Of a stretch of 64,000 bases of DNA, positions 1 through 64,000 are shown in pieces. Position 1 is the stretch's first letter. Every line of letters begins with the position of its first letter. The stretch comes from Methanomicrobium sp. W14 (GTDB lineage: Archaea > Halobacteriota > Methanomicrobia > Methanomicrobiales > Methanomicrobiaceae). A program made the position numbers and the translations under genes. The DNA lies in NCBI RefSeq assembly GCF_017875315.1, contig NZ_JAGGMM010000002.1:558001-622000 (forward strand). Direction: 5' to 3'. The notes under the pieces are model-generated. The model searched no databases. It was not told the origin of the DNA and saw only the letters and a program-made list of their open reading frames with translations.

Positions 1-192
1 ACCGAACTTTCAATAACTCTGGCTGAACTGGGAGGAATCAACCCATGCGTAACCATCTGTGAGATGCTTGACGACAGTACAGGAAGAGCTCTGAAAAAAG
101 AAGATGCTATGAAATATGCCGATGATAACGGGCTTGTATTTATTGGCGGCGATGAAATAGTAAAGTTCTGGGAAGACAATAAAGTCTACTAA
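1..192 (+). CDS. ribB: 3,4-dihydroxy-2-butanone 4-phosphate synthase, C-terminal part
   Basis: This is the last 63 codons of a gene that starts before the window. The product would convert ribulose 5-phosphate to 3,4-dihydroxy-2-butanone 4-phosphate plus formate, the four-carbon branch of riboflavin and F420 deazaflavin precursor synthesis. The visible part has the family's C-terminal signature: a glycine-rich turn (ELGGINPC), then VTICEMLDD, then a KKEDAMKYADDNGL helix, and it stops at TAA 190-192. The ICE(M/I)(L/M)(N/D)D segment belongs to the active-site region in this family. The N-terminal half and start are outside the window, so completeness cannot be judged. The reading frame is clean to its end. 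Confidence 0.85.
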   Translation, partial: TELSITLAELGGINPCVTICEMLDDSTGRALKKEDAMKYADDNGLVFIGGDEIVKFWEDNKVY

Positions 193-380
193 AAAAATAA
201 TTCCGCCACTTTCATTTTTTTGAAACAGGAAAGACTCCCAGGTTTGATATGCAGTAATTAAATCAATTTTAAAGGGAAAACCAAAATAATATATCCTACT
301 CGGTCGTAATATAGAAATCAGGGTCGTATCTGGAATTTATTTCAGAGAATGGTGAATTAATCAGGAAAATTTTATTTGCC

Positions 381-390
381 GGAGGAGGTG
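381..390 (+). promoter_or_regulatory. Strong Shine-Dalgarno without a standard start codon nearby
   Basis: GGAGGAGGTG matches the archaeal anti-SD almost perfectly, yet no in-frame ATG, GTG or TTG lies 4-12 bases downstream. The in-frame codon at the best spacing (7 bases) is ATA at 398-400. The first conventional in-frame start is TTG at 428, 37 bases away. A TATA-like run lies near 286-295. This site bears on the start of the following PAS gene. Confidence 0.5.
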
Positions 391-427
391 TATTCGTATA
401 GATTCGAATCTGCATAATACCGGATAT

Positions 428-1582
428 TTGTCCGGGACAGCAAAGAAAACTGAAATTGCATCAGAAATTCTTTGCAAAATGCTTGCATCTCATGCCGTAA
501 TTCCGCAGGGTGAGGCTGAAGCAGGGGAGCCTGAAGAGTGCCCTTTTGCGGAGCAGTTAATGGAAATTTTTGTTTTATCCCCTGAAAAGGTATTTTTTGT
601 CTCATCTCCTTCAAAAGAGATTGTATATGTAAACCCTGCGATGGAAAAATGGCTTTCGTCATACGGTTTAAAGGCATTAAACAGCAGAATCTCCGATATT
701 TTTTCACCTGGTGAATTGTATAAATTCTGTCTAAAAGATATAACGGTACCGGAGGACTGTTCTGCTGGAAAAAAGATCTCTGTTCTTTTAAAGACAGAAG
801 GCATTCAAAAAGCAGAACTTACGGCTGTTGATATATCCGGCGGAAAATATTCACTTATTCTGGTTTATGCAAAGGAAATTTCGGGTACCAGGACAAATAA
901 AAGGGCTCTGCGTGAATCAGAAGTCCAGTGCAGTTCGGCCATTAATGCGATTCGCGATGGAGTTGTTGTTGTTGACAGCGACATGAATATTACAATGTGC
1001 AACAAGGCCTTCTCGTCTGTTGTGTCGTCAGGAAGCCTTTCCGGGGAGGTTCTGGGTAAAAAACTCGGGGAAGTGGCCGGTTTTCTTACCGGAAAACTTG
1101 GTCTGGAATATAAATTTGTATTTACTTCCGGGGAATCTCTTGACAATACGGTGAAATACAGGCATGAAGGTGGTCTTACATACTACGAAGTTATAAAGAG
1201 CCCTGTTTTTGGCAATGACCATGTGGTTCAGGTTGTTACAATACTGCGGGACAGGACGCAGAATTATAATCTTGAAGAGCTAAAAAAAGAGGCTTTTTTC
1301 CAGATTGAAAAAAATATGGAGCAGTTTGCAATATTAAACGATCATATAAGAAATCCTCTCCAGGCAATTGTAGGCCTTGCAGACCTTTACGGCGGAGACA
1401 TGGGCAGTAAAATTATCTCCCAGGCCCACGAGATAAATGATATTGTGACGAGGCTTGACACAGGCTGGATAGAATCCGAAAAGGTAAGGGATATGCTTTC
1501 AAAACATTATGGAATTACACTGAAACGCCGCCCGAATGTGGAAAGCCCCATCGGAATGCTCAAAACCAATGAGGTATACTGA
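428..1582 (+). CDS. PAS-domain sensor protein with a DHp-like tail and no kinase ATPase domain
   Basis: A cytoplasmic protein of about 384 residues with no membrane segment. Two PAS-type sensor regions can be made out: residues about 45-150 (FVLSPEKVFFVSS..., ending in an EISGTR linker) and about 165-280 (INAIRDGVVVVDSDMNITMCNKAF, closing with VTILRDRTQN). The tail (about 290-360) resembles the dimerisation helix pair of methanogen histidine kinases, with NDHIRNPLQAIVGLADL, but no N or G boxes of an HATPase domain follow. It therefore probably senses and dimerises, signalling through partners rather than acting as an autonomous kinase. The start is uncertain: TTG 428 is used here, but a strong SD at 381-390 points to a non-standard ATA at 398 in the same frame. 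Partner and ligand are unknown. Confidence 0.75.
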   Translation: MSGTAKKTEIASEILCKMLASHAVIPQGEAEAGEPEECPFAEQLMEIFVLSPEKVFFVSSPSKEIVYVNPAMEKWLSSYGLKALNSRISDIFSPGELYKFCLKDITVPEDCSAGKKISVLLKTEGIQKAELTAVDISGGKYSLILVYAKEISGTRTNKRALRESEVQCSSAINAIRDGVVVVDSDMNITMCNKAFSSVVSSGSLSGEVLGKKLGEVAGFLTGKLGLEYKFVFTSGESLDNTVKYRHEGGLTYYEVIKSPVFGNDHVVQVVTILRDRTQNYNLEELKKEAFFQIEKNMEQFAILNDHIRNPLQAIVGLADLYGGDMGSKIISQAHEINDIVTRLDTGWIESEKVRDMLSKHYGITLKRRPNVESPIGMLKTNEVY

Positions 1583-1618
1583 TATCTGTTTCAGTTTTGT
1601 TTACAGCCGGATTTAGGA

Positions 1619-2281
1619 ATGATTCTTGATGGCATTGAAGTATCGGTCGTGAGAAAGCCTGTAAAATATGTACGTATTTCTGTTCTTTCAGACTGTTCTG
1701 TAAAGATTGTCGCACCAGAAGGTTTTGAAGCAGAAAAAGTCTTTTATGAAAAAAAGAACTGGATTTTAAAAAAAATAAAACAGAAAACCGAGATATTTAA
1801 CCAGAATCAGGAAAATTCCGGTATGATGCTTTTTTTCGGGTCTTATTTCACGCTTTTTTCAGGTAATTCCTGTTGTTTTGATTATGAAAACATGACCGTG
1901 GAATATCCTTCTGTACGTGAATTCAAAAAGTATGTCAGGAAAAAACTGGCGGAAGACCTTGACAAAAAGACTGCCGATGTATCGGCACGCATGGAAGTTA
2001 AATATTCAGGATTTGGCATAAGGCGCCAGAAAAGCAGATGGGCAAGCTGTTCGTCTTCAGGCTCGCTTAATTTTAACCTTCGAATAGCAGCCCTCCCTGA
2101 CTATTTAAGAGAATATATCGTAGTCCACGAGCTGGCGCACATAATTGAACATAACCACTCGAAAGCTTTCTGGAGGGTTGTCGAAATGTTCTGTCCTGAA
2201 TACAGGAAGTACCGTAAGGAACTTTCAGGTTACTGGTTTTTAATAGAGAACAACAGAATCTGGAGAATTCTTCTGGAATGA
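1619..2281 (+). CDS. YgjP/DUF45-type zinc metallopeptidase-like protein
   Basis: A 220-residue soluble protein of the YgjP-like metallohydrolase family (DUF45, related to SprT and WLM proteases). The zinc site is explicit: VVHELAHIIEHNHSKAFW near residues 166-183 holds HELAH (HExxH), and a third histidine follows in the HNHSKAFW segment. Upstream, the family's conserved RRQKSRWASCSSSGSLNFN stretch is present at about 137-155, and the N-terminal half has the usual beta-rich IRISVLSDCSVKIVAPEG pattern. Length is normal. The gene follows the PAS gene by 36 bases in the same direction and may be cotranscribed. Cellular substrate is not known for this family; hydrolase activity is inferred from the motif only. 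Confidence 0.8.
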   Translation: MILDGIEVSVVRKPVKYVRISVLSDCSVKIVAPEGFEAEKVFYEKKNWILKKIKQKTEIFNQNQENSGMMLFFGSYFTLFSGNSCCFDYENMTVEYPSVREFKKYVRKKLAEDLDKKTADVSARMEVKYSGFGIRRQKSRWASCSSSGSLNFNLRIAALPDYLREYIVVHELAHIIEHNHSKAFWRVVEMFCPEYRKYRKELSGYWFLIENNRIWRILLE

Positions 2282-2369
2282 AATTTTTTAAAAATTGTTT
2301 GTTGAAAAGTTATTTGCTGAATATAATTATTCTGAAATTTAAGAAATGCCTTTTGAGGCAGAGTTTTTT

Positions 2370-2834
2370 TCAGCCAGTAGTTATGTTATTTTTTTCGCCG
2401 GAGGGCTTGTTGTGGCAGCGTTTTTTTAGAATCTGATGCATAATGCTTCTTGAGCTTGAAAAACCATTGTCTTCCTTATACCCGGAAATTTTTACCACTT
2501 CAGCTTTGATTCCCCTTTCTTCAAGTTTTGCTTTAAGTTTTTCAATATCGAAGTACTGGTTGAAACCGATCGTGATTATGTCAGGTTTTATATCTTCTAT
2601 CGGCTTTAACATGTCTTCTATATCGCCAAGACGTGCATTGTCGACGACTCCGAGTGAACTGACCATGAAAAGCCGCTGCTCCTCCGGGATAACGGGCTTT
2701 GGCTTGTGCTTTATATTATGGTCTCTTGCGATTATTACATAGAGTTCGTCGCCCAGTTTTTTTGATTCCGTAAGGTAGTATATGTGACCGGGGTGCAGGA
2801 TATCAAAAGTCCCTGTTGCAACAATTCTTGTCAT
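2370..2834 (-). CDS. ribL: FAD synthase, archaeal nucleotidyltransferase type
   Basis: A 154-residue cytidylyltransferase-fold enzyme expected to transfer AMP from ATP to FMN, giving FAD. It carries the HxGH nucleotide-binding signature (GTFDILHPGHIYYL, residues 8-21) and the second family motif FSSSRSIMHQIL (about 125-136), equivalent to the ISSTxI motif. Length and the TIGFNQYFDIEKLK segment fit archaeal RibL rather than glycerol-3-phosphate or phosphopantetheine transferases. The start ATG (2832-2834) has a good SD (GGAGGT on the minus strand at 2843-2848) placed inside the end of the upstream JAMM gene, which stops two bases before, so the two genes form a tight pair. A short tail rich in K, N and G is extra. 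Confidence 0.88.
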   Translation of the reverse strand: MTRIVATGTFDILHPGHIYYLTESKKLGDELYVIIARDHNIKHKPKPVIPEEQRLFMVSSLGVVDNARLGDIEDMLKPIEDIKPDIITIGFNQYFDIEKLKAKLEERGIKAEVVKISGYKEDNGFSSSRSIMHQILKKRCHNKPSGEKNNITTG

Positions 2835-2835
2835 T

Positions 2836-3204
2836 TCATATTACCTCCAGGTCGTAGGGTTCGCCGTTTGCCCTGAAGCATTTCCATGTCATCTCTGTGT
2901 ACGGCGCTCCTACGATTATGTGGTATCTTCCTACTTTCGGGAAGAATCTTAAGTCCGCATCAGACGGTCTTACAGCACCGCTTGGGTGCGAGTGGGCGCT
3001 CCCTGCAGTGTTTGTCCCAAGCGGCAGCATAAATGTGTCAAAACGGGCGCTTGACCTTCCGGAAATGGTTCCGGGAGCAAGTTCCAGTTCGTGGATAATG
3101 CCGTCTTTTTCCTTTAAAATTGCCAGAAACTCATTAGGGTGCTGACTTTTACCAAGTTCAAGAAGCGTCTTCAGAACTTCTGTTTTAATCCTGATGTCCG
3201 GCAT
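2836..3204 (-). CDS. JAMM/MPN-domain metalloprotease-like protein
   Basis: A compact 122-residue MPN (Mov34/PAD-1) domain with an apparently complete JAMM zinc motif: glutamate at HPNEFLAIL (about residue 25), then AHSHPSG followed by SDADL (about 88-103), fitting E...HxHPx7SxxD. Archaeal proteins of this size include desampylases that cleave ubiquitin-like SAMP conjugates and similar isopeptidases; which activity applies here is inference. It is immediately upstream of ribL and overlaps its SD, so the two are probably cotranscribed, although no functional tie between FAD synthesis and the peptidase is obvious. Confidence 0.8.
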   Translation of the reverse strand: MPDIRIKTEVLKTLLELGKSQHPNEFLAILKEKDGIIHELELAPGTISGRSSARFDTFMLPLGTNTAGSAHSHPSGAVRPSDADLRFFPKVGRYHIIVGAPYTEMTWKCFRANGEPYDLEVI

Positions 3205-3313
3205 AAATGTAATATACGTTTAAATTGCGTCACTGATAATTGTTTCATTAAACGGATTACTTAATTTGGCTTTTTGGATAGAATTAATAATTTTAAGGCC
3301 ATTAGATCAAATC

Positions 3314-3760
3314 ATGTACTCTAAAATTCTGGTAGCAATCGACGGCTCTGAATCTTCCGTAAAAGCCCTTAAAAAGGCTATAAATATAGCATCTTCGTGG
3401 AATGCAAATCTTTACGGGTTATATGCCATAAATGTGGGCATATACGGGACATCAATAGTTGACCCATCACTCGGAGTGTCAGACCCTTCCTCTGACAAAA
3501 TATTTGACCTTCTTAAGACTGAAGGCAATGAAATCCTTAAAAATGCAAAAAAAATTGCCTCGGAGGCAAACTATCCTGTCGAGTTTATATCCCGGTTCGG
3601 TGACGCCAGAGACACTATTCTTGAGTATGCTTCTGATATTTCTGCGGATCTCATTATAGTCGGTTCTACAGGAAAGGGAAAAGCACAAAGGTTCCTTCTC
3701 GGGAGTGTGAGCTCTGCTGTTGTAGTGAACAGCAAAATCTCAGTCCTTGTAGTCAGGTAA
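3314..3760 (+). CDS. Universal stress protein (UspA family)
   Basis: A 148-residue single-domain Usp. The N terminus MYSKILVAIDGSESS is the standard first strand and ATP-contact loop, and the C-terminal nucleotide motif GSTGKGKAQRFLLGSVS (about 121-137) matches G2xG9G(S/T), so an ATP-binding Usp is predicted. The reading frame is open back to a GTG/TTG-like codon near 3266, but ATG 3314 aligns with the family start and is chosen. The gene is monocistronic, divergent from the ribL pair. Usp proteins act in stress or energy-state responses; the specific role cannot be read from sequence. Confidence 0.87.
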   Translation: MYSKILVAIDGSESSVKALKKAINIASSWNANLYGLYAINVGIYGTSIVDPSLGVSDPSSDKIFDLLKTEGNEILKNAKKIASEANYPVEFISRFGDARDTILEYASDISADLIIVGSTGKGKAQRFLLGSVSSAVVVNSKISVLVVR

Positions 3761-3827
3761 TTTTACCTGCGTTTTTTCCGGGGAAAATTAATTTTTTTAA
3801 TTCTCTTCAGAAATTAAAGTCGGCGGC

Positions 3828-5240
3828 TTAAAAATGTCCGTCCTGGTCAAAACTGCGGTTAAATTTTATCGATAGTTCTGCCTTGTATAGTTCCTTTCCA
3901 AGGTATGCAGCATGGTCCAGAAGTGAAACCCTGTCTGACTCCATAAGTGCGTCGAATATGTCCTGCCATTTTTTTGCCTTGAAGGCAGTTCCTTTATGGA
4001 CTGCAACGATGTATTCCCCCTCGGTTCCGATTTTGACGTTTCCGGCAGGGTCGTTTGTAGTATGGCGGGAAATATTGTCGACAAATATTTCTTTTTTATA
4101 ATCAAGCGTAGGTGTAATTCTTCTGCGCTTTTCCTTTATGCAGAAAAGGGATATTCCAAGGTCTTTGGGGTATGGCCTGTCTGTCATCAAAGCCATCATT
4201 TCAACAGCCCGTCTCATTTCACGGACACTTCCTTTTGTTTTGTCAGAGTGTTCACTTGTAAATATAACCGATGCATTTAACTCTTTTGCCATGCCTGCAA
4301 GGAGTGCGTTGACACCCGGAGAGTCCGCGTCAATCAGTTCGGTCACGTTTCCTGCACCGAAAAAAAGCGGTGTTTTACAACTGCGGAAACCTTCAAGAGA
4401 TTTTACAAGACCTGATCCGGCAGGCTGAAGCAGGGGATCGGCAATAATTTTTTCAATTCCGGCATCTTTTGCTTCATTTATATTTTCATCAAGGCTTTTT
4501 TCAAGAGGAACTATAACGACGGTTTTTTGAGCTTTTGCAATTTCTCCCGCGACAAGAGGAATGTTGTTCTCGTGGAGCGAGAGAAATATGTCTGCATAGG
4601 GTATTGCGGTTCTGATAAGGCCCGGGTCCTGGGTATCGCAGGCAAATATTCCTTTTACGTTTTTCAGCGACTCAAATGTCTCTGCCACATCCTCAGGAGA
4701 TGCATCAAAACCGAACCCGAGGTCAACTATATCCGCTCCTGATTTAAAAAAATATTCAACTATCTCTTTAAGTTTTTTCTGTTTATGGGCGTCCATAATC
4801 TCTGCAAGAACCTTGATTCTTGATTTTTTTCCGATTTTAAGTCCTTTTACCTCAAAATCGTAATCTGCTTCTTTTTCAAGGGTTTCAAGTTTGTCGTAAG
4901 CATCCCTTTTTTTGCTCTCCGAGATGAGTTCGTCTGCCGGGACACTTTTTGAAAGTATGAGGCTGTCAAGTGCTCCCAGGACAATTCCCAGGTCGGCCGC
5001 ATGGCGCGGCCCCATAAATACCGGTACTCCTGTTTCCCTTTCAACCCCCGAAAAATCGGCAGAGCACATCCCTGAAACAAGAACCATGTCGCATGGTTCT
5101 TCAAGAACAAGTCGCTTTAATGTTGCAGGTGTTAAGAATGCCGCGATTTTTCCGGATACCGTGATTCTTACGTCAAAGCCTTTTGAGGCCTCTTTAACGA
5201 TTGGGTATGCAAGAGAGCCTGTTGGCAGGAGAATCTTCAT
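3828..5240 (-). CDS. Archaeal dihydropteroate synthase-related protein
   Basis: A 470-residue protein of the archaeal dihydropteroate-synthase-related family. An N-terminal domain (about 1-150; starts MKILLPTGSLAYPIV) precedes a TIM-barrel pterin-binding-like region: ADIVDLGFGFDASPEDV near 200-215, FACDTQDPGLI near 232-242 and IEKIIADPLLQPAGSG near 296-311. The C-terminal part (about 380-470) holds a family-specific extension. Such proteins occur in methanogens that make methanopterin; a role in pterin or methanopterin synthesis is plausible but not shown. ATG 5238-5240 is chosen; the frame extends 26 codons further upstream through non-conserved sequence overlapping the divergent gene. The neighbour on the other strand is a PHP phosphoesterase. 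Confidence 0.75.
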   Translation of the reverse strand: MKILLPTGSLAYPIVKEASKGFDVRITVSGKIAAFLTPATLKRLVLEEPCDMVLVSGMCSADFSGVERETGVPVFMGPRHAADLGIVLGALDSLILSKSVPADELISESKKRDAYDKLETLEKEADYDFEVKGLKIGKKSRIKVLAEIMDAHKQKKLKEIVEYFFKSGADIVDLGFGFDASPEDVAETFESLKNVKGIFACDTQDPGLIRTAIPYADIFLSLHENNIPLVAGEIAKAQKTVVIVPLEKSLDENINEAKDAGIEKIIADPLLQPAGSGLVKSLEGFRSCKTPLFFGAGNVTELIDADSPGVNALLAGMAKELNASVIFTSEHSDKTKGSVREMRRAVEMMALMTDRPYPKDLGISLFCIKEKRRRITPTLDYKKEIFVDNISRHTTNDPAGNVKIGTEGEYIVAVHKGTAFKAKKWQDIFDALMESDRVSLLDHAAYLGKELYKAELSIKFNRSFDQDGHF

Positions 5241-5265
5241 TGTAGCTTGAATTAATATGCAATAG

Positions 5266-5955
5266 GTGAAAAATACTACTGATTTGATGCTGAAGTGTGA
5301 TCTGCATGTCCACACCAATTTCTCCCGAGACGGTGAAAGCAGCGTAGAGGATGTGCTTAAAAGGGCGGAAAAGGCAGGCCTTGATGCGATAGCAATCGTT
5401 GATCACGATACTGTCGAAGGTGCGCAGTATGCAAAAACTCTCGGTGGGAGTGTTCTTGTAATTCCGGGAATAGAGGTCTCCACAAAGCAGGGTCATCTTC
5501 TTGTTATGGGCGTAGACAAACCGGTCCCCGCCGGCCTTGATTTTTATGAGACTGTCAGGATTGCAAGGGAGGCGGGTGGTCTTCTGATACTTCCGCACCC
5601 GTATCACCAGTGCAGGCACGGGGTTGCGAGAAAGGTAAAGAACGCAATAGAGGTGGTCGACGCTGTTGAGTCGTTCAACAGCAGATATATTGTCGGATCA
5701 GCCAACAAAAAGGCCGGAATAAAAGCCAGGTTTTTCGGGAAACCGTGCGTTGCCGGAAGTGATGCGCACAACTGCCGATTCGTGGGATATGGTGTAACGA
5801 AAATTGAAGCGGAAAAAAATGTTCCGTCAATTCTTGCGGCTATAAAGGCCGGAAAAACGGAGCCCGGTGGAAAAATGACCCCTCTTCGTTCATATACAAG
5901 GCAGTCACTTAAAAACACGAAAAGAAAAATTATACGCAGGGTTCACAGAAGATGA
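5266..5955 (+). CDS. PHP-domain metal-dependent phosphoesterase
   Basis: A 229-residue PHP-fold hydrolase. The metal ligands are in the usual order: CDLHVHTNFSRDG (HxH, about residues 11-23), AIVDHDTVEG (about 42-51), a glutamate in PGIEVST (about 67-73), LPHPYHQCRHG (about 108-118) and GSDAHNCRF (about 165-173). This type hydrolyses phosphoesters of nucleotides or similar small molecules; the true substrate is unknown. The C-terminal 25 residues are strongly basic (SLKNTKRKIIRRVHRR), hinting at nucleic-acid contact. Start GTG 5266 is used; ATG 5287 is an alternative nearer the first conserved strand. It ends 10 bases before truA, suggesting an operon. Confidence 0.82.
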   Translation: MKNTTDLMLKCDLHVHTNFSRDGESSVEDVLKRAEKAGLDAIAIVDHDTVEGAQYAKTLGGSVLVIPGIEVSTKQGHLLVMGVDKPVPAGLDFYETVRIAREAGGLLILPHPYHQCRHGVARKVKNAIEVVDAVESFNSRYIVGSANKKAGIKARFFGKPCVAGSDAHNCRFVGYGVTKIEAEKNVPSILAAIKAGKTEPGGKMTPLRSYTRQSLKNTKRKIIRRVHRR

Positions 5956-5965
5956 GGGGGTATTA

Positions 5966-6760
5966 ATGAGGATTGCCTTTGAGGTCTCTTATATCGGGAC
6001 TGATTTCTGCGGTTCACAGCAGCAGCCGGGAAAAAGAACTGTTCTCGGTGAAATTATCCGCTGCCTTTCTGAACTAAACCTTTTTTCCTCTGAAAAAAAA
6101 GACGCTCATATAGTGTTTTCCGGGAGGACGGACCGGGGCGTCCATGCAAGACGACAGATTCTTGCTTTCAATACCGACTTTCCTGAAAGGGCTGTTGCCG
6201 CTGCGAACAAAAAACTGCCGCCTGATATCAGGTTTAAGGGCTACTGCATGGTTTCCGAATCGTTCAGTCCGCGTTTTGATGCCAGAAGCCGTACATACAG
6301 GTATTATTTTCCCACAGATGTCCCCGGGATTTCATATGATGTTTCCCTTATGAAGGATGTGGCGGTACTTTTTAAAGGAGAGCATAATTTTATGTCTTTT
6401 TCAAAATCTTTCGGAAAAGACCCGAAAAGGGTTATTCTCTCGTCAAAAGTTTCTGTTGATGATGACTTTCTGGTATATGAAATCTGCGGGTACTCTTTTC
6501 TGTGGAATATGGTCCGCTGCATTTCGTACTGCCTTGATTCTGCGGGAAAGAAAGAGATGACTCTCGATACGGTAAAAAATGCACTTGACAACCCTTCCGG
6601 GAACAGGTTTCCTGCAGCACCACCGGAAGGTCTGATTCTATGGGATGTTGACTGCGGGATAGAATTTACGCCGGTAAATCTTCATGAAAAAAGTATTTTA
6701 TTCTCAAAAGAGCTTGCAAGGAGCAGTTCACAGCTTAAAAAAATGTCTTTTGTCTGGTAA
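5966..6760 (+). CDS. truA: tRNA pseudouridine(38-40) synthase TruA
   Basis: A 264-residue pseudouridine synthase that isomerises uridines in the tRNA anticodon stem-loop. The catalytic aspartate is in FSGRTDRGVHARRQI (about residues 51-65), the family's GRTDxGVHA motif. Other TruA landmarks are DARSRTYRYYF (about 105-115), HNFMSFSK (about 137-144) and SFLWNMVRCI (about 177-186). Archaeal length, intact ends. It starts 10 bases after the PHP gene. A short AT-rich intergenic region follows, converging with the next minus-strand gene. Confidence 0.9.
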   Translation: MRIAFEVSYIGTDFCGSQQQPGKRTVLGEIIRCLSELNLFSSEKKDAHIVFSGRTDRGVHARRQILAFNTDFPERAVAAANKKLPPDIRFKGYCMVSESFSPRFDARSRTYRYYFPTDVPGISYDVSLMKDVAVLFKGEHNFMSFSKSFGKDPKRVILSSKVSVDDDFLVYEICGYSFLWNMVRCISYCLDSAGKKEMTLDTVKNALDNPSGNRFPAAPPEGLILWDVDCGIEFTPVNLHEKSILFSKELARSSSQLKKMSFVW

Positions 6761-6869
6761 AATCCGTGTGGTGCCTTCAGACCGAAAAAACCAGTAATCA
6801 ATACAGGAATACAAGAAAAACCATTTAAAAAAGGAAAATATATTTTTTTCTTAATTTATTTTTGCATTT

Positions 6870-7799
6870 TTATGCCGCTACCAGTTCTACCCCTGACGGT
6901 ATCATAATTCTTATGAGCCAGGAGGGAATAGATGCCGATGTCTGGGCTGTTACCCTGAAGTCGTCCCTGTTTGTTACAACGCCCAGGTAAGTTGCAGTAA
7001 TCTGGTAATCAGTGTCGTATACGGTTATCCCGAGAGTTTTTATTATTATGTGCTGTGCGGGGAAGGTCGCCGTCTCGCCTGTTGAAAGCGTTCTTCGGTC
7101 ATTGTTTATTTTAAGAGTTACAGAACCGCCGCTGCTGATAGCACTGACAGGAATCCCCCCGAAGTCAAGGGAAGTGTCGTCAGGGACAAGGACATCATAT
7201 GTTGTGGAATATGAAAGCGGGTATCCGTATGCACTTACGTTAGTGTTTCCCGTTATAAGTGATACATATCCTGCCGCAATTACTGCCAGAATTATAACTA
7301 TTACGATAAGAATATTTCTTAATGTGTGGCTCTTTTTGCCGTTGGTCTTCTGCTCTTCCTTTTGTTTCTTCAGTATGTCCTTTTCGATCTCGGCTCTTTT
7401 CTTCTCATCTTCAAGGCGTTTTTTCTCCTCTTCACGGGCCCATTCATCACGTTCTTTCTGCTTTTTCGCCTCTTCTGCAAGCCTCTCCTTTTCAAGACGG
7501 TCCATTTCAACCTGTTTCTTCTTTTCCTCCAGAAGTCTTGCCTCTTCCGCACGTTTCTGGGCTTCTATCTCCTCGTATTTTTTTGCTTTTTCAGCATCTT
7601 CCTTCTCTTTCCTCTCGGTCTCTATTTTTTTTCTTTCTTCCTCCCTTATTTTTTCCAGTTCCTTTTCTGAAAGGCCTGTTTTTGGAGCCTCCGCCGTTGT
7701 TGTGTCAGGCTTTTTTTCAGCTTCATCCGGAAGTCTTACTGCGTCCGAAATCTTTTTGGAAAAGCCTTCCAGTGATTTTTTATCTGGCAGTTTTACCAT
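6870..7799 (-). CDS. Membrane-anchored coiled-coil protein of unknown function
   Basis: A 309-residue protein with three clear parts. Residues about 45-155 form a highly charged run dominated by K, E, R and A with heptad-like spacing (EEERKKIETERKEKEDAEKAKK and similar), a long coiled coil or single alpha helix. Residues about 161-183 (ILIVIVIILAVIAAGYVSLI) are one transmembrane segment. Residues about 185-309 are a polar beta-rich domain (TYDVLVPDDTSLDFGGIPV..., ITVYDTDYQITATYLG) reminiscent of archaeal surface or LEA-like folds. The topology is probably cytoplasmic helix, membrane, then external domain. SD AAAGGTGAAT lies just before ATG 7799. No family was recognised, and the function is not inferred. 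Confidence 0.65.
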   Translation of the reverse strand: MVKLPDKKSLEGFSKKISDAVRLPDEAEKKPDTTTAEAPKTGLSEKELEKIREEERKKIETERKEKEDAEKAKKYEEIEAQKRAEEARLLEEKKKQVEMDRLEKERLAEEAKKQKERDEWAREEEKKRLEDEKKRAEIEKDILKKQKEEQKTNGKKSHTLRNILIVIVIILAVIAAGYVSLITGNTNVSAYGYPLSYSTTYDVLVPDDTSLDFGGIPVSAISSGGSVTLKINNDRRTLSTGETATFPAQHIIIKTLGITVYDTDYQITATYLGVVTNRDDFRVTAQTSASIPSWLIRIMIPSGVELVAA

Positions 7800-8104
7800 A
7801 TTAATTCACCTTTAATGATGACATATCCTTATAAATATTTAAGCTGTTCGGGTTATTTTCAGACTTTTATTAAAGATGGAAGTCACGAGTTATCTGTTAT
7901 GGACGTATCTGAAACTATTGTATTGTGCGCATATTATTATGCATAAAAAAGTATTGTCCGGGAATACGCAGGTTTTAAATTCACATTTTTATCCGGCTGT
8001 ATGGAATGATTTTTTAGGTGGGAAGTACCTGATAATATCCCTTAAAATCCAAAAATATTAAATTTTACTAAGTAATTTGTTCTGATTTACTGTTTTTGGA
8101 ACTT
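7800..8104. other. Intergenic region between a minus-strand pair of genes
   Basis: About 300 AT-rich bases. On the minus strand next to 7799 there is an SD and a TATA-like box. Further left the sequence is of low complexity, and a 61-codon plus-strand open frame at 7876-8061 has no SD or recognisable product. I see no RNA gene or repeat. Confidence 0.5.
7831..7841 (-). promoter_or_regulatory. TATA box for the coiled-coil membrane protein gene
   Basis: On the minus strand the sequence reads ATTTATAAGG at this place, about 33-40 bases before the ATG at 7799. That would place transcription start near 7808-7812, just ahead of the SD AAAGGTGAAT. This is a good fit to an archaeal TATA promoter with a very short leader. 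Confidence 0.45.
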
Positions 8105-8728
8105 TCAGGGATTTCTGATTCTGTACGGCTTATCATCGATAACAACGTATTCCGTGTCATTTGTGTGGTAGTGAAGAGCGTTTTTAATCCTGTATTCTTC
8201 GCCGTTGATAAGATATTTTTCCTCGTTTCTGCACGTGAACTTCCGGATTTCTCCAACGTTTATCATCTCGTCGCCGTCTATTATGTATTCGGTGTTTCCG
8301 GCTATTATGTGGCGGGCGTTTTCAAAAGTTCTCTTTAAACCGTTTACAAGATAGCTTTCGGGTTCATCCGAGTAATACTCAAGGTCAGCCATCTTTGAAA
8401 ATTCGTCGCCTTCATCTGTGTCGCAGTTCCTGTCATCATTTTTGGTGTAACTGTTTTCCGTCTGGTTTTCAGGGCCGGGTTCGTTTGAAGATAAACTGCG
8501 TGATTCCTTGAGCAGTCTGTCATAATCGCTTCTTTTTGCGCTGTCAGAGAGAGTTTCGTATGCCTCATTTACTAGTATGAACATCTTTTTTGCATTCGGG
8601 TGCGTGGACGTATCAGGGTGAAATGCCCTTGCAAGGCTTCTGTATGCTTTTTTTATCTCGTTTTCGTCTGCATCGTCGTCAATACCAAGAATCTCGTAAT
8701 AATCTTCTGTATCCTCTCTTTCAGGCAT
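8105..8728 (-). CDS. J-domain (DnaJ-like) protein with a beta-repeat tail
   Basis: A 207-residue protein whose N-terminal J domain (about residues 8-75: EDTEDYYEILGIDDDADENE..., HPD in ARAFHPDTSTHPNA, and YETLSDSAKRSDYDRLL) should stimulate an Hsp70 (DnaK). It lacks the Gly/Phe, zinc-finger and peptide-binding domains of true DnaJ. The C terminus (about 125-207) shows three similar short beta units: NTEYIIDGDEMINVGEI, EEKYLINGEEYRIKNAL and DTEYVVIDDKPYRIRNP, perhaps a small docking domain. The frame is open a further 30 codons upstream; ATG 8728 is preferred because the J domain starts right after. The gene is divergent from the 2-oxoacid oxidoreductase operon. Target specificity is unknown. 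Confidence 0.75.
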   Translation of the reverse strand: MPEREDTEDYYEILGIDDDADENEIKKAYRSLARAFHPDTSTHPNAKKMFILVNEAYETLSDSAKRSDYDRLLKESRSLSSNEPGPENQTENSYTKNDDRNCDTDEGDEFSKMADLEYYSDEPESYLVNGLKRTFENARHIIAGNTEYIIDGDEMINVGEIRKFTCRNEEKYLINGEEYRIKNALHYHTNDTEYVVIDDKPYRIRNP

Positions 8729-8863
8729 GTGTTTCTCAGATCTGAGTATTTTTTTCATATATGATAATTTCTGCTGCACGAAGCCGGGAGGGCATGGCCC
8801 GACAGTGTGTTCAGCCAAACTATCATTATAAATGATGACAAATTTTTTAGTGAGGTTATAACA

Positions 8864-9745
8864 TTGGCTGACATTCCTGAGGAGGAATTTATATTAAAAA
8901 CAACATCGGCATGTGCAGGGTGTAGTGCCTCTCTTATTCTCCGCTATGTCACAAAAGCGGCAGGAAAAGACACTGTCCTTGTCGTTCCCGCATGCTGTAC
9001 AAGTGTAATTCAGGGAAAATATCCCGATACGGCTGTGAATATACCGGTATATAACGTTGCTTTTGCATCCGCGGCTGCTGTCGCATCCGGTATGAGCGAA
9101 GCTTTCAGGGCTGTAGGGAAAAAGACCAATGTCATCTGTTTTGCAGGTGACGGCGGAACCGTGGATATCGGAATACAGGCGTTATCCGGAGCTTTGGAGC
9201 GTGGAACAGACTTCTTGTACGTCTGTTATGACAATGAGGCCTATTCCAACACTGGTATGCAGAGGTCAGGTGCGACTCCTATCGGTGCAAGGACGACCAC
9301 AACGCCTCTCGGAAAGACTGAATATAAAAAAGACCTTGATGCGATTGTTCAGGCGCACAATCCTGTATATATGGCGACTGCGTGCAGTGCCTACCCTGTT
9401 GACCTGTATAATAAGGTAAAAAAGGCCCTTTCGATACCCGGCCCAAAGTTTATGCACGTTTTGACACCGTGTCCTCCCGGGTGGAGATATCCGTCTGAAA
9501 AGACTATCGAAGTTGGAAAACTGGCGGTTAAGTCCGGGATGTGGGTCCTTTATGAACGTGAATACGGAAAGCTTTCCGTGACCGGTGCCTCAAAGACTGC
9601 AATGAAAAAGAGAATACCGGTAACCGCCTATCTGGGAATGCAGGGCCGGTTTAAGACTGCATCGGATAATGACATAAAAATTCTTCAGGAGCATGTCGAT
9701 ATGAACATGAAAAGGCTTGAACAGGAGGAAAAAGGAGTATGCTGA
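8864..9745 (+). CDS. porB: 2-oxoacid (pyruvate-type):ferredoxin oxidoreductase, beta subunit
   Basis: A 293-residue thiamine-diphosphate-binding subunit. The TPP motif is CFAGDGGTVDIGIQALSGAL...NEAYSNTG (about residues 108-152), and four cysteines expected to hold the proximal 4Fe-4S cluster are visible (ACAGC near 15, PACC near 45, TPCPPGW near 205). The sequence best resembles PorB of methanogens; a 2-oxoisovalerate enzyme is the main alternative. Start TTG 8864 has an SD (GAGGT 8852-8856), and the product then begins MADIPEEEF like known PorB proteins. A TATA-like box is at 8824-8832. It overlaps porA by 7 bases. The enzyme would reversibly link acetyl-CoA, CO2 and reduced ferredoxin to pyruvate for biosynthesis. 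Confidence 0.85.
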   Translation: MADIPEEEFILKTTSACAGCSASLILRYVTKAAGKDTVLVVPACCTSVIQGKYPDTAVNIPVYNVAFASAAAVASGMSEAFRAVGKKTNVICFAGDGGTVDIGIQALSGALERGTDFLYVCYDNEAYSNTGMQRSGATPIGARTTTTPLGKTEYKKDLDAIVQAHNPVYMATACSAYPVDLYNKVKKALSIPGPKFMHVLTPCPPGWRYPSEKTIEVGKLAVKSGMWVLYEREYGKLSVTGASKTAMKKRIPVTAYLGMQGRFKTASDNDIKILQEHVDMNMKRLEQEEKGVC

Positions 9746-10851
9746 CGGTATCTACCGGAAACAAGGCCGTAGCAACGGCTGTAAAGGATGCAAAGCCGGT
9801 CGTTGTAGCTGCATATCCTATAACTCCCCAGACCGAGGTCGTTGAGGAGACCGCAAACTATGTCGCAACAAAACAGCTTGATGCACACTATATCCCCGTT
9901 GAGTCCGAGCACTCGTCTATGGGTGCATGCATAGGTGCTTCTGCAACAGGAGTCCGGACTTTTACTGCAACAAGTTCGCACGGACTTGTATACATGTGCG
10001 AGATGCTTCATATGTCCGCCGGTGCACGTCTTCCCATAGTAATGGCGAACGCCAACCGTGCACTGGGACCTGGCTGGAATATCGGAGCGGAGCATTCCGA
10101 TTCCATGTCGATGAGAGACACCGGGTGGCTCCAGGTCTACGTTTCAACGGTTCAGGAAGCCTATGACATGACACTTATGGCTTTCCGTATTGCAGAGAAC
10201 AACAATGTCCTCCTGCCCGTCATGATAAACCTTGACGGGTTTTTGCTGACTCATATTACGCAGCCTCTTGAGACTGTAGAGCCCGGCGACTTTATCCCGC
10301 CGATAAATCTGCCGCATGCAATAGACATCAACAATCCCGGCGGCTACGGTACCCTGACCCCTTCGGATGAGCACTTCAAATTCAGGTATGACATCCAGCG
10401 TGCGATGAGGGATTCAGTGGCCGTCATAAGAGATACACAGGCTGAATTCGGGAAACGCTTCGGTAGAACTTACGATATCTACGAGGAATACAGGACAGAG
10501 GATGCCGAAATTGTTGTCATTGCAATGGGCACGATGGCAAAAGAGGCAGAAGTCGCAGCAGACCTCTTAAGGAAGGAAGGAATAAAAGCCGGATGCATCC
10601 GTGTCCGCTGGTTCAGGCCTTTCCCCGATTTAAGCGATGCAGTAAAAGGAAAGGATGTCGTTGTGATAGACCGTGACTGTTCGTTCGGTTACGGCGGAAT
10701 TCTTGCAAACGAGATCCGGGCAAAGACGGGATGCTCTCCTTTCAGCGTGATTGCAGGTCTTGGCGGTCAGGAAGTCACTTATGATGATATTGCAGGCTTT
10801 GTCAGGAGAAGGAAAGCCGGTGAAGAGTTCTGGTTCGGAGTTGATGAGTGA
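9739..10851 (+). CDS. porA: 2-oxoacid (pyruvate-type):ferredoxin oxidoreductase, alpha subunit
   Basis: A 370-residue alpha subunit combining the pyrimidine-binding TPP half and the transketolase C-terminal-like domain. Hallmarks are AAYPITPQTEVVEE (about 25-38), VESEHSSMGACIGASATGVR (about 54-73), PIVMANANRALGP and HSDSMSMRDTGW (about 95-130), and the C-terminal DRDCSFGYGGIL...GLGGQEVT (about 312-347). These fit PorA and VorB-type subunits; substrate specificity cannot be settled from motifs. ATG 9739 lies within the end of porB with SD AGGAG directly ahead. It ends in a TGATG junction with the gamma gene, so the four genes are translationally linked. Confidence 0.85.
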   Translation: MLTVSTGNKAVATAVKDAKPVVVAAYPITPQTEVVEETANYVATKQLDAHYIPVESEHSSMGACIGASATGVRTFTATSSHGLVYMCEMLHMSAGARLPIVMANANRALGPGWNIGAEHSDSMSMRDTGWLQVYVSTVQEAYDMTLMAFRIAENNNVLLPVMINLDGFLLTHITQPLETVEPGDFIPPINLPHAIDINNPGGYGTLTPSDEHFKFRYDIQRAMRDSVAVIRDTQAEFGKRFGRTYDIYEEYRTEDAEIVVIAMGTMAKEAEVAADLLRKEGIKAGCIRVRWFRPFPDLSDAVKGKDVVVIDRDCSFGYGGILANEIRAKTGCSPFSVIAGLGGQEVTYDDIAGFVRRRKAGEEFWFGVDE

Positions 10852-11378
10852 TGTATGAAATAAGACTTCACTCAAGGGGGGGCCAGGGCGGTGTGACTGC
10901 TGCAAAACTCCTTGCCCAGGCAGCTTTTCTTGACGGGAAATATGCAACAGCAACTCCTCTTTATGGTGCCGAAAGGCGTGGTGCACCCGTGGTTTCATTC
11001 ATAAGAATAGACGATGAGCCTGTAAGGATTTACTCGCAGATAAGAAAGCCTGACCTTGTGATAGTCCTTGACGCCTCGGTTATGCAGACTGTTGATGTTA
11101 TGCACGGTATAAAGCCTGACGGGAAAGTCCTGATAAACAGTCCTCATAAAATGGAGTTTGGTGGTCATAAAGTCTATAATGTGGACCTTACCGGAGTTGC
11201 CCTGTCTCTTGACCTTGTAGTCGCAGGAAATCCTATATTAAATACACCTCTTCTGGGTGCCGTGGCGAAGATGGGCCTTGTGTCCCGGGAGTCGGTAAGA
11301 AAAGCCATAGCTGGTTCGTTTAAAGATAAAAGAAATGCTGATGCCGCACTTAAGGCATACGAGGAGCTGGTGTTATGA
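10851..11378 (+). CDS. porG: 2-oxoacid:ferredoxin oxidoreductase, gamma subunit
   Basis: A 175-residue gamma subunit that binds the CoA side of the reaction. It begins with the expected RLHSRGGQGGVTAAKLLAQA (about residues 5-24) and has PLYGAERRGAPVVSFIRI (about 37-54), both standard for this subunit. The stop of porA (10849-10851) shares its A with the chosen ATG 10851; a GTG three bases earlier would add one methionine. Here the gamma gene is separate rather than fused. It overlaps the delta gene by four bases (ATGA). Confidence 0.87.
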   Translation: MYEIRLHSRGGQGGVTAAKLLAQAAFLDGKYATATPLYGAERRGAPVVSFIRIDDEPVRIYSQIRKPDLVIVLDASVMQTVDVMHGIKPDGKVLINSPHKMEFGGHKVYNVDLTGVALSLDLVVAGNPILNTPLLGAVAKMGLVSRESVRKAIAGSFKDKRNADAALKAYEELVL

Positions 11379-11617
11379 GTGCAAAACTCGCCATATCAAG
11401 ACCTAAAAAGGGAGCTTCCGGAAATACCGGGTCATGGAGAACGTTTCGGCCTGTTGTATCTGATGAAAAATGTAGCAGGTGCGGAAACTGTTATCTCTAC
11501 TGCCCGGACGGCGCGGTAGATACAGAATTTGTCATAGACTATGACTTCTGCAAGGGATGCGGCATATGCGTAGAGGTCTGCCCGAAAAAAGCGATAATTA
11601 TGGTTCGTGAAGACTAA
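11375..11617 (+). CDS. porD: 2-oxoacid:ferredoxin oxidoreductase, delta (ferredoxin) subunit
   Basis: An 80-residue 2[4Fe-4S] ferredoxin-like subunit. Two cluster motifs are complete: CSRCGNCYLYCPDGA (about 31-45) and CKGCGICVEVCPKKA (about 57-71), each CxxCxxCxxxCP. The N-terminal 25 residues (ISRPKKGASGNTGSWRTFRPV) are the usual docking lead of Por or Vor delta subunits. It receives electrons from the beta subunit cluster and passes them to free ferredoxin. It is the last gene of the operon, followed by a T-rich stretch (11618-11640) that may terminate transcription. Confidence 0.88.
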   Translation: MSAKLAISRPKKGASGNTGSWRTFRPVVSDEKCSRCGNCYLYCPDGAVDTEFVIDYDFCKGCGICVEVCPKKAIIMVRED

Positions 11618-12271
11618 ACTTTATTTCCTTTTTTTGGCATTTCAAAAAATCATTTCTATATTATCTACAATAACTATATAGACTAATTATTTTTGGATCG
11701 TTAATATTTTACATTGATGGAAGGATACTTCTAACTGTGTCTGGGTACGGCATGATATAGAGAGTAGTCAGCGCAAAAAGAAAATCTCCGGAATATTTCA
11801 GGTTTTTAAGAATTCTGAAAAGGAAAACGATTAGGCGTATTGTAAATACAGGTGTTTTCAGAAGGGTGTAATCTGATGCGTTTTGATGCGCTCCTCCAAA
11901 AGTTAATGAAAAACCTTTGAATGTGGACTTTTTGAGGATTATATGAAGTTTGTGTATTCCGGACAATTCATTAAAACAGGTGGAGGCAGCCAAAGATTAT
12001 TTCTTATCTGAACATTTACCGCGGTATTTAGCGTACACAAAAGTTATCCGTCACGGGAGAGTCTATCTAGTCTCCGCCTGCTCTGGTTTGCAGGCCTACT
12101 GGCAGTTTTCCCAATGAGATCAACAATGAACACAACTGATCAGTTATTTTTATCTGGTCATGTCCGTTTTGCAGTAAACACAGCAGCAAATGACAGCAGG
12201 ATGAATGCATTTGATGAAAAATACCATATTTTTTGTTAATTCCTAGTAAAATCCCCGAAGAAGTGTTTTAA
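11618..12271. other. 650-base gap with possible tandem RNA hairpins
   Basis: After a T-rich probable terminator of the por operon (11618-11640) the gap has no convincing gene. A 94-codon minus-strand open frame (11709-11993) has no SD and no recognisable domain. Between 12053 and 12094 two adjacent hairpins can be drawn: GGAGA pairing with TCTCC (loop about 10) and GCCTGC pairing with GCAGGC (loop 8). They are more GC-rich than the surroundings and stand about 175 bases before the chemoreceptor gene, so they may belong to a leader or small RNA. No known riboswitch consensus was matched. Confidence 0.35.
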
Positions 12272-14083
12272 ATGAAATTTGAAGGATTGCAGAAACTGAT
12301 GTCTGCCGATGAAACGGCGGATGAAAAGCTGAAGCTTCTGGCCTACCATTACAACGAGCGCTTAAAAGAGCAGGCTCTTGTAAATGAAGTATCCAAATTC
12401 CTTTTTGATACGACTCTTGAAAGAGAATACATTCTCATGAAGGTAGTAGAGCTTGTTCCTCCGGGCTGGCAGTACCCCGAAATTACTGTAGCCAGGTTTA
12501 AATACAAAAATTATGACATAAAAAGTCTGAATTTCAGGGAAACTCCGTGGAAGCAGAGAGTATCCTTTGTTGACGCAAACGGCGAGGGGGGCTATCTTGA
12601 CGTTTTGTATCTTGAAGAAAAGCCTGGGGACTACGAAGGGCCGTTTTTAAAAGAGGAAAGAAATCTGATAAACGTTATAGGCAGTATGCTGCCCGCTTCA
12701 ATGAACATTTTCAACAGAAACGAGGAGACAAACAGGGCAATAGAAGATATCATATATATCTCAAAAGAGATCGAGCACGGAAATATAGAAAACCGTATAA
12801 CGGTTTCCAGGCATTCCGGAGACCTGAAAAAGGTTGTTGAGGGCGTAAACAGTATTCTTGATTCTTATTCTGTACCTTTCAAAAAGATGGTTGAAACACT
12901 GGAAGAATACTCAAGGTGCAATTTTTCTTCCGCTATAAATGACGTAAAAGGTTTTGAAGGGGACTTCATCTCACTAAAGAACAGCATCAATGCCCTGGGG
13001 TCCAAAATCGGAGAGGTAGTAAAAGAGATAGCAAGAATTGCTGATGAGTTTAACAGGGGAAATTTCCGCACGAAAGTTGATGAAAGACTATCCTTTGAAG
13101 GCGATATGGCTTCAATAAAGGAAAGCCTTAACAATGTAGGTGGAGTCTTCTCGCATACAGTTTCAGAGGTCAGGGCTTCTGTCGAACTTATAAACAGGAA
13201 TTCAACCGATGTCGGGCGCAGTGCGGGCGATATGTCGGAGGCTGCGGAAAAGGTGGCAATGTCGGCGTCAAACTCTGCAGGGCTTACAAAAAAGCTTAAT
13301 AACAGTATAGAAAAGATAAACGAACAGATTCTTGACCTCTCTTCTTCAAACCAGGAGATATCCTCGGCTGCCCGCCATGTTATGAAGCAGACCAATCATG
13401 TGGTCGATATAGGAAAGACTGCACAGTCTTCCGGAGACGATTCAAGAAAGATGATGAACAGCGTCAAGAAGATTGCGGGAGGAAGTGTTAATGAAATCAA
13501 CTCCCTTTCCGAGCAGATAAATACGGTCGGAAAGGTTGTAAAGCTTATCAACGATATTACCGGTCAGATAAATCTTCTTGCACTAAATGCCGCAATCGAA
13601 GCCGCACGTGCAGGGGAACACGGGAGAGGCTTTGCAGTCGTTGCCGGAGAGGTCAAAAATCTTGCCGGAGAAGCGAGAGCTGCAACTGACAACATAGAAA
13701 GTGTTGTTTCTGCAGTCCAGCAGTCAAGTGAAAAGACCGCCTCTGCAATAAACAAGGCCAACTCTGAGATAATCAAAAGTGTTGAAAGCGTCAACAAGAC
13801 GCTTGACGGCTTAAATTCAATAATTGACAATGCCGGAAAAATAGACGCTGATGTCAAAAGAATCGTTCATGCCATTGAAGAGCAGGTAAATATAGCAAAC
13901 AACGTTTCGAATAACACGTCGGAGCTGGCAGGACTTACGGGCGATGTCTCACGCGAGATAGAGGAGCTTGCAGCTCTTGCAGAAGAGACCAGTGCCTCGG
14001 TTGAAGAGATAAGCGCTGCAATCAATGAGGTATCCTCTCTTGCCGGCGGTCTTTCGAATGATATGAAAAAGTATGTTATCTGA
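12272..14083 (+). CDS. Soluble methyl-accepting chemotaxis protein
   Basis: A 603-residue cytoplasmic chemoreceptor with no transmembrane segment. Residues about 20-150 form a GAF-like or kinase-type sensor region ([18 protein letters not shown]...). Residues about 160-300 contain two HAMP-like helical units ([34 protein letters not shown]). The rest is the long antiparallel MCP coiled coil, with the signalling tip [20 protein letters not shown] then [13 protein letters not shown] near residues 430-465, the CheA/CheW-binding hairpin. Residue pairs such as EE and QQ in the adaptation regions are plausible methylation sites. It should report an internal cue (redox, energy or metabolite) to a chemotaxis array. 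It stands alone; no che genes adjoin. Confidence 0.88.
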
Positions 14084-14437
14084 AAAATAAACCCTCCCTA
14101 TTAAACTTTTTTAATGAATTGTTTTTTTATTTTTTTAATGCGTCTTGAGAATCCTTTGTGCTCCTGTAAACTGGACCTGCTTATTTTTCTGTTAAGGATT
14201 CAAAGTTTGATTTCAGAACTTGGAAATTCTCATACCTGATGTGGCGGAGAACGGTAAACGCTTCTTTGAAAAGGATACGATTTTAATGAATCCCCGGGTC
14301 TTATGTGCAAAATGCCGGTTATCTGATATGAAGTTAATCAGATTAAATTTATCAAATAAATAAGCTTATTTTTTGATTTAACGCTCAAATTTCAGGCAAA
14401 AAAATTTATCTTATGTGGCAACAATATGCTATAACTG
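14084..14437. other. AT-rich gap with a T-tract terminator and a downstream promoter
   Basis: T-runs at 14108-14138 probably end the chemoreceptor transcript. A TATA-like sequence at 14402-14412 sits about 30 bases before ATG 14438, implying a nearly leaderless transcript for the next gene. No coding sequence or RNA gene was recognised between them. Confidence 0.4.
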
Positions 14438-15133
14438 ATGACAGAGATTAGTGAAAATACAGAGCCTGTATCTGTAATGCAGGGTTTTGCCGACCTTGAC
14501 CTTACCCGGCCAAAAGCTGGGTCACCAGTTGCTCACTGCATGGAGATGGTTGAAACTGCCATTAGGGAAAACAGCGGAAAATTCACACGTGATTTGCTTT
14601 ACAAAAACCTTCCTGTCCAGATGAAGCTTCCACGCAGGATTATGAGCAGTGTTTATGAGCAGATAATTGATTTTTACCAGGAGTCCGGGAAGATCTCTTT
14701 TGACAGAATCGGTCATGTCTGTTGGGTTTATGACCCCGAAACCGTTTCATTCTACAAAAAAAATGATAAGCTGAAGTTTTTCGGCAGAGATGCTTTGGAT
14801 TCGGTTTTCTTTGGAAGTGAAGACATCGTTTCGGTGTACCGGGACATGATTACCTCTTCGAGCATTGAAGAGCAAAACGGTCTGAAATACATGCAGGACG
14901 CAATAAAGACTCTTGAAGAACACATGTTTTCAGGAGAACTAATTCCGAGAAGTGTCATACCAAGGAAGTATGAAAATGTATACGGGTCGCTGAATGTATG
15001 GAAATTAAACATGACTCACTCGTGGAAACTTATCTACAGTATTGCAGCTGATGACGATGAAAAAATCCTGATTATTGACGACTGCCTGAACAATAAAGAC
15101 TATGAAAGGCTGTTTAAACCTTTAGTCATTTAA
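14438..15133 (+). CDS. Winged-helix-like protein with a RelE/ParE toxin-like C-terminal domain
   Basis: A 231-residue protein. The C-terminal third (about 160-231) follows the archaeal RelE-like toxin pattern: a helix (DAIKTLEEHMFSGELIP), then IPRKYENVYGSLNVWKLNM, HSWKLIYSIA and IIDDCLNNKDYERLF, matching the family order of LWR.RL..gWRLiYti....iLe..dHKdYeR.F. The usual final H-K-D-Y histidine is N here (NNKDYERLF). The N-terminal part (about 25-105) looks like a helix-turn-helix or winged-helix domain (LPRRIMSSVYEQIIDFYQESGKISFDRIGHVCWVYD). No antitoxin gene neighbours it, so this is either a solitary or domesticated toxin, or a self-contained unit. A TATA box 30 bases upstream suggests it is transcribed alone. 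Assignment rests on pattern only. Confidence 0.6.
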   Translation: MTEISENTEPVSVMQGFADLDLTRPKAGSPVAHCMEMVETAIRENSGKFTRDLLYKNLPVQMKLPRRIMSSVYEQIIDFYQESGKISFDRIGHVCWVYDPETVSFYKKNDKLKFFGRDALDSVFFGSEDIVSVYRDMITSSSIEEQNGLKYMQDAIKTLEEHMFSGELIPRSVIPRKYENVYGSLNVWKLNMTHSWKLIYSIAADDDEKILIIDDCLNNKDYERLFKPLVI

Positions 15134-15262
15134 GAATATTATTTATCTTTAAGGTCATATTATTTTTTTAGGTTCGTTCAATGTAGCTGTTTTTTAAAAA
15201 TCCTTTTGAGTTGTAAAAATTCTGTTAGTTCTGTAAAGTATTCCCGGAAAAAAGGAGAAAAT

Positions 15263-15733
15263 TTATTTGCATGTACACCCTTTGTTGCTTTCGCAGGCGC
15301 AACCGTCACTGTCTCTGTCCAGATCGTGAACATCATCACCTGTGGCTGAGAGGCAGTATTCGTAGCATTTTTGAGCTGAAGACCAGTCTTTGAAGTCATC
15401 ACAGTTGTAGATATTTCCTGAGCAGGAGCAGACAGCAGATGAAGAATCTGTTTTGGAGGGGGATGGTGTTTGAGTCGCAGTTTTTGTGGGGTTTATCGTT
15501 TTCGTTGGTGTGGGAGTTTTTGAAGGTGTCGGTGTTTTTGCCGGTGTTTCCGTCATTGATGCAATTGTTGCCTTAATAGTCTCAAGTTCGGTTTCAATTG
15601 GTGTTGAGGATTTTGTTTCCTCAATTGTTACAGAAGTCCGGGAATTTGTATTTTTAGAAGAAGTGCAGCCTGTAAAGATAATACCGGTAGTAATTAAAAT
15701 TAGGCAAAGGAAAATGGCTATCTCTTTTGTCAT
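15263..15733 (-). CDS. Lipoprotein with an Excalibur-type calcium-binding domain
   Basis: A secreted lipoprotein of about 156 residues. It opens with a signal peptide and lipobox (ITTGIIFTGCTSSKN, cysteine about residue 23), then a Thr/Pro-rich spacer of repeated PTPSKTPTPTKT-like units (about 65-95), typical of archaeal cell-surface linkers. The C terminus (about 105-150) fits the Excalibur motif: YNCDDFKDWSSAQKCYEYC followed by HDLDRDSDGCACES, the DxDxDGxxCE calcium loop, with several cysteines that may pair. The domain is mainly known from secreted proteins and nucleases; here it stands alone. ATG 15733 is chosen over a start three codons upstream. Function unknown. Confidence 0.75.
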   Translation of the reverse strand: MTKEIAIFLCLILITTGIIFTGCTSSKNTNSRTSVTIEETKSSTPIETELETIKATIASMTETPAKTPTPSKTPTPTKTINPTKTATQTPSPSKTDSSSAVCSCSGNIYNCDDFKDWSSAQKCYEYCLSATGDDVHDLDRDSDGCACESNKGCTCK

Positions 15734-15962
15734 GATGTGCAAATACGCATACTATACATAAAAAATTATTCCCATTTTTTTTTGTTATGAAGTAAACCCT
15801 GTGGTGATTAAAAAATTATTCCTAAATACGGCGAATTTGTCTTATTGTAACCTTAAATCTAATTAAAATAAAATAATCTATACTAAAACATCTGTCTGCT
15901 CTTTAGAATAGATCTAGTTAAAAACGATATCTATATGACATAATTGTTTTAATCCTGATATT

Positions 15963-16223
15963 ATGAAAACGGGGTAGCTATTTTTAATTGTATTGTTTTT
16001 TGTGGGTATTGTTTTCGCCGGGTGTACTTCTTCGACAAATGTTTCTTATCATGACAAAGAGTTCAGATCATTGGTCTCAGAATCCGGGGATGAAATTACT
16101 GATTTATTAAATAATATACTGAATTCTGCAAATAATTTAGATTCGGACGGTGTTGTGATATATGGGGCTGGTTTAAAAGTATCTGCAGATAATTATAAAG
16201 GAAAAATTGAAAATCTGGTATAA
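15963..16223 (+). pseudogene. Small lipoprotein gene interrupted by TAG at codon 5
   Basis: Read from ATG 15963 the frame gives M-K-T-G, then TAG (15975-15977), then continues without a stop through a complete signal sequence and lipobox (LFLIVLFFVGIVFAGCTSST) and about 55 further residues to TAA 16221-16223. The stop falls in the charged start of the signal peptide, just where a codon such as CAG, AAG or TGG would be expected. Reading could restart at TTG 15990 or ATG 15993, but that would shorten the hydrophobic core. The mature part (HDKEFRSLVSESGDEITDLLNNILNSANNLDSDG) resembles helical archaeal lipoproteins and looks cut short. A recently broken gene is the simplest reading. Confidence 0.55.
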
Positions 16224-16980
16224 AGTGTGTAAATTTAGCTACTGATTCTCTCTCTCTCTCAAATTTATGTTGCAAAAATATAATTTTTATTTATATATTG
16301 GAAAATCCAGAAGAATAAATAATATCTCTATAATTTTTTATGAGTAATTAGGCAATAATAAGATAATATCTGATATAATTTTTAGACATTCCTGCATATA
16401 TACTTCTAAAAAGCGTGAAGTGGTAAAACATTAGAAACCCAGATATCCTGTTCTATCGGATTTCAACATTTATACTTTTTATTTTGTGTCATGCAGAGAT
16501 ATGTCAGATTATGATTCAGGCATTAAAAAAAGTATTTCGAGAGCTTTATTTGGTTAAAGTAGCGGGGTCTACCAGGAGTACTATAGCTATAATTAAAATA
16601 ACTGCAAAAATAAGCACAAACCACATCCTCAACTCTTTTATGTTTTTATACAGGTCTTTCATTTGATTTCATCTTTCTTTGTATTATAATTGGGTATAGA
16701 TGTATATACCAATATGTCTGAGTTTATTAAAGTGGTTGGATATATGCAAATATTTTTTTTAGATAAAAAGTCCGGGAAATCTTTAAATCACTTTCAATAG
16801 CCCGTGTTTCTGCTTTTATCTTCAATCAGCCTTGATATTAAAACCATTAAAGAAATATTTTTTAGAACCTGCCTTTTTGCAAGAAGTCCATGCTTAATTT
16901 ACGGTGGAACTTATGTTACAGCCAAAATCATTGCCAGAATTGTATATAAAAAGTATAAAAAAGCTGAATTTCAGGAAAAG
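16224..16980. other. AT-rich gap around a possible small membrane-protein gene
   Basis: It contains a short CT dinucleotide run (16246-16259), the 38-codon minus-strand gene listed separately at 16546-16662, and otherwise low-complexity AT-rich sequence. An open frame at 16804-17007 runs into the tRNA gene and is not believed. I see no insertion sequence ends or other RNA genes. Confidence 0.4.
16546..16662 (-). CDS. Small single-span membrane protein (38 residues)
   Basis: A short frame encoding a charged, amphipathic N terminus (MKDLYKNIKELRMW) followed by one strong hydrophobic span (FVLIFAVILIIAIVLLV, about residues 15-31) and a short polar tail (DPATLTK). The layout, positive inside then a membrane helix, is that of a bitopic small protein. 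On the minus strand a TATA-like ATTATAATAC lies about 15-25 bases before the ATG, and there is no strong SD, so the transcript would be leaderless or nearly so. It lies in a gene-poor stretch. Support is by composition only and there is no family match. Confidence 0.4.
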   Translation of the reverse strand: MKDLYKNIKELRMWFVLIFAVILIIAIVLLVDPATLTK

Positions 16981-17053
16981 CGCCCCCAACAGGACTCGAA
17001 CCTGTGACATTCTGGTTAACAGCCAGACACTCTACCAACTGAGTTATGGAGGC
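16981..17053 (-). tRNA. tRNA-Asn (GTT)
   Basis: On the minus strand a 73-base cloverleaf can be folded. The acceptor stem GCCTCCA pairs with TGGGGGC, with discriminator G; the D arm contains AGTTGGTAGAG; the anticodon stem-loop CTGGCTGTTAACCAG carries GTT for asparagine; and the T arm has GGTTCGAGTCC. The 3' CCA is not encoded. A TATA-like TTTATTGG about 33-40 bases upstream (near 17087-17093) fits an archaeal tRNA promoter. No intron is visible. Confidence 0.96.
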
Positions 17054-17124
17054 AATGCAATCTGCTTTTTTGCTCTGCAACTTGCCAATAAACGTCTACT
17101 TATTACCTTTTAAAGATTATGGAA

Positions 17125-17418
17125 TTAATCTGGACTGCTGTTCCTTATAGACTCAAGCTGTGAGATAAGGGAATCGATCTCCCTGTCCAGATTATCTATC
17201 AGATCCGAGGCTTTTTCCGTTGCTACAGCCCCAGAAGGCGAAGCCCGGATGTAACCGAGCTGTTCTAAGACCTTCAGTGAATAGCGCACCCTGTGAGACG
17301 GAATGCCAAGTATCTCCGAGAGCTTCATTATTCCGATGGGCTGGTTTTTCTGTACAACCCTTATTACCTCAAGGTGTCTTCCGACAAGTTCTATCTCGTT
17401 AAGCAGTTTTTGAAGCAA
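17125..17418 (-). CDS. Small winged-helix transcriptional regulator with a coiled-coil tail
   Basis: A 97-residue DNA-binding protein. Residues about 14-60 form a winged helix-turn-helix (HLEVIRVVQKNQPIGIMKLSEILGI with recognition helix PSHRVRYSLKVLEQLGYI), and residues about 68-92 form a leucine-rich helix (DLIDNLDREIDSLISQLESI) likely to dimerise. This architecture is common in uncharacterised archaeal regulators; the target genes are unknown. The gene stands just beyond tRNA-Asn on the same strand. A second open frame overlapping its start by 28 bases is not accepted. Confidence 0.7.
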   Translation of the reverse strand: MLQKLLNEIELVGRHLEVIRVVQKNQPIGIMKLSEILGIPSHRVRYSLKVLEQLGYIRASPSGAVATEKASDLIDNLDREIDSLISQLESIRNSSPD

Positions 17419-17623
17419 TTTGTTAAGCCCCGCTTTTTGTGAAAATAAATCCGGCCTGCACCATGAAGCATATATTTGCAGGTGCGCATTTCCTTGGCCG
17501 TTCTTTTTGTTTTTTTAACCTGTTTCTTTAAAATATCCGGACAGGATACCTTTTTGCATTTCAAACATTTTAAAGTAATCTTTTCCATGAAAAAGGTTCA
17601 AAAAATTTTTTGGGTTTAGTCTT

Positions 17624-17854
17624 TTAGTCTTCCTGTTCATTCAGCCATGCCTTGTCCTGCCTGTAATGCTTTCTGAACATCAGAGCTGTTATGACAGCCA
17701 GAACAGCGCATATGGCAGAGATCTGAATGCTGAATACAGGAATCAGGCCAAAAAAAGCCAGAATCGAAATTGCTACAAGCAGAAATACCGCATTAAGCAT
17801 CATCGTCAGCTTGGCAAATTTCATCTTGAGTGTTCTTTCAGCTGATGCATTCAT
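17624..17854 (-). CDS. Small two-span membrane protein
   Basis: A 76-residue protein with two hydrophobic segments (about 17-35, MMLNAVFLLVAISILAFFG, and about 41-60, FSIQISAICAVLAVITALMF) joined by a short turn. Its ends are charged (MNASAERTLKMKFAK at the N terminus, RKHYRQDKAWLNEQED at the C terminus), so both ends are probably cytoplasmic. It is divergent from the Xaa-Pro dipeptidase gene across 72 bases. No family is recognised. Confidence 0.55.
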   Translation of the reverse strand: MNASAERTLKMKFAKLTMMLNAVFLLVAISILAFFGLIPVFSIQISAICAVLAVITALMFRKHYRQDKAWLNEQED

Positions 17855-17926
17855 TATTAATACGAATTGTCTCTCTCTTGGTAAAATTACTTCTAAGTCT
17901 GAGTCGAATAGTAAGGGTACTGCATT

Positions 17927-19057
17927 ATGATAAATTCTTTAGACCAGTCTCTTGAGGCTGCAAATTCAAAAGCTTACGTTATGGTTGCATCTTCCGAAAA
18001 TCCTGATATGCGCTATCTTACAGGTTTTTCGGTGACCGACCCCCTTATCTATATCAGGCGTCATGGCGGTCGTGGTCAGCTTATAGTCCCGCAGATGGAA
18101 AAGGATCGCGCACTGTCCGAGTCGAAATGCGATGTAATCACAAGGGGAGAAGCAGGCTATTTCGATTACCTGAAATCCGCACCTGACCCTTATACGGCCC
18201 AGGCAGAGATGATCTCCTATGTCGCCGGAGGCGACATACTTGTACCCGCGGATTTTCCCGTTATTCTTGCAAGAGAACTTGAAAAGTTCTGCAGGGTAAG
18301 CGTTGACCGGGGCACGGTTGAGAAGATGCGCTCTGTAAAGACTCCGGGAGAGATTGAAAAAATCCGCGAATGCCAGAAGGCGAATGATGCAGTGATGGAG
18401 TTTGCGGTGAATAAAATCTCGGCTGCACTGGTTAAAAACGGAGAGCTGTATGACGGAAAAACACGTATGACTTCTTCGTATCTCAGGGGTGAAATAGAGT
18501 GTTTTCTCTTAAAAAGAGGATTTCTTGCAAGAGACACCATAGTCTCCTGTGGGACTGAGACCGCAATGCCCCACTGTACCGGAAAAGGTGTTCTTCTTGA
18601 AAATGAGCCGATTTTAATGGACATCTTCCCAAGCGACCTGAAAACCGGTTATTACTCGGATATGACCCGGACTGTGGTAAAAGGAGAACCCTCACCTGAA
18701 ATAGAGGATATATTCAAGACCGTATCTGAAGCAAAAAAGCTCGGTGAGAATATGGTTAGTGCGGGTATAACCGGAAAATCAGTCCATGATGCAGTTTCAA
18801 AGTTTTTTGAAGAGTCCGGATATCATACCGGTACCGAAGGATTTGTCCACAGCCTTGGTCATGGTGTAGGTCTTGCGATACATGAGTCCCCGTCCCTTTC
18901 ACCCTCAGGCGGAGAACTTGAGTGCGGAAACATAGTGACAGTGGAGCCCGGTCTGTACTACAGAAAATACGGCGGGGTAAGACTTGAGGATATGGGGCTT
19001 GTTGAAAAGAATGGATTTGACTGTTTTACAAAATCAAAAGAGGAGCTAAGAGTATAA
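17927..19057 (+). CDS. Xaa-Pro dipeptidase/aminopeptidase-like M24 peptidase
   Basis: A 376-residue peptidase with a creatinase-type N-terminal domain (about 1-135) and a pita-bread catalytic domain. The five metal ligands are visible: Asp in ILMDIFPSD and Asp in YYSDMTRTV (about 228-245), His in SLGHGVGLAIHES (about 310-320), Glu in TVEPGLYY (about 342) and Glu in GGVRLEDMG (about 357). It should remove N-terminal residues preceding proline or split Xaa-Pro dipeptides in the cytoplasm. The following map gene starts on its last base (TAATGG junction), so the two M24 enzymes form an operon concerned with N-terminal processing and peptide turnover. Confidence 0.85.
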   Translation: MINSLDQSLEAANSKAYVMVASSENPDMRYLTGFSVTDPLIYIRRHGGRGQLIVPQMEKDRALSESKCDVITRGEAGYFDYLKSAPDPYTAQAEMISYVAGGDILVPADFPVILARELEKFCRVSVDRGTVEKMRSVKTPGEIEKIRECQKANDAVMEFAVNKISAALVKNGELYDGKTRMTSSYLRGEIECFLLKRGFLARDTIVSCGTETAMPHCTGKGVLLENEPILMDIFPSDLKTGYYSDMTRTVVKGEPSPEIEDIFKTVSEAKKLGENMVSAGITGKSVHDAVSKFFEESGYHTGTEGFVHSLGHGVGLAIHESPSLSPSGGELECGNIVTVEPGLYYRKYGGVRLEDMGLVEKNGFDCFTKSKEELRV

Positions 19058-19932
19058 TGGATGACGAGATACTTGACTACTACATTCAGGCAGGCAAAAT
19101 AGCGAAAAAATGTCTTGACAAAGCGGCTTCAAAAGTAAAGCCCGGTGTTTTGATACTTGATTTCGTCAACGAAACCGAGGAAAGCATATTAAACGAAGGA
19201 GCTGGAATTGCATTTCCTCTGAATATTTCACGAAACGAGGCCGCGGCGCATGATACGGCTTCAGAAGGAGATATGAGGGAATTTATGGCAGGCGATGTCG
19301 TAAAGGTTGACCTCGGCGCTCATATAAACGGTTATGTGGCTGACACCGCGGTTACAGTTGACCTCGGAAACAACAAAAATTTGATTGAAGCCTCGAAAAA
19401 AGCCCTTGAAAAAGCAATTTCTCTTGTAAAACCTGGTATTACGACAGGAGAGATAGGGACGGCTGTTCAGGCCGAGATAGAAAAACTCGGGTTTTTGCCG
19501 GTATCAAACCTGACCGGTCACGGACTTGGCAACTTCCTGCTTCATGGAATTCCGACGATACCTAATGTGGCAATAAAAGGCGGGACTGTAATTGAAGAAG
19601 GTATGGCGTTTGCAATAGAGCCTTTTGCAACCACTGGCAGTGGGCAGGTATCGGACGGTCAGAGAATGGAGATATTCAGCCAGATCTCAAAAAAACCGGT
19701 CCGGCTTCCGAGCGAGAGAAAACTGATGAAAGAAATTGAAGAAAGAAAAAGTCTGCCGTTCTCCCGCAGGTGGTACAGGGATTTAAACTCCGATATAAAC
19801 ATAGTTAGACTCTGTCAGAAGGGGATCCTGAGAGGATACCCGGTTCTGCACGACATTCCGGGATCACTTGTGTCGCAGAGGGAGCACACGATGATTGTCA
19901 CAGAAGACGGCTGCATTGTGACAACAGCCTGA
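19057..19932 (+). CDS. map: Methionine aminopeptidase, type II (archaeal)
   Basis: A 291-residue dinuclear-metal enzyme that removes the initiator methionine from new proteins. Metal ligands follow the type II order: Asp in VDLGAHINGYVADTAVTVD (two Asp, about residues 85-102), His in LTGHGLGNFLLHGIP (about 152-166), Glu in MAFAIEPFATTG (about 184-195) and Glu in EHTMIVTEDG near the C terminus. The type II helical insertion lies between about 200 and 265. Length is normal for archaea. ATG overlaps the stop of the preceding peptidase, so translation is coupled. Confidence 0.93.
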   Translation: MDDEILDYYIQAGKIAKKCLDKAASKVKPGVLILDFVNETEESILNEGAGIAFPLNISRNEAAAHDTASEGDMREFMAGDVVKVDLGAHINGYVADTAVTVDLGNNKNLIEASKKALEKAISLVKPGITTGEIGTAVQAEIEKLGFLPVSNLTGHGLGNFLLHGIPTIPNVAIKGGTVIEEGMAFAIEPFATTGSGQVSDGQRMEIFSQISKKPVRLPSERKLMKEIEERKSLPFSRRWYRDLNSDINIVRLCQKGILRGYPVLHDIPGSLVSQREHTMIVTEDGCIVTTA

Positions 19933-20002
19933 AAAATGGACGGTTTGCTACAGGCAGAGATACCTATATTGCAATTAAAGAGATATATATTAGGTTGTAC
20001 GC

Positions 20003-21286
20003 ATGTCATCAGAAACAGATGAAAAGTCCCTGGATATAATGGAATTCTTACTGACGGCGGAGATACTGAATAAATATGATACACTGAATATGGATGATCT
20101 CCCGCCTAAACTCAGAAAAATTGCCGGTGAAAAGGGATGCAATATAGATGTCGAAAGGCCTGTCATAATAAGCGAAAGCGTTGCGGAGAAGGTTCTGGGA
20201 ATCTCCGGCGCATACTCCTATGTAAGCAGCAACCCCTTCGTAAAGTTTGACGATTTCGGCAAAAGGCTCAGTATATCCGCGCTTGATGCCGCTGCAGGGT
20301 GGTTTTTCAGGCAGAATACGACTGACCGCATAAAAGCCAACCCGGTTCTTGCATACTACTACGAACATATGAACATGGGCGGGATCTCATATCAGGAGTC
20401 CTCAGAGTCTATTTCAAGGTACCGTGATTCAAAGGAATATCTTGAAGCGAGGGTAGACGGAATTGTCGGAGATGACGAGGAGCTGAAAGCTGCAAGAGGC
20501 CTGATTCTTATAAGTTCCCCTGAAGAAGGGGAATACTCTCTTGCAGACCTTGTATGCACCCCGAGACAGGAGGAGACCATAAGAAAGATTGATATTGCAC
20601 TGAAAAATCTTGATTACCTGCGTGAACGCAGGATTTACGAGATAGGCAAGCTTCTCTTTGTAGGCCCTCCAGGAACCGGAAAAACCTCTCTTGCTCTTGC
20701 AATGTCAAAAAAACTGAAAATGCCTCTTTTGGAGGTAAGGCTTGCGATGGTAACCTCCCAGTACCTTGGTGAGACTTCAAAGAATATTGACAGGATATTT
20801 GACCTCGCAAGACGTCTTTCACCGTGCATACTCTTTATAGATGAGTTTGATTTTGTGGCAAGAAGCAGGATTACGGAGGACAACGGTGCGATGAAGCGTG
20901 CGGTAAATATGCTTCTTAAAAATATCGATACTATCAGTTTTGTTAAAAACGGAGTCCTTCTCATCGGTGCTACTAACCATCCTGCGATGCTTGATGAAGC
21001 TGCATGGAGAAGGTTTGACGATGTAGTCGAGTTCCCCCTGCCGGATTTGGAGATGAGAAAAGAAATACTTCTTAAAATAACAAAGGAACTTGACTGCACC
21101 TGCAATTACGATGAGCTTGCGGAGGATACCGAGGGCTTTACAGGTGCGGACCTGAAGATTATGATAAAAGAGTCAGTAATTTCGGCTCTGATGCGTGACA
21201 GTTTCGTAATGGACGAGTCTGATATAGAGCAGGGAATGGGCATAGTCCGCGACAGGGATAATATCAGGCAGAGCGTCTCAATATGA
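20003..21286 (+). CDS. AAA-family ATPase of unknown target
   Basis: A 427-residue protein. The C-terminal half is a classic AAA module: Walker A GPPGTGKTS (about residues 220-228), Walker B CILFIDEFDFVA (about 273-284), sensor 1 in LLIGATNHP (about 316-324), an arginine-finger pair in AAWRRFDD (about 332-339) and the C-terminal lid (TEGFTGADLKIMIKESV, about 375-391). The N-terminal 180 residues are not recognised, are probably helical, and may bind the substrate. It resembles proteasome-regulatory and FtsH-like AAA domains but has neither protease motif nor membrane segment. It shares an ATGA overlap with the next gene, so the two are probably functionally tied. A TATA-like box (GATATATATTA) lies near 19981-19992. 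Confidence 0.8.
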   Translation: MSSETDEKSLDIMEFLLTAEILNKYDTLNMDDLPPKLRKIAGEKGCNIDVERPVIISESVAEKVLGISGAYSYVSSNPFVKFDDFGKRLSISALDAAAGWFFRQNTTDRIKANPVLAYYYEHMNMGGISYQESSESISRYRDSKEYLEARVDGIVGDDEELKAARGLILISSPEEGEYSLADLVCTPRQEETIRKIDIALKNLDYLRERRIYEIGKLLFVGPPGTGKTSLALAMSKKLKMPLLEVRLAMVTSQYLGETSKNIDRIFDLARRLSPCILFIDEFDFVARSRITEDNGAMKRAVNMLLKNIDTISFVKNGVLLIGATNHPAMLDEAAWRRFDDVVEFPLPDLEMRKEILLKITKELDCTCNYDELAEDTEGFTGADLKIMIKESVISALMRDSFVMDESDIEQGMGIVRDRDNIRQSVSI

Positions 21287-22002
21287 AGATTACAGTTCTC
21301 GGTACCGGAGACACGGTAGGTACTCCCAGGGTCGGGTGCGAATGTCCTGTATGCACCTGGGCTGTAAGGGAAGGCAGGGAAAGGCTAAGGACATCTTTTT
21401 TGATTGAAGAAGACGGTCATAACATTCTGATTGACACCTCTCCAGACCTGAGAAGACAGCTTTTAAAACACGGTTCGCCTTATATAGACGCAATTCTGTG
21501 GACTCACGGTCATTACGACCATATTGCAGGTTACAACGAGTTTTACAGGGTCCAGTCCTTTCCACCTGCTTACGCCGCATCCCGTGCAATGGATGACATT
21601 GAAGGCTTCTTTCATTTTCTGCATTTTGAAAGGAAAAGGTGTACTCCTTACCAGCCGTTTGAAATTTACGGAATAAAATTCACGTTTGCGGAAGTCAATC
21701 ATCCGCCCATGTATACGTGCGGGGTTGTCATGGAGTACAACGGGAAAAAAATAGGCTTTACATCTGATACAAACGATGACCTCTGCGAAGAGACGCTGAA
21801 GGCCTTAAGCGGGTGTGACCTTTTATTCATTGATGCGCTGATGCCTCCTTCGGTTCACATAGGAAAGCACATGAATTATAAGGAAGCGCTGAATCTTGCA
21901 GAGAAACTTTCTGCAAAAAAATATTATATGGTTCACATGAGCCATAATCTTCCGTTTAACTGGAAGCATATGGCATCTGACGGAGAAGTTTTTGAGATCT
22001 GA
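21283..22002 (+). CDS. Metallo-beta-lactamase-fold hydrolase, PhnP-like
   Basis: A 239-residue hydrolase with the dinuclear zinc motif THGHYDHIAG (HxHxDH, about residues 66-75), a later histidine in AEVNHPPMYTCG (about 142), aspartate in GFTSDTNDD (about 163) and histidine in YMVHMSHNL (about 222). The N terminus has CECPVC (about 19-24), a cysteine cluster also seen in PhnP-type cyclic phosphodiesterases, where it binds an extra metal. A phosphodiesterase acting on a cyclic or nucleotide-like substrate is likely, but the substrate is unknown. It is translationally coupled to the AAA ATPase through a four-base overlap. Confidence 0.82.
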   Translation: MKITVLGTGDTVGTPRVGCECPVCTWAVREGRERLRTSFLIEEDGHNILIDTSPDLRRQLLKHGSPYIDAILWTHGHYDHIAGYNEFYRVQSFPPAYAASRAMDDIEGFFHFLHFERKRCTPYQPFEIYGIKFTFAEVNHPPMYTCGVVMEYNGKKIGFTSDTNDDLCEETLKALSGCDLLFIDALMPPSVHIGKHMNYKEALNLAEKLSAKKYYMVHMSHNLPFNWKHMASDGEVFEI

Positions 22003-22088
22003 TACAAAAAATTATTTCTTTCCGATTATTTCATTTTCTGACGACCAATACTATTATACTCCTGCGGGTCCCAAACGTATGGTTACTT

Positions 22089-22358
22089 ATGGAGATAAAA
22101 ATACTGGAGCTGACTGAGGAAAAAGCAAGGATTTCCTTTATAGGTGAAAATCATACATATATGAACACATTAAAAGAGGAGATACTGAAAAACCCTGATG
22201 TGGATGTGGCGCAGTATTACAGTGAATACACTTTTACGGACCCCATTCTTCTTGTTACAACGAAAAACAATGCCGACCCGATTTCAGTAATCAAAAATGC
22301 AGCTGCGAGTATCTCACAGTACTGTGCAGGGCTTATTGAACAGGTAGAAAAGGCTTAA
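22089..22358 (+). CDS. rpoL: DNA-directed RNA polymerase subunit L
   Basis: An 89-residue subunit equivalent to eukaryotic Rpb11/AC19, which pairs with RpoD (Rpb3-like) to form the alpha-like assembly platform of archaeal RNA polymerase. Diagnostic segments are ENHTYMNTLKEEILKNPDVDVAQY (residues about 20-43; the HT(F/Y)xNxLRxxL motif) and the C-terminal helix ADPISVIKNAAASISQYC (about 61-78). Length matches the family, and no other subunit gene adjoins. Confidence 0.92.
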   Translation: MEIKILELTEEKARISFIGENHTYMNTLKEEILKNPDVDVAQYYSEYTFTDPILLVTTKNNADPISVIKNAAASISQYCAGLIEQVEKA

Positions 22359-22522
22359 AATAAGTATCAACTAATCATTTTTTCCTGAGTTGTATTTTTT
22401 CTGCTTCATTTAGTGACGGCAAAGACCGTATAATGGTTTAAGTCGGAGTCCTGAAATTGTGCAGCGGACTCTGAAAATCATAAAAAAATCTGAAATTCTT
22501 TGTAATTATTAAAAAAAACGTT

Positions 22523-22545
22523 ATTATTGGTGCAGCACCAATAAT
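22523..22545. repeat. Perfect 11-base inverted repeat with a one-base centre
   Basis: ATTATTGGTGC (22523-22533) and its exact complement GCACCAATAAT (22535-22545) flank a single A. It lies in the convergent gap between rpoL and the flavoprotein gene. A two-way transcription stop or a protein-binding site are both possible. A second weaker inverted pair, GAGTCC/GGACTC, lies about 70-100 bases to the left. Confidence 0.55.
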
Positions 22546-22579
22546 CTGATTAAAAATTGAAAAGTTCCTGAAATTTTTT

Positions 22580-23128
22580 TCAGATCAGCTTTTTTCCAAA
22601 CTCTTTTGCTTCTTCAATTTTTTCGGGGAAATTTTTGATGTCATCAGGTTTAAGGCAGTGGTTCTGCCAGATATATCCTGCTTCCTTTATTCCGAAAAGG
22701 CTCATCGTCTGCTTCATGTATTCATATATCGGGCTGAAGACTTCATCACCGCACGAATTGCTGGTAAGAGCAAGAGCAAACTTCTTTCCCTGTGGGATTT
22801 TTGGCGAAAAATCTCCGTTTATAAGGGCCCACATACGGTCAATAAGTGCATATGCAGGTGCATTCATACGTGCAAAATATACAGGGGAGCCTATCACGAT
22901 TGCGTCCGCACCGGTGATTTTAGGATATATTTCAACCATTCCGTCCTTCTGGACGCATGTAGGATTTTCCTTGCAGAAACCGCATCCTTTGCACGGGTTT
23001 ATCTCCCTGTCAGTTAATCTTACCATTTCAGTATCGGCACCTGCCTTTTTTGCACCCTCTAAAACTGCTTCAACGATGGCCTGGCTGTTTCCTTTGCGTG
23101 GACTTGTTGCAATACCTAATACTTTCAT
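22580..23128 (-). CDS. Iron-sulfur flavoprotein (NADPH-dependent FMN reductase family)
   Basis: A 182-residue flavodoxin-like protein. The FMN phosphate loop is TSPRKGNSQAIVEA (about residues 8-21), and the compact cysteine motif CKGCGFCKENPTC (about 47-59; CxxCxxCx5C) is that of methanogen Isf proteins, which hold one 4Fe-4S cluster next to FMN. GSPVYFARMNAPAYALIDR (about 80-98) completes the flavin site. Isf-type proteins pass electrons from ferredoxin to other acceptors and have been linked to oxidative-stress defence. It is divergent from an HxlR regulator, with an inverted repeat in between, so redox- or ligand-controlled expression is likely. Confidence 0.88.
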   Translation of the reverse strand: MKVLGIATSPRKGNSQAIVEAVLEGAKKAGADTEMVRLTDREINPCKGCGFCKENPTCVQKDGMVEIYPKITGADAIVIGSPVYFARMNAPAYALIDRMWALINGDFSPKIPQGKKFALALTSNSCGDEVFSPIYEYMKQTMSLFGIKEAGYIWQNHCLKPDDIKNFPEKIEEAKEFGKKLI

Positions 23129-23143
23129 GCATAAATCTGGTAA

Positions 23144-23167
23144 TGTATACTGTATAAGTAGTATACA
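23144..23167. promoter_or_regulatory. Inverted-repeat operator in the flavoprotein/HxlR divergent promoter
   Basis: TGTATAC (23144-23150) and GTATACA (23161-23167) are exact inverted arms ten bases apart. The spacer and right arm include TATA-like sequence on both strands (TGTATAAG plus, CTTATACA minus), so a bound regulator would block both start sites. It lies 16 bases from the flavoprotein ATG and 8 bases from the HxlR ATG. Binding by the HxlR protein is inferred from position. Confidence 0.6.
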
Positions 23168-23174
23168 ACAAAAA

Positions 23175-23600
23175 ATGATAGATAGTATTAAAGAAAGTAG
23201 TGCATATCTAAAGGATATGCCTAATATTAAAAAAAATGCAGAAATACAGCCTCCATGCCCTATATACCGGATTCAAAGGCTTATCAGCGGAAAATGGAAA
23301 TTGTATCTCCTGTGGCTTCTGCATGACGGAAAAATGAGATTCGGAGAAATATACAGGAAAACTCCGGGTATTACCCAGTCTATGCTTACGAAACAGCTGC
23401 GCGAGCTTGAGAGAGACGGGTTTGTTGAAAGGCACGTTTTCACGGAAGTCCCGCCGAAAGTGGAATATTCGCTGACAGGCAGGGGAATAAGCTTCATGCC
23501 GGTAATGGAGCATCTTGCGGAATGGAGTATGGAAAACATTCCTGAAATAAGCGAAGCCTGCAGGGAAAATGTATGCGACAATCCTTACAGGGTGAAATAA
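23175..23600 (+). CDS. HxlR-family winged-helix transcriptional regulator
   Basis: A 141-residue regulator. The HxlR core begins at CPIYRIQRLISGKWKLYLLWLL (about residues 37-58), where the conserved cysteine and GKW motif are present. It continues through a helix-turn-helix (RFGEIYRKTPGITQSMLTKQLRELERDGF) and the wing (RHVFTEVPPKVEYSLTGRG, about 101-119). HxlR proteins are dimeric and often sense electrophiles, quinones or redox state through cysteines. Start ATG 23175 is used; ATG 23217 would remove a non-conserved leader and better fit the promoter spacing. A longer open frame reaching back through the flavoprotein gene is its antisense shadow. Confidence 0.85.
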   Translation: MIDSIKESSAYLKDMPNIKKNAEIQPPCPIYRIQRLISGKWKLYLLWLLHDGKMRFGEIYRKTPGITQSMLTKQLRELERDGFVERHVFTEVPPKVEYSLTGRGISFMPVMEHLAEWSMENIPEISEACRENVCDNPYRVK

Positions 23601-23620
23601 AAAAAGTCAAAAATATATTA

Positions 23621-24232
23621 TTATATTTTCTGTGTGAATGCAATCGATCCAGAAACTCTTGTAATTTTTATCTTAACCGTCTGGCCGGGTTTTGTGCCTG
23701 CAACATAGAGAGTGTATTTGCCTATTCTGGCCACCCCGTCACCGCGTTTCGAAAGGAACTGGATATCAACGTTCATCTCGTTTCCTTCCTGTATCTGGTC
23801 ATCGGGGCTTTCTGATTTGGCTCTTCTCTTTTTTACCGGCCTGTGGCCTCCGCAGGCATCGCACCTGAGAGTCAGTGTTCTCCCCTCTTTTACAAGCCTT
23901 GTATCAGGCTTTCCACATTCCGAGCAGATGACATAGTCTTCAGTATATTTACCTATCAGGTTTGTTATCTGTGATTTGTCAAATTTTCCGTTGAATATGG
24001 CTCTGCTGCCGTCAATTTTCCCGGCAGTTCCAAGTTCTCCCAGGAGATATTTCATCACGTGGTCGGGTTCGCGCCTGAGAGTTGATACGATATCCGAAAA
24101 ATTTTCGATGACTGTCGTTTTTCCTTCTATGTAGACCTTTGCGTCGGGCACTGAAAAACGGCCTTCATCACCTGATTTTTCCGTTATATTGCTGTATGCC
24201 TGCTTTAAAAGAGATTCGTATGGGTCGGTCAT
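23621..24232 (-). CDS. Translation initiation factor aIF2 subunit beta with C-terminal TRAM domain
   Basis: A 203-residue protein. Residues about 1-135 are aIF2-beta: an alpha/beta core ([31 protein letters not shown]) and a zinc ribbon ([15 protein letters not shown]...LRCDACGG, about 102-127, two CxxC pairs). After a basic and acidic linker ([19 protein letters not shown]) residues about 150-203 form a TRAM domain ([39 protein letters not shown]), an RNA-binding beta barrel found in archaeal translation and RNA-modification proteins. Beta joins the aIF2 trimer that brings Met-tRNA to the ribosome. The added TRAM should raise RNA affinity. It converges with the hxlR gene. Confidence 0.9.
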
Positions 24233-24367
24233 GCTGTACTTATATGCTCTCTAACAGTAATTAAGTATGTTTTCATATTGTTTCCCTGTGAAAAAATGAA
24301 AAGGCGTTATATTCTAAAGTGACAATTATCAATATCAGTCAGGATGCTGACTTTTCGTAAATAAAAT

Positions 24368-27343
24368 ATGAAAGGAAATGAAATTTTTTTGGTGGAAGAC
24401 AAGTTGTCCGGGAAAAACAGATTTCTGAAAAATTACATGAAAAAAAAGCTTGGCTCCTTCTGGAGTTATGTTCTTCTTGGTATACTGGTGTTCATAATAT
24501 TCATATGCGAAATATCACTCTATTTATTCAGCGACGGGATGATGATGTTCATCTCCCATATGTTTTACTTTCCTCTGTTTCTTCTGATATACAGGTACCC
24601 TAAAAAAGGTATTGAAATATCAGTATTTCTGGGAATGGTTTACTATGCCATTGTCGTTTTTCTTTCCTACCCTGCATATTATGACCTGGTTGAAGGTCTT
24701 CTTTTCCTTGCTGCGTATATAGGGATAGGAACAGGGGCATCGGTTCTGGCAGAGAGCCTGCGTGACGGTGAGAATAAACTTGTAGAGATAAAAAATAATT
24801 ACGAAAATCTGTTTGAAAATACAAATGATTCTGTTTTTGTGCATAATCTTGAAGGCCGGATTCTCTTGTGCAACAGGCATGCAAAGGAGATGTTTGATAA
24901 ATGCATGTGCAAGGAGAATATGACGCTTGCAGATCTTGACGATTCCCTCGGAACAGACGCCTTTGAAACTTCCTGCAGGTCACTTTCAGGGCAGGATCAC
25001 GTGGAACTTGAAGCTGTCATAAAATCGAAACAGGGAGTTACCAGGCATATCGAGATAAACTCCAGCATTACCGACCGTGCGGAGGGTTATGTGCATGTCT
25101 TCGTGCGGGATATCACCGAAAGAAAAAAATTTCAGATTGCCCTTGAAGAGAGCGAAAGCAGGCTGCGTGTCCTGACAAACCAGATTCCTGAAATGATATT
25201 CGAACTGGACAGGGAAGGCTGCATCAGGTTTGCGACTAGGTACAGTCTGAATATGTTTGGGTATGAGCCGGATGAGCTTACAGGAGGCATGAAGTTATGG
25301 GACATCCTCTCTGATTCCGACAGGGAGAGATCAGAGAAGAACTTCAGTTGGTTTATGACAGGCCACATCGTGGGTGCGACAGAGTACTTGGGAAGAAAAA
25401 AAGACGGCACCTCTTTTCCGGTCATGATGAACATGAGTTATATCTTTTCCGACTCCAAAGTATCTGAAATTGAAGGGCTGCGTGGAATCGCGATAGATAT
25501 CAGCCAGAGAAAACAGATGGAAAGCGCTCTTAAGAACAGTGAAAAACGCTACCGCAATCTCTTTGAAAGCTCCAACGACGCTATACTTCTCCATTACATA
25601 AACGGCCGGATCATTGATTTTAACGAGCGCCTTGCATTCATGCTCGGGTATGAAAGGGATGCTGTCATAGGCTTTTCGGTATATGACCTGTTCTCAAAGC
25701 CTGCGCATGATTACGTGTCCGGAGCTTTTCTGGATTTAGAAAAAAAGAAAAGTCTGTTTTTTGAGACTGAAATGAAAAAAAAAGATGGAACTGTTGTTAT
25801 TGTCGAAGTAAGCTCCAGCTATGTTCCTAACAGCTCCGGTATAGTTCAGTCTGTTCTAAGGGACATCACCGAAAGGAAAAAATCCCGCGAAGCCCTTGTC
25901 GAAAGCGAAAAAAGGTTCAGAAATTTAACCGATTTGCTCCCCCAGGTTGTTTTTGAGATTGACAGCGATGGAATTCTGACATTTGCAAACAAAAACGCTT
26001 TTGAATCCTTCAGTGTTTCAGGAAAAGACTTTTCAGGTGGCCTGAAATTCTGTGACGTTATTGCAGTGTGCGACCGCCGGCGTGCAGAGGATAACTTCAG
26101 GTCTCTTCTTCTGGGAGAATCCTCAGGAAATGCCCGGGAATATATTGCTGAAAGAAAAGACGGCTCAGAATTTCCGATGCTTGTTTATGCAAGTCCCATC
26201 GAAAAGGGAGGACGAATTGTCGGGGCAAGGGGAATAGGAATAGACATTACTGAAAGAAAAAAGATGGAGGAAGCCCTTCGTGTAAGTGAGGAGCGCCTGA
26301 ATCTTGCCATACATAACTCCGGTGTCTGTGTATGGGACTGGGACATGGAAAAAGACAGGATTTATTTTGCCGGGAATTATCCGGAGATGTTTGGATACGA
26401 GGGGGACTGCCAGCGCAGCCAGACCGAGTGGAGGGAAATACTCCAGGTTCAGTTTTTCTCTGATGTTATGGATTTCTTCGTAAATCCGGACGGTGAGTGT
26501 AGTGAATCCTCCCCCAAAAAAGAGCATTTTGAGTCTGAATATCATATAAATTGCAAAAACGGCACCTGCAAGTGGATAAACGTTATAGGAAAGATTGCCG
26601 GGAGCGGCAGTTCGGGGATGCCCGGAAGAATCGTCGGAATCATGCAGGACATCACGCAGATAAAGCAGTATCAGAACGCTCTTTACGAAGCCAACAGGAA
26701 GCTGAATCTTCTCTCAAGCATAACAAGGCATGATATTTTAAACCAAATAGCAGGAATCAACGGTTTTACCGACCTTATGTACAGGAAAGTTGCAGGCGAC
26801 AGCGAACTGACCCATCACCTTGACAGGATAAAGCAGGCTTCCGGAAACATCAAAGACCAGATTACATTTACAAGAGATTACCATAATGTGGGAGTTGAAA
26901 GTCCGCAGTGGCAGAGAGTGGATGTAATTGCAGGAAACATGAAGTCTAAAGCAAAGACGATGGGCATTCATTTAGATATGGAACTCCCTCCTCTGGAAGT
27001 TTATGCGGACCCCATGCTTGAAAAGATATTTTTTAACCTCCTTGACAATGCGGCCCGTCACGGGGAAAAAGTGACAAAGATGGTTATTTCCTTCAGCCAG
27101 AGCGAAGCAAATGGAATAATCGTGGTAAAGGACAATGGGACAGGTGTACAGGAGAAGCTTAAAAAAAGAATCTTTGACCACGGCTTTGGCAGCAATACAG
27201 GACTCGGGCTGTTTCTTGCCGAAAAAATTCTCAGCATAACCGGGCTTAAGATTGTGGAAAACGGAGTCTTCGGTGAGGGTGCAAGGTTCGAGATAATTAT
27301 GACCCCGGAAAACTACAGAATATCAAAGGAAAATTCCAAATAA
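24368..27343 (+). CDS. Membrane-bound multi-PAS sensor histidine kinase
   Basis: A 991-residue kinase. Hydrophobic spans between about residues 30 and 130 (YVLLGILVFIIFICEISLYLF and three more) form a four-helix-like anchor. Five PAS regions follow at about 145, 265, 395, 515 and 645, most ending in the DITERKK-type junction. The phospho-acceptor helix has LNLLSSITRHDILNQIAGINGF (about 775-797; the histidine is in RHDILNQ), and the ATPase domain has N box NLLDNAARHG (about 888) and G boxes DNGTGVQEK and GSNTGLGLFLAEK (about 922-955). It should autophosphorylate in response to small molecules or redox and pass phosphate to the response regulator starting 48 bases downstream. Confidence 0.9.
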   Translation: MKGNEIFLVEDKLSGKNRFLKNYMKKKLGSFWSYVLLGILVFIIFICEISLYLFSDGMMMFISHMFYFPLFLLIYRYPKKGIEISVFLGMVYYAIVVFLSYPAYYDLVEGLLFLAAYIGIGTGASVLAESLRDGENKLVEIKNNYENLFENTNDSVFVHNLEGRILLCNRHAKEMFDKCMCKENMTLADLDDSLGTDAFETSCRSLSGQDHVELEAVIKSKQGVTRHIEINSSITDRAEGYVHVFVRDITERKKFQIALEESESRLRVLTNQIPEMIFELDREGCIRFATRYSLNMFGYEPDELTGGMKLWDILSDSDRERSEKNFSWFMTGHIVGATEYLGRKKDGTSFPVMMNMSYIFSDSKVSEIEGLRGIAIDISQRKQMESALKNSEKRYRNLFESSNDAILLHYINGRIIDFNERLAFMLGYERDAVIGFSVYDLFSKPAHDYVSGAFLDLEKKKSLFFETEMKKKDGTVVIVEVSSSYVPNSSGIVQSVLRDITERKKSREALVESEKRFRNLTDLLPQVVFEIDSDGILTFANKNAFESFSVSGKDFSGGLKFCDVIAVCDRRRAEDNFRSLLLGESSGNAREYIAERKDGSEFPMLVYASPIEKGGRIVGARGIGIDITERKKMEEALRVSEERLNLAIHNSGVCVWDWDMEKDRIYFAGNYPEMFGYEGDCQRSQTEWREILQVQFFSDVMDFFVNPDGECSESSPKKEHFESEYHINCKNGTCKWINVIGKIAGSGSSGMPGRIVGIMQDITQIKQYQNALYEANRKLNLLSSITRHDILNQIAGINGFTDLMYRKVAGDSELTHHLDRIKQASGNIKDQITFTRDYHNVGVESPQWQRVDVIAGNMKSKAKTMGIHLDMELPPLEVYADPMLEKIFFNLLDNAARHGEKVTKMVISFSQSEANGIIVVKDNGTGVQEKLKKRIFDHGFGSNTGLGLFLAEKILSITGLKIVENGVFGEGARFEIIMTPENYRISKENSK

Positions 27344-27390
27344 CTATTATATTAGACAGTCATATTATCTTTTCAGCGGAATCCCGGGCG

Positions 27391-27780
27391 GTGAGATATT
27401 TGGAAGATATTAAAATTCTTGTTGTTGAAGATGATGAAATTCTTGTTGACCTTATACAATGGCGTCTGAAAGAGATGGGCTATAAAAATTATCAGATAGC
27501 CCGGTCCGGTGAGGATGGAGTTAAGAAGGCCCTGGCTTACGGCCCGGACCTTATTTTAATGGACATAACCCTCCCCGGTGAACTTGACGGAATAGATGCC
27601 GTTGAAAGAATAAAAACAAAGAAACCTTCCGTGCAGGTGATATATCTTAGTTCGCATATGGAGGAAGATATAATAAGCCGGGCATTAAAGACAGGGCCCT
27701 CGGGTTATATTGCAAAACCCTTCGAAGACTTTGAACTCAACATGGCCATAAAAATAGCTCTTCAGAAGCGCTCTTCCTGA
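27391..27780 (+). CDS. Stand-alone response regulator receiver protein
   Basis: A 129-residue CheY-like receiver with no output domain. The acidic pocket is LVVEDDEIL (about residues 10-18), the phospho-acceptor Asp is in DLILMDITLPG (about 52-62), and Thr/Ser plus Lys switch residues are in YLSSHMEED and YIAKPFED (about 88-115). Start GTG 27391 is used; TTG 27400 is an alternative. Its position right after the multi-PAS kinase makes it the likely phosphate partner. The output route is unknown, as is usual for archaeal single-domain regulators. Confidence 0.88.
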   Translation: MRYLEDIKILVVEDDEILVDLIQWRLKEMGYKNYQIARSGEDGVKKALAYGPDLILMDITLPGELDGIDAVERIKTKKPSVQVIYLSSHMEEDIISRALKTGPSGYIAKPFEDFELNMAIKIALQKRSS

Positions 27781-27884
27781 ATAAAAAAGTGAAATCATAA
27801 AGCTTCTGCATTCTGAAAAATCCAACGGTAAAATCTTTTTTAGGCATCTATTATCTGTTCGTAAAGGAATATATTCCTACAATT

Positions 27885-29972
27885 ATGCTATGTTCCCGAG
27901 ATATTGAGTATATTGAGAAAAAAATAGGCAGAAAGCTTTCTGTTTTGGAATCAGCATGCTTTGAGAACCTCTGGAGTGAACACTGTTCATATCGTTCAAC
28001 AAAGCCTCTCCTGCGCACTCTGCCTTCCGAAGGAAAAAACGTCATTCTTGGGCCCGGTGACGATGCTGCTATTGTAAGGTTTTCTGATGATATTGCAATA
28101 GCAATAGGAATGGAGTCCCATAACCATCCCAGCTATGTTGACCCTTACGACGGTTCTGCAACCGGAGTCGGCGGAATCGTAAGGGATATAATATCTATGG
28201 GTTCAAGGCCCGTCGCCCTTATGGACCCGCTTTATTTTGGTGATCTTGCAGGAGAAAAGAACAGGTACCTGTTTGAGCATATCGTCGCAGGTATAGGTGA
28301 CTACGGAAACTGTATCGGTGTCCCCGTAGTGAGGGGGGAGCTGACTTTTGACCGGAATTACAATGGCAATCCGCTTGTAAACGTTGTGTGTGTAGGTACT
28401 GTTCATCCTGAAAAATTCCTCACCGCAAGGGTGAAAAAGCCCAAAAACCACCTGATATTGTACGGGTCGTCAACAGGACGTGACGGTCTTGGGGGGGCAT
28501 CTTTTGCATCCCGTGATCTTTCAGAGGATTCAGAGGCTTCTGACAGGCCTGCTGTTCAGGTAGGAGACCCATATACGGAGAAGCTTCTTATCGAGGCGAC
28601 TCTTGAGATGGCTGAGACCGGCAAAGTCCTTTCGTGCAGGGACCTTGGTGCTGCAGGCCTTGCGGGTGCCTCTTCGGAGATGTCAAGCACTTTCGGAGCC
28701 AGAATTGCGGCAGACCGTGTGCATCTCCGTGAGGAAGGGATGAATGAGGTGGAGATAATGCTTGCCGAGTCTCAGGAGAGAATGCTTATGGAGGTCGCGC
28801 CTGAGAATGTTGAGCAGATGTGCTCAATAATCGAGAAATATAACCTTAAATGGAGCGATATCGGAGAAATTATCCCAGAAAACCGTTATATAATTACTTT
28901 CCATGGTCAGGTTGTATGCGACCTGCCGATTGACCTTCTGGTTGGAGGAGTCCCCGAGGAAATATGGGAAGGAAAACCGTATTCCGCTGAAAAACCGTTT
29001 AAAAGACCATCTGAAAATATAAAAACTCTTTGCACGAAGGTTTTGTCGCATCCCGAAGTCGCCTCAAAGGACTGGGTTGTTGGACAGTACGACCACGATG
29101 TGCAGCTCCAGACCGTCTCGGTTGAAGGCGGCTGTGGTGTACTCAGGCTTGGCGATGCAGCGCTTTACCTGTCCTGCGGGTGCAGGCCCGAACAGATTTA
29201 CCTGAGGCCGTACGACGGTTCTGCAAACGCGGTTTATGAGAATGCCGCAAACCTTGCCGCAATGGGTGCAGAGCCTTTGTGCGTTGTCAACTGCCTTAAT
29301 TTTGCAAGCCCTGTTCACGAGACCATATTCTGGCAAATCCAGGAATGCGTAAGGGGTATGGGCGATATGTGCAGGAGGCTTGATGTGCCTGTTGTCGGTG
29401 GAAACGTATCCCTCTACAATGAGTCCGACGAGTTCAACACCAGGATACTTCCTACTCCATGTATAGGAATGGCAGGAAAGGGGACGGTCAGAAAATTCAG
29501 AAGACCTCTTTTAGGCATGAAGCTTGTTCTTATCGGGAAGGTCTCTGAAGGGTTCGGCGGCTCAGTTCTTGACCTTGTTGCCGGATGCGGCGGAAAGGCC
29601 CCTGAAATACCTGATACAAATCTTCTGGAGTCAGTAAGAAACCTTGTAAATTCAGGTTATGTATATTCAGCGACAGATGTCTCACGTGGAGGCCTTATAG
29701 GAGCACTCTCGGCATTCTCCCCCGGGTGCGAGGTTAGTATAAGCGGAAATGTGTTTGAGGAACTGTTCTCAGAGTCTTACGGTCGCTTTATTGTTGCATG
29801 CGAGGATGAAAAGCAGATTGAAAAGATTAAGGCATCGGGTGTAGAGTGCAGGCTTCTTGGAGTCTCGGGAGGAGGACATATGCTTCTTCAGACACCTGAA
29901 GGGGATATAGAGATAACAAAGGAGGAGATGGAAAATTTTAGGTCTTCGACGACGAGACTTATGAAATTCTGA
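27885..29972 (+). CDS. purL: Phosphoribosylformylglycinamidine synthase, large subunit PurL
   Basis: A 695-residue small-type PurL, the ATP-dependent synthetase of purine biosynthesis converting FGAR to FGAM, working with PurQ (glutaminase) and PurS, which are not in the window. The active-site region NLWSEHCSYRSTKPLL (about 28-43), the metal and nucleotide segment GPGDDAAIVRF (about 57-67), VGGIVRDIISMGSRPVALMD (about 92-111) and the second AIRS-like half (MGAEPLCVVNCLNF; VPVVGGNVSLYNE, about 500-512) are present. Length is normal and the frame intact. It appears to be transcribed alone. Confidence 0.95.
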   Translation: MLCSRDIEYIEKKIGRKLSVLESACFENLWSEHCSYRSTKPLLRTLPSEGKNVILGPGDDAAIVRFSDDIAIAIGMESHNHPSYVDPYDGSATGVGGIVRDIISMGSRPVALMDPLYFGDLAGEKNRYLFEHIVAGIGDYGNCIGVPVVRGELTFDRNYNGNPLVNVVCVGTVHPEKFLTARVKKPKNHLILYGSSTGRDGLGGASFASRDLSEDSEASDRPAVQVGDPYTEKLLIEATLEMAETGKVLSCRDLGAAGLAGASSEMSSTFGARIAADRVHLREEGMNEVEIMLAESQERMLMEVAPENVEQMCSIIEKYNLKWSDIGEIIPENRYIITFHGQVVCDLPIDLLVGGVPEEIWEGKPYSAEKPFKRPSENIKTLCTKVLSHPEVASKDWVVGQYDHDVQLQTVSVEGGCGVLRLGDAALYLSCGCRPEQIYLRPYDGSANAVYENAANLAAMGAEPLCVVNCLNFASPVHETIFWQIQECVRGMGDMCRRLDVPVVGGNVSLYNESDEFNTRILPTPCIGMAGKGTVRKFRRPLLGMKLVLIGKVSEGFGGSVLDLVAGCGGKAPEIPDTNLLESVRNLVNSGYVYSATDVSRGGLIGALSAFSPGCEVSISGNVFEELFSESYGRFIVACEDEKQIEKIKASGVECRLLGVSGGGHMLLQTPEGDIEITKEEMENFRSSTTRLMKF

Positions 29973-30113
29973 TCTTCATTCTTAAACACTTTTCAATATA
30001 TTTTTATGGAAATGTCCGTGCAACTGCACGTAAGATCATTATTTTCATGATACCGGCAGATTATCCGCAAATTCAGAATAAATTAAAAAACCAAAAATGA
30101 AAATTGTTGGGTT

Positions 30114-30269
30114 TTAGTTGTTTTTGTTCTCTTTTACGTTTTCGTGGCCTGCTTTTGAGGCCGGGCATTTTGTCTCCGTGTGACAGTGCCTGCACATCTC
30201 TATTGTGCAGTGCTCGCCTGTACATGGCCCTTTTTTATCTTTTGCTTTCTTTATGTCTTCGGCAGTCAT
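30114..30269 (-). CDS. Small cysteine-rich, probably zinc-binding protein
   Basis: A 51-residue protein. After a charged helix (MTAEDIKKAKDKKG) it carries four Cys with two to three nearby His in a tight block: CTGEHCTIEMCRHCHTETKC (about residues 16-35), suited to hold a single zinc ion, then a basic tail. SD AGGAG lies about 12 bases before ATG 30269. The frame is open 20 codons further upstream, but that part looks non-coding. The arrangement suggests a mini zinc finger that binds nucleic acid or protein; no family is recognised. Confidence 0.5.
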   Translation of the reverse strand: MTAEDIKKAKDKKGPCTGEHCTIEMCRHCHTETKCPASKAGHENVKENKNN

Positions 30270-30459
30270 TGATGATTCTTGTCTCCTGCTGCAATATTTT
30301 CCTTTTGAAGGGAAATCAAGTGCAGTCACTGCAAGTGATAATTTTAGACTTCAAAATAAATGTATTTTTCCAAAAAAAGGGTATTTAGTTACTGAATTGA
30401 CAACCATAATAATTTAACCTGCAGAATTCTAAAGTGATGAAATTTTTATATCCTTATAT

Positions 30460-31353
30460 TCATTTTGTCTTACCTGACAGCATTTTTTCCCTGAGCAGCT
30501 CGCCTGACCAGGCTTTTGAAATCATTTTTTTTATTTCGTCCCCGGTGGAATTGAGGTAATCCTCCTTTTTGCGTGCAGCAAATGGAAAAGATTTGTGCAG
30601 GCGGCTGATGCAGGTTTCATCTATTTTCAGTGCTGAGAGCAGTCCCTGGTCTATCATGTCACATGCAAACTCCTGGCATTGCACTTTTCCGTCAAGAATT
30701 CTTCCTGCCGATTCGGCAAAATTTTTGAGATACTCTGAAAGACTCATCTCAAGGAATGTCCATGCACAGGATATGTCTTTGGCATTAAGGCAGAAAAGAT
30801 TCTCATCTGATGACCCTATACCTTTTGCATATACCGATATCAGGTTTTTATACTTTTCGTCCGGAAAATCTCCTGAAAAACCGTTTCCTATTCCATAATA
30901 TGCCCTGAATTTTCTGCCGGCAAGGTATTCTTCTCTTAGTCGTTTTCCTCCGTACTGTGTAAACAATGTAAAGACAGCCGGTTTATGGGCATGCGAAATG
31001 TCCAGAATGTCAAGAGCGGGAGATGCCGCATCTGCCAGAATAAGAGATTTGTCTCCTGCTGCCATGTATTTTTTAAGGTATCTGCTGTATATTCCGGGAA
31101 CTATTTCTGCCGGAAGGGCGGTCGCAACTATGTCTGAAGCTCTTGCAGCATCTACCATAGGGTAAACCTCAAATCCGTCCTTTGATGCTCTCTCCCAGCT
31201 TTTTCCCGGTCTGACTCCGACAATAACATCAAGTCCCGAATCGCGCAGGTTAAATAAGTGCGAGCGTGCCGTTTCATCATATCCGATGACCGATATTTTG
31301 TATTCGCCTGAGGAACTCGGGCTTTTTTTGCACTGAATATCGTTTTCTGTCAT
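30460..31353 (-). CDS. Ketol-acid reductoisomerase-like protein with degraded nucleotide loop
   Basis: A 297-residue protein that resembles the N-terminal Rossmann domain of ketol-acid reductoisomerase (IlvC): ISVIGYDETARSHLFNLRDS (about 20-39), DVIVGVRPGKSWERASKDGF (about 42-61), ASDIVATALPAEIVPGIYS (about 73-91) and an LILADA strand. In IlvC the loop reads GYGSQGHAHALNLRDSG, while here the glycines are replaced (GYDETARSH), so NADPH binding may be lost or changed. The C-terminal half is all-helical but lacks the FGEQ and acidic metal motifs of IlvC. It is thus probably not a valine-isoleucine enzyme. It is divergent from mptA. ATG 31353 is chosen; the frame is open 32 codons further. Function unknown. 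Confidence 0.6.
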   Translation of the reverse strand: MTENDIQCKKSPSSSGEYKISVIGYDETARSHLFNLRDSGLDVIVGVRPGKSWERASKDGFEVYPMVDAARASDIVATALPAEIVPGIYSRYLKKYMAAGDKSLILADAASPALDILDISHAHKPAVFTLFTQYGGKRLREEYLAGRKFRAYYGIGNGFSGDFPDEKYKNLISVYAKGIGSSDENLFCLNAKDISCAWTFLEMSLSEYLKNFAESAGRILDGKVQCQEFACDMIDQGLLSALKIDETCISRLHKSFPFAARKKEDYLNSTGDEIKKMISKAWSGELLREKMLSGKTK

Positions 31354-31475
31354 ATGTTTACCGTTTTTTCTAATGTAATTATGATTTTGTGAAATGAGTA
31401 TAACTTCATAAATCTTATATTTGTGATTAAAAATACGTACACAGACCAAATAGAAATATGTGCTATCTTTCTGTC

Positions 31476-31506
31476 ATGCCATAAGGTTATGGTGTCCTTA
31501 AGGCAT
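31476..31506. promoter_or_regulatory. Nested inverted repeats upstream of mptA
   Basis: ATGCC (31476-31480) can pair with GGCAT (31502-31506), and inside it CCATAA (31479-31484) and TTATGG (31487-31492) form a second inverted pair around GG. The element lies 35 bases before the mptA start and 123 bases from the divergent reductoisomerase-like gene. It could be an operator or an RNA hairpin of the leader. SD GAGGT for mptA is near 31530. Confidence 0.35.
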
Positions 31507-31541
31507 CCGGGAAACATTGCACCCTGTAAGAGGTTTATTCA

Positions 31542-32480
31542 ATGGAGTTACCTGATACTCAGTCCACTTTGCCTGATGTCCGCATCAACCTGACAAGAGT
31601 TGGAGTGAAAAACGTAAAGAAGTTAGTTGAAGTGACACGGGCCGGAAAAAGACCTGTGATATTCATATCAAATTTTGACGTATTTGTTGATCTTCCGAGT
31701 AGTCTTAAAGGTGCAAATATGTCACGCAATTTTGAGGTTATTGATGAAGTTTTACAACAGACTGTTCAGGGCAAGGTTGAAGGCATAGAGGATGTCTGCA
31801 ACTCTGTTGCAAGAAAACTTCTTGACCATCACGAGTATGCTGACAGGACGGAAGTAAGGATGAAGAGCACGTTTATGGTGCGCCGTCAGACCCCTGTGTC
31901 AAAAACCGAATGCGACGAGGTTGTAAAGGTCGTTGCAAGTGCGATAGCCCAGCGCAACGAGAAAAATCCCATTGTCAGGAAAAGCATCGGTGCAGAAGTC
32001 ACGGGAATAACCGCATGTCCGTGCGCACAGAATATCATGAAGGAAATAGCTTCAAACAAGCTTCGCGAACTTGGAATTGAAGAGGAAAAGATAGATGCCT
32101 TCCTGTCGGAAGTTCCTATGGCGACTCACAACCAGCGCGGTAAGGGATTTCTCTGCATAGAGACCGATGACGATCAGCGTGTGAATCTTGAGAGGATTAT
32201 CTCTATTCTCAAGGAGTCGATGAGCGCCAATATATATGAGCTCCTGAAACGCGGAGATGAAAGCCATGTTGTTTTCCAGGCCCACAAGAATGCACGTTTT
32301 GTCGAGGACTGCGTACGTGAGATGGCAAAAATGGTTCTGACCGAGTTTTCTTTTCTCCCTGGTGATTCGCTGATAAAAATTCGGCAGACCAACGAAGAGA
32401 GTATTCATCAGCACGATGCGTATGCCGAAAGAAAGGCGACAATCGCGGAACTTCGGGCGGAACTTAAAGAAAATGCCTGA
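31542..32480 (+). CDS. mptA: GTP cyclohydrolase MptA (type IV)
   Basis: A 312-residue Fe(II)-dependent GTP cyclohydrolase that makes 7,8-dihydro-D-neopterin 2',3'-cyclic phosphate, the first step of tetrahydromethanopterin synthesis. Family landmarks are LPDVRINLTRVGVKNVKKLV (about 9-28), MKSTFMVRRQTPVSK (about 108-122), GAEVTGITACPCAQNIM with the conserved cysteines (about 152-168) and the C-terminal SIHQHDAYAERKATI (about 288-302). Length is normal for FolE2/MptA proteins. Start ATG 31542 has SD GAGGT seven bases upstream. Together with frhADGB immediately downstream it gives a block of C1 and hydrogen metabolism genes. Confidence 0.93.
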   Translation: MELPDTQSTLPDVRINLTRVGVKNVKKLVEVTRAGKRPVIFISNFDVFVDLPSSLKGANMSRNFEVIDEVLQQTVQGKVEGIEDVCNSVARKLLDHHEYADRTEVRMKSTFMVRRQTPVSKTECDEVVKVVASAIAQRNEKNPIVRKSIGAEVTGITACPCAQNIMKEIASNKLRELGIEEEKIDAFLSEVPMATHNQRGKGFLCIETDDDQRVNLERIISILKESMSANIYELLKRGDESHVVFQAHKNARFVEDCVREMAKMVLTEFSFLPGDSLIKIRQTNEESIHQHDAYAERKATIAELRAELKENA

Positions 32481-32749
32481 AAATACAAAAAACCTTTTTA
32501 TAAGAGTTTGTTTTTATTTTTAACCAGATATCTTTCTTCATTGTTGTCTTTTGATGTGTAATTATTATTACAAACGAATATACTCGTAGCAACATTGCAA
32601 ATCAACAACGAAAGCTATTTTTAAAGAAACAACTGAAATTAGAAATTAGCGTACTGAATTTTGGTTCAGGTACGTGTGTTGCAATAAAACAATGTGTGTT
32701 TACACCAGTATAGACAATTGAACAAAAACTTATAAATGAGGCGATTAAT
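32481..32749 (+). promoter_or_regulatory. frh operon upstream region
   Basis: T-rich sequence just after mptA (32488-32522) may end its transcript. A TATA-like TTTTTAAAG near 32612-32620 would give a leader of about 100 bases to frhA. A nearer TATAAAT (32731-32737) is too close to the TTG start for normal spacing. The SD is GAGGCGAT (32738-32745). Promoter choice is uncertain. Confidence 0.35.
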
Positions 32750-34120
32750 TTGTCGAAAGTTGTAGAGGTTTCCCCAACCACAAGGCATGAGGGTCACACG
32801 AAACTTGTCCTTAAGGTAAATGATGAGGGCATAATAGAACGTGGTGACTGGCTCAGTATCACACCTGTGAGGGGTATCGAGAAACTTGCAATTGGAAAAA
32901 GTATGCATCAGGCACCAAAGATTTCCTCACGTGTCTGTGGTATCTGTCCTGTTGCACATACTCTTGCAGGTATAGAGGCAATGGAGGGTTCCATCGGCTG
33001 TGAAATTCCTGACGATGCGTATCTTCTGCGTGTAATTCTGCAGTGTGCAAACAGGCTGCACAGCCATGCACTGCACAATATTCTTACACTGCCGGACATG
33101 TACCTTCCCGGAACAGATACACATATAAACCCGTTCTCGGCCGAAGAACCTGTACGCAGTGTAGCACTGCGTATTCAGAGACTTCGTGAGATAGGTCAGA
33201 CTGTTGGCGAGATTGCAGGCGGCGAGCCGATTCACCCGTCAAACCCGAGAATTGGTGGAATGTACAAGAACATTTCTCCGCGTGCAAAGGCAAAGATCTA
33301 TGATCTTGCAAAGGAAGGAGCAGTTCTTGCACGTGAGCAGATGGATTTCATGATAACAGTCCTGAAGGACTGGGAAAACCGCCCCACAGCGTCAGTTGCA
33401 AGCGGATATGAAGTTGAAAAGAACGAAAAGTTCGGATTCCACGACCAGGGATACATGGCAGTAGACCCGCTCTACGCAAGTACAAACCTTGATGCAGATC
33501 CAAAGTGGTACCCTGAGCGCTGGACAGAAGTAAGGCCCTGGGACTGGTACATGGGTGAGCAGGAGATAACACTTGATGACCCGAACTATCCAAACCACGC
33601 CACAACACCTGCGGGTGCAAAGGCATGGCCTCAGATGGAAGCATGTACTGCAGTTCCGATGTACGACGGAGCGCCAATAGAGGTAGGTCCGCGTGCACGT
33701 CTTGCAATATTCCGCAACTATGACAAAAAGGGTGCAATGGGACTTCAGATTGCACGTCAGATGGAATATCCTGACTGCTTATACAGCATGATGGAGGCAG
33801 TGGATGCTCTTGATACATCAGGGTCTGTTGTTGCAGATGAAATCCCGCAGGGTGACGGCTCACTTGGATGGGCTGCAAACGAAGCTCCGCGTGGAACTGA
33901 TGTACACCTTGCAAAGGTAAAGGACGGACGTGTCCAGTGGTACTCGCTTCTTGTACCGACTACATGGAACTTCCCTGTATGCAGCCGTGCACTTGAGGGT
34001 GCACCGTGGCAGCTTGCCGAAGTTATTGTTCGTGCCTACGACCCGTGTGTGTCATGCGCTACACACATGATGGTGGTCGATGAAGAGAAGAAGGTAGTGG
34101 CCCAGAAGCTTGTTCAGTGA
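32750..34120 (+). CDS. frhA: Coenzyme F420-reducing [NiFe] hydrogenase, alpha (large) subunit
   Basis: A 456-residue NiFe large subunit. The nickel ligands are RVCGICPVAHTL (about residues 61-72) and the C-terminal DPCVSCATHMMV (about 428-439). The short tail after the histidine should be removed during maturation by the FrhD protease encoded next. All four ligands are Cys; no UGA/selenocysteine is present. The enzyme oxidises H2 and reduces F420 in the cytoplasm, feeding methylene- and methenyl-H4MPT reduction. It starts with TTG and SD GAGGCGAT. The operon order A-D-G-B is standard, and frhD starts 11 bases after the frhA stop. Confidence 0.95.
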   Translation: MSKVVEVSPTTRHEGHTKLVLKVNDEGIIERGDWLSITPVRGIEKLAIGKSMHQAPKISSRVCGICPVAHTLAGIEAMEGSIGCEIPDDAYLLRVILQCANRLHSHALHNILTLPDMYLPGTDTHINPFSAEEPVRSVALRIQRLREIGQTVGEIAGGEPIHPSNPRIGGMYKNISPRAKAKIYDLAKEGAVLAREQMDFMITVLKDWENRPTASVASGYEVEKNEKFGFHDQGYMAVDPLYASTNLDADPKWYPERWTEVRPWDWYMGEQEITLDDPNYPNHATTPAGAKAWPQMEACTAVPMYDGAPIEVGPRARLAIFRNYDKKGAMGLQIARQMEYPDCLYSMMEAVDALDTSGSVVADEIPQGDGSLGWAANEAPRGTDVHLAKVKDGRVQWYSLLVPTTWNFPVCSRALEGAPWQLAEVIVRAYDPCVSCATHMMVVDEEKKVVAQKLVQ

Positions 34121-34131
34121 GTGTATTGTTG

Positions 34132-34680
34132 ATGTCTGACTGGTATGCTGAAAATATGATTGTAGGGTGCGGAAACCCCCTGCAGACAGATGACGGATTC
34201 GGTCCGGCAGTAATTGCCGAGCTGAAAAAAATATCTCTTCCTGACAATGTCAAGGTAATGGACGCAGGGCTTGCGGGTCCCCATTATCTGTTCACGCTTA
34301 TGGCCCAGTCGGATATGCCTGTGAAAAAACTGGTTATAATCGATATAATGGACTTTGGCGGGCAGCCGGGAGAGATAACAAAAGCAACTCCCGATCTGCT
34401 GTCTCCCGGGGCATACACAGACCCTCATTCATGGGGACTAAAGGAACCCCTTCAGGTTCTTTCTGAAAGAACGGAGATTGTAATATTAGGATGCCAGCCG
34501 AAAAGCATTGACATATCCCAGATCGGTAACGAGTCTGATGACGCTGATTTCTGGGTCACTGAGAGCGTTAGAAAGGCCATTCCGAAGGCTGTGCAGTTGG
34601 CACTTGCCGAAGTAGGGGTGGATTATGGGACTACTATCACGTCTCAAAGAGATCTTCACGGGGAGTCAGCAGGCCTCTGA
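34132..34680 (+). CDS. frhD: F420-reducing hydrogenase maturation endopeptidase
   Basis: A 182-residue HycI/HyaD-type protease that trims the C-terminal peptide of FrhA once nickel is inserted. It has IVGCGNPLQTDDGFGP (about residues 10-25, with the conserved nickel-sensing acidic residue in the DDGFGP loop), the second acidic site VMDAGLAGPHYLF (about 42-54) and VIIDIMDFGGQPGE (about 66-79). ATG 34132 is chosen; a GTG at 34117 overlapping the frhA stop would add five residues. Its 3' end overlaps the start of frhG by 56 bases if the long frhG form is real. Confidence 0.9.
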   Translation: MSDWYAENMIVGCGNPLQTDDGFGPAVIAELKKISLPDNVKVMDAGLAGPHYLFTLMAQSDMPVKKLVIIDIMDFGGQPGEITKATPDLLSPGAYTDPHSWGLKEPLQVLSERTEIVILGCQPKSIDISQIGNESDDADFWVTESVRKAIPKAVQLALAEVGVDYGTTITSQRDLHGESAGL

Positions 34681-35575
34681 AAAGAAGCCGGAAGCTGTTG
34701 CGGATATAAAAAGACCTGTAACAGCATCAAAACCAGCTAAAAAACCCGAGGATGTGAAGGTTGAACAAAAACAGGATGGAAAAAATAAGGAGGATAAGCC
34801 TGTGGTAAACAAAATTACCGTTGGACACGTTCATATGTCCGGATGTACCGGATGTCTTGTGTCCCTTGCAGATAACTATGCGGGGCTCTTCAAGATTCTG
34901 GACGACTACGCAGACCTTGTATACTGCCTGACACTTGCAGATGTAAGGCACATTCCAGAGATGGATGTTGCACTTGTAGAAGGTTCGGTATGTCTCCAGG
35001 ACGAGTGTTCCGTAAGAGAGATTAAAGAAACCAGGGAAAAAGCAAAAGTTGTTGTTGCCCTTGGTGGATGTGCAGCTTATGGAAATATAACAAGATTCTG
35101 CCGCGGTGGTCAGTGGAACCAGCCCCAGCAAGAGTCCTTTGTGCCAATCGGCGACCTGATTGATGTGGATCTTTATCTCCCGTCATGTCCGCCGGGTGCG
35201 GAAGCGATAAGAAATGTCTGTGTTATGGCATACCTGCTTTTGCAGGGCAATGATGACCAGAAGGCACTTGCGGCTGCATACTTAAAACCGCTCATGGATC
35301 TTGCAAAACGCGGAACAGAAGCCTGTGGCTGTGACTTAATGGTTGATGTCATAAACCAGGGTCTGTGCATGGGATGCGGTACATGTGCGGCAAGCTGCCC
35401 TGTACGTGCAATCACAATCGAATACGGCAGACCTAACATCAACCGTGACATGTGCATAAAATGCGGTGCATGTTACGCACAGTGCCCGCGCAGCTTCTTC
35501 AACTTCGATGTTATGAACCAGTTTGAGGGCATTACCGAAGCTATTGACGGTGCAATGGGTAAAGGAGGTCAGTAA
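34625..35575 (+). CDS. frhG: F420-reducing hydrogenase, gamma (small, FeS) subunit
   Basis: The long form has 316 residues. The conserved part begins around residue 61 (NKITVGHVHMSGCTGCLVS), with proximal-cluster cysteines CTGC, GSVCLQDEC, GGCAAYGN and LPSCPPGAEA. Two ferredoxin-like motifs follow at about 247-300 (CMGCGTCAASCPVRA; CIKCGACYAQCPRSF). It relays electrons from FrhA to FrhB. Residues 1-60 are an extra amphipathic helix (MGLLSRLKEIFTG) and a K/E/P/A-rich linker. Both ATG 34625 (preceded by GGGGTGGATT) and GTG 34802 (preceded by AAGGAGGA, spacing 7) have good SDs; the latter gives the usual 257-residue protein. The long form is listed because the linker stays open for 59 codons. 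Confidence 0.88.
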   Translation: MGLLSRLKEIFTGSQQASEKKPEAVADIKRPVTASKPAKKPEDVKVEQKQDGKNKEDKPVVNKITVGHVHMSGCTGCLVSLADNYAGLFKILDDYADLVYCLTLADVRHIPEMDVALVEGSVCLQDECSVREIKETREKAKVVVALGGCAAYGNITRFCRGGQWNQPQQESFVPIGDLIDVDLYLPSCPPGAEAIRNVCVMAYLLLQGNDDQKALAAAYLKPLMDLAKRGTEACGCDLMVDVINQGLCMGCGTCAASCPVRAITIEYGRPNINRDMCIKCGACYAQCPRSFFNFDVMNQFEGITEAIDGAMGKGGQ

Positions 35576-35576
35576 A

Positions 35577-36440
35577 ATGGTACTCGGAAATTATAAGACA
35601 GCACTTTCTGCACGTTCTACAGATGCAGACATTCTTAAATGCTCCCAGGACGGAGGAGTTGTAACACAGCTCTTTGCATACGCTCTTGAAGAAGGCATTA
35701 TAGACGGAGCGATTGTTGCAGGTCCGGGAGACGAACCGTTCAAGCCTGAACCTGTTGTAGCAATGTCTAAGGAGGAGCTTCTTGCAGCACGCGGTACCAG
35801 ATACACAATAAGCCCGAACATGAAGCTCATCAAAGAGGCAACACGTTCGTATGGTCTTGACAAGGTAGGTATTGTGGGCACTCCGTGCCAGATGCAGGCA
35901 TTAAGAAAAGCGCAGCTTTACCCAATGGGAATGCGCAGCGTTCCTGACAAAATTGCACTTGCAATCGGTATCTTCTGCATGGAGAACTTCCCCTATCAGG
36001 GCCTTGAAACCATTGTTGAGGACCACTGCAATGTAAAGATGGAGTCCGCAGTAAAGATGGATATCGGAAAGGGCAAATTTACTGTTTATACCGAACGCGG
36101 AGCCGTTTCCCAGATCCCGCTTAAAGAGACACACAAATATGAGCAGCCAGGCTGCCACGTATGCCTTGACTATGTAGCAAATCTTTCAGATATTTCTACA
36201 GGTTCTGTGGGAAGCCCTGACGGGTGGAGCACTGTCTTTGTCCGCACAAAGAAGGGAGATGACATCTGGTCCAAGGCAATTACAGCAGGGTGCTTTGAGA
36301 CAAAGGACATTGCAAGCGTAAAGCCCGGTCTTGACCTTGTCACAAAACTTGCAACAGGCAAGATTGACAAGAACAAAAAGACACTTGAAGAGCGTGCAAC
36401 CTTTGGTGTCGGAAAGGGTCTCAGGAACCCCTATATCTAA
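35577..36440 (+). CDS. frhB: F420-reducing hydrogenase, beta subunit (F420/FAD-binding)
   Basis: A 287-residue subunit that binds FAD and a 4Fe-4S cluster and reduces F420. It starts MVLGNYKTALSARSTDADIL, then CSQDGGVVTQL (about residues 22-32), VGTPCQMQALRK (about 100-111) and the cysteine-bearing KYEQPGCHVCLDYVANLSDI (about 182-201), all typical of FrhB. ATG 35577 has SD AGGAGGT and comes one base after the frhG stop. It is the last gene of the operon. Confidence 0.94.
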   Translation: MVLGNYKTALSARSTDADILKCSQDGGVVTQLFAYALEEGIIDGAIVAGPGDEPFKPEPVVAMSKEELLAARGTRYTISPNMKLIKEATRSYGLDKVGIVGTPCQMQALRKAQLYPMGMRSVPDKIALAIGIFCMENFPYQGLETIVEDHCNVKMESAVKMDIGKGKFTVYTERGAVSQIPLKETHKYEQPGCHVCLDYVANLSDISTGSVGSPDGWSTVFVRTKKGDDIWSKAITAGCFETKDIASVKPGLDLVTKLATGKIDKNKKTLEERATFGVGKGLRNPYI

Positions 36441-36465
36441 ATTTTTTGTTTTTTTAATTTGTCGG
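36441..36465 (+). terminator. T-tract terminator of the frh operon
   Basis: Directly after the frhB stop there are two T-runs (TTTTTTG then TTTTTTT) with no long hairpin, the usual archaeal form of intrinsic termination signal. Confidence 0.45.
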
Positions 36466-36641
36466 CCCTTTAAGAGCTGTTTCAATTTTAAATGACTTTT
36501 TCTGTCTTTGGCCGGATAAGTTATTCATAGTATAAGCTGTTTTTTTCAGGCGTTATTCCGTAATGACTTAAATAAGTCAATAAGGTAAATTTAGTTTGAA
36601 AATAATATATGTACCAGAAATTTTTGGTAGTTGATGTTTTT

Positions 36642-37010
36642 ATGGCGTTAATTCTTGTTACTGACGATTCAGCGTTTCAGAGAAAAATTATATCCTCAGT
36701 GCTTGAAGACGGGGGCTATGAACTGGTAGAAGCTTCAAACGGAAGGGAAGCCTTAATACTGGCAGGTGAGAAAAAACCTGATCTTATCCTTCTTGACCTT
36801 TTAATGCCTGATATGGATGGTTTCCAGTTTATGAAAGCCGCACATAAAAAAGGAATCGAAACACCGGTTGTTGTTCTGACCTCGGATATCCAGAACACGA
36901 CAAGGGATATGTGTCTGAAACTTGGTGCGTCGGGTTTTGTAAACAAACCTGTTGAAAAGAGTAAACTTATTCCTGTAATAGATGAGGTATTGTCAGGCCG
37001 GGGACGGTGA
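36642..37010 (+). CDS. Single-domain response regulator (CheY-like)
   Basis: A 122-residue receiver: MALILVTDDSAFQRKII with the acidic pair, the phospho-acceptor Asp in DLILLDLLMPDMDGF (about residues 44-58), the Thr switch in VVVLTSD (about 74-80) and Lys in FVNKPVEKSKLI (about 99-110). The frame is open 11 codons upstream; ATG 36642 is preferred because the first strand starts there. It stands immediately before a CheC-like phosphatase gene and a sensor kinase, so a small phosphorelay is likely. Confidence 0.85.
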   Translation: MALILVTDDSAFQRKIISSVLEDGGYELVEASNGREALILAGEKKPDLILLDLLMPDMDGFQFMKAAHKKGIETPVVVLTSDIQNTTRDMCLKLGASGFVNKPVEKSKLIPVIDEVLSGRGR

Positions 37011-37011
37011 T

Positions 37012-37614
37012 GTGGTGGCAGAACATATCAGTGAAGAAGATGTAGACGCAATAAAGGAGATCCTTAATATCGGAATAGGCCGCTCAGCCCAGATGCTGAA
37101 CAATATTACAAAGTCGCACATTCTGCTGAGTATTCCGCAGGTAAAAATATACAATGCAAAAACCCTTCAGAAAGGTGTCGACAATTATCTGGATGAAAAC
37201 TCTGCGACAGTGAAACTTGAGTTCAGCGGTGTTTTTTCAGGCATTACAGCCGTTGCTTTCCCAAAGGACAGTGCAACAAAGCTTGTCATGGTGATAACCG
37301 GTGAAGAAGCTGAACTTCCTGAACTTGACAGTATAAGGATTGAGACCTTAAAAGAGGTTGGAAATATTATAATCAACGGAGTAATGGGGTCGATAAGCAA
37401 TTTCTTAAGTACTCATCTTGATTATACGCTTCCTCTCTATGAAGAGGGCTCCATAATAGACATGCTGAAATCAGGAAAAAAAGTCTACGATGAACAGATA
37501 ATCATGGCTGTAGCATGTTTTAAAATAAAAGACCTGGACATAGAAGGCAACATCTTTATGATCCTGGAAATAGGATCGATGAAAATTCTTTTGAAAGATA
37601 TAAGAAATATGTGA
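37012..37614 (+). CDS. CheC-like chemotaxis phosphatase
   Basis: A 200-residue CheC/CheX-family protein. The two phosphatase signatures are visible: EDVDAIKEILNIGIGRSAQML (about residues 10-30) and IETLKEVGNIIINGVMGSIS (about 105-124), each with the conserved Glu and Asn three residues apart. It should dephosphorylate a CheY-type regulator, probably the one encoded just upstream (one base between stop and start). Start GTG 37012 is used; no ATG fits after the upstream stop. There are no other che genes nearby, so this may serve a non-motility circuit. Confidence 0.85.
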   Translation: MVAEHISEEDVDAIKEILNIGIGRSAQMLNNITKSHILLSIPQVKIYNAKTLQKGVDNYLDENSATVKLEFSGVFSGITAVAFPKDSATKLVMVITGEEAELPELDSIRIETLKEVGNIIINGVMGSISNFLSTHLDYTLPLYEEGSIIDMLKSGKKVYDEQIIMAVACFKIKDLDIEGNIFMILEIGSMKILLKDIRNM

Positions 37615-37644
37615 GATTGTTGGGATTTTCCAAGAGATTAAATA

Positions 37645-38751
37645 ATGAATGCCGAAGAATATTTCAGGATCACTGATAATTTTCCAGTCGGGGTATTTGC
37701 AGTCGACAGTGATTACAGAATTATCTTCTGGAATAAGCTTCTTGAAGAGTGGACAGGTAAAAATTTAAATGAAGTCAGGCAGAAATGCCTGTTCGAGCTT
37801 TATCCTTCTCTTCGTGATGGTCTGTTTCGTGAAAGAACAGAGTATGTTCTTGCCGGAGGTCCGCCTGCAATATTCTCATCACAGCTTCACAGATCGGTTA
37901 TTCCTGTATATCTTCCGTCAGGAGAGCCCCGAATTCAGACGACGGCAGTACTGTCATTTGTTGCCGGTTCCACAAATTATGCGGTTGTCGTAATTGAGGA
38001 TGTGACAGACCTTAAAAGAGAGGTGTTTGCTTACCGGAAAATGAAGGACAATGCAATAGATTCCCTGAATGAACGTATTAAAGCTGAAAAGGAGACATTA
38101 AGGGCAAATGAAGAGGCAAACCTTTACCTTGACATCATGTCGCATGATATTGCAAATGTCAATACTCTTGTTTACGGCTATTCAACCCTTCTTGAGGAGG
38201 CTAAAGACAAAACTGTATGCGATTACTCAAAGCGCATTTCGGTTGCATCCATGAGAAGCACGGAGATAATAAACTCTGTCTCTACCATACGCAAAATAAG
38301 GGAGTATAAACCTGAGCTTTTTCCCGTTTCGCTTTCATGTGCAGTTAAAGAGGGAGTTCTTCATTATGGAGATATCAGCCTGGATATTTTCAAAGGCGAC
38401 TTTTTAGTAATGGCCGACGACCTCCTGCCCGAGATATTTGTCAATCTTGTCGGAAACAGCCTTAAATACGGGGACAAAAATGTCAGTATTGCCATATCCG
38501 TAAGAGAGTCCGGTGACAGCGTAAATGTCTGTGTCTGTGACGACGGTCCGGGAATACCTGATGATATTAAGCCTGACATCTGTGGAAGATTTCGGCGCGG
38601 CAAAGACAGAAAAGAACAGGGAAGTGGTCTCGGGCTTTATATTGTCAGTATGCTCGCCGAAAGGTATGGAAGCAGAATCAATATTACAGACAGTTTTTCC
38701 GGGCGCAAAAACCCCGGCACCAGAATATGCTTTAGTCTCAAAAAGGGGTAG
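37645..38751 (+). CDS. Cytoplasmic PAS sensor histidine kinase
   Basis: A 368-residue kinase without membrane spans. One PAS domain is at about 5-125 (FRITDNFPVGVFAVDSDYRI..., ending VVIEDVTDLKREV). The acceptor helix is NLYLDIMSHDIANVNTLVYGY (about 160-180), with histidine in MSHDI. The ATPase domain has N box LVGNSLKYGDKN (about 270-281), DDGPGIPDDIKPDICGRF (about 302-319) and GSGLGLYIVSMLAERYGS (about 330-347). It follows the response regulator and CheC gene by 30 bases, which fits a three-gene signalling unit. Confidence 0.88.
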   Translation: MNAEEYFRITDNFPVGVFAVDSDYRIIFWNKLLEEWTGKNLNEVRQKCLFELYPSLRDGLFRERTEYVLAGGPPAIFSSQLHRSVIPVYLPSGEPRIQTTAVLSFVAGSTNYAVVVIEDVTDLKREVFAYRKMKDNAIDSLNERIKAEKETLRANEEANLYLDIMSHDIANVNTLVYGYSTLLEEAKDKTVCDYSKRISVASMRSTEIINSVSTIRKIREYKPELFPVSLSCAVKEGVLHYGDISLDIFKGDFLVMADDLLPEIFVNLVGNSLKYGDKNVSIAISVRESGDSVNVCVCDDGPGIPDDIKPDICGRFRRGKDRKEQGSGLGLYIVSMLAERYGSRINITDSFSGRKNPGTRICFSLKKG

Positions 38752-38816
38752 TATTAATTTCTGAAGCCGGCACGGATATTTGTATCATTGCTGCGGGCTT
38801 TTTTAAATTTGAATTA

Positions 38817-39299
38817 TTATTTCCTGTAAACCTTTACAGGGTCCACCTTTGTATCTATCATTATATCAAAATCAAGTTTTTCTGCCCATTTCTCCTCTTC
38901 AAAAATGCTCATAAAGCAAATCCCTGCTCTTTTTGCGTTATATTTGGATATAGTCTTCAGGGCATCATCTGCTGAAACAGGGACATTCTGCATGGCAAGG
39001 CCACCCATCAGAACTATAACTGCAGGCGCCAGTTTTTCGGCCTTTTCAGTCATCTGTGCGCCTATGCCGTCAATAATTTTTATTTCTCTCGCGTCCTTTT
39101 CGTTCAGGAAAGGTACAAATGCAGTTTTAACCGGAAGTTTTCTCAGGGCATACGAAATAAGCTCGGCAAACGGCTGGCAGGTACCGGGGCATCCGTAGAA
39201 TACTATCTGGCTGTTTTCAGGTAGTTTCTGTTCTTCGACGTATTTCTTAAATGACCGCAAAATTCCCGGAACACCTTTTAAAGTTTCAGTATTTTTCAT
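38817..39299 (-). CDS. DUF2124-family protein
   Basis: A 160-residue archaeal protein with an alternating strand/helix layout: SQIVFYGCPGTCQPFAELIS (about residues 30-49), KTAFVPFLNEKDA (about 58-70), APAVIVLMGGLAMQNVPV (about 91-108) and GICFMSIFEEEKWAEKLDF. It is recognisable as the uncharacterised DUF2124 family of methanogens. The GCPGTC segment with two cysteines and the MGGLAM loop look like ligand or metal sites, but no activity is known. It lies on the opposite strand between two sensor kinases. Confidence 0.7.
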   Translation of the reverse strand: MKNTETLKGVPGILRSFKKYVEEQKLPENSQIVFYGCPGTCQPFAELISYALRKLPVKTAFVPFLNEKDAREIKIIDGIGAQMTEKAEKLAPAVIVLMGGLAMQNVPVSADDALKTISKYNAKRAGICFMSIFEEEKWAEKLDFDIMIDTKVDPVKVYRK

Positions 39300-39412
39300 A
39301 ATTCTTTTTTAGGAGCAAATAAGAGATAAAACATTCCTTTTTTGACGCCAGAGGTTTGATCATTGAACAAGCGTGATAAATAATGATTTATATGAAAAAT
39401 TAAAAGATCTAA

Positions 39413-41008
39413 ATGCTTTATATGACATGTGTTCTTGAGGGTGAAAGCAGTTTTTTGAATATGCTTGATGATCTCGGTCTTGCGTTTTTAAATGTAGACT
39501 GCAATCACAATGTAATCTTTTCAGGAAGGGCTTTTAGTCAATTTGCCAGAAATAATGAATTTGAGTGCGGAATCTCTTTGTATTCTGAGGAGATAGGTAT
39601 TTTCAACAGGTCTGATTTCAGACCGGTTGTGGAATCAGTTTTCCTGACAGGTATTCCTGTGAAGCAGAAAATAATTGAATTTATGGATAAAAATCACAAA
39701 AATGTCCATATTTCTGCGGAATTTCATCCCCTGTCCTCGTGTGACAACTGCGTTAAATCGGTTATTATCCATATTAAGGATGATACCGGAGAAATAAATG
39801 CATATAATCATATATGCGAGCTGAACCGGAGGCTTCACGCGATAAATGAAATAATGTCCATCTCTTCGTCGTCAAAAAACCCTTCAGAAATCATACGGAC
39901 TGCCGTGAAAAAAACGGTGGAATTCTTTAATTTTGATGCAGGAGCATTTTACTGCCTGAACATGGACAAAACCGAAGCAAAAATACTGGACAGTTATGGT
40001 TTTTTCGACATGTATCTTCCGGATGTAATCTCAAAGTCCTGTGAATTTTACCCTTATAAGCAGGTCTACCTGAAGGAAAAACCATTCTATTCCGAACAAT
40101 ACATGGACGCTCCGCATGAAAAAAGTGAATTAGGTGTTTTTTCACTGGGCTGTGTTCCGGTAATGGCGGGAAAAGAGATTATCGGGTCGCTGAACGTTGC
40201 GACGACCAGCTTTCATAAGTTTACGACAGCAGAGAAGGAGACTCTTGAGGCTTTGGGACGCCAGATTGGAGGAGTGATGCACCTTGCAGCCCTTCAGAAG
40301 GATTTGGAGTGTGCAAATGAAAACGCCAATCTGTATCTTGATATAATGATGCACGACATCAACAATGCAAATCTTATAAGTTCAGGTTATCTTGAACTGC
40401 TGGCTAAATCCGGGTCTGAAAGTTCAGAATTTGCAATAAAAGCGCTTACGGGAATAAACCAGAGTATGAATATTATCCGCAATGTCTCGGTTATAAGAGA
40501 GATTCAAAGTCATAATCCCGTGCTTTCCAACGTGAGTCTGGATTTCGTAATATCCCGGGAAATTGAAAACTTCAGTAATCTTGATATCAGATATTCCGGT
40601 TCCGGAGACTTTGTTCTATGTGACGGTCTTTTATCTGAGGTATTTATAAATCTCTTTGGTAACAGCGTCAAATTCGGTGGAGACAACGTCATAATAGAAA
40701 TTGAGGCAAATTCAGCGGATGATCAGGTTGAGATAAGCGTATCCGATAACGGCCCCGGGATTTCGGACGATATTAAACCAGTTGTTTTTGACAGGTTTTT
40801 CAGGGGAAGAGAGACTAAAAGCGGAAAAGGGCTGGGTCTTTTTATAGTCCGTATGATTCTTGAAAGATATGGAAGTGAAATTTCCATATCCGACAGAATT
40901 CCCGGGAGACCCTCCTGCGGGGTAAAGTTTTCATTTACACTGATGAAGGGTGACTGCGTAGACAACATTTCCTGCCGGGGGGAAGAGTTTAAACAGGAAA
41001 TGTTATAA
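39413..41008 (+). CDS. PAS-GAF sensor histidine kinase
   Basis: A 531-residue soluble kinase. Residues about 10-125 are PAS-like (MLDDLGLAFLNVDCNHNVIFS), about 145-290 a GAF domain (EIIRTAVKKTVEFFNFDAGAF... GSLNVATTSFHKFTTAEKETL), then the acceptor helix NLYLDIMMHDINNANLISSGY (about 304-324). An ATPase domain follows with LFGNSVKFGGDNV, DNGPGISDDIKPVVFDRFF and GKGLGLFIVRMILERYGS (about 415-490). Its catalytic half closely parallels the kinase encoded at 37645-38751, so the two are likely paralogs with different sensors. The start ATG is used as the longest; no SD is evident. Confidence 0.87.
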   Translation: MLYMTCVLEGESSFLNMLDDLGLAFLNVDCNHNVIFSGRAFSQFARNNEFECGISLYSEEIGIFNRSDFRPVVESVFLTGIPVKQKIIEFMDKNHKNVHISAEFHPLSSCDNCVKSVIIHIKDDTGEINAYNHICELNRRLHAINEIMSISSSSKNPSEIIRTAVKKTVEFFNFDAGAFYCLNMDKTEAKILDSYGFFDMYLPDVISKSCEFYPYKQVYLKEKPFYSEQYMDAPHEKSELGVFSLGCVPVMAGKEIIGSLNVATTSFHKFTTAEKETLEALGRQIGGVMHLAALQKDLECANENANLYLDIMMHDINNANLISSGYLELLAKSGSESSEFAIKALTGINQSMNIIRNVSVIREIQSHNPVLSNVSLDFVISREIENFSNLDIRYSGSGDFVLCDGLLSEVFINLFGNSVKFGGDNVIIEIEANSADDQVEISVSDNGPGISDDIKPVVFDRFFRGRETKSGKGLGLFIVRMILERYGSEISISDRIPGRPSCGVKFSFTLMKGDCVDNISCRGEEFKQEML

Positions 41009-41029
41009 TCGGGTAAATATCTGTTTTTT

Positions 41030-42220
41030 TTAAAAATCACACTCCCTGACCTCTTTTTTATAGATCCAGTTTCTGAAGATTATTGGTGTTATTATTGTAG
41101 TAATAAGACTCATAAGAACAATTGAAACGTAAATTTCCTGGCCTATAAGTGCCAGATTAAGTCCCATGAGCGCTACAATCATTGCAACCTCTCCCCGGGG
41201 GGACATTCCGAACCCTATTGCGAGTGAATCCTTATTGCTGTAGCCCATAATCCTTGCAGGAACTGCACATCCGACGAGTTTTGTGATAACAGCAAGTACT
41301 GTAAGAGCTACCAGAAACAAAATGGCAGTTTCCGTCATAACGGAAATGTCCACCAGAATTCCAAGGGACACGAAGAATATCGATGCAAATATTATATACA
41401 GGTATTCTGCACCTTCTTCTATATCCTTGCTGTGTTTCAGTTTTATTCCGTTGAATGACACTCCTGCAATAAAAGCACCTATTATTGCTGATATTCCAAC
41501 GTATTCCGAGAGAGTTGCATAAAGGAATGCAATCATAACTGCAAAAATGAATACAAATTCGGGGTGTCTTTTTGCGATTTTTGTCCCGTCTATTTTCTCT
41601 ATCCATTTTGATATGAAGAATATCCCGAAGGCGCCTGCAGCTGCCAGAAATACTACCTGCTTTATGATAGTGATTGAAATGCCTGTAAGGGTAAAAGATC
41701 CCGATGCAATGTCAGATGTTACTGATAGTGCCAGAAGACTTAATACGTCATCTATTACTGCAGCGCCTATTATAGCCTTTGCAGCACCAGTGTTCAAAAG
41801 ACACATCTCACGAAGGACGTTTGCAGTTATTGCAATACTGGTTGCGGTAAGGGCAGTTCCGATGAAAAGAGAGCTTGTATAGTCAAATCCAAATGATATT
41901 GCAAGAAGATAGCCTCCTATCCATGGAATAACAACTCCGGAAAAACCAATTATTCCGAATTTGAGGTTTCCTATCTCTTTTATACTGAATTCAAATCCTA
42001 TTACGAACATAAGAATTACGGCACCGAGGCTTGCAATGCTCTGGACAAAATCGGTATATGTTATGAGACCAAGAAAACTCGGGCCGACCAGAAGGCCTAT
42101 TAGTATCTCACCTACTACTGCCGACTGGTTAATCTTTGATGCGAGAAGATATCCTCCTAAAGCTACGAAAAGCAGAAGACTCATCTGAAATTCTATTGAC
42201 GGAAATACGCCTATACTCAT
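41030..42220 (-). CDS. Cation:proton antiporter (CPA2/NapA-type)
   Basis: A 396-residue integral membrane protein with about 12 hydrophobic spans from residue 10 to 385. It carries the CPA2 pattern: LIGLLVGPSFLGLI in span 2, FIGTALTATSIAITANVL (about 115-132, broken helix) and AAVIDDVLSLLAL (about 152-164) containing the paired aspartates that define electrogenic Na+/H+ exchangers. There is no C-terminal TrkA or nucleotide-binding domain. It probably exchanges Na+ for H+, relevant to a methanogen living on Na+ and H+ gradients. It converges with the PAS-GAF kinase. Confidence 0.9.
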   Translation of the reverse strand: MSIGVFPSIEFQMSLLLFVALGGYLLASKINQSAVVGEILIGLLVGPSFLGLITYTDFVQSIASLGAVILMFVIGFEFSIKEIGNLKFGIIGFSGVVIPWIGGYLLAISFGFDYTSSLFIGTALTATSIAITANVLREMCLLNTGAAKAIIGAAVIDDVLSLLALSVTSDIASGSFTLTGISITIIKQVVFLAAAGAFGIFFISKWIEKIDGTKIAKRHPEFVFIFAVMIAFLYATLSEYVGISAIIGAFIAGVSFNGIKLKHSKDIEEGAEYLYIIFASIFFVSLGILVDISVMTETAILFLVALTVLAVITKLVGCAVPARIMGYSNKDSLAIGFGMSPRGEVAMIVALMGLNLALIGQEIYVSIVLMSLITTIITPIIFRNWIYKKEVRECDF

Positions 42221-42423
42221 TATTTTTATTATTCGGTCTTTCTGTATATATCAGTTCTTTGAGTAATATATGACTATAAAAATAAAGATACGATATTGTT
42301 ATTGCCCTGAAAACCAGATATTATGAAAGAATGAAATACCCTGATGGGCAGATTATCCGGTTACAGATTTTCATATTTTTAGAAAGAATTAATTTTTAAT
42401 TCAACGTTTCTGAAGTGGTGCTG

Positions 42424-43008
42424 ATGGGAAATAAAGATGAAAACAGTGGTTTTACCGGTCTTGAAGCTGCTTTAATTCTTATTGCCTTTGTCGTGGTTGC
42501 GTCCGTTTTTTCATACGTCATCTTAAATGCAGGTTTTTTTGCAGTGCAGAAATCCCAGCAGGTCATATATTCGGCTGTTGAGCAAAGTTCTTCTGTTGTT
42601 ATTGCAGGTGACACCGTAAAGGGCCTGAAAAATTCGACTACCGGAAAGATTGACAGAATAATATTCAGTCTCTCCGCGCCTTATGCACTTCTTGACGTTA
42701 ATCTTAACAGCACTTCTGTCAGTTTTATGACCGATTCTCTTTTAAAAAAGATTGATAAGGCAAGTCCTTTGTATAATTCATCGGAACCGTCTCCCGGTAC
42801 ATGGAGTATAATATCAAATACCGGAGGGCCCTCATCGGGTACAGTATTATCAACAGGTAAATCCGCGAGCCTTATGATAAACCTTCCACCTGACGCCCAG
42901 ATATCACCGGGAGATAATTTCAGGGTAAATGTCCTGTTGACTCCTGGCCCTTCTGTTGCCATAGACAAAAAAGCGCCGGCAGGTTTTGATGATACTGTCG
43001 TTATGTGA
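42424..43008 (+). CDS. Archaellin-like (FlaB family) protein
   Basis: A 194-residue protein with a class III signal peptide: a charged start (MGNKDENSG) before the cleavage site, then FTGLEAALILIAFVVVASVFSYV (about residues 10-32), the hydrophobic assembly helix of archaellins. The pilin/archaellin peptidase would cut after the glycine. The rest is a Ser/Thr-rich beta domain (SVSFMTDSLLKKIDK..., FRVNVLLTPGPSVAI near the end) with N-linked glycosylation sequons such as NST. It has no neighbouring archaellum genes, so it is an orphan minor archaellin or an archaellin-derived pilin. Confidence 0.83.
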   Translation: MGNKDENSGFTGLEAALILIAFVVVASVFSYVILNAGFFAVQKSQQVIYSAVEQSSSVVIAGDTVKGLKNSTTGKIDRIIFSLSAPYALLDVNLNSTSVSFMTDSLLKKIDKASPLYNSSEPSPGTWSIISNTGGPSSGTVLSTGKSASLMINLPPDAQISPGDNFRVNVLLTPGPSVAIDKKAPAGFDDTVVM

Positions 43009-43043
43009 TTTTGGCAGCAAAATAATTCATTGAGGTTGTTTTC

Positions 43044-43700
43044 TCAGACGTATTGTCTTAGAATCACAATCCCAAGAATTAACGATACCACCAGACTTAC
43101 AAGTGCAATCTGCATTGATCCGTCGTTTCTTTTGTATATCCTGTTTAGCTCGTCATCTCTTGATTTTATAAGCCTTGAGAGTTCCTTTAACTTGTCTGCG
43201 ACATGGTCAGTATCGTCTCTTTTTAAAAATATTGTAATATCATTTAAGATATTGCGTTCCAGGGGGGGGAGATCGGAAAATGGTGTCTGGATGTCATTTT
43301 CTGAAATTATCCGGTCAAGTATCTTCTTCCATTCCAGAATTTCATTTTCGGTTGTCGACTGGGGAAGAACCTTTTCATCTTTTGATATTAGCGCAATAAG
43401 GTACTCCCGGAGGTACCTGGAAAGCCCGTAACGGTAATTGAGGTCATCATCGCTGAGGCCGGCAACTGCTTCGTATATATTTTCTATGTCTTCAAGTGTT
43501 TTAATCGATTCAAGCTGAAAGCCTTCAGTCAGACTTCTGAAAAATCTGGCTTTGAACCTTTTTTCCTGCCTGATGTCGTCTCTGTCGCGTATTCTTCCTG
43601 ATTTACGTTTTTTTACTGCTATGAGGGCTGTCACCATTATAATGAGATATACCAGAAATACTGCAGCAAGCAATGCGGGAAAAGGCAATGATATGTTCAT
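43044..43700 (-). CDS. Membrane protein with two terminal spans and a helical middle domain
   Basis: A 218-residue protein. Hydrophobic spans lie at about 8-29 (ALLAAVFLVYLIIMVTALIAV) and at the extreme C terminus (about 196-215, MQIALVSLVVSLILGIVIL). The middle (about 35-190) is soluble, charged and helical (RQEKRFKARFFRSL; KLKELSRLIKSRDDELNRIY), probably on the cytoplasmic side. No motif or family is recognised. The gene ends 35 bases from the archaellin stop, in convergent orientation. Confidence 0.6.
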   Translation of the reverse strand: MNISLPFPALLAAVFLVYLIIMVTALIAVKKRKSGRIRDRDDIRQEKRFKARFFRSLTEGFQLESIKTLEDIENIYEAVAGLSDDDLNYRYGLSRYLREYLIALISKDEKVLPQSTTENEILEWKKILDRIISENDIQTPFSDLPPLERNILNDITIFLKRDDTDHVADKLKELSRLIKSRDDELNRIYKRNDGSMQIALVSLVVSLILGIVILRQYV

Positions 43701-43868
43701 AAAATCCTCCAGGTATTAATTTTTGTTGATAGACTGATATATTCTTATTTAAATTAATCCGAAATATTAATGTGCCCAAAATAATATCTCATGTTGTATT
43801 TATCCGCAGTTTTTTTTATATAGGATTTTGCGGTATTATTTTATGTTAAAAGGAGTATTTTTACATAA

Positions 43869-44882
43869 ATGGATGAATCAGACAGAATAACCCTGGGTGT
43901 TGTAGCGCTGATATTTATACTGTCTTTTTTTGCATTCCGTGAGTTTTTAGGTGTTATTATCGTATCATGCTCATTTGCCGTGGTTCTTATGCCTTTACAA
44001 AGGTATATTTCCAGGTTTATGAAGCCCGGCTATTCTTCCGTCATAATCACGATTTTGGTTGGTTTTCTGGTGATCCTTGCTTTTTACGTGACTATTATCG
44101 TAATTTATCAGAATGCTGAGTATACCGCCGGAATGATAAATTCAATAACCGAATGGGTTAATTCGAAACTTTTTGCTGAAATGTCGGGATTTATGGGTAC
44201 ACCTTCTGATCTGTTTTCTGATTTTTTTTCCGACATATTCTCTTCCTTAAAGGACGATGCATTTGATATTGTTACGATGGTCCCTCTGGTAGTTGTAAAA
44301 GTAATGATATTCTTTCTGTCGATTTTTCTGTTTCTTATGTATGGTTCTGATATTTACAGGGAAATTTGGGGTATTATACCGCAGAAGTCGGTAAAGGATA
44401 TGCTTATACTGAAGAACAGCGTGACCGACATGCTTTATGCGATATTTAATGTTCACGTAACCGTAGCCGTTTTTGTATTTGTATTGTCATTCCCTGTATT
44501 TTATGTCCTTGGCTACGGTCACATTTTGTTTTATGCGGTTATTTCCGGAATACTTGCTTTAATACCAATTTTCGGCCCCGTATTCCTGATAATTTTCCTT
44601 GCACTTTTTGCTGTTTCAATATCTGACTGGCGTGGTCTTTTTATCATATTTCTCGTAGCATGGCCGTTTTTGTGTGCCATACCTGACTGGTGGATGAGGC
44701 CGGTTCTTATGGGAAAGAGAGCAAGTGCAAATGCAGTTCTTATGTTTATTGCATTCTTCGGAGGTATTGCAGTTATGGGAATTCTTGGGTTTATCATGGG
44801 ACCTATATTTATTGCACTTATGATTGCAGGATACAGGATAATTATTGAAAAATACGGGGAAAAAGAGAACTTTAGCAGATAA
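43869..44882 (+). CDS. AI-2E (PerM) family transporter
   Basis: A 337-residue protein with seven to eight hydrophobic spans. The family's layout is clear: N-terminal spans (IFILSFFAFREFLGVIIVSC, YSSVIITILVGFLVILAFYV), a polar loop (about 95-135), then the conserved C-terminal block GHILFYAVISGILALIPIFGP (about 217-237) and AFFGGIAVMGILGFIMGPIF (about 297-316). Members export small molecules or act as Na+/H+ antiporters; the substrate here is unknown. It is transcribed alone. Confidence 0.87.
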   Translation: MDESDRITLGVVALIFILSFFAFREFLGVIIVSCSFAVVLMPLQRYISRFMKPGYSSVIITILVGFLVILAFYVTIIVIYQNAEYTAGMINSITEWVNSKLFAEMSGFMGTPSDLFSDFFSDIFSSLKDDAFDIVTMVPLVVVKVMIFFLSIFLFLMYGSDIYREIWGIIPQKSVKDMLILKNSVTDMLYAIFNVHVTVAVFVFVLSFPVFYVLGYGHILFYAVISGILALIPIFGPVFLIIFLALFAVSISDWRGLFIIFLVAWPFLCAIPDWWMRPVLMGKRASANAVLMFIAFFGGIAVMGILGFIMGPIFIALMIAGYRIIIEKYGEKENFSR

Positions 44883-45040
44883 CCTTAGCTTTTTAGAGTT
44901 TGACATTTTAAAAGGCGTTTTGCTTTCTTTATAAACCACAACCATTTAATAATATTCAGGATATTTTCTTTGTATAAGTGATTTGCAATTAAAACTGCAG
45001 AAAAACTTGAATTGTGAAACTTAAAATTATGGTGATTAAT

Positions 45041-45220
45041 ATGGACTGGCTTGGAACTATTGCATTATTATTGGGAGTAATTTTGATTATTCTTGGAATC
45101 GGTATGACATTTCATATAGCTATTGTAGAACTAGTCATGACGTCTTTTATGGGTGTCATTGCGATAATATTCGGGCTGATTCTAGCAGTCGGCGGTGCAA
45201 TGATAGTCCGCGGTGAATAA
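45041..45220 (+). CDS. Small two-span membrane protein
   Basis: A 59-residue protein made almost wholly of two hydrophobic helices (about 5-23, TIALLLGVILIILGIGM, and about 32-54, SFMGVIAIIFGLILAVGGAMIV) ending in RGE. ATG 45041 is preferred, with GGTGAT a few bases ahead; ATG 45029 and GTG 45014 in the same frame would lengthen it by 4 or 9 residues. It resembles small DUF-type hydrophobic proteins of archaea, but no family was named. Confidence 0.6.
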   Translation: MDWLGTIALLLGVILIILGIGMTFHIAIVELVMTSFMGVIAIIFGLILAVGGAMIVRGE

Positions 45221-45333
45221 TAAATTACTTAAACATTTTATAAATCCGGCAATATCTGAATTAATTGCCTGCTGTCTGTATTACGGGGATGCAGAGATTT
45301 GAAAAATAGATCAGGGTTTTGGGAGAATTTACA

Positions 45334-47901
45334 TTGATAAGGGTTTTGCATGTCGACGATGACCCTTCACTTGTTGAGATTGCAAAGATTTTCCTTGAAA
45401 AAGACGGGGATATTCTTGTAAAAACGGCATTTTCCGGTTCTAATGCGCTTGAAATCCTAAAGGGTGAGTCTTTCGATGCTATAGTATCTGATTATGAAAT
45501 GCCCGCTCTGAACGGGATTGAATTTCTGAAAAGGCTTCGTGCTGAAAAAAATGACACACCTTTCATTATTTTCAGCGGAAGAGGTCGCGAGGACGTTTTA
45601 ATTGATGCTATAAACAACGGAGCTGACTTCTACCTTCAGAAAGGTGGCAGGCCGAAATCGCAGTTTGCCGAACTTAAAAATATGATCCTGCAGTCTGTAA
45701 AAAGAAAGACTGCCGAGTCTGCTCTCCGTGACAGTGAAGAGCGTTACAGGGCTGTCGTTGAAAGCCAGACCGAGCTTATATGCAGGTTTTTGCCTGACGG
45801 GACTCTGAAATTTGCAAATGATGCATTCTGCCGTTATTACGGACTAAATCCCAGAGATTACCCCGGGAAAAAATTTGTTTCCGGTGATTTGTCCATTGGT
45901 AGTATGATTAGGGAACACCTCAAAAAACTGTCGCCAGGTTCTCCGTATGGTGATATTGAGCATGAGTTTGTCATGTCAGGCGGTGAAGTCCGCTGGCAGA
46001 ACTGGACAGACAGGGCTTTTTTTGATAAGAACGGCAATATTATTGAATACCAGTCTGTCGGAAGGGATGTTACCGAAGAACGGTTCATGAAGCAGTCTCT
46101 TCAGGAGAAGGTCAATTACGTTTCGGCACTGATGGACACAATACCTGCACCCGTATTCTACAGGGATACAAAAGGTGTTTATTACGACTGCAACCGTGCC
46201 TTTGAAGACCTTGTCGGTCTTTCCAGGAAAGATATTATAGGCAAAAACATTTATGATTTCTTTGATAAAGACCTTGCTGACCTTTATTCGGGAAAAGACC
46301 GTGAAATTATCGAAAATCCGCATATCCAGCAGTATGAAAATGAGATAAATAATTCAAAGGGGGAAAGGATAGACGTTTTGTTTTCAAAGACTGCAAGATT
46401 TCGTGCCAACTGGACTGTTGATGGTATTGTAGGGGTAATTTTTGATATCAGCAACCGTAAAAAGATGGAAAACGAAATTGTCGAAGAGATAAATTTTATC
46501 CAGGCTCTAAAGGACAGCATACCGGCACCTGTTTTCTACAGGGACAGGGAAGGAATATATCATGACTGCAACCGCGCCTTTGAAGACCTTGTCGGTCTTT
46601 CCAAGAAAGATATTATAGGCAAAAACATTTATGATTTCTTCGATAAAGACCTTGCAGACGTCTATTCAAAAAAAGACCGGGAGATAATTGAGAATCCCCA
46701 TGTCCAGCGCTATGAATATGCAATAAATAATTCAAACGGTGATATAATTGATGTTTTGTTCTCCAAAACCGCCCTATTTAGTGCAGACGGAACCGTTTCC
46801 GGTGTAGTCGGTGTGATTCTTGACATAAGCGACAGAAAAAAGATGGAGCGTGCTCTTAGGGAGAGTGAAGAGAAGTTCAGGACGCTAGCTGATTATACGT
46901 ATGACTGGGAGTCATGGATAGGTCCTGACGGTAATATGATCTATATGTCCCCTTCCTGTTTCAGAATTACCGGATATCCTGTAAAGGATTTTTTATCGGA
47001 CACTGTTCTGATGATGAAAAAAATTGTTCATCCTGATGATCTCGAAATGGTCCTCGACCATTACAGGAACATTTCCGAGGCGGACAAAAGCATAAAACAT
47101 TTTGATTTCAGGATATTTACCGCCTCAGGAGAGATGAAATGGATAAGCCATTACTGCCAGCCCGTTTATCATGATGACGGCAGGTGGGCAGGGAGGCGTG
47201 AGACCAAAAGAGACATCACACTTAGAAAGGAATACGAAGACAGGCTGTCCAAACTGAATGAAAAACTGAATCTCCTTTCCAGCGTGACGAGACATGATGT
47301 TTTAAATCAGGTGACTGCACTTAACGGTTATATTGAGCTTCTGAAAGAACCTGAGAGTTATGACTCTTCTGTCACCGGCGTGCTTGAGAAAATCGAGATG
47401 ATAACGTCTACGATAAAGCACCAGATCTTATTTACCAAGGATTATCAGGAGACAGGAATTCATTCTCCGTCGTGGCAGAACCTTTTTGAGGTGTTTAATA
47501 TTTCAAAGAGTATGTTTGACACGGGGAGTCTTTTATTTGAGGTAAATGTCGACTCTAATCTTGAAATTTACGCCGACCCGCTGTTAGGCAAGGTCTTCTA
47601 CAATTTTATTGACAATTCTGTAAGACATGGCGGACAAAACCTGTCAATTCTGCGTCTTTCTTCAGTACGGGAGGAAAAAAGCCTTAAGATAATATATGAG
47701 GACAACGGTGAGGGAATTCTTCAGGAGAATAAAAAAAGAATATTTCTTAAAGGGTTCGGGGAAAATACAGGTTATGGTCTCTTTCTGATACAGTACGTGC
47801 TTTCGATAACCGGTCTTTTAATAGAGGAATGCGGGGATTACGGAAAAGGTGTCAGATTTGAAATAACCGTTCCGGAAGGAAAATTCAAAAATTCATGTTA
47901 A
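45334..47901 (+). CDS. Hybrid receiver-PAS sensor histidine kinase
   Basis: An 855-residue cytoplasmic protein. It starts with a receiver domain (MIRVLHVDDDPSLVEI, phospho-Asp in DAIVSDYEMPALNG about residue 51), then PAS regions at about 140, 265, 390 and 515, an acceptor helix LNLLSSVTRHDVLNQVTALNGY (about 645-666) and an HATPase domain (NFIDNSVRHGGQN, about 763; DNGEGILQENKKRIF; GENTGYGLFLIQYVL). PAS 2 and PAS 3 are nearly identical (listed as a repeat). Start TTG 45334 has SD GGGAGA; a TTG at 45319 is less likely. The order REC-PAS-HK, with the receiver first, is typical of methanogens, and the kinase core matches the one at 24368-27343. Confidence 0.88.
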   Translation: MIRVLHVDDDPSLVEIAKIFLEKDGDILVKTAFSGSNALEILKGESFDAIVSDYEMPALNGIEFLKRLRAEKNDTPFIIFSGRGREDVLIDAINNGADFYLQKGGRPKSQFAELKNMILQSVKRKTAESALRDSEERYRAVVESQTELICRFLPDGTLKFANDAFCRYYGLNPRDYPGKKFVSGDLSIGSMIREHLKKLSPGSPYGDIEHEFVMSGGEVRWQNWTDRAFFDKNGNIIEYQSVGRDVTEERFMKQSLQEKVNYVSALMDTIPAPVFYRDTKGVYYDCNRAFEDLVGLSRKDIIGKNIYDFFDKDLADLYSGKDREIIENPHIQQYENEINNSKGERIDVLFSKTARFRANWTVDGIVGVIFDISNRKKMENEIVEEINFIQALKDSIPAPVFYRDREGIYHDCNRAFEDLVGLSKKDIIGKNIYDFFDKDLADVYSKKDREIIENPHVQRYEYAINNSNGDIIDVLFSKTALFSADGTVSGVVGVILDISDRKKMERALRESEEKFRTLADYTYDWESWIGPDGNMIYMSPSCFRITGYPVKDFLSDTVLMMKKIVHPDDLEMVLDHYRNISEADKSIKHFDFRIFTASGEMKWISHYCQPVYHDDGRWAGRRETKRDITLRKEYEDRLSKLNEKLNLLSSVTRHDVLNQVTALNGYIELLKEPESYDSSVTGVLEKIEMITSTIKHQILFTKDYQETGIHSPSWQNLFEVFNISKSMFDTGSLLFEVNVDSNLEIYADPLLGKVFYNFIDNSVRHGGQNLSILRLSSVREEKSLKIIYEDNGEGILQENKKRIFLKGFGENTGYGLFLIQYVLSITGLLIEECGDYGKGVRFEITVPEGKFKNSC
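46120..46860 (+). repeat. Tandem duplication of a PAS module, unit 378 bases
   Basis: Two consecutive PAS coding units are offset by 378 bases (126 codons). The best-conserved part, about 46180-46330 against 46558-46708, is nearly identical at DNA level, including most third positions (CNRAFEDLVGLS(R/K)KDIIGK and NIYDFFDKDLAD in both). Flanks (46130-46170 versus 46508-46548) are less alike. This is a recent in-frame tandem duplication or a gene-conversion product. Confidence 0.8.
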
Positions 47902-48023
47902 ATATTATATAATATCTTTATTAGTCCGTTTTGTGGGGTATTGTCATTTGAATTTTTTGCCTTTCTTGTTTTCTTATACCCGGGTGCTTTTGCATTGAAT
48001 TGTCTTTTGCTTGAAACGTTTTT

Positions 48024-48042
48024 ATTGCCTATTATTGGCAAT
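48024..48042. promoter_or_regulatory. Inverted repeat at the pdxST promoter
   Basis: ATTGCC (48024-48029) and GGCAAT (48037-48042) are exact inverted arms seven bases apart, ending nine bases before the pdxS ATG and just after a TATA-like TTTTTATT (48019-48026). The position would let a regulator cover the start site. No regulator gene adjoins. Confidence 0.4.
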
Positions 48043-48051
48043 TAATAAAGT

Positions 48052-48948
48052 ATGAATTTTGAAGAACTCAGGCACGGGACTGAGCTTATAAAAAGAGGTT
48101 TTGCATCCATGCAGAAAGGCGGGGTAATCATGGATGTGGTAAACGCGAACCAGGCACGTATTGCCGAATCTTCGGGTGCCGTAGCTGTCATGGCTCTTGA
48201 AAGGGTGCCTGCGGACATAAGAAAGGCAGGAGGGGTTGCAAGGATGGCCGATGTCTCTATAGTCGAGGAGATAATTGATGCGGTTTCGATTCCTGTAATG
48301 GGGAAAGCGAGAATCGGTCATTTTGTTGAGGCGCAGGTCTTGGAGTCGGCAGGAGTCGATATGATAGATGAAAGCGAGGTTCTGACTCCTGCTGACGAGG
48401 AATTTCACATTGACAAGACGAAGTTTACTGTTCCGTTTGTCTGCGGCGCCAGAAACCTTGGTGAAGCCTGCAGGCGCATCAGTGAGGGTGCTGCAATGAT
48501 AAGGACAAAAGGTGAAGCCGGGACAGGAAATGTTGTTGAAGCAGTGAGGCATATGAGGGCTATCTCCGGTGCAATACGGTCTCTTGAAGGTATGGATGCG
48601 CAGGAACTCATGGCGTATGCAAGAAAAATAGAAGCACCGTTTGATATCGTCTGTGAGTGTGCAAAATTAAAGCGTCTTCCTGTTGTAAACTTCTCGGCCG
48701 GAGGCATTGCGACACCTTCCGATGCGGCACTGATGATGCAGCTTGGCGCAGACGGTGTTTTCGTTGGTTCAGGTATTTTCAAGTCCCAGAACCCTGAAAA
48801 GATGGCCGCTGCGATTGTTGAGGCTGTAAACAACTACAACGACCCCGAGGTCATTGCAAAGGCAAGCAAAAATCTCGGCGAGGCGATGCCGGGCCTTGAC
48901 GTTCATTCCCTTAAAGAGGATGAGGTGCTCTCAGTCCGTGGGAATTAA
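48052..48948 (+). CDS. pdxS: Pyridoxal 5'-phosphate synthase subunit PdxS
   Basis: A 298-residue TIM-barrel lyase that builds PLP from ribose 5-phosphate, glyceraldehyde 3-phosphate and ammonia. Conserved segments include the two catalytic lysine regions ([15 protein letters not shown], about 82-96, and [20 protein letters not shown], about 147-166), the phosphate loop [30 protein letters not shown] (220-250 region) and the C-terminal [14 protein letters not shown]. Length is standard. It overlaps pdxT, whose GTG start lies 11 bases before the pdxS stop, so the two subunits are made together. Confidence 0.95.
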
Positions 48949-49525
48949 AATAGGTGTCCTTGCGCTCCAGGGCGATGTCAGTGAGCATATACGCTCCTTT
49001 GAGTCGGCCCTTGAAAACCTGGGCGTTTCAGGAGGTTCAAATGTTTTTGAACTCCGCAGTAAAGAAGCCATTTCAGGATGCGATGCCTTGGTCCTTCCGG
49101 GCGGAGAATCTACGACAATATCCTGTCTTATCGACAAAAACGGCATGAGGGAGGTTCTGGCAAATTTCAGGGGCGGATTTTTTGCTACATGCGCCGGTTT
49201 GGTTATTCTTGCCAAATCGACTGATGACGACCGTGTGAGGTCTCTCGGTGTTTTTGATGTCTCTGTCGGAAGAAATGCATTCGGAAGGCAGAGGGAATCA
49301 TTTGAGGTGCCTCTTGATATAGACGGGCTGGATAAGCCTTTCAATGCCGTATTTATACGCGCACCCGTGGTTTTGTCACATGGGCCGGGCGTGTCCGTGC
49401 TTTCAAAAACGCCTTTCGGCGTTGTTGCGGTAAGACATGGAAAACATATGGCGTTTTCATTCCATCCTGAACTTACACCGGATTTGCGCCTTCATGAGAT
49501 GTTTTTGGCAAATCTTATGAATTAA
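48938..49525 (+). CDS. pdxT: Pyridoxal 5'-phosphate synthase glutaminase subunit PdxT
   Basis: A 195-residue class I glutaminase supplying ammonia to PdxS. It begins [18 protein letters not shown] and has [13 protein letters not shown] (about residues 51-63), the nucleophile Cys in [13 protein letters not shown] (about 82-94) and the His-x-Glu of the triad in [11 protein letters not shown] (about 172-182). Start GTG 48938 overlaps the pdxS end; the longer open frame before it runs out of frame through pdxS. Insertion around [13 protein letters not shown] is somewhat longer than in bacterial PdxT. Confidence 0.94.
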
Positions 49526-49615
49526 TCATTTTTCTGGAAATTTCTAACCGGCAACAGATCCGGTTTCAGTTGTATAATATCTGTTAAGTTATCTATTTTC
49601 GTTTAGGAAGATTTA

Positions 49616-49638
49616 TTTAGATTATCAAACAATCTAAA
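49616..49638. promoter_or_regulatory. MarR-type operator (8-base inverted repeat)
   Basis: TTTAGATT (49616-49623) and AATCTAAA (49631-49638) are perfect inverted arms around seven bases. The element lies immediately after a TATA-like GATTTATTTAG (49609-49619) and 38 bases ahead of the marR ATG, so a bound dimer would overlap the transcription start. Self-regulation of the marR-ATPase operon is the natural inference. Confidence 0.6.
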
Positions 49639-49676
49639 AAGCATATAGTTTGAGTTTCAAAATATTTGGTGATCAA

Positions 49677-50093
49677 ATGAATGACATCGAGGAACTTAAT
49701 GAAAACCTTATGGAATTTTTCGACAGGTTTTCATCGTGGGAGAACTCCGTAATTCAGCAGGGATCGGTAAACGTTGCAGGAGCCCATGCGATTGAAAAAC
49801 TGGGGCATAACGGCAGCATGAGCATGAAGGATCTTTCAAAGGAACTTGGAGTTACAACCGGAACGACTACAGTCACAGTTGACAGGCTTGAAAAAGGCGG
49901 GTATGCAGTCCGTGACCGTCCTGAAAATGATCGCAGGTCATATATTATCAGGCTTACTGAAAAAGGAGATGAGGCTTACAGGGTTCACCACAGCCACCAC
50001 TTGAACCTGGCAGAGGAAATTGCTTCTGTTTTGTCAGACGAGGAAGTCCTGGCATTTATTGAGATTTTGAAGAAGGTAAATCCTGAAATATAA
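49677..50093 (+). CDS. MarR-family transcriptional regulator
   Basis: A 138-residue winged-helix regulator. The DNA-binding core is MSMKDLSKELGVTTGTTTVTVDRLEKGGYAVRDRPENDRRSYI (residues about 48-90), with the typical DRR wing motif; flanking helices form the dimer interface. The tail carries HHSHHLNLAEEI (about 104-115), a His cluster that could bind metal. ATG 49677 has SD GGTGATCA; the open frame is 9 codons longer upstream. The neighbouring heavy-metal ATPase starts 22 bases downstream, so this is probably a metal-responsive repressor of that pump. Confidence 0.82.
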   Translation: MNDIEELNENLMEFFDRFSSWENSVIQQGSVNVAGAHAIEKLGHNGSMSMKDLSKELGVTTGTTTVTVDRLEKGGYAVRDRPENDRRSYIIRLTEKGDEAYRVHHSHHLNLAEEIASVLSDEEVLAFIEILKKVNPEI

Positions 50094-50114
50094 AGTTTTT
50101 CGGAGTTTTTTGAA

Positions 50115-52073
50115 ATGGACGAAACAGGAGGCAACAAAAGCCGTCACCATGAGTGCCATGGCCATGAATGCTGTGAAAATGAAGCCTGCGGGTGCGGTCA
50201 CTCTCATGGTAAAGAGTCTCATAATTCAGAATATCTCTTTCTTCTTGTGGCGGGAGTGGCCCTTTCGTTTGCAATAGCAGGGGACTATTTTGGATTTTTA
50301 GATGTTGCGGCAGTTTCAGTCTTTGCACTGTTATCTACGGCTTTTACCGGTATTCCGATAATTTACGGGGCTGTAAAGGGGCTTCTCGTAGGGCGGTCAA
50401 ACGTATGCGAACTTGCAGGACTCGCGATTGCAGCGGCGGTTATTACCGGCGAATATATAGTTGCGGCAGAAGTTGGTTTCATTCTCTCAATAGGAGAAAT
50501 CGCGGAAGACTATGCATACAAAAGGTCGAGACGTGACATCGAGAATCTAACGTCAAACCTTCCCAAATACGGCTACATAAAGAGGAGAGATAAATTCGAG
50601 GAGGTCCTGGTTGACGAAATTAACCCCGGTGACATTATCCTTGTCCGTCCGGGTGATGTCGTCTCATCAGACGGAAAGGTTATGTCAGGGTCTACTTCGA
50701 TGGATGAGTCCTGCCTTACAGGTGAAAGTGTCCCGGTAGATAAAAACGAAGGTGACATCGTCTATTCTGGTTCGATAAACAAAAGCGGCTCCGTGCAGGT
50801 TCTGGTTACAAAGAAAGGTAAGGACTCCACCTATTCCAGAATAGTGGAACTTGTTCACGAAGCCGAAAACAGGCGTCCGCCTTCATATCCGTTCATTGAG
50901 AAGTTTGCCTCTTTGTATACCCCTCTTACCCTTATTGCCGTTGCATTGACATGGGTATTTACCGGAAGTCTTGAAAGGGCTATCACGGTTTTAATCGTGG
51001 CATGCCCGTGTGCACTTCTCCTGTCCACCCCTTCTGCCGTGATTGCTGCAATCGGTGCCGGCGCAAAGAGAGGTGTCCTTTTTAAGAGTGGAGTTTACCT
51101 GGAGGAATCAGGAAAAACAGATGCCGTTTTGTTTGACAAGACCGGAACGCTTACAACAGGAGTAATGAAAGTATCGCGAATTGTGCCTGTGGACGGATAT
51201 TCCTGCGAGGAAGTCATAAAAACGGCTGTCTTTGCCGAGTACGGTATGCAGCACCCGATAGCTAAAGCTGTTGTGGCTTATGCCGCTGAAAAAGGAATTG
51301 ACGTCTCCGAATACAGCCGGTCGGGGAGAACAGAAGGTCTGGGAGTCAGGGCAGACAGTGAGGGTGAGAGTGTCCTTGCAGGCAGCAGGAAATTTTTTGA
51401 AAATTCCGGTGTAAAGATATCTGAATTTGTCTTAAAAAAGACGGAGGAGATGATAAGAGACGGTATGAATCCGGTTTTAATAGGCAAAAACAGTGTTGTT
51501 ACAGGTATAATCGGTGTTGAGGACTCGGTGAGAAGTGAATCGGCTTACGTTGTTGATATTCTCAGGGACATGAAAATTGCGGATATTTATGTCCTTACCG
51601 GGGACAGAAATGAGATAGCGTACTCGGTATCGGATAAGTGCGGAATTGAGAATGAAAACGTGTACTCTGAGATTACGCCGAAGGGCAAAAAAGAAATTGT
51701 TTCGTCTCTTCAGGAAAGCGGCAGGAAGGTTTGTTTTGTCGGAGACGGTGTCAATGACGGGCCTGCAATCGCCCAGGCAAATATAGGTGTCTCAATGGGA
51801 TCACGCGAAAATACTGTTGCAATCGAGACTTCCCATGCTGTCATATTAAAAGACGACCTGCGTTCGCTTCTGGTTATGCTCAGGCTCGGTGCAAGGGCAC
51901 TGAGGACTATCAAAGTGAACGTTGCATTTGCGGTCCTGTTTACTTTATCATTGGTCATCCTGGCGTTTTTGGGAATAATTCATCCTGTTTCGGGAGCTGT
52001 AGGTCACCAGGTGGCAACCCTTGGCGTTCTTGCAAACTCGGCTCTTTTGTCCGCAGGAATTGACAAAATATAA
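50115..52073 (+). CDS. Heavy-metal translocating P1B-type ATPase
   Basis: A 652-residue P1B ATPase. The N terminus lacks a folded HMA domain and instead has a His/Cys-rich metal-binding stretch (HHECHGHECCENEACGCGHS, about 11-30). Membrane spans lie at about 38-110, 265-310 and near the C terminus. The transport motif is ACPCALLLSTPSA (about 295-307), the phosphorylation site DKTGTLTTG (about 342), the HP motif GMQHPIAKAV (about 376) and the hinge GDGVNDGPAIAQ (about 543). CPC plus these features fit Zn2+/Cd2+ or Co2+ exporters of the ZntA/CadA kind. It is cotranscribed with the MarR regulator. Metal specificity is not certain. Confidence 0.9.
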   Translation: MDETGGNKSRHHECHGHECCENEACGCGHSHGKESHNSEYLFLLVAGVALSFAIAGDYFGFLDVAAVSVFALLSTAFTGIPIIYGAVKGLLVGRSNVCELAGLAIAAAVITGEYIVAAEVGFILSIGEIAEDYAYKRSRRDIENLTSNLPKYGYIKRRDKFEEVLVDEINPGDIILVRPGDVVSSDGKVMSGSTSMDESCLTGESVPVDKNEGDIVYSGSINKSGSVQVLVTKKGKDSTYSRIVELVHEAENRRPPSYPFIEKFASLYTPLTLIAVALTWVFTGSLERAITVLIVACPCALLLSTPSAVIAAIGAGAKRGVLFKSGVYLEESGKTDAVLFDKTGTLTTGVMKVSRIVPVDGYSCEEVIKTAVFAEYGMQHPIAKAVVAYAAEKGIDVSEYSRSGRTEGLGVRADSEGESVLAGSRKFFENSGVKISEFVLKKTEEMIRDGMNPVLIGKNSVVTGIIGVEDSVRSESAYVVDILRDMKIADIYVLTGDRNEIAYSVSDKCGIENENVYSEITPKGKKEIVSSLQESGRKVCFVGDGVNDGPAIAQANIGVSMGSRENTVAIETSHAVILKDDLRSLLVMLRLGARALRTIKVNVAFAVLFTLSLVILAFLGIIHPVSGAVGHQVATLGVLANSALLSAGIDKI

Positions 52074-52121
52074 ATCTATTTTTGACAGTTTAACTCATTA
52101 ACCATTAAAAAAGGGTCTTTT

Positions 52122-52922
52122 TCAGGAACTGCTCCAGTCTGAAAGTGTTGTCTGGTCGTATGGCATGACCTCTGATGTCATCCTTATTGCAAGGCCGTTT
52201 TTATCTGCGTAGCCTTTAAGGCACTGAGTAGTCTCTTTCCATGTTATAACCGGAACCTTGCATTCAAATCCCCTCAAGAAGTGGTATATCACAGGATCTT
52301 CTGTTGTACTGTCCGGGTGTTCACCATATATCAGTGCATGCTTGTGCCCTGTAAAAAGCTCTATTAATGCTGATTCCTGCTTTGGTCCGGGAAGGCTGAG
52401 ATTGTCCTTTGTTGAATACTGGACTATCGGGCTTGGCACCGAGTTTTCCCTGTCAAGCTTGAAAAAAATTTTTCCGCCCTTTTTTCCGGCAATAAGCGGG
52501 CACTCTGAAAAAGCATCCTCATCTGCAAGTAAAATGTGGCTGTCGCTGTCTATATCAACGCATGCTACAGTATACCCGTCGTCTGTCGGGTAATTCATAT
52601 CAAGAGAGATGCTTATTTTTGTATAGTCGAGTTTACCTGTATTTGGTTTTTCCCAGAAATCCCGTATTTTGTTAATCCTCTCCGGTGAGGGTACGTGAAA
52701 AGAGTCCCTTACCGTTTTACCGAAGGACCGCCTGTCATAAAGCTTCAAAAGTTCCCTTTCGCCAGGGGGATTTTTGCCGTAGACTCCTTTTCTTGATATT
52801 ATGCCAAGTGGTGCCTTTGATTTTGGCCTGCATGGAACTGCTATAAGGCCGTTTTTTTTGCACCAGAAAACGACTTCCCCGGCATTTTTGGGAGTGTAAG
52901 GCTGATATTTACAGGCAGTCAT
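52122..52922 (-). CDS. Orphan PrimPol-like (archaeo-eukaryotic primase superfamily) protein
   Basis: A 266-residue protein whose layout matches the bifunctional primase-polymerase N-terminal domain: WCKKNGLIAVPCRPKSKAPL at the start (about 19-38), the metal motif VACVDIDSDSH (about 119-129; DxD), the GKKGGKIFFKLD strand (about 147-158) where active enzymes have a histidine, and LIELFTGHKHALIYGEHPDST (about 187-207) for the third motif (Glu instead of Asp) and the nucleotide loop. There is no helicase domain or gene beside it. Missing His suggests lost or altered activity. Such domains belong to plasmids and viruses, so this may be a domesticated remnant. ATG 52922 is used. Confidence 0.55.
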   Translation of the reverse strand: MTACKYQPYTPKNAGEVVFWCKKNGLIAVPCRPKSKAPLGIISRKGVYGKNPPGERELLKLYDRRSFGKTVRDSFHVPSPERINKIRDFWEKPNTGKLDYTKISISLDMNYPTDDGYTVACVDIDSDSHILLADEDAFSECPLIAGKKGGKIFFKLDRENSVPSPIVQYSTKDNLSLPGPKQESALIELFTGHKHALIYGEHPDSTTEDPVIYHFLRGFECKVPVITWKETTQCLKGYADKNGLAIRMTSEVMPYDQTTLSDWSSS

Positions 52923-53014
52923 CCGGTGTTGTACTGAGTGGAGCTAATAATTTATAAAACCGGGCGTTCAAAAAGCAGGTTTTTCAGTAAATCAGGTAAA
53001 AAAGTAAAAAAATA

Positions 53015-55210
53015 TTATGCGAGATAGTCAGCAGGCTCAGGTATCTGTTCCTTTAGGCCTTTACGCTTCCTAATCTCTTTTACGACGTCCTTGAGCATTC
53101 CTGCCGGAACTATATCAAAGCCTGCAAACTCAGTGGACCACATTGCACGGCCTTCCGTTGCAGAACGCACGTCTCCCGCAAAACCAAATAGCTGTGCAAC
53201 AGGCGCTTTTCCAACAACTGTTATGGTGTCCCCCTCTGACCTCATATCTGAAACCTGGCCGCGGCGACCCTGGATCATTCCGGTTGCACTGCCCATGTGC
53301 TCCTGGGGGACGGTTATCTGGAGGTACTGCATAGGCTCAAGCAGTGAGTCTCCGGCAAGGAGGATACCTGCCTTAACAGCGCTTCTTACAGCCGGAATCA
53401 CCTGAGCAGGACCACGGTGGATTGCATCCTCGTGTAGCTTTACATCGACAAGCTTTATCTTGACGTTCTGGACCTGTTCGTCTGCAAGAGGTCCTCCTGC
53501 AAGGGCTTCACGCCAGCCTTCAAGAACAAGCTCCATGGTCTCGTTGAGGTACTGAATACCCTTTGTCATATCGAAGAACATATTTGTCCCCTCGATTGCG
53601 GTAAGGTTCTTTGCCTCGTCCTTGTCAAAACCTGCTTCAGTCAGGGCGTCACGTCTTTCAAGTGCCGGAAGGTCCATCGAGATTTTTCCGTCCTTGATAA
53701 GTTTTACGACGTTTTCCGGAACAGGCTCAAGCTCGATGTAGAACCTGTTGTGGCGGTTCGGGGACTTTCCTTCGACAGGCCCTGCAGTACCGGTTATAGT
53801 CTCACGGTATACCACGATAGGCGGTGAAGTTACGATATCGACCTTCTTGTCACGTACTATACGGCCGGTTATAACCTCAAGGTGAAGTTCTCCCATACCG
53901 GAGATCAGGTGTTCCCCTGTCTCTTCGTTGATTGTGACCTTAACAGTCGGGTCCTCCTTTGCTACCTGACGCAGGACCGTGATAAGCTTAGGGAGATCTT
54001 TCATGTTCTTTGCTTCTACCGCGACTGTCATTACAGGCTCCGAGTAGTGCTGGAGGGATTCAAACGGAGTCATATCCATTATGCTTGTGACCGTTGAACC
54101 GACGATTGCGTCTTTAAGGCCTGTTACAGCTGCAATGTTTCCTGCAGGAAGCTCCTCCACTTCAATCCTTTCGGCACCCATGAAGATACCTACCTGGGTT
54201 ATACGGTTTGCCTTCTGCCCAGAACCTATGATGTAGCACTCTGTTCCGCGTCTGAGTGTTCCGGAGAAGAGACGGCCTGTTGCGACTTCACCGGCATGCT
54301 GGTCGAACGAGATGTCTGTTACCATCAGGCATACAGGTCCGTTCGGGTTGCATGAAAGCATGGATTTACCCTCATTTGTGTTTGGGTCACCGTGATGCCA
54401 GATAATAGGAACACGGCGTTTCTGGGATTCAAGCGGGTCAGGAAGGTGACGCACGACCATGTCCAGAACGACCTGGCACAGCGGGCTTTTCTTTGCGAGC
54501 CATTTCATATCGTTGGCTTTACACTTCTCATAGACATCTTTGAACGAAACTCCGCTCTTCTTCATGAAAGGAACGGATATAGCCCAGTTATATAATGCCG
54601 ACCCGAATGCAACCGTTCCTTCGGCTGCGTCAAGTTTCCACCCGTTTTTATAGGCCTCTTCGCTCATTCCCTTGATGAGTTTGTTGACTTTGTCTATTAC
54701 TTTTCCAAGGCGTATCTGCATCTCCATTTCATCAACTTTAAGTTCGTTGATTAAACGGTCTACCTTGTTTACGAAAAGTACAGGTTTTACACCCTCTTTC
54801 AATGCCTGTCGGAGAACAGTCTCAGTCTGCGGCATTGTCCCTTCTACAGCGTCGACAAGGACCACAGCACCATCAACTGCACGCATTGCACGTGTAACGT
54901 CACCACCGAAGTCGACGTGGCCCGGCGTGTCAATCATGTTGATAAGGTATTCGTCGCCTTCGTATTCGTGTACCATTGATACGTTCGACGCATCTATGGT
55001 TATTCCACGTGCCTGTTCTTCTTCATCCGAATCCATCCAGCAGGCTTTTCCTGCAATCTCCTCGCTGATCATCCCCGCACCTGCGAGAAGGTTGTCAGAG
55101 AGGGTAGTCTTCCCGTGGTCTATGTGAGCTACTATACCGATGTTCCTGATATGTTCAGGCTTTCCCATCAGTTCTGTAACTCTTTCTACCATCTGTTTTC
55201 GTTTGGTCAT
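53015..55210 (-). CDS. fusA: Translation elongation factor EF-2
   Basis: A 731-residue translocation GTPase. G-domain motifs: [15 protein letters not shown] (about 28-42), [12 protein letters not shown] (about 93-104) and FVNKVDRL (about 146-153). The domain IV tip has [15 protein letters not shown] (about 600-614), the diphthamide site with the histidine to be modified by DPH enzymes. It ends in IPEPADYLA. It follows rpsG by 34 bases on the same strand, in the archaeal str-operon order rpsL-rpsG-fusA; the elongation factor 1-alpha and rpsJ genes that often follow are not here. Confidence 0.96.
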
Positions 55211-55244
55211 CCTAAAACACCAAAAAAAGTATTGCTAAAAAAAT

Positions 55245-55862
55245 TTAACGTGCAGACTTGGCTACACGTTCACGCTCTTCCTTCTTTGCCACAGCAAAAC
55301 TGCGTGTATCCCCTGCGGCAGCGGCGATAAGTTCGTCTGCAAGGGCTGCTGATGCTGATTTTTTCTTCTTGTGGCTTGCCTGGCTTACGCCTTTTGCAAT
55401 GAAGTAAAGAGCAGTATCTATACGACGCTGCGGTGCAGTATCCACTGACTTCGGGACATTTATACCACCGTACTTCAGACGGACGGTCTCTTCCCTTGGC
55501 CCGGAGTTTGCAATTGCATCTATAAGCACTTCAACAGGGTTCTTTTTTGTCTTTTTGTTTATTATATCAAAAGCTTCTTCCACAATACGTGAAGTAAGCT
55601 CTTTTTTGCCCGTGTTGTGCTCTGTCTGCATGAGTCTGTTAATCAGGCGCTCTACAATGAGCATTTCAGACTTTGAAAACTGCTGCTTCTGTTTTCTTCC
55701 GCAAGAGTGCGGCACTATAAGAGAGTTGACACTGACATACCTGACAAGACCCGGGTCATTTACCTTTACTTCAGAGATGTCCCACTTGTTGAAGAGAAGA
55801 TTAGTGCTCTTTTCTTCGATTGGGGCAGTCTCATTTTCCTGTGCGATTTCTTCTGCGCTCAT
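55245..55862 (-). CDS. rpsG: Ribosomal protein uS7
   Basis: A 205-residue archaeal uS7, a primary binder of the 3' domain of 16S rRNA near the decoding and E sites. Segments include [21 protein letters not shown] (about 23-43), the Cys-containing [14 protein letters not shown] (about 52-65), [20 protein letters not shown] (about 105-124) and [16 protein letters not shown] (about 140-155). The acidic N-terminal lead ([17 protein letters not shown]) is archaeal. ATG 55862 has SD AGGTAATC in minus-strand sequence; an in-frame start further up overlaps rpsL and is rejected. Confidence 0.94.
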
Positions 55863-55867
55863 AAAGA

Positions 55868-56296
55868 TTACCTGCGTGGTTTCTCCTTTCTGCCAAGTAC
55901 CATTTCGCGAAGGCATACGTTGTTTACAGCCGTGACCTGGTAACGGACACCAGGAATATCACCCTTCGAACGGCCCAGACGTCCGCCGATTCCCTCAATT
56001 GTGACTTCATCGTGCTCGTCTATGAAGTTGATTGCACCGTCTCCTACTGCAAATGCGCTTACCTGACGACCGTTTTTAATGAGCTGTACACGGACGCACT
56101 TACGAATAGCCGAGTTAGGCTGTTTTGCTTCCACACCAATCTTTTCAAGGACAATCCCGCGGCCCTGAGGTGCGCCCTCAAGCGGGTCTGACTTTATGTC
56201 AAGACCAAGGGCTTTCCTTGAATAGTTTACATCGCGCCATCTGTTGTTTTTAGAGTCGCGCTTACACTTTCTTGCTGCAAATTTACCGTTTCCCAA
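55868..56296 (-). CDS. rpsL: Ribosomal protein uS12
   Basis: A 142-residue decoding-centre protein. The strongly conserved loop [16 protein letters not shown] (about residues 58-73) and the region around [20 protein letters not shown] (about 86-105) with [14 protein letters not shown] (about 108-121) identify the archaeal form. It is the first gene of the minus-strand operon and is followed by rpsG five bases later. A CCTCAA-type complement just beyond the ATG shows an SD (TTGAGGTGT on the minus strand). Confidence 0.95.
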
Positions 56297-56939
56297 TTGA
56301 ACACCTCAATCAGATGGAAAAAATCCATTAATTCTGCCTCTTGATGATGCGCGAATTTCGCGCGAAATTGATATGATATGGCTACAGAGTAATTCCATCA
56401 AATTTTAAGAGAAGCGAGGCGAATTCATCCAAAATTCACGGAAAACAGGTAGATACCAACCCGCTGTCCTCACCGCCGCTGCCAATCTATATCAGACTTC
56501 TCCCTAAATTTAGGTCCTGAATAGTATTAAAGATATTAGCTCCTGCCTGAAGGACAGATCCGCGGAGGCCCGGAGGGAATCAGGAAAAAACTTTCATTCC
56601 ATCCCCTATTGAAGAAACAACCGTTTATATGTGCCTGATAAGGATACAAGCATTTATATTGCACTTTAAAAGTTCTTTAAATAGAAACTTTTCTGCGAAA
56701 CATGCTATTTTTGTCCTTCTCCATGCATTTATTCTGTTTTTTTAAACATTTTATGCACCTGATGGTGCGCGAGGTGGTATGCAGAAACTTTTTATTTATA
56801 TTATTTTCAGGTAAGGATGCTTTTTATTTCAATAAATTCAGGGTATTCTGAAAATAAAACCTGTAATATATATGTCCTGGCAAAGCGCATTTTTGTGGTA
56901 CAGGCCCGGGAATATTAAAAAAGGACTGGTTGAGAATTA
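56297..56939. other. Gap upstream of rpsL with a GC-rich island and inverted repeats
   Basis: Near 56350-56370 the sequence GCGCGAAATTCGCGC-like forms an inverted repeat close to the rpsL start. From about 56440 to 56600 the DNA is distinctly more GC-rich than its neighbours and includes CCTAAATTTAGG, GTCCT/AGGAC and TCCGCGGA pairs, features of a structured leader or small RNA. At 56668-56692 AAAAGTT and AACTTTT flank 11 bases beside TATA-like sequence. No convincing protein-coding frame was found. Confidence 0.35.
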
Positions 56940-57260
56940 ATATCTGAAAATAATTACTCATCTTTTATTATTTCTGCTCTTTTTATCTCTGTGGCAGTAG
57001 TATCCGTTGTTCTGGTTTTGTTTGTATCTGAAAGCGAGTTTTCGGCAGAAGTCATTTATTCCGTCTCTTTTGTAATTATGCAGGTCGCTTTTTTCTGCGT
57101 TGTCACGTATTTCATATTGCGTATGAGGGAGTGGCTGAGCTGTCTTATGTAAGCCGGAATCAAACACAGCCATGAACTTGAGGAAATGAGAAAAGATCTT
57201 GAATTAATAAAAAAGGGTCTTGAAAGAATTGATTCAGAGACTGAAATAAATAACCGGTGA
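56940..57260 (+). pseudogene. Two-span membrane protein gene with an internal TAA
   Basis: From ATA 56940 one frame reads 70 codons encoding two clear membrane helices (SSFIISALFISVAVVSVVLV and SFVIMQVAFFCVVTYFILRM) to TAA 57150-57152. It then continues in the same frame for 35 codons as a charged helix (HELEEMRKDLELIKKGLERI) to TGA 57258. The two parts together look like one small protein of two spans plus a coiled coil. There is no ATG, GTG or TTG at the head; GGTTGAG ahead of ATA could serve as a weak SD. A lost start and a nonsense change suggest a decaying gene, although a 70-residue shortened product cannot be excluded. Confidence 0.5.
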
Positions 57261-57439
57261 CCGGGGCAGGGAGCTCAGGAATAAAAAAAAGGTCCTGCAA
57301 CTAAAGTTTTACTTTCATTCAAAACAAAGTAATTACACTAGATTAAACTCTTTGCGTCTGCCGGATAATTGACCTTGTTTTCAGGAGTCTTTGGTCCGTG
57401 GAAAATTGCAGTTGGGTTTTCAGGTGTCTGTGATATAAA

Positions 57440-57844
57440 ATGAGTGTCCGGATTTATAAGGAAGCATATTTTGAGGCAAGCCACAGGCTTCTTCATTACA
57501 ATGGAAAGTGTTTCCGCCTTCATGGTCACCAGTGGAGGGCGGAGTTCTGGGTTGAAGGAGATACAACGGCCGATTCGAATATCCTCGTAGATTACAATAT
57601 GATAAAGGAGGTCGTGGGCCGCTATGATCACCAGGTCATACTCAACACAGAAGACCCTATGGTAGAATGCCTCTCAAAATTTCAGGAGGTCGTTACGACC
57701 GATGGAGACCCTACAAGTGAGCTTATGGCCGAAAGAATGGCAAAGGAAGTGGAAGAAGAGTGCAGTAAACTCGGAATAGCTGCAAGGGTTACTAAATGCC
57801 GCATCTGGGAGTCGACTTCCTGTTTTGCCGAGTGGACTCCTTGA
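57440..57844 (+). CDS. queD: 6-carboxytetrahydropterin synthase
   Basis: A 134-residue zinc enzyme converting 7,8-dihydroneopterin triphosphate to 6-carboxy-5,6,7,8-tetrahydropterin, second step to preQ0. Zinc histidines are in FEASHRLLHY (about residues 11-20) and RLHGHQWRAE (about 28-37), and the catalytic cysteine directly precedes (KCFRLHGH, the CxxxHGH of QueD). DHQVIL (about 62-67) and the C-terminal WESTSCFAEW with its glutamate complete the site. It leads a queD-queE-queC run that makes preQ0 for archaeosine at position 15 of archaeal tRNA. Confidence 0.92.
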   Translation: MSVRIYKEAYFEASHRLLHYNGKCFRLHGHQWRAEFWVEGDTTADSNILVDYNMIKEVVGRYDHQVILNTEDPMVECLSKFQEVVTTDGDPTSELMAERMAKEVEEECSKLGIAARVTKCRIWESTSCFAEWTP

Positions 57845-57877
57845 AAATATAATCTATTCCCGGAAAGTTATCCAAAA

Positions 57878-58486
57878 ATGAAAGTCGTTGAAATTTTCAA
57901 AAGCCTCCAGGGGGAGGGTCCTGACCAGGGTATTGTAACTACATTCATACGCCTTGGCGGGTGTAACCTCCACTGCAGGTGGTGCGACACTTCTTATTCA
58001 CATACTGCCGGCTCTGAAATGGGTGCTTCTGAAATCCTTGAGAAAGTAAGGGAGTTTGGCGCACCGCATGTATGTGTCACAGGAGGAGAGCCTCTCCTGT
58101 CTGTAAATGATCTCCTGCCCCTTCTGAAAAGTCTTTATGATGAAGGTTTCATTATTGAAATCGAGACGAACGGCACTATAAATCCTGCTTTGTGCAGGGA
58201 GTATGCAACTATATGCATGGACATTAAATGTCCTTCGTCAGGTGAGAAAAGTGATCTTTCCCTCCTGAAATATCTCGGCTTTGACGACTCGGTCAAATTT
58301 GTGGTCGCGGACATAAACGACTGCGAGTACGCACGCGGCGTAATTGAAAACAAAGAATTTATCGCCAAAATCTTCATATCTCCTGTATGGGGATGTGATT
58401 ATGGGATTATTGCAGATTATGTAATAGAACACCGGTTGCCTGTAAAATTTCAGGTGCAGCTTCACAAGGTAATAGGAGTAAAATGA
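57878..58486 (+). CDS. queE: 7-carboxy-7-deazaguanine synthase (radical SAM)
   Basis: A 202-residue radical SAM enzyme that contracts the QueD product to 7-carboxy-7-deazaguanine. The cluster motif is [15 protein letters not shown] (about residues 27-41; CxxxCxxC), after the substrate-binding [14 protein letters not shown] (about 5-18). CVTGGEPLL (about 67-75) is the SAM GGE motif. It is on the short side of the family but has both ends. It starts 33 bases after queD and ends one base before queC. Confidence 0.93.
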
Positions 58487-58487
58487 A

Positions 58488-59159
58488 ATGAAAGCAGTTT
58501 GTCTTATGTCGGGCGGGATGGATTCGTCTACTCTTGCCTACTTTGCAAAGGACATGGGCTATGATATACTGGCCCTTCATACAAGATATGGACAGAGAAC
58601 AGAGGAAAAAGAGCTTGAATGTGCAAAAAAGATTGCCAAATCCCTCAATGCACCTGAGTTTATGGAAATATCCCTCTCATACCTGACAAAATTCGGCGGG
58701 AGTTCTTTAACTGACAATTCAATGACCGTATTTGACCACAGTGACGAAACTGACGAGAAAAAGATACCTAATACGTATGTCCCATTCAGAAATTCGAATC
58801 TTCTCTCGATAGCGACAAGCTACGCCGAGTCAAGGGGTGCAGAGGCTATATTTATAGGTGTCCAGGCGTCTGACTACGCGGGGTATCCCGACTGCCGGCC
58901 TGAATTCGTAGAAGCTTTCCAGAAGGTTATCGATTTGGGGACTTCCGATGAAACCCACATTAAGCTTATGACACCCTTTGTAAACCTTAACAAGACCGAA
59001 ATCCTCAAAATAGGCATGAAGCTCGGCGTCCCGTATAAAGACACGTGGTCGTGCTACAAGAGCAATTTCCCCGCATGTGGAAAGTGTGACTCCTGCTATT
59101 ACAGGCTGAAGGCCTTCGAGGAAATCGGCGTCGAAGACCCGATAGAATATATGAAATAA
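58488..59159 (+). CDS. queC: 7-cyano-7-deazaguanine (preQ0) synthase
   Basis: A 223-residue ATP-dependent enzyme turning 7-carboxy-7-deazaguanine and ammonia into preQ0. It has the PP-loop [15 protein letters not shown] (about 5-19), [15 protein letters not shown] (about 99-113) and four zinc cysteines near the C terminus ([18 protein letters not shown], about 188-205). The gene completes the queDEC operon. The tRNA-guanine transglycosylase that inserts preQ0 is not in the window. Confidence 0.94.
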
Positions 59160-59207
59160 GCTGTTGACCATTTTTATAGCTGTAGCAGATTTTGGTGCTG
59201 GTTGAAT

Positions 59208-59726
59208 ATGAAAAAGATTGACGACATATATAGCGGCAAGAGGCTTAAGGTTGAACGTGTGGAGGTAGAACTTCCCGGAGGAGTCTCGCTTGAGAGAATC
59301 GTCGTAAAGCCCGGGGGTGCCGTTGCCATACTCCCTACGGATGATGAATACTGTTACCTGATAAAGCAGTACAGGTATCCGATTGATAAGTATATCTACG
59401 AGGCGCCGGCAGGCACGATGGAGGAGAATGAGAAGCCCGGTGAGACTGCATGCCGTGAGCTCATAGAAGAGACCGGTCTTAAGGCGGAAGAGTTCATCCC
59501 GAAAGGCTACATTTATACGACTCCGGGTTTTACGAACGAGACCGTATTCCTGTATGAAGCCCACAATTTCACGCCTTCCGATGAATTCAGGAAAGATGAG
59601 GACGAGGTTATTGAGGTTGTAAAAGTCAGCAGGTCTGAAGTCTTTGAGATGATAAAGGACGAAAGAATTGTCGACGCAAAAACCATCTGCCTTGCCTTCA
59701 AATGTCTCGGGATGAATGCGGAATGA
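59208..59726 (+). CDS. Nudix hydrolase, ADP-ribose pyrophosphatase-like
   Basis: A 172-residue Nudix protein with the complete box from GTMEENEKPGE to RELIEETGLKA (about residues 67-90; Gx5Ex7REUxEExGU). The N-terminal strand pair (KVERVEVELPGGVSLERIVVKPGGAVAI) and the proline in TTPGFTNETVFLYEA (about 104-118) fit the ADP-ribose pyrophosphatase subfamily. ATG 59208 is used; a TTG six bases earlier is possible. It overlaps the next gene by four bases (ATGA). Confidence 0.86.
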   Translation: MKKIDDIYSGKRLKVERVEVELPGGVSLERIVVKPGGAVAILPTDDEYCYLIKQYRYPIDKYIYEAPAGTMEENEKPGETACRELIEETGLKAEEFIPKGYIYTTPGFTNETVFLYEAHNFTPSDEFRKDEDEVIEVVKVSRSEVFEMIKDERIVDAKTICLAFKCLGMNAE

Positions 59727-60640
59727 AAAAAGTAATTCCCTTTCTGGTGGTTTTCGGAGTTTTTGCTGTATTTGTTCTCTGTGCAGGGTGCACTTCACCC
59801 GAAACGAAGGCAGTGCCGGCAAACAACACATTTTCTTATTCGGTGTCTGGCGCCGGCGTTTTGAACGTTGAAAAAGTTGATTACTCGTATTCCCTGGGAA
59901 ATGTCACGAATGCCGGTGAAAACGGTTCGGTTAAAGTGTCTGAAATCCTGATGAAGGGTGATGATTCAACTGGCGTGTACGCACTCCTTGCAGAGCCGAA
60001 AGACCCTGTTGCAGGAATTGTCTTTGCCCCCGGGGCAGGAGTAAGTGCCGACTCGCATCTTAACCGCTCCATAGCCTATGCGGAATCGGGAATTGCGTTT
60101 ATGGTTGTGGATGTCCGCGGAAACGGCGGGAAAACCACTGGATATCCTCTTAATTTACAGAAAGACCTGGACGTCATTTCCGGTGGAGGAATTCCCCAGA
60201 ATTACCTGATAGTGTTCGATATGATTGCCGCAAAGGACTATCTTAAGGAGATTTACGGTGAGGGCTTCCCTGTCTATGCAATGGGTTCCTCAAACGGCGG
60301 AAGGTATGCGGCGGTTGCAGCAGGGTCGGACAAAAGTTTCTCAGGGTATTTCGGTGTATCAACTTCCGGGTACGACTATGACGAAGGCGTAAACGGGGAT
60401 GAGGTTGACAGGTTCATAAACAGCATAAACCCGTACACATACATAGGAAACATGACTCCTGAGCCTGTTGTAATATTTCATGCACCAAACGACAACATAA
60501 TCGACTTTGAGTACGGCTATGAACTTTATGAAAATGCATCAGAACCGAAGACGTTTGTCTCGTTCAACGGTACGCACGGTATAAACGGAGAGGTTGACAG
60601 TTATATAGAAGCACTCCTTTCAAATTATACTAAGGCTTAA
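59723..60640 (+). CDS. Lipoprotein alpha/beta hydrolase
   Basis: A 305-residue secreted hydrolase. Signal peptide with lipobox (FGVFAVFVLCAGCTSPE; Cys about residue 22) implies anchoring to the outer face of the membrane. The fold elements are VAGIVFAPGAGVSADSHLNR (oxyanion strand, about 97-116), the nucleophile elbow YAMGSSNGGRYA (about 187-198), acid in FHAPNDNIIDFEYG (about 253-266) and the histidine in NGTHGINGE (about 286-294). It is close to dienelactone-hydrolase-like enzymes; the substrate is unknown. It overlaps the Nudix gene by four bases; sharing an operon does not obviously link their roles. Confidence 0.8.
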   Translation: MKKVIPFLVVFGVFAVFVLCAGCTSPETKAVPANNTFSYSVSGAGVLNVEKVDYSYSLGNVTNAGENGSVKVSEILMKGDDSTGVYALLAEPKDPVAGIVFAPGAGVSADSHLNRSIAYAESGIAFMVVDVRGNGGKTTGYPLNLQKDLDVISGGGIPQNYLIVFDMIAAKDYLKEIYGEGFPVYAMGSSNGGRYAAVAAGSDKSFSGYFGVSTSGYDYDEGVNGDEVDRFINSINPYTYIGNMTPEPVVIFHAPNDNIIDFEYGYELYENASEPKTFVSFNGTHGINGEVDSYIEALLSNYTKA

Positions 60641-60703
60641 TGCTATACAGGTCGAATTGTAGTAAAGTTTCCTTACGGGATAAAGGATGAGAGGATTAAT
60701 TTA

Positions 60704-61975
60704 ATGGAAGACGAAGTTGAGCTTGACAGCGCAAGAAAGCGATACGAATTCAAAAAAACTCTGGAAAAACTCGGCGAAAAGGAAGGCAGCGGCACAGAGC
60801 TTATTTCAATATACATACCACCGGACAAGCAGATATACGATGTAACCGCACAGCTTCGTGATGAGTATGGGCAGTGTGCAAATATTAAAAGCAAGCAGAC
60901 GAGGACGAACGTCCAGAGCGCAATCTCATCCATCCTTTCACGACTGAAATATTACGATCACCCACCTAAAAACGGAATGGCTCTCTTCTGCGGAAGTGTA
61001 AAACTCGGGGGAGACCGGACATCGATGGACTGTACGATAATCGAGCCGCCCGAACCTGTATCTCTTTATATGTACAGGTGCTCTTCGAATTTCGAACTTG
61101 AGCCTTTAGAGCAGATGCTCGTCGAAAAGGAGGTCTACGGACTTATAGTGATTGACCGAAGGGAAGCCTACATCGGTTTTCTGCGTGGAAACCGAATCGA
61201 GCCTATGTCAGGCGTCACTTCGACCGTCCCCGGAAAACAGAGAAAGGGTGGTCAGTCCGCAATGCGTTTCCAGAGGTTGCGTCTGATTGCGATAAACGAG
61301 TTCTACAAGAAAGTTGCAGACCGTGCAAATGATATATTCCTTGCAGAGCCTGATTTCTTTGAGAGGTTCAGGGGTGTTCTTATCGGTGGGCCGACGCCTA
61401 CAAAAGACGAGTTCTACGAGGGCGCATACCTTCATCACGAACTCCAGAAGCGGGTCATAGGACTTTTCGACGTCTCCTATACGAACGAAAGCGGCCTTGC
61501 CGAGCTTGTCGACAATGCAAGCGACGCTCTCAGGGGTGTCGAAGTGATGAAGGAAAAGGTCATAATGGACAGGTTCTTCAAGGAGCTTGTAAAAGACGAC
61601 GGTCTTTCATCATACGGAGAGGAGAGTGTCAGGAAAAACCTGGAACTGAGTGCAGTAGATACGCTTCTTTTATCAAGCGTACTTAGAGAGTCGAGGATAA
61701 AAATTCAGTGCCAGAACTGCGACTATTCGCGTGAAGAAACGGTAAATGTCTTACCTGGCAAAAAAATGTCAGAACTTGACCTTGGAATATGCCCAAAATG
61801 CTCGGCTCCGCTGTATATCTCGGAAGAGACCGACATAATTGATGAACTCGCGGCGCTTGCGGATGCCGGAAACACCAGTGTGATGATAATCTCCGATGAC
61901 TTTGAGGAAGGTGCCATGCTTTACAACGCTTTCGGAGGCATTGCCGCAATTCTTAGGTACAGGACAGGCTATTAA
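60704..61975 (+). CDS. prf1: Peptide chain release factor aRF1
   Basis: A 423-residue archaeal and eukaryotic-type class 1 release factor recognising all three stop codons. Domain 1 has CANIKSKQTRTNVQS (NIKS, about residues 64-78) and domain 2 carries the hydrolysis motif QRKGGQSAMRFQRLR (GGQ, about 180-194). In domain 3 a zinc-ribbon-like insertion (CQNCDYSREE...CPKCSAPLYI, about 328-371) is present, as in many archaeal proteins. Length is normal. Confidence 0.95.
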   Translation: MEDEVELDSARKRYEFKKTLEKLGEKEGSGTELISIYIPPDKQIYDVTAQLRDEYGQCANIKSKQTRTNVQSAISSILSRLKYYDHPPKNGMALFCGSVKLGGDRTSMDCTIIEPPEPVSLYMYRCSSNFELEPLEQMLVEKEVYGLIVIDRREAYIGFLRGNRIEPMSGVTSTVPGKQRKGGQSAMRFQRLRLIAINEFYKKVADRANDIFLAEPDFFERFRGVLIGGPTPTKDEFYEGAYLHHELQKRVIGLFDVSYTNESGLAELVDNASDALRGVEVMKEKVIMDRFFKELVKDDGLSSYGEESVRKNLELSAVDTLLLSSVLRESRIKIQCQNCDYSREETVNVLPGKKMSELDLGICPKCSAPLYISEETDIIDELAALADAGNTSVMIISDDFEEGAMLYNAFGGIAAILRYRTGY

Positions 61976-62039
61976 GTTTAAATAACAAATATCTCCAAAT
62001 TTAATGATTGTTTTTGGAAAATTCAGGTGAATAGTGGTT

Positions 62040-63704
62040 ATGTTTTTTGAGACATACAAGAAGGTTGAGGACGCGTTAAAAAAAGTGTCCGGTGAGGATG
62101 ACGTCCTTTTGACGGACGGCGGCGACCATGCCGATCTTGCCTCTACCGTAGCGTTTTCCCTTGCCAAAAAAAGGAAGGAAAATCCTGCAAAGATTGCAGT
62201 AGATTTGTGTAAAAAGCTTGAAGAAGAGCTTTCTTCGTCGGGTGTTGAGGTATCATCAAAAGGGCCTTACATCAATTTTATATTCGGCGGTTCTTATCTG
62301 TCGGATACAATAAAAGATGCGTTAAAACCGGGATATGGGCAGCTCCCTGACAAAAATGTACGCGTATGTATAGAGCATACAAGTGCCAACCCGAACGGAC
62401 CTCTCCATGTCGGACACATCAGAAATTCTGTTATAGGGGATACTCTTTCAAGAGTTTACAGGAAGGCCGGATACAAAGTTGACGTTCAGTACTATGTGAA
62501 CGATATGGGCCGTCAGATCGCAATCGTTTCATGGGGCTTTGATAATATTCATCTCGAAAGAAAGGAAGGTGAGAAGGGGGACAGGTACGTTGCGGATGTC
62601 TACGTTGAGGCCAACAAAAGAATGAAGGACGACCCTTCGATAAAGGACGAAATAGACAAAAGAATGGCCCTTGTCGAAAAGGGTGATCCAAAGACCGTGA
62701 AGGAGTTCAGAAGTGCCGTAAAGCTGTGCCTTGACGGGATGAAGGAGACTCTGCACTCTCTCAATGCGCCACACGACCGTTTTGTGCATGAAAGCGATTT
62801 CGTGAGAAACGGGCTGATGGTAAATGTCCTTCACAGAATCGATGTCCTCCCACAGGCAAAACATGACGGAACGCTTTCTCTTGACCTTTCTGAGTTCGGT
62901 TTCGAGAAGGAATACGTCCTGAGGCGTTCAGACGGAACGTCTGTATACGCTGCACGTGACCTTGCGTATCACGAGTGGAAGGGTGAGAACAGTGACAGGG
63001 TGATAGATGTCCTCGGTGCTGACCACAAACTGATAGGAAGGCAGCTCCAGGCGACCCTGAAACTTCTTGGAGACAAAGCTCCTGAAATCGTTTTCTTCGA
63101 GTTTGTGTCACTTCCTGAAGGTTCGATGAGTACACGTGCTGGCAAGTTCATATCCGCAGACGACCTGATAGAAGAGGTCACAAAACGTGCCTACGAAGAG
63201 GTGAATACGAGAAGACCTGACCTTCCTGAGGAAGAGAAGAATGCAATTGCAAAGTCTGTTGCAACCGGAGCGGTAAGGTATGACGTCATCCGTGTCTCCC
63301 AGGAGAAATCTACAGTGTTTAACTGGAAGGAGGCTCTTGACTTTGAAAAGCAGAGTGCCCCGTACATCCAGTATGCCCATGCACGTGCCTGCTCAATTCT
63401 TGATAAGGCAGGTGAGTTTGAGGAAATCTTTGATGCAGAGAGCGAACAGGAAATAGCGCTTGTAAAAAAGATTGCACTGTTCCCTAAGGTTATCGATGAT
63501 ATTTCAAAGGACCTGCGCCCGCATGTCCTGGCTATATATGCACGTGACCTTGCAGACCTTTTCAATACTTTCTACAGGTATAACCCTGTCCTGAAAGAGG
63601 AGGGAAAACTCCGGAATTCAAGGCTTACCATTGTGAAAGCCACCAGGAACACCCTCTGTGAAGCCTTAACAACTCTAGGAATAGATGCAGTCAGAAGCAT
63701 GTAA
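62040..63704 (+). CDS. argS: Arginyl-tRNA synthetase
   Basis: A 554-residue class I synthetase. The N-terminal Add1 tRNA-binding domain (about 1-95) is followed by the HIGH-type motif ANPNGPLHVGHIRNSVIGD (about 118-136), the WHG-equivalent region (YVNDMGRQIAIVSWGF, about 153-168) and the KMSK-region equivalent SMSTRAGKFISADDL (about 360-374), then the DALR anticodon-binding domain (about 425-554; AHARACSILDKAGEF). ATG 62040 is chosen because SD AGGTGA sits nine bases ahead; GTG 62034 is possible. Its last 20 bases overlap the next gene. Confidence 0.95.
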   Translation: MFFETYKKVEDALKKVSGEDDVLLTDGGDHADLASTVAFSLAKKRKENPAKIAVDLCKKLEEELSSSGVEVSSKGPYINFIFGGSYLSDTIKDALKPGYGQLPDKNVRVCIEHTSANPNGPLHVGHIRNSVIGDTLSRVYRKAGYKVDVQYYVNDMGRQIAIVSWGFDNIHLERKEGEKGDRYVADVYVEANKRMKDDPSIKDEIDKRMALVEKGDPKTVKEFRSAVKLCLDGMKETLHSLNAPHDRFVHESDFVRNGLMVNVLHRIDVLPQAKHDGTLSLDLSEFGFEKEYVLRRSDGTSVYAARDLAYHEWKGENSDRVIDVLGADHKLIGRQLQATLKLLGDKAPEIVFFEFVSLPEGSMSTRAGKFISADDLIEEVTKRAYEEVNTRRPDLPEEEKNAIAKSVATGAVRYDVIRVSQEKSTVFNWKEALDFEKQSAPYIQYAHARACSILDKAGEFEEIFDAESEQEIALVKKIALFPKVIDDISKDLRPHVLAIYARDLADLFNTFYRYNPVLKEEGKLRNSRLTIVKATRNTLCEALTTLGIDAVRSM

Positions 63705-64000
63705 GTCCCTTGAAAAACAGGGATACCAGTTTTTTTCAAAGAAGTCCTCGGCAGCTCTTAAGCCGTGCATGTGGAACAAAAGGGCACTTACTGGCGGGGA
63801 CATGTGCTATAAGCACAAATTTTACGGAATTTCAAGTCACCGCTGTGTCCAGATGACGCCGACACTCAAATGCAACCATAGGTGCCTTTTCTGCTGGCGC
63901 TCTATGGAGTGCGAGGTGAAAGAAGAAGAGGAATGCCCGCCTGAACTGATAATTTCGAGGATGCATGCCCTCCAGAAAAAATCTCTTGCAGGCTACAACT
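63685..64000 (+). CDS. taw1: tRNA-Phe 4-demethylwyosine synthase, N-terminal part
   Basis: The first 105 codons of a gene running past the window edge. The product is TYW1/Taw1, the radical SAM enzyme that condenses pyruvate with N1-methylguanosine-37 of tRNA-Phe to make the tricyclic wyosine base. The radical SAM motif CNHRCLFCW (about residues 67-75; CxxxCxxC) is preceded by HRCVQMTPTLK, as in archaeal Taw1, and extra cysteines upstream (KPCMWNKRALTGGDMCYKHK) match the second cluster. Start ATG 63685 overlaps argS by 20 bases. Downstream domains are not visible. Confidence 0.9.
   Translation, partial: MQSEACKSLEKQGYQFFSKKSSAALKPCMWNKRALTGGDMCYKHKFYGISSHRCVQMTPTLKCNHRCLFCWRSMECEVKEEEECPPELIISRMHALQKKSLAGYN

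What the first reader, a model, noticed from the sequence alone, without database searches (positions are those of the whole stretch)
14438..15133. Solitary fusion of a DNA-binding-like domain to a RelE/ParE-type toxin fold
The C-terminal 70 residues match the archaeal RelE-like order up to a final NNKDYERLF, while residues 25-105 look like a winged helix. Type II toxins usually sit beside a separate antitoxin; here there is none within 300 bases on either side, and the promoter is its own. This could be a toxin with a built-in neutralising DNA-binding domain, or a retired toxin now used as a regulator. It lies in a gene-poor accessory stretch.
Basis: partly seen in the sequence, partly recalled or inferred. 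Interest (0 to 1): 0.62.

Follow-up and report, generated by a model that had tools for sequence, protein, structure and literature searches.

The report
Fused, disarmed archaeal toxin-antitoxin gene
In a methanogenic archaeon, the antitoxin and toxin genes of a toxin-antitoxin pair common in archaea have merged into one gene whose toxin half has lost its invariant putative active-site residues; the gene is nevertheless kept intact in two species, so it looks like a retired toxin system reused for another job.

Summary
The ORF at 14438-15133 is real. Elsewhere its halves are two adjacent genes: a ~90-residue winged-helix antitoxin candidate (351 relatives found) and a ~110-residue RelE/YoeB/ParE-type toxin, usually joined by ATGA. 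So no antitoxin gene is missing: residues 25-114 are the antitoxin. The same genome also carries one intact two-gene copy and one with a frameshifted toxin.

The fusion was found in two species of the genus, at the same chromosomal position, and in no other of 232 genomes of the order. Both halves form single clades. Codon-position bias and absence of stops show purifying selection on both.

Both fusion proteins share changes at residues invariant in 50 two-gene toxins: Arg to Lys (aligned with the RelE/YoeB catalytic Arg), Glu to Asp, Trp lost, final Tyr lost; also His (49/50) to Asn. Both lost the Tyr-Gln-Thr invariant in 83 antitoxins, and the palindrome GTTATATA-N4-TATATAAC found upstream of 75 of 78 two-gene loci.

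Best reading: a toxin-antitoxin operon fused once, was disarmed, lost autoregulation, and is kept as a non-toxic two-domain protein, probably a DNA-binding regulator. Fold, changes and selection are shown; the new role is inferred. Fused toxin-antitoxin genes are a known kind; this is a new variant.

The parts
14438..15133 (+). Single-gene fusion of wHTH antitoxin domain and RelE/YoeB-like toxin domain (231 aa)
   Evidence: ORF; homologues; model
14398..14412 (+). Probable archaeal BRE/TATA-type promoter element (A-rich then TTTATCTT) about 26-40 bases before the ATG; a similar A-rich/TTTTAT stretch precedes the orthologue
   Evidence: sequence directly; not tested as a promoter
14438..14509 (+). 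N-terminal extension, residues 1-24, absent from two-gene antitoxins, poorly conserved
14510..14779 (+). Winged-helix antitoxin-derived domain, residues 25-114
14609..14626 (+). Six-residue insertion (LPVQMK, residues 58-63) before the recognition helix, present only in the two fusions
14645..14653 (+). Residues 70-72 (SSV), replacing the Tyr-Gln-Thr that is invariant (83/83) at the start of the recognition helix of two-gene antitoxins; NTM in the orthologue
14780..14800 (+). Linker, residues 115-121, where two-gene relatives have the stop/start overlap ATGA; no identity between the two fusions
14801..15121 (+). RelE/YoeB/ParE-fold toxin-derived domain, residues 122-228
15026..15028 (+). Lys197, in place of the Arg invariant in two-gene toxins (50/50); that Arg aligns with the RLVY/RLIY Arg of RelE and YoeB
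15080..15085 (+). Asp215-Cys216, in place of invariant Glu-Trp (50/50 each); Asp-Tyr in the orthologue
15092..15094 (+). Asn219, in place of near-invariant His (49/50), the likely general acid; Asn in the orthologue too
   Evidence: catalytic role by analogy with YoeB His83
15119..15121 (+). Pro228, in place of the invariant C-terminal Tyr (50/50); Asp in the orthologue
14288..14437 (+). Upstream region lacking the palindromic operator GTTATATA-N4-TATATAAC typical of the two-gene operons (best match 7 mismatches)

Best explanation
The gene is the product of one fusion of an ancestral two-gene type II-like toxin-antitoxin operon (autoregulating winged-helix antitoxin, then a RelE/YoeB-type toxin) in an ancestor of two species of this methanogen genus. 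After fusion the toxin half lost its invariant putative active-site residues. The antitoxin half lost its invariant recognition-helix motif and the promoter lost the ancestral palindromic operator. Purifying selection kept both folds. The protein is therefore most likely a non-toxic, domesticated two-domain protein: a winged helix with changed DNA specificity, carrying a dead RelE-type domain as a docking or oligomerisation module, much as RelE acts as co-repressor of RelB. Shown: architecture, predicted fold, origin, synteny, residue and operator losses, selection. Inferred: absence of toxicity, and a regulatory role.
For: Halves occur as adjacent, mostly ATGA-overlapping genes across archaea. 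The same genome has an intact two-gene copy, C1:495301-495875. The orthologous fusion in G003 is 44% identical and lies in a syntenic block. Both halves of the two fusions form single clades (UFBoot/SH-aLRT 100/99 and 99/98). Residue losses are shared by both fusions: Arg197Lys, Glu215Asp, Trp216Cys/Tyr, His219Asn, Tyr228Pro/Asp against 49-50 of 50 two-gene toxins. Tyr-Gln-Thr, 83/83 in antitoxins, is lost in both. The operator is present in 75/78 antitoxin-family loci (0.4% expected from shuffles) and, as a variant, in the three nearest two-gene loci, and is absent from both fusions. Codon-position differences 0.37/0.32/0.60 (p about 1e-9) with no stop, against about 7-10 stops expected under drift. 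In YoeB, Arg65, His83 and Tyr84 are needed for activity (PMC3814384). RelE as co-repressor of RelB: abstract of PMC2812701.
Against: The active-site mapping of His219 and Tyr228 rests on position at the C-terminal end, not on a solved structure. Arg to Lys and Glu to Asp are conservative. ParE-type toxins act without the RNase residues, so a non-RNase toxicity is not excluded. No target DNA or expression data exist. Only two fusion sequences were found.
Confidence: 0.63

Rival explanations
1. A live mono-gene toxin-antitoxin module: the winged-helix half holds an active toxin half in check until released, for example by proteolysis of the linker.
For: Fused BECR-fold toxin-antitoxin genes are known (195 listed in PMC11980606). 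The toxin fold and core residues are kept.
Against: Five positions (four invariant, one 49/50, in two-gene toxins), including the aligned catalytic Arg and the likely general-acid His, are changed in both fusions. The autoregulatory operator is gone.
Confidence: 0.12
2. A protective decoy or anti-addiction protein: it binds and neutralises the toxin of the intact paralogous pair in the same genome (C1:495561-495875), or joins its antitoxin, without acting on DNA.
For: An intact paralogous pair and a copy with a frameshifted toxin coexist in the genome. DNA-recognition and active-site residues are lost while the folds are kept.
Against: The fusion is only about 35-49% identical to these paralogues, so cross-binding is uncertain. 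No interaction data.
Confidence: 0.17
3. A decaying relic with no function.
For: Relatives often lose the toxin gene next to a kept antitoxin gene. The window copy has a long branch in the toxin tree (1.25).
Against: Intact over 231 codons in two diverged species, with strong third-position bias in both halves and saturated dS.
Confidence: 0.08

Closest known systems
Fused toxin-antitoxin mono-gene modules of the RelE/ParE (BECR-fold) superfamily (YefM-YoeB, ParD-ParE, HigB-HigA, BrnT-BrnA, gp49-HTH; Gerdes 2025, PMC11980606)
   Same: A DNA-binding antitoxin domain and a BECR-fold toxin domain in one polypeptide, derived from a two-gene module; antitoxin first, as in YefM-YoeB and ParD-ParE.
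   Different: The antitoxin is a winged-helix family without a Pfam model, the host is archaeal, and the toxin half has lost the residues invariant in its two-gene relatives. The word 'winged' does not occur in the main text of that paper.
YefM-YoeB / RelBE type II toxin-antitoxin systems
   Same: The C-terminal domain has the YoeB/RelE fold; the two-gene relatives have antitoxin-toxin gene order, ATGA overlap and a palindromic operator.
   Different: The winged-helix antitoxin is unlike YefM/Phd or the RHH fold of RelB; here one gene, no such operator, catalytic Arg and likely His replaced.
Archaeal RelE partners in Makarova 2009 (PMC2701414): MJ1172/RHH and COG1753/RHH
   Same: RelE-type toxins of methanogens with small DNA-binding antitoxins.
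   Different: Those antitoxins are predicted ribbon-helix-helix proteins; this one is predicted as a winged helix.

Membership tests
RelE/ParE (BECR-fold) toxin superfamily (C-terminal domain) | BECR fold: N-terminal helices, then an antiparallel sheet and a C-terminal helix | tested here: met
   Model mb82cfd1bfe93; 6n90 Z 9.2, YoeB 2a6r Z 8.5, ParE 8c24 Z 9.1
RelE/ParE (BECR-fold) toxin superfamily (C-terminal domain) | Sequence match to a Pfam toxin family | tested here: inconclusive
   The fusion itself has no toxin match; 29 of 39 two-gene homologues match ParE_toxin PF05016 and 25 match YoeB_toxin at E up to 0.1 (best about 1e-5)
YoeB/RelE-type mRNA interferase (active) | Catalytic Arg of the RLxY motif | tested here: not met
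   Lys in both fusions, Arg in 50/50 two-gene toxins; that Arg aligns with the YoeB/RelE Arg
YoeB/RelE-type mRNA interferase (active) | C-terminal general acid His and terminal Tyr | tested here: not met
   Asn and Pro/Asp in the fusions; His 49/50 and Tyr 50/50 in two-gene toxins. Equivalence to YoeB His83/Tyr84 is inferred
Type II toxin-antitoxin module (two genes) | Adjacent antitoxin and toxin genes | tested here: not met
   One ORF; met by the relatives
Type II toxin-antitoxin module (two genes) | Autoregulatory operator in the promoter | tested here: not met
   The palindrome of 75/78 relatives is absent (best 7 mismatches); a different operator is not excluded
Type II toxin-antitoxin module (two genes) | Toxin arrests growth and antitoxin neutralises it | not testable with these tools
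   Needs expression experiments, for the two-gene relatives as well
Fused toxin-antitoxin mono-gene (Gerdes 2025) | Antitoxin and BECR-fold toxin domains in one polypeptide | tested here: met
   Both profiles hit the same ORF in the window and in G003 only

The most novel reading that the evidence does not exclude
A widespread and, as far as these libraries show, unnamed archaeal toxin-antitoxin family (winged-helix antitoxin, YoeB/ParE-like toxin, conserved GTTATATA-N4-TATATAAC operator) gave rise in one genus to a fused, catalytically dead protein that now works as a regulator or guard in trans, with rewiring of active site, recognition helix and promoter together.
Probability: 0.35. Interest if true: 0.62.

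Novelty: new variant of a known kind. Interest (0 to 1): 0.5.

Why it matters
It is a clear natural record of how an addiction module can be tamed: an intact two-gene paralogue and a paralogue with a frameshifted toxin are still in the same genome, and the fused version shows shared loss of the putative active site, DNA-recognition residues and operator while staying under selection. It also exposes a wide archaeal toxin-antitoxin family with a strongly conserved operator, whose antitoxin has no Pfam model and which could be tested directly.

Tried and rejected
A single-protein scan of genome contigs found nothing; alignment-based search and whole-genome search did. A first combined alignment (A5) put antitoxins onto the toxin half and was discarded; A7, with two in-frame pairs read through the stop as bridges, aligned correctly and was used for the model. 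Pfam, NCBIfam, PHROGs and PADLOC gave no family for the fusion above cut-offs; PADLOC gave a weak CARF-RelE match (E 2e-4) for the two-gene toxin, taken as fold-level only. PDB sequence search with the antitoxin profile found nothing. A scan of viral contigs found no relative. dS is saturated, so dN/dS could not be given as a number; codon-position bias was used instead. Operator-like sites across the own genome are no commoner than control (37 against 49), apart from those before the two two-gene copies, so no regulon could be proposed. Sequencing error as the cause of the fusion is excluded by the independent orthologue. No remnant was found downstream of the kor genes in three other members of the genus.

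Full report
Observation. The ORF 14438-15133 (+, ATG, 231 aa) exists as described. Pfam and NCBIfam give no family. An AlphaFold2 model made with an alignment of relatives has mean pLDDT 86.6 and pTM 0.81. It has a winged helix (helices 30-44, 51-56, 66-83; strands 86-88, 93-96; helix 100-108) and a RelE-type domain (strand 123-125, helices 128-139 and 143-161, strands 187-191, 196-205, 208-218, helix 219-226). Structure comparison matches the C-terminal part to YoeB/ParE/RelE toxins (6n90 Z 9.2, rmsd 2.2 A over 82 residues; 2a6r 8.5; 8c24 9.1) and the N-terminal part to many winged helices. The Foldseek E-values alone are weak (best 0.014). The fold assignment rests on the agreement of the top rows, the secondary-structure order, and the Pfam matches of homologues to ParE_toxin and YoeB_toxin (29 and 25 of 39; best E about 1e-5).

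What the two halves are. In related genomes the halves are separate neighbouring genes. The same genome carries such a pair at C1:495301-495875, and a second at C1:347411-347995 whose toxin is frameshifted in a run of nine T. A scan with the antitoxin alignment found 351 relatives in genome contigs. Of the best 80 loci, 50 have an intact toxin immediately downstream, 34 of them with the ATGA overlap, and none is fused. They come from Methanomicrobiales, Methanosarcinales/ANME-2, Methanoperedens, Thermoplasmata and several DPANN lineages. Several other loci keep the antitoxin with a decayed toxin. That the pair is a working toxin-antitoxin system is inferred from fold, gene order, overlap and operator; it was not tested.

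The fusion is old enough to be meaningful. A second fusion (44% identity, same domain limits) is in G003, same genus. The block upstream of it (kor genes, chemotaxis protein) is collinear with window 1.8-14.1 kb, so the two are orthologues at one locus. Among 232 genomes of the order, 69 have the family but only these two have the fusion. Both halves of the two fusions are single clades (UFBoot/SH-aLRT 100/99 for the toxin half, 99/98 for the antitoxin half), which fits one fusion event.

Selection. Between the two fusions, differences per codon position are 0.37, 0.32, 0.60 (chi-square p about 1e-9; toxin half alone 4e-7, antitoxin half 0.003), dN is about 0.4 in each half and dS is saturated. 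Random change of this size would bring about 7-10 stop codons. Both halves are thus constrained.

What was lost. Against 50 two-gene toxins, both fusions changed Arg197 to Lys, Glu215 to Asp, Trp216 to Cys/Tyr, His219 to Asn and the last Tyr (228) to Pro/Asp; these positions are 50/50, 50/50, 50/50, 49/50 and 50/50 in the two-gene set. The Arg aligns with the Arg of the RLIY/RLVY motif of solved YoeB and RelE chains. In YoeB, Arg65 stabilises the transition state, His83 is the general acid and Tyr84 is required (PMC3814384). Equivalence of His219 and Tyr222 or Tyr228 with YoeB His83/Tyr84 is an inference from position. Core residues (Phe125, Gly166, Pro170, Asn186, Trp188, Trp196, Leu198, Tyr200, Phe226) are kept in the window protein. 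In the antitoxin half, Tyr-Gln-Thr at the start of the third helix, invariant in 83 sequences, is SSV and NTM in the two fusions, preceded by a six-residue insertion, while Pro65, Met69, Ser83, Lys85, Ile86 and Trp96 are kept.

Operator. Upstream of the antitoxin genes a palindrome GTTATATA-N4-TATATAAC lies over the presumed core promoter, with at most three mismatches in 75 of 78 loci; shuffled sequences give 0.4%. The three nearest two-gene loci have a variant of the ATTATATA-N4-TATATAAT type (2-3 mismatches). The fusions have nothing similar (7 and 6 mismatches, no better than shuffles). The two-gene family is thus predicted to be autoregulated, and the fusion has left that circuit.

Mechanism. 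The most economical account: a small insertion or deletion at the ATGA junction joined the reading frames; the toxin lost catalysis; the antitoxin domain was freed from its old operator; the product was retained for a new task, most likely as a DNA-binding regulator in which the dead toxin domain serves as docking or oligomerisation surface. The last step is inference. A decoy role against the paralogous toxin is the main rival. A live mono-gene toxin-antitoxin is less likely, decay least likely.

Relation to known systems. Fused BECR-fold toxin-antitoxin genes are known: Gerdes 2025 lists 195 in a dozen combinations (PMC11980606). Archaeal RelE partners described by Makarova 2009 are ribbon-helix-helix proteins (PMC2701414). 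I found no description of the winged-helix/RelE pair or of a fused dead version in the papers I could search, which is a limited search. Verdict: a new variant of a known kind, of moderate interest; the underlying two-gene family with its operator is the more broadly useful by-product.

Noticed in passing
L003/L004, L055-L134 (archaeal loci), upstream of the antitoxin gene: A strongly conserved palindrome GTTATATA-N4-TATATAAC overlaps the presumed promoter of the winged-helix antitoxin/RelE operons in 75 of 78 loci, including DPANN archaea.
   Followed up: yes
L002:1746-1780 (G000:C1, about 347665-347700): A second two-gene copy in the same genome has its toxin frameshifted in a run of nine T just after the start codon, with the rest of the toxin well preserved: recent loss, sequencing error or a phase-variable tract.
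   Followed up: partly
L055, L058, L067, L068, L071, L075, L076, L088, L098, L104: Many Methanomicrobiales genomes keep the antitoxin gene beside a missing or decayed toxin, suggesting frequent disarmament of this family.
   Followed up: partly
window 15263-15742 (-): Opposite-strand ORF with a lipoprotein-like start and a Thr/Pro-rich stretch followed by a Cys-rich C-terminus; no Pfam match.
   Followed up: no
window 16980-17053 (-): tRNA-Asn gene (anticodon GTT) 1.8 kb downstream of the fusion gene; the stretch between them was not compared across species, and a role as integration site was not examined.
   Followed up: no
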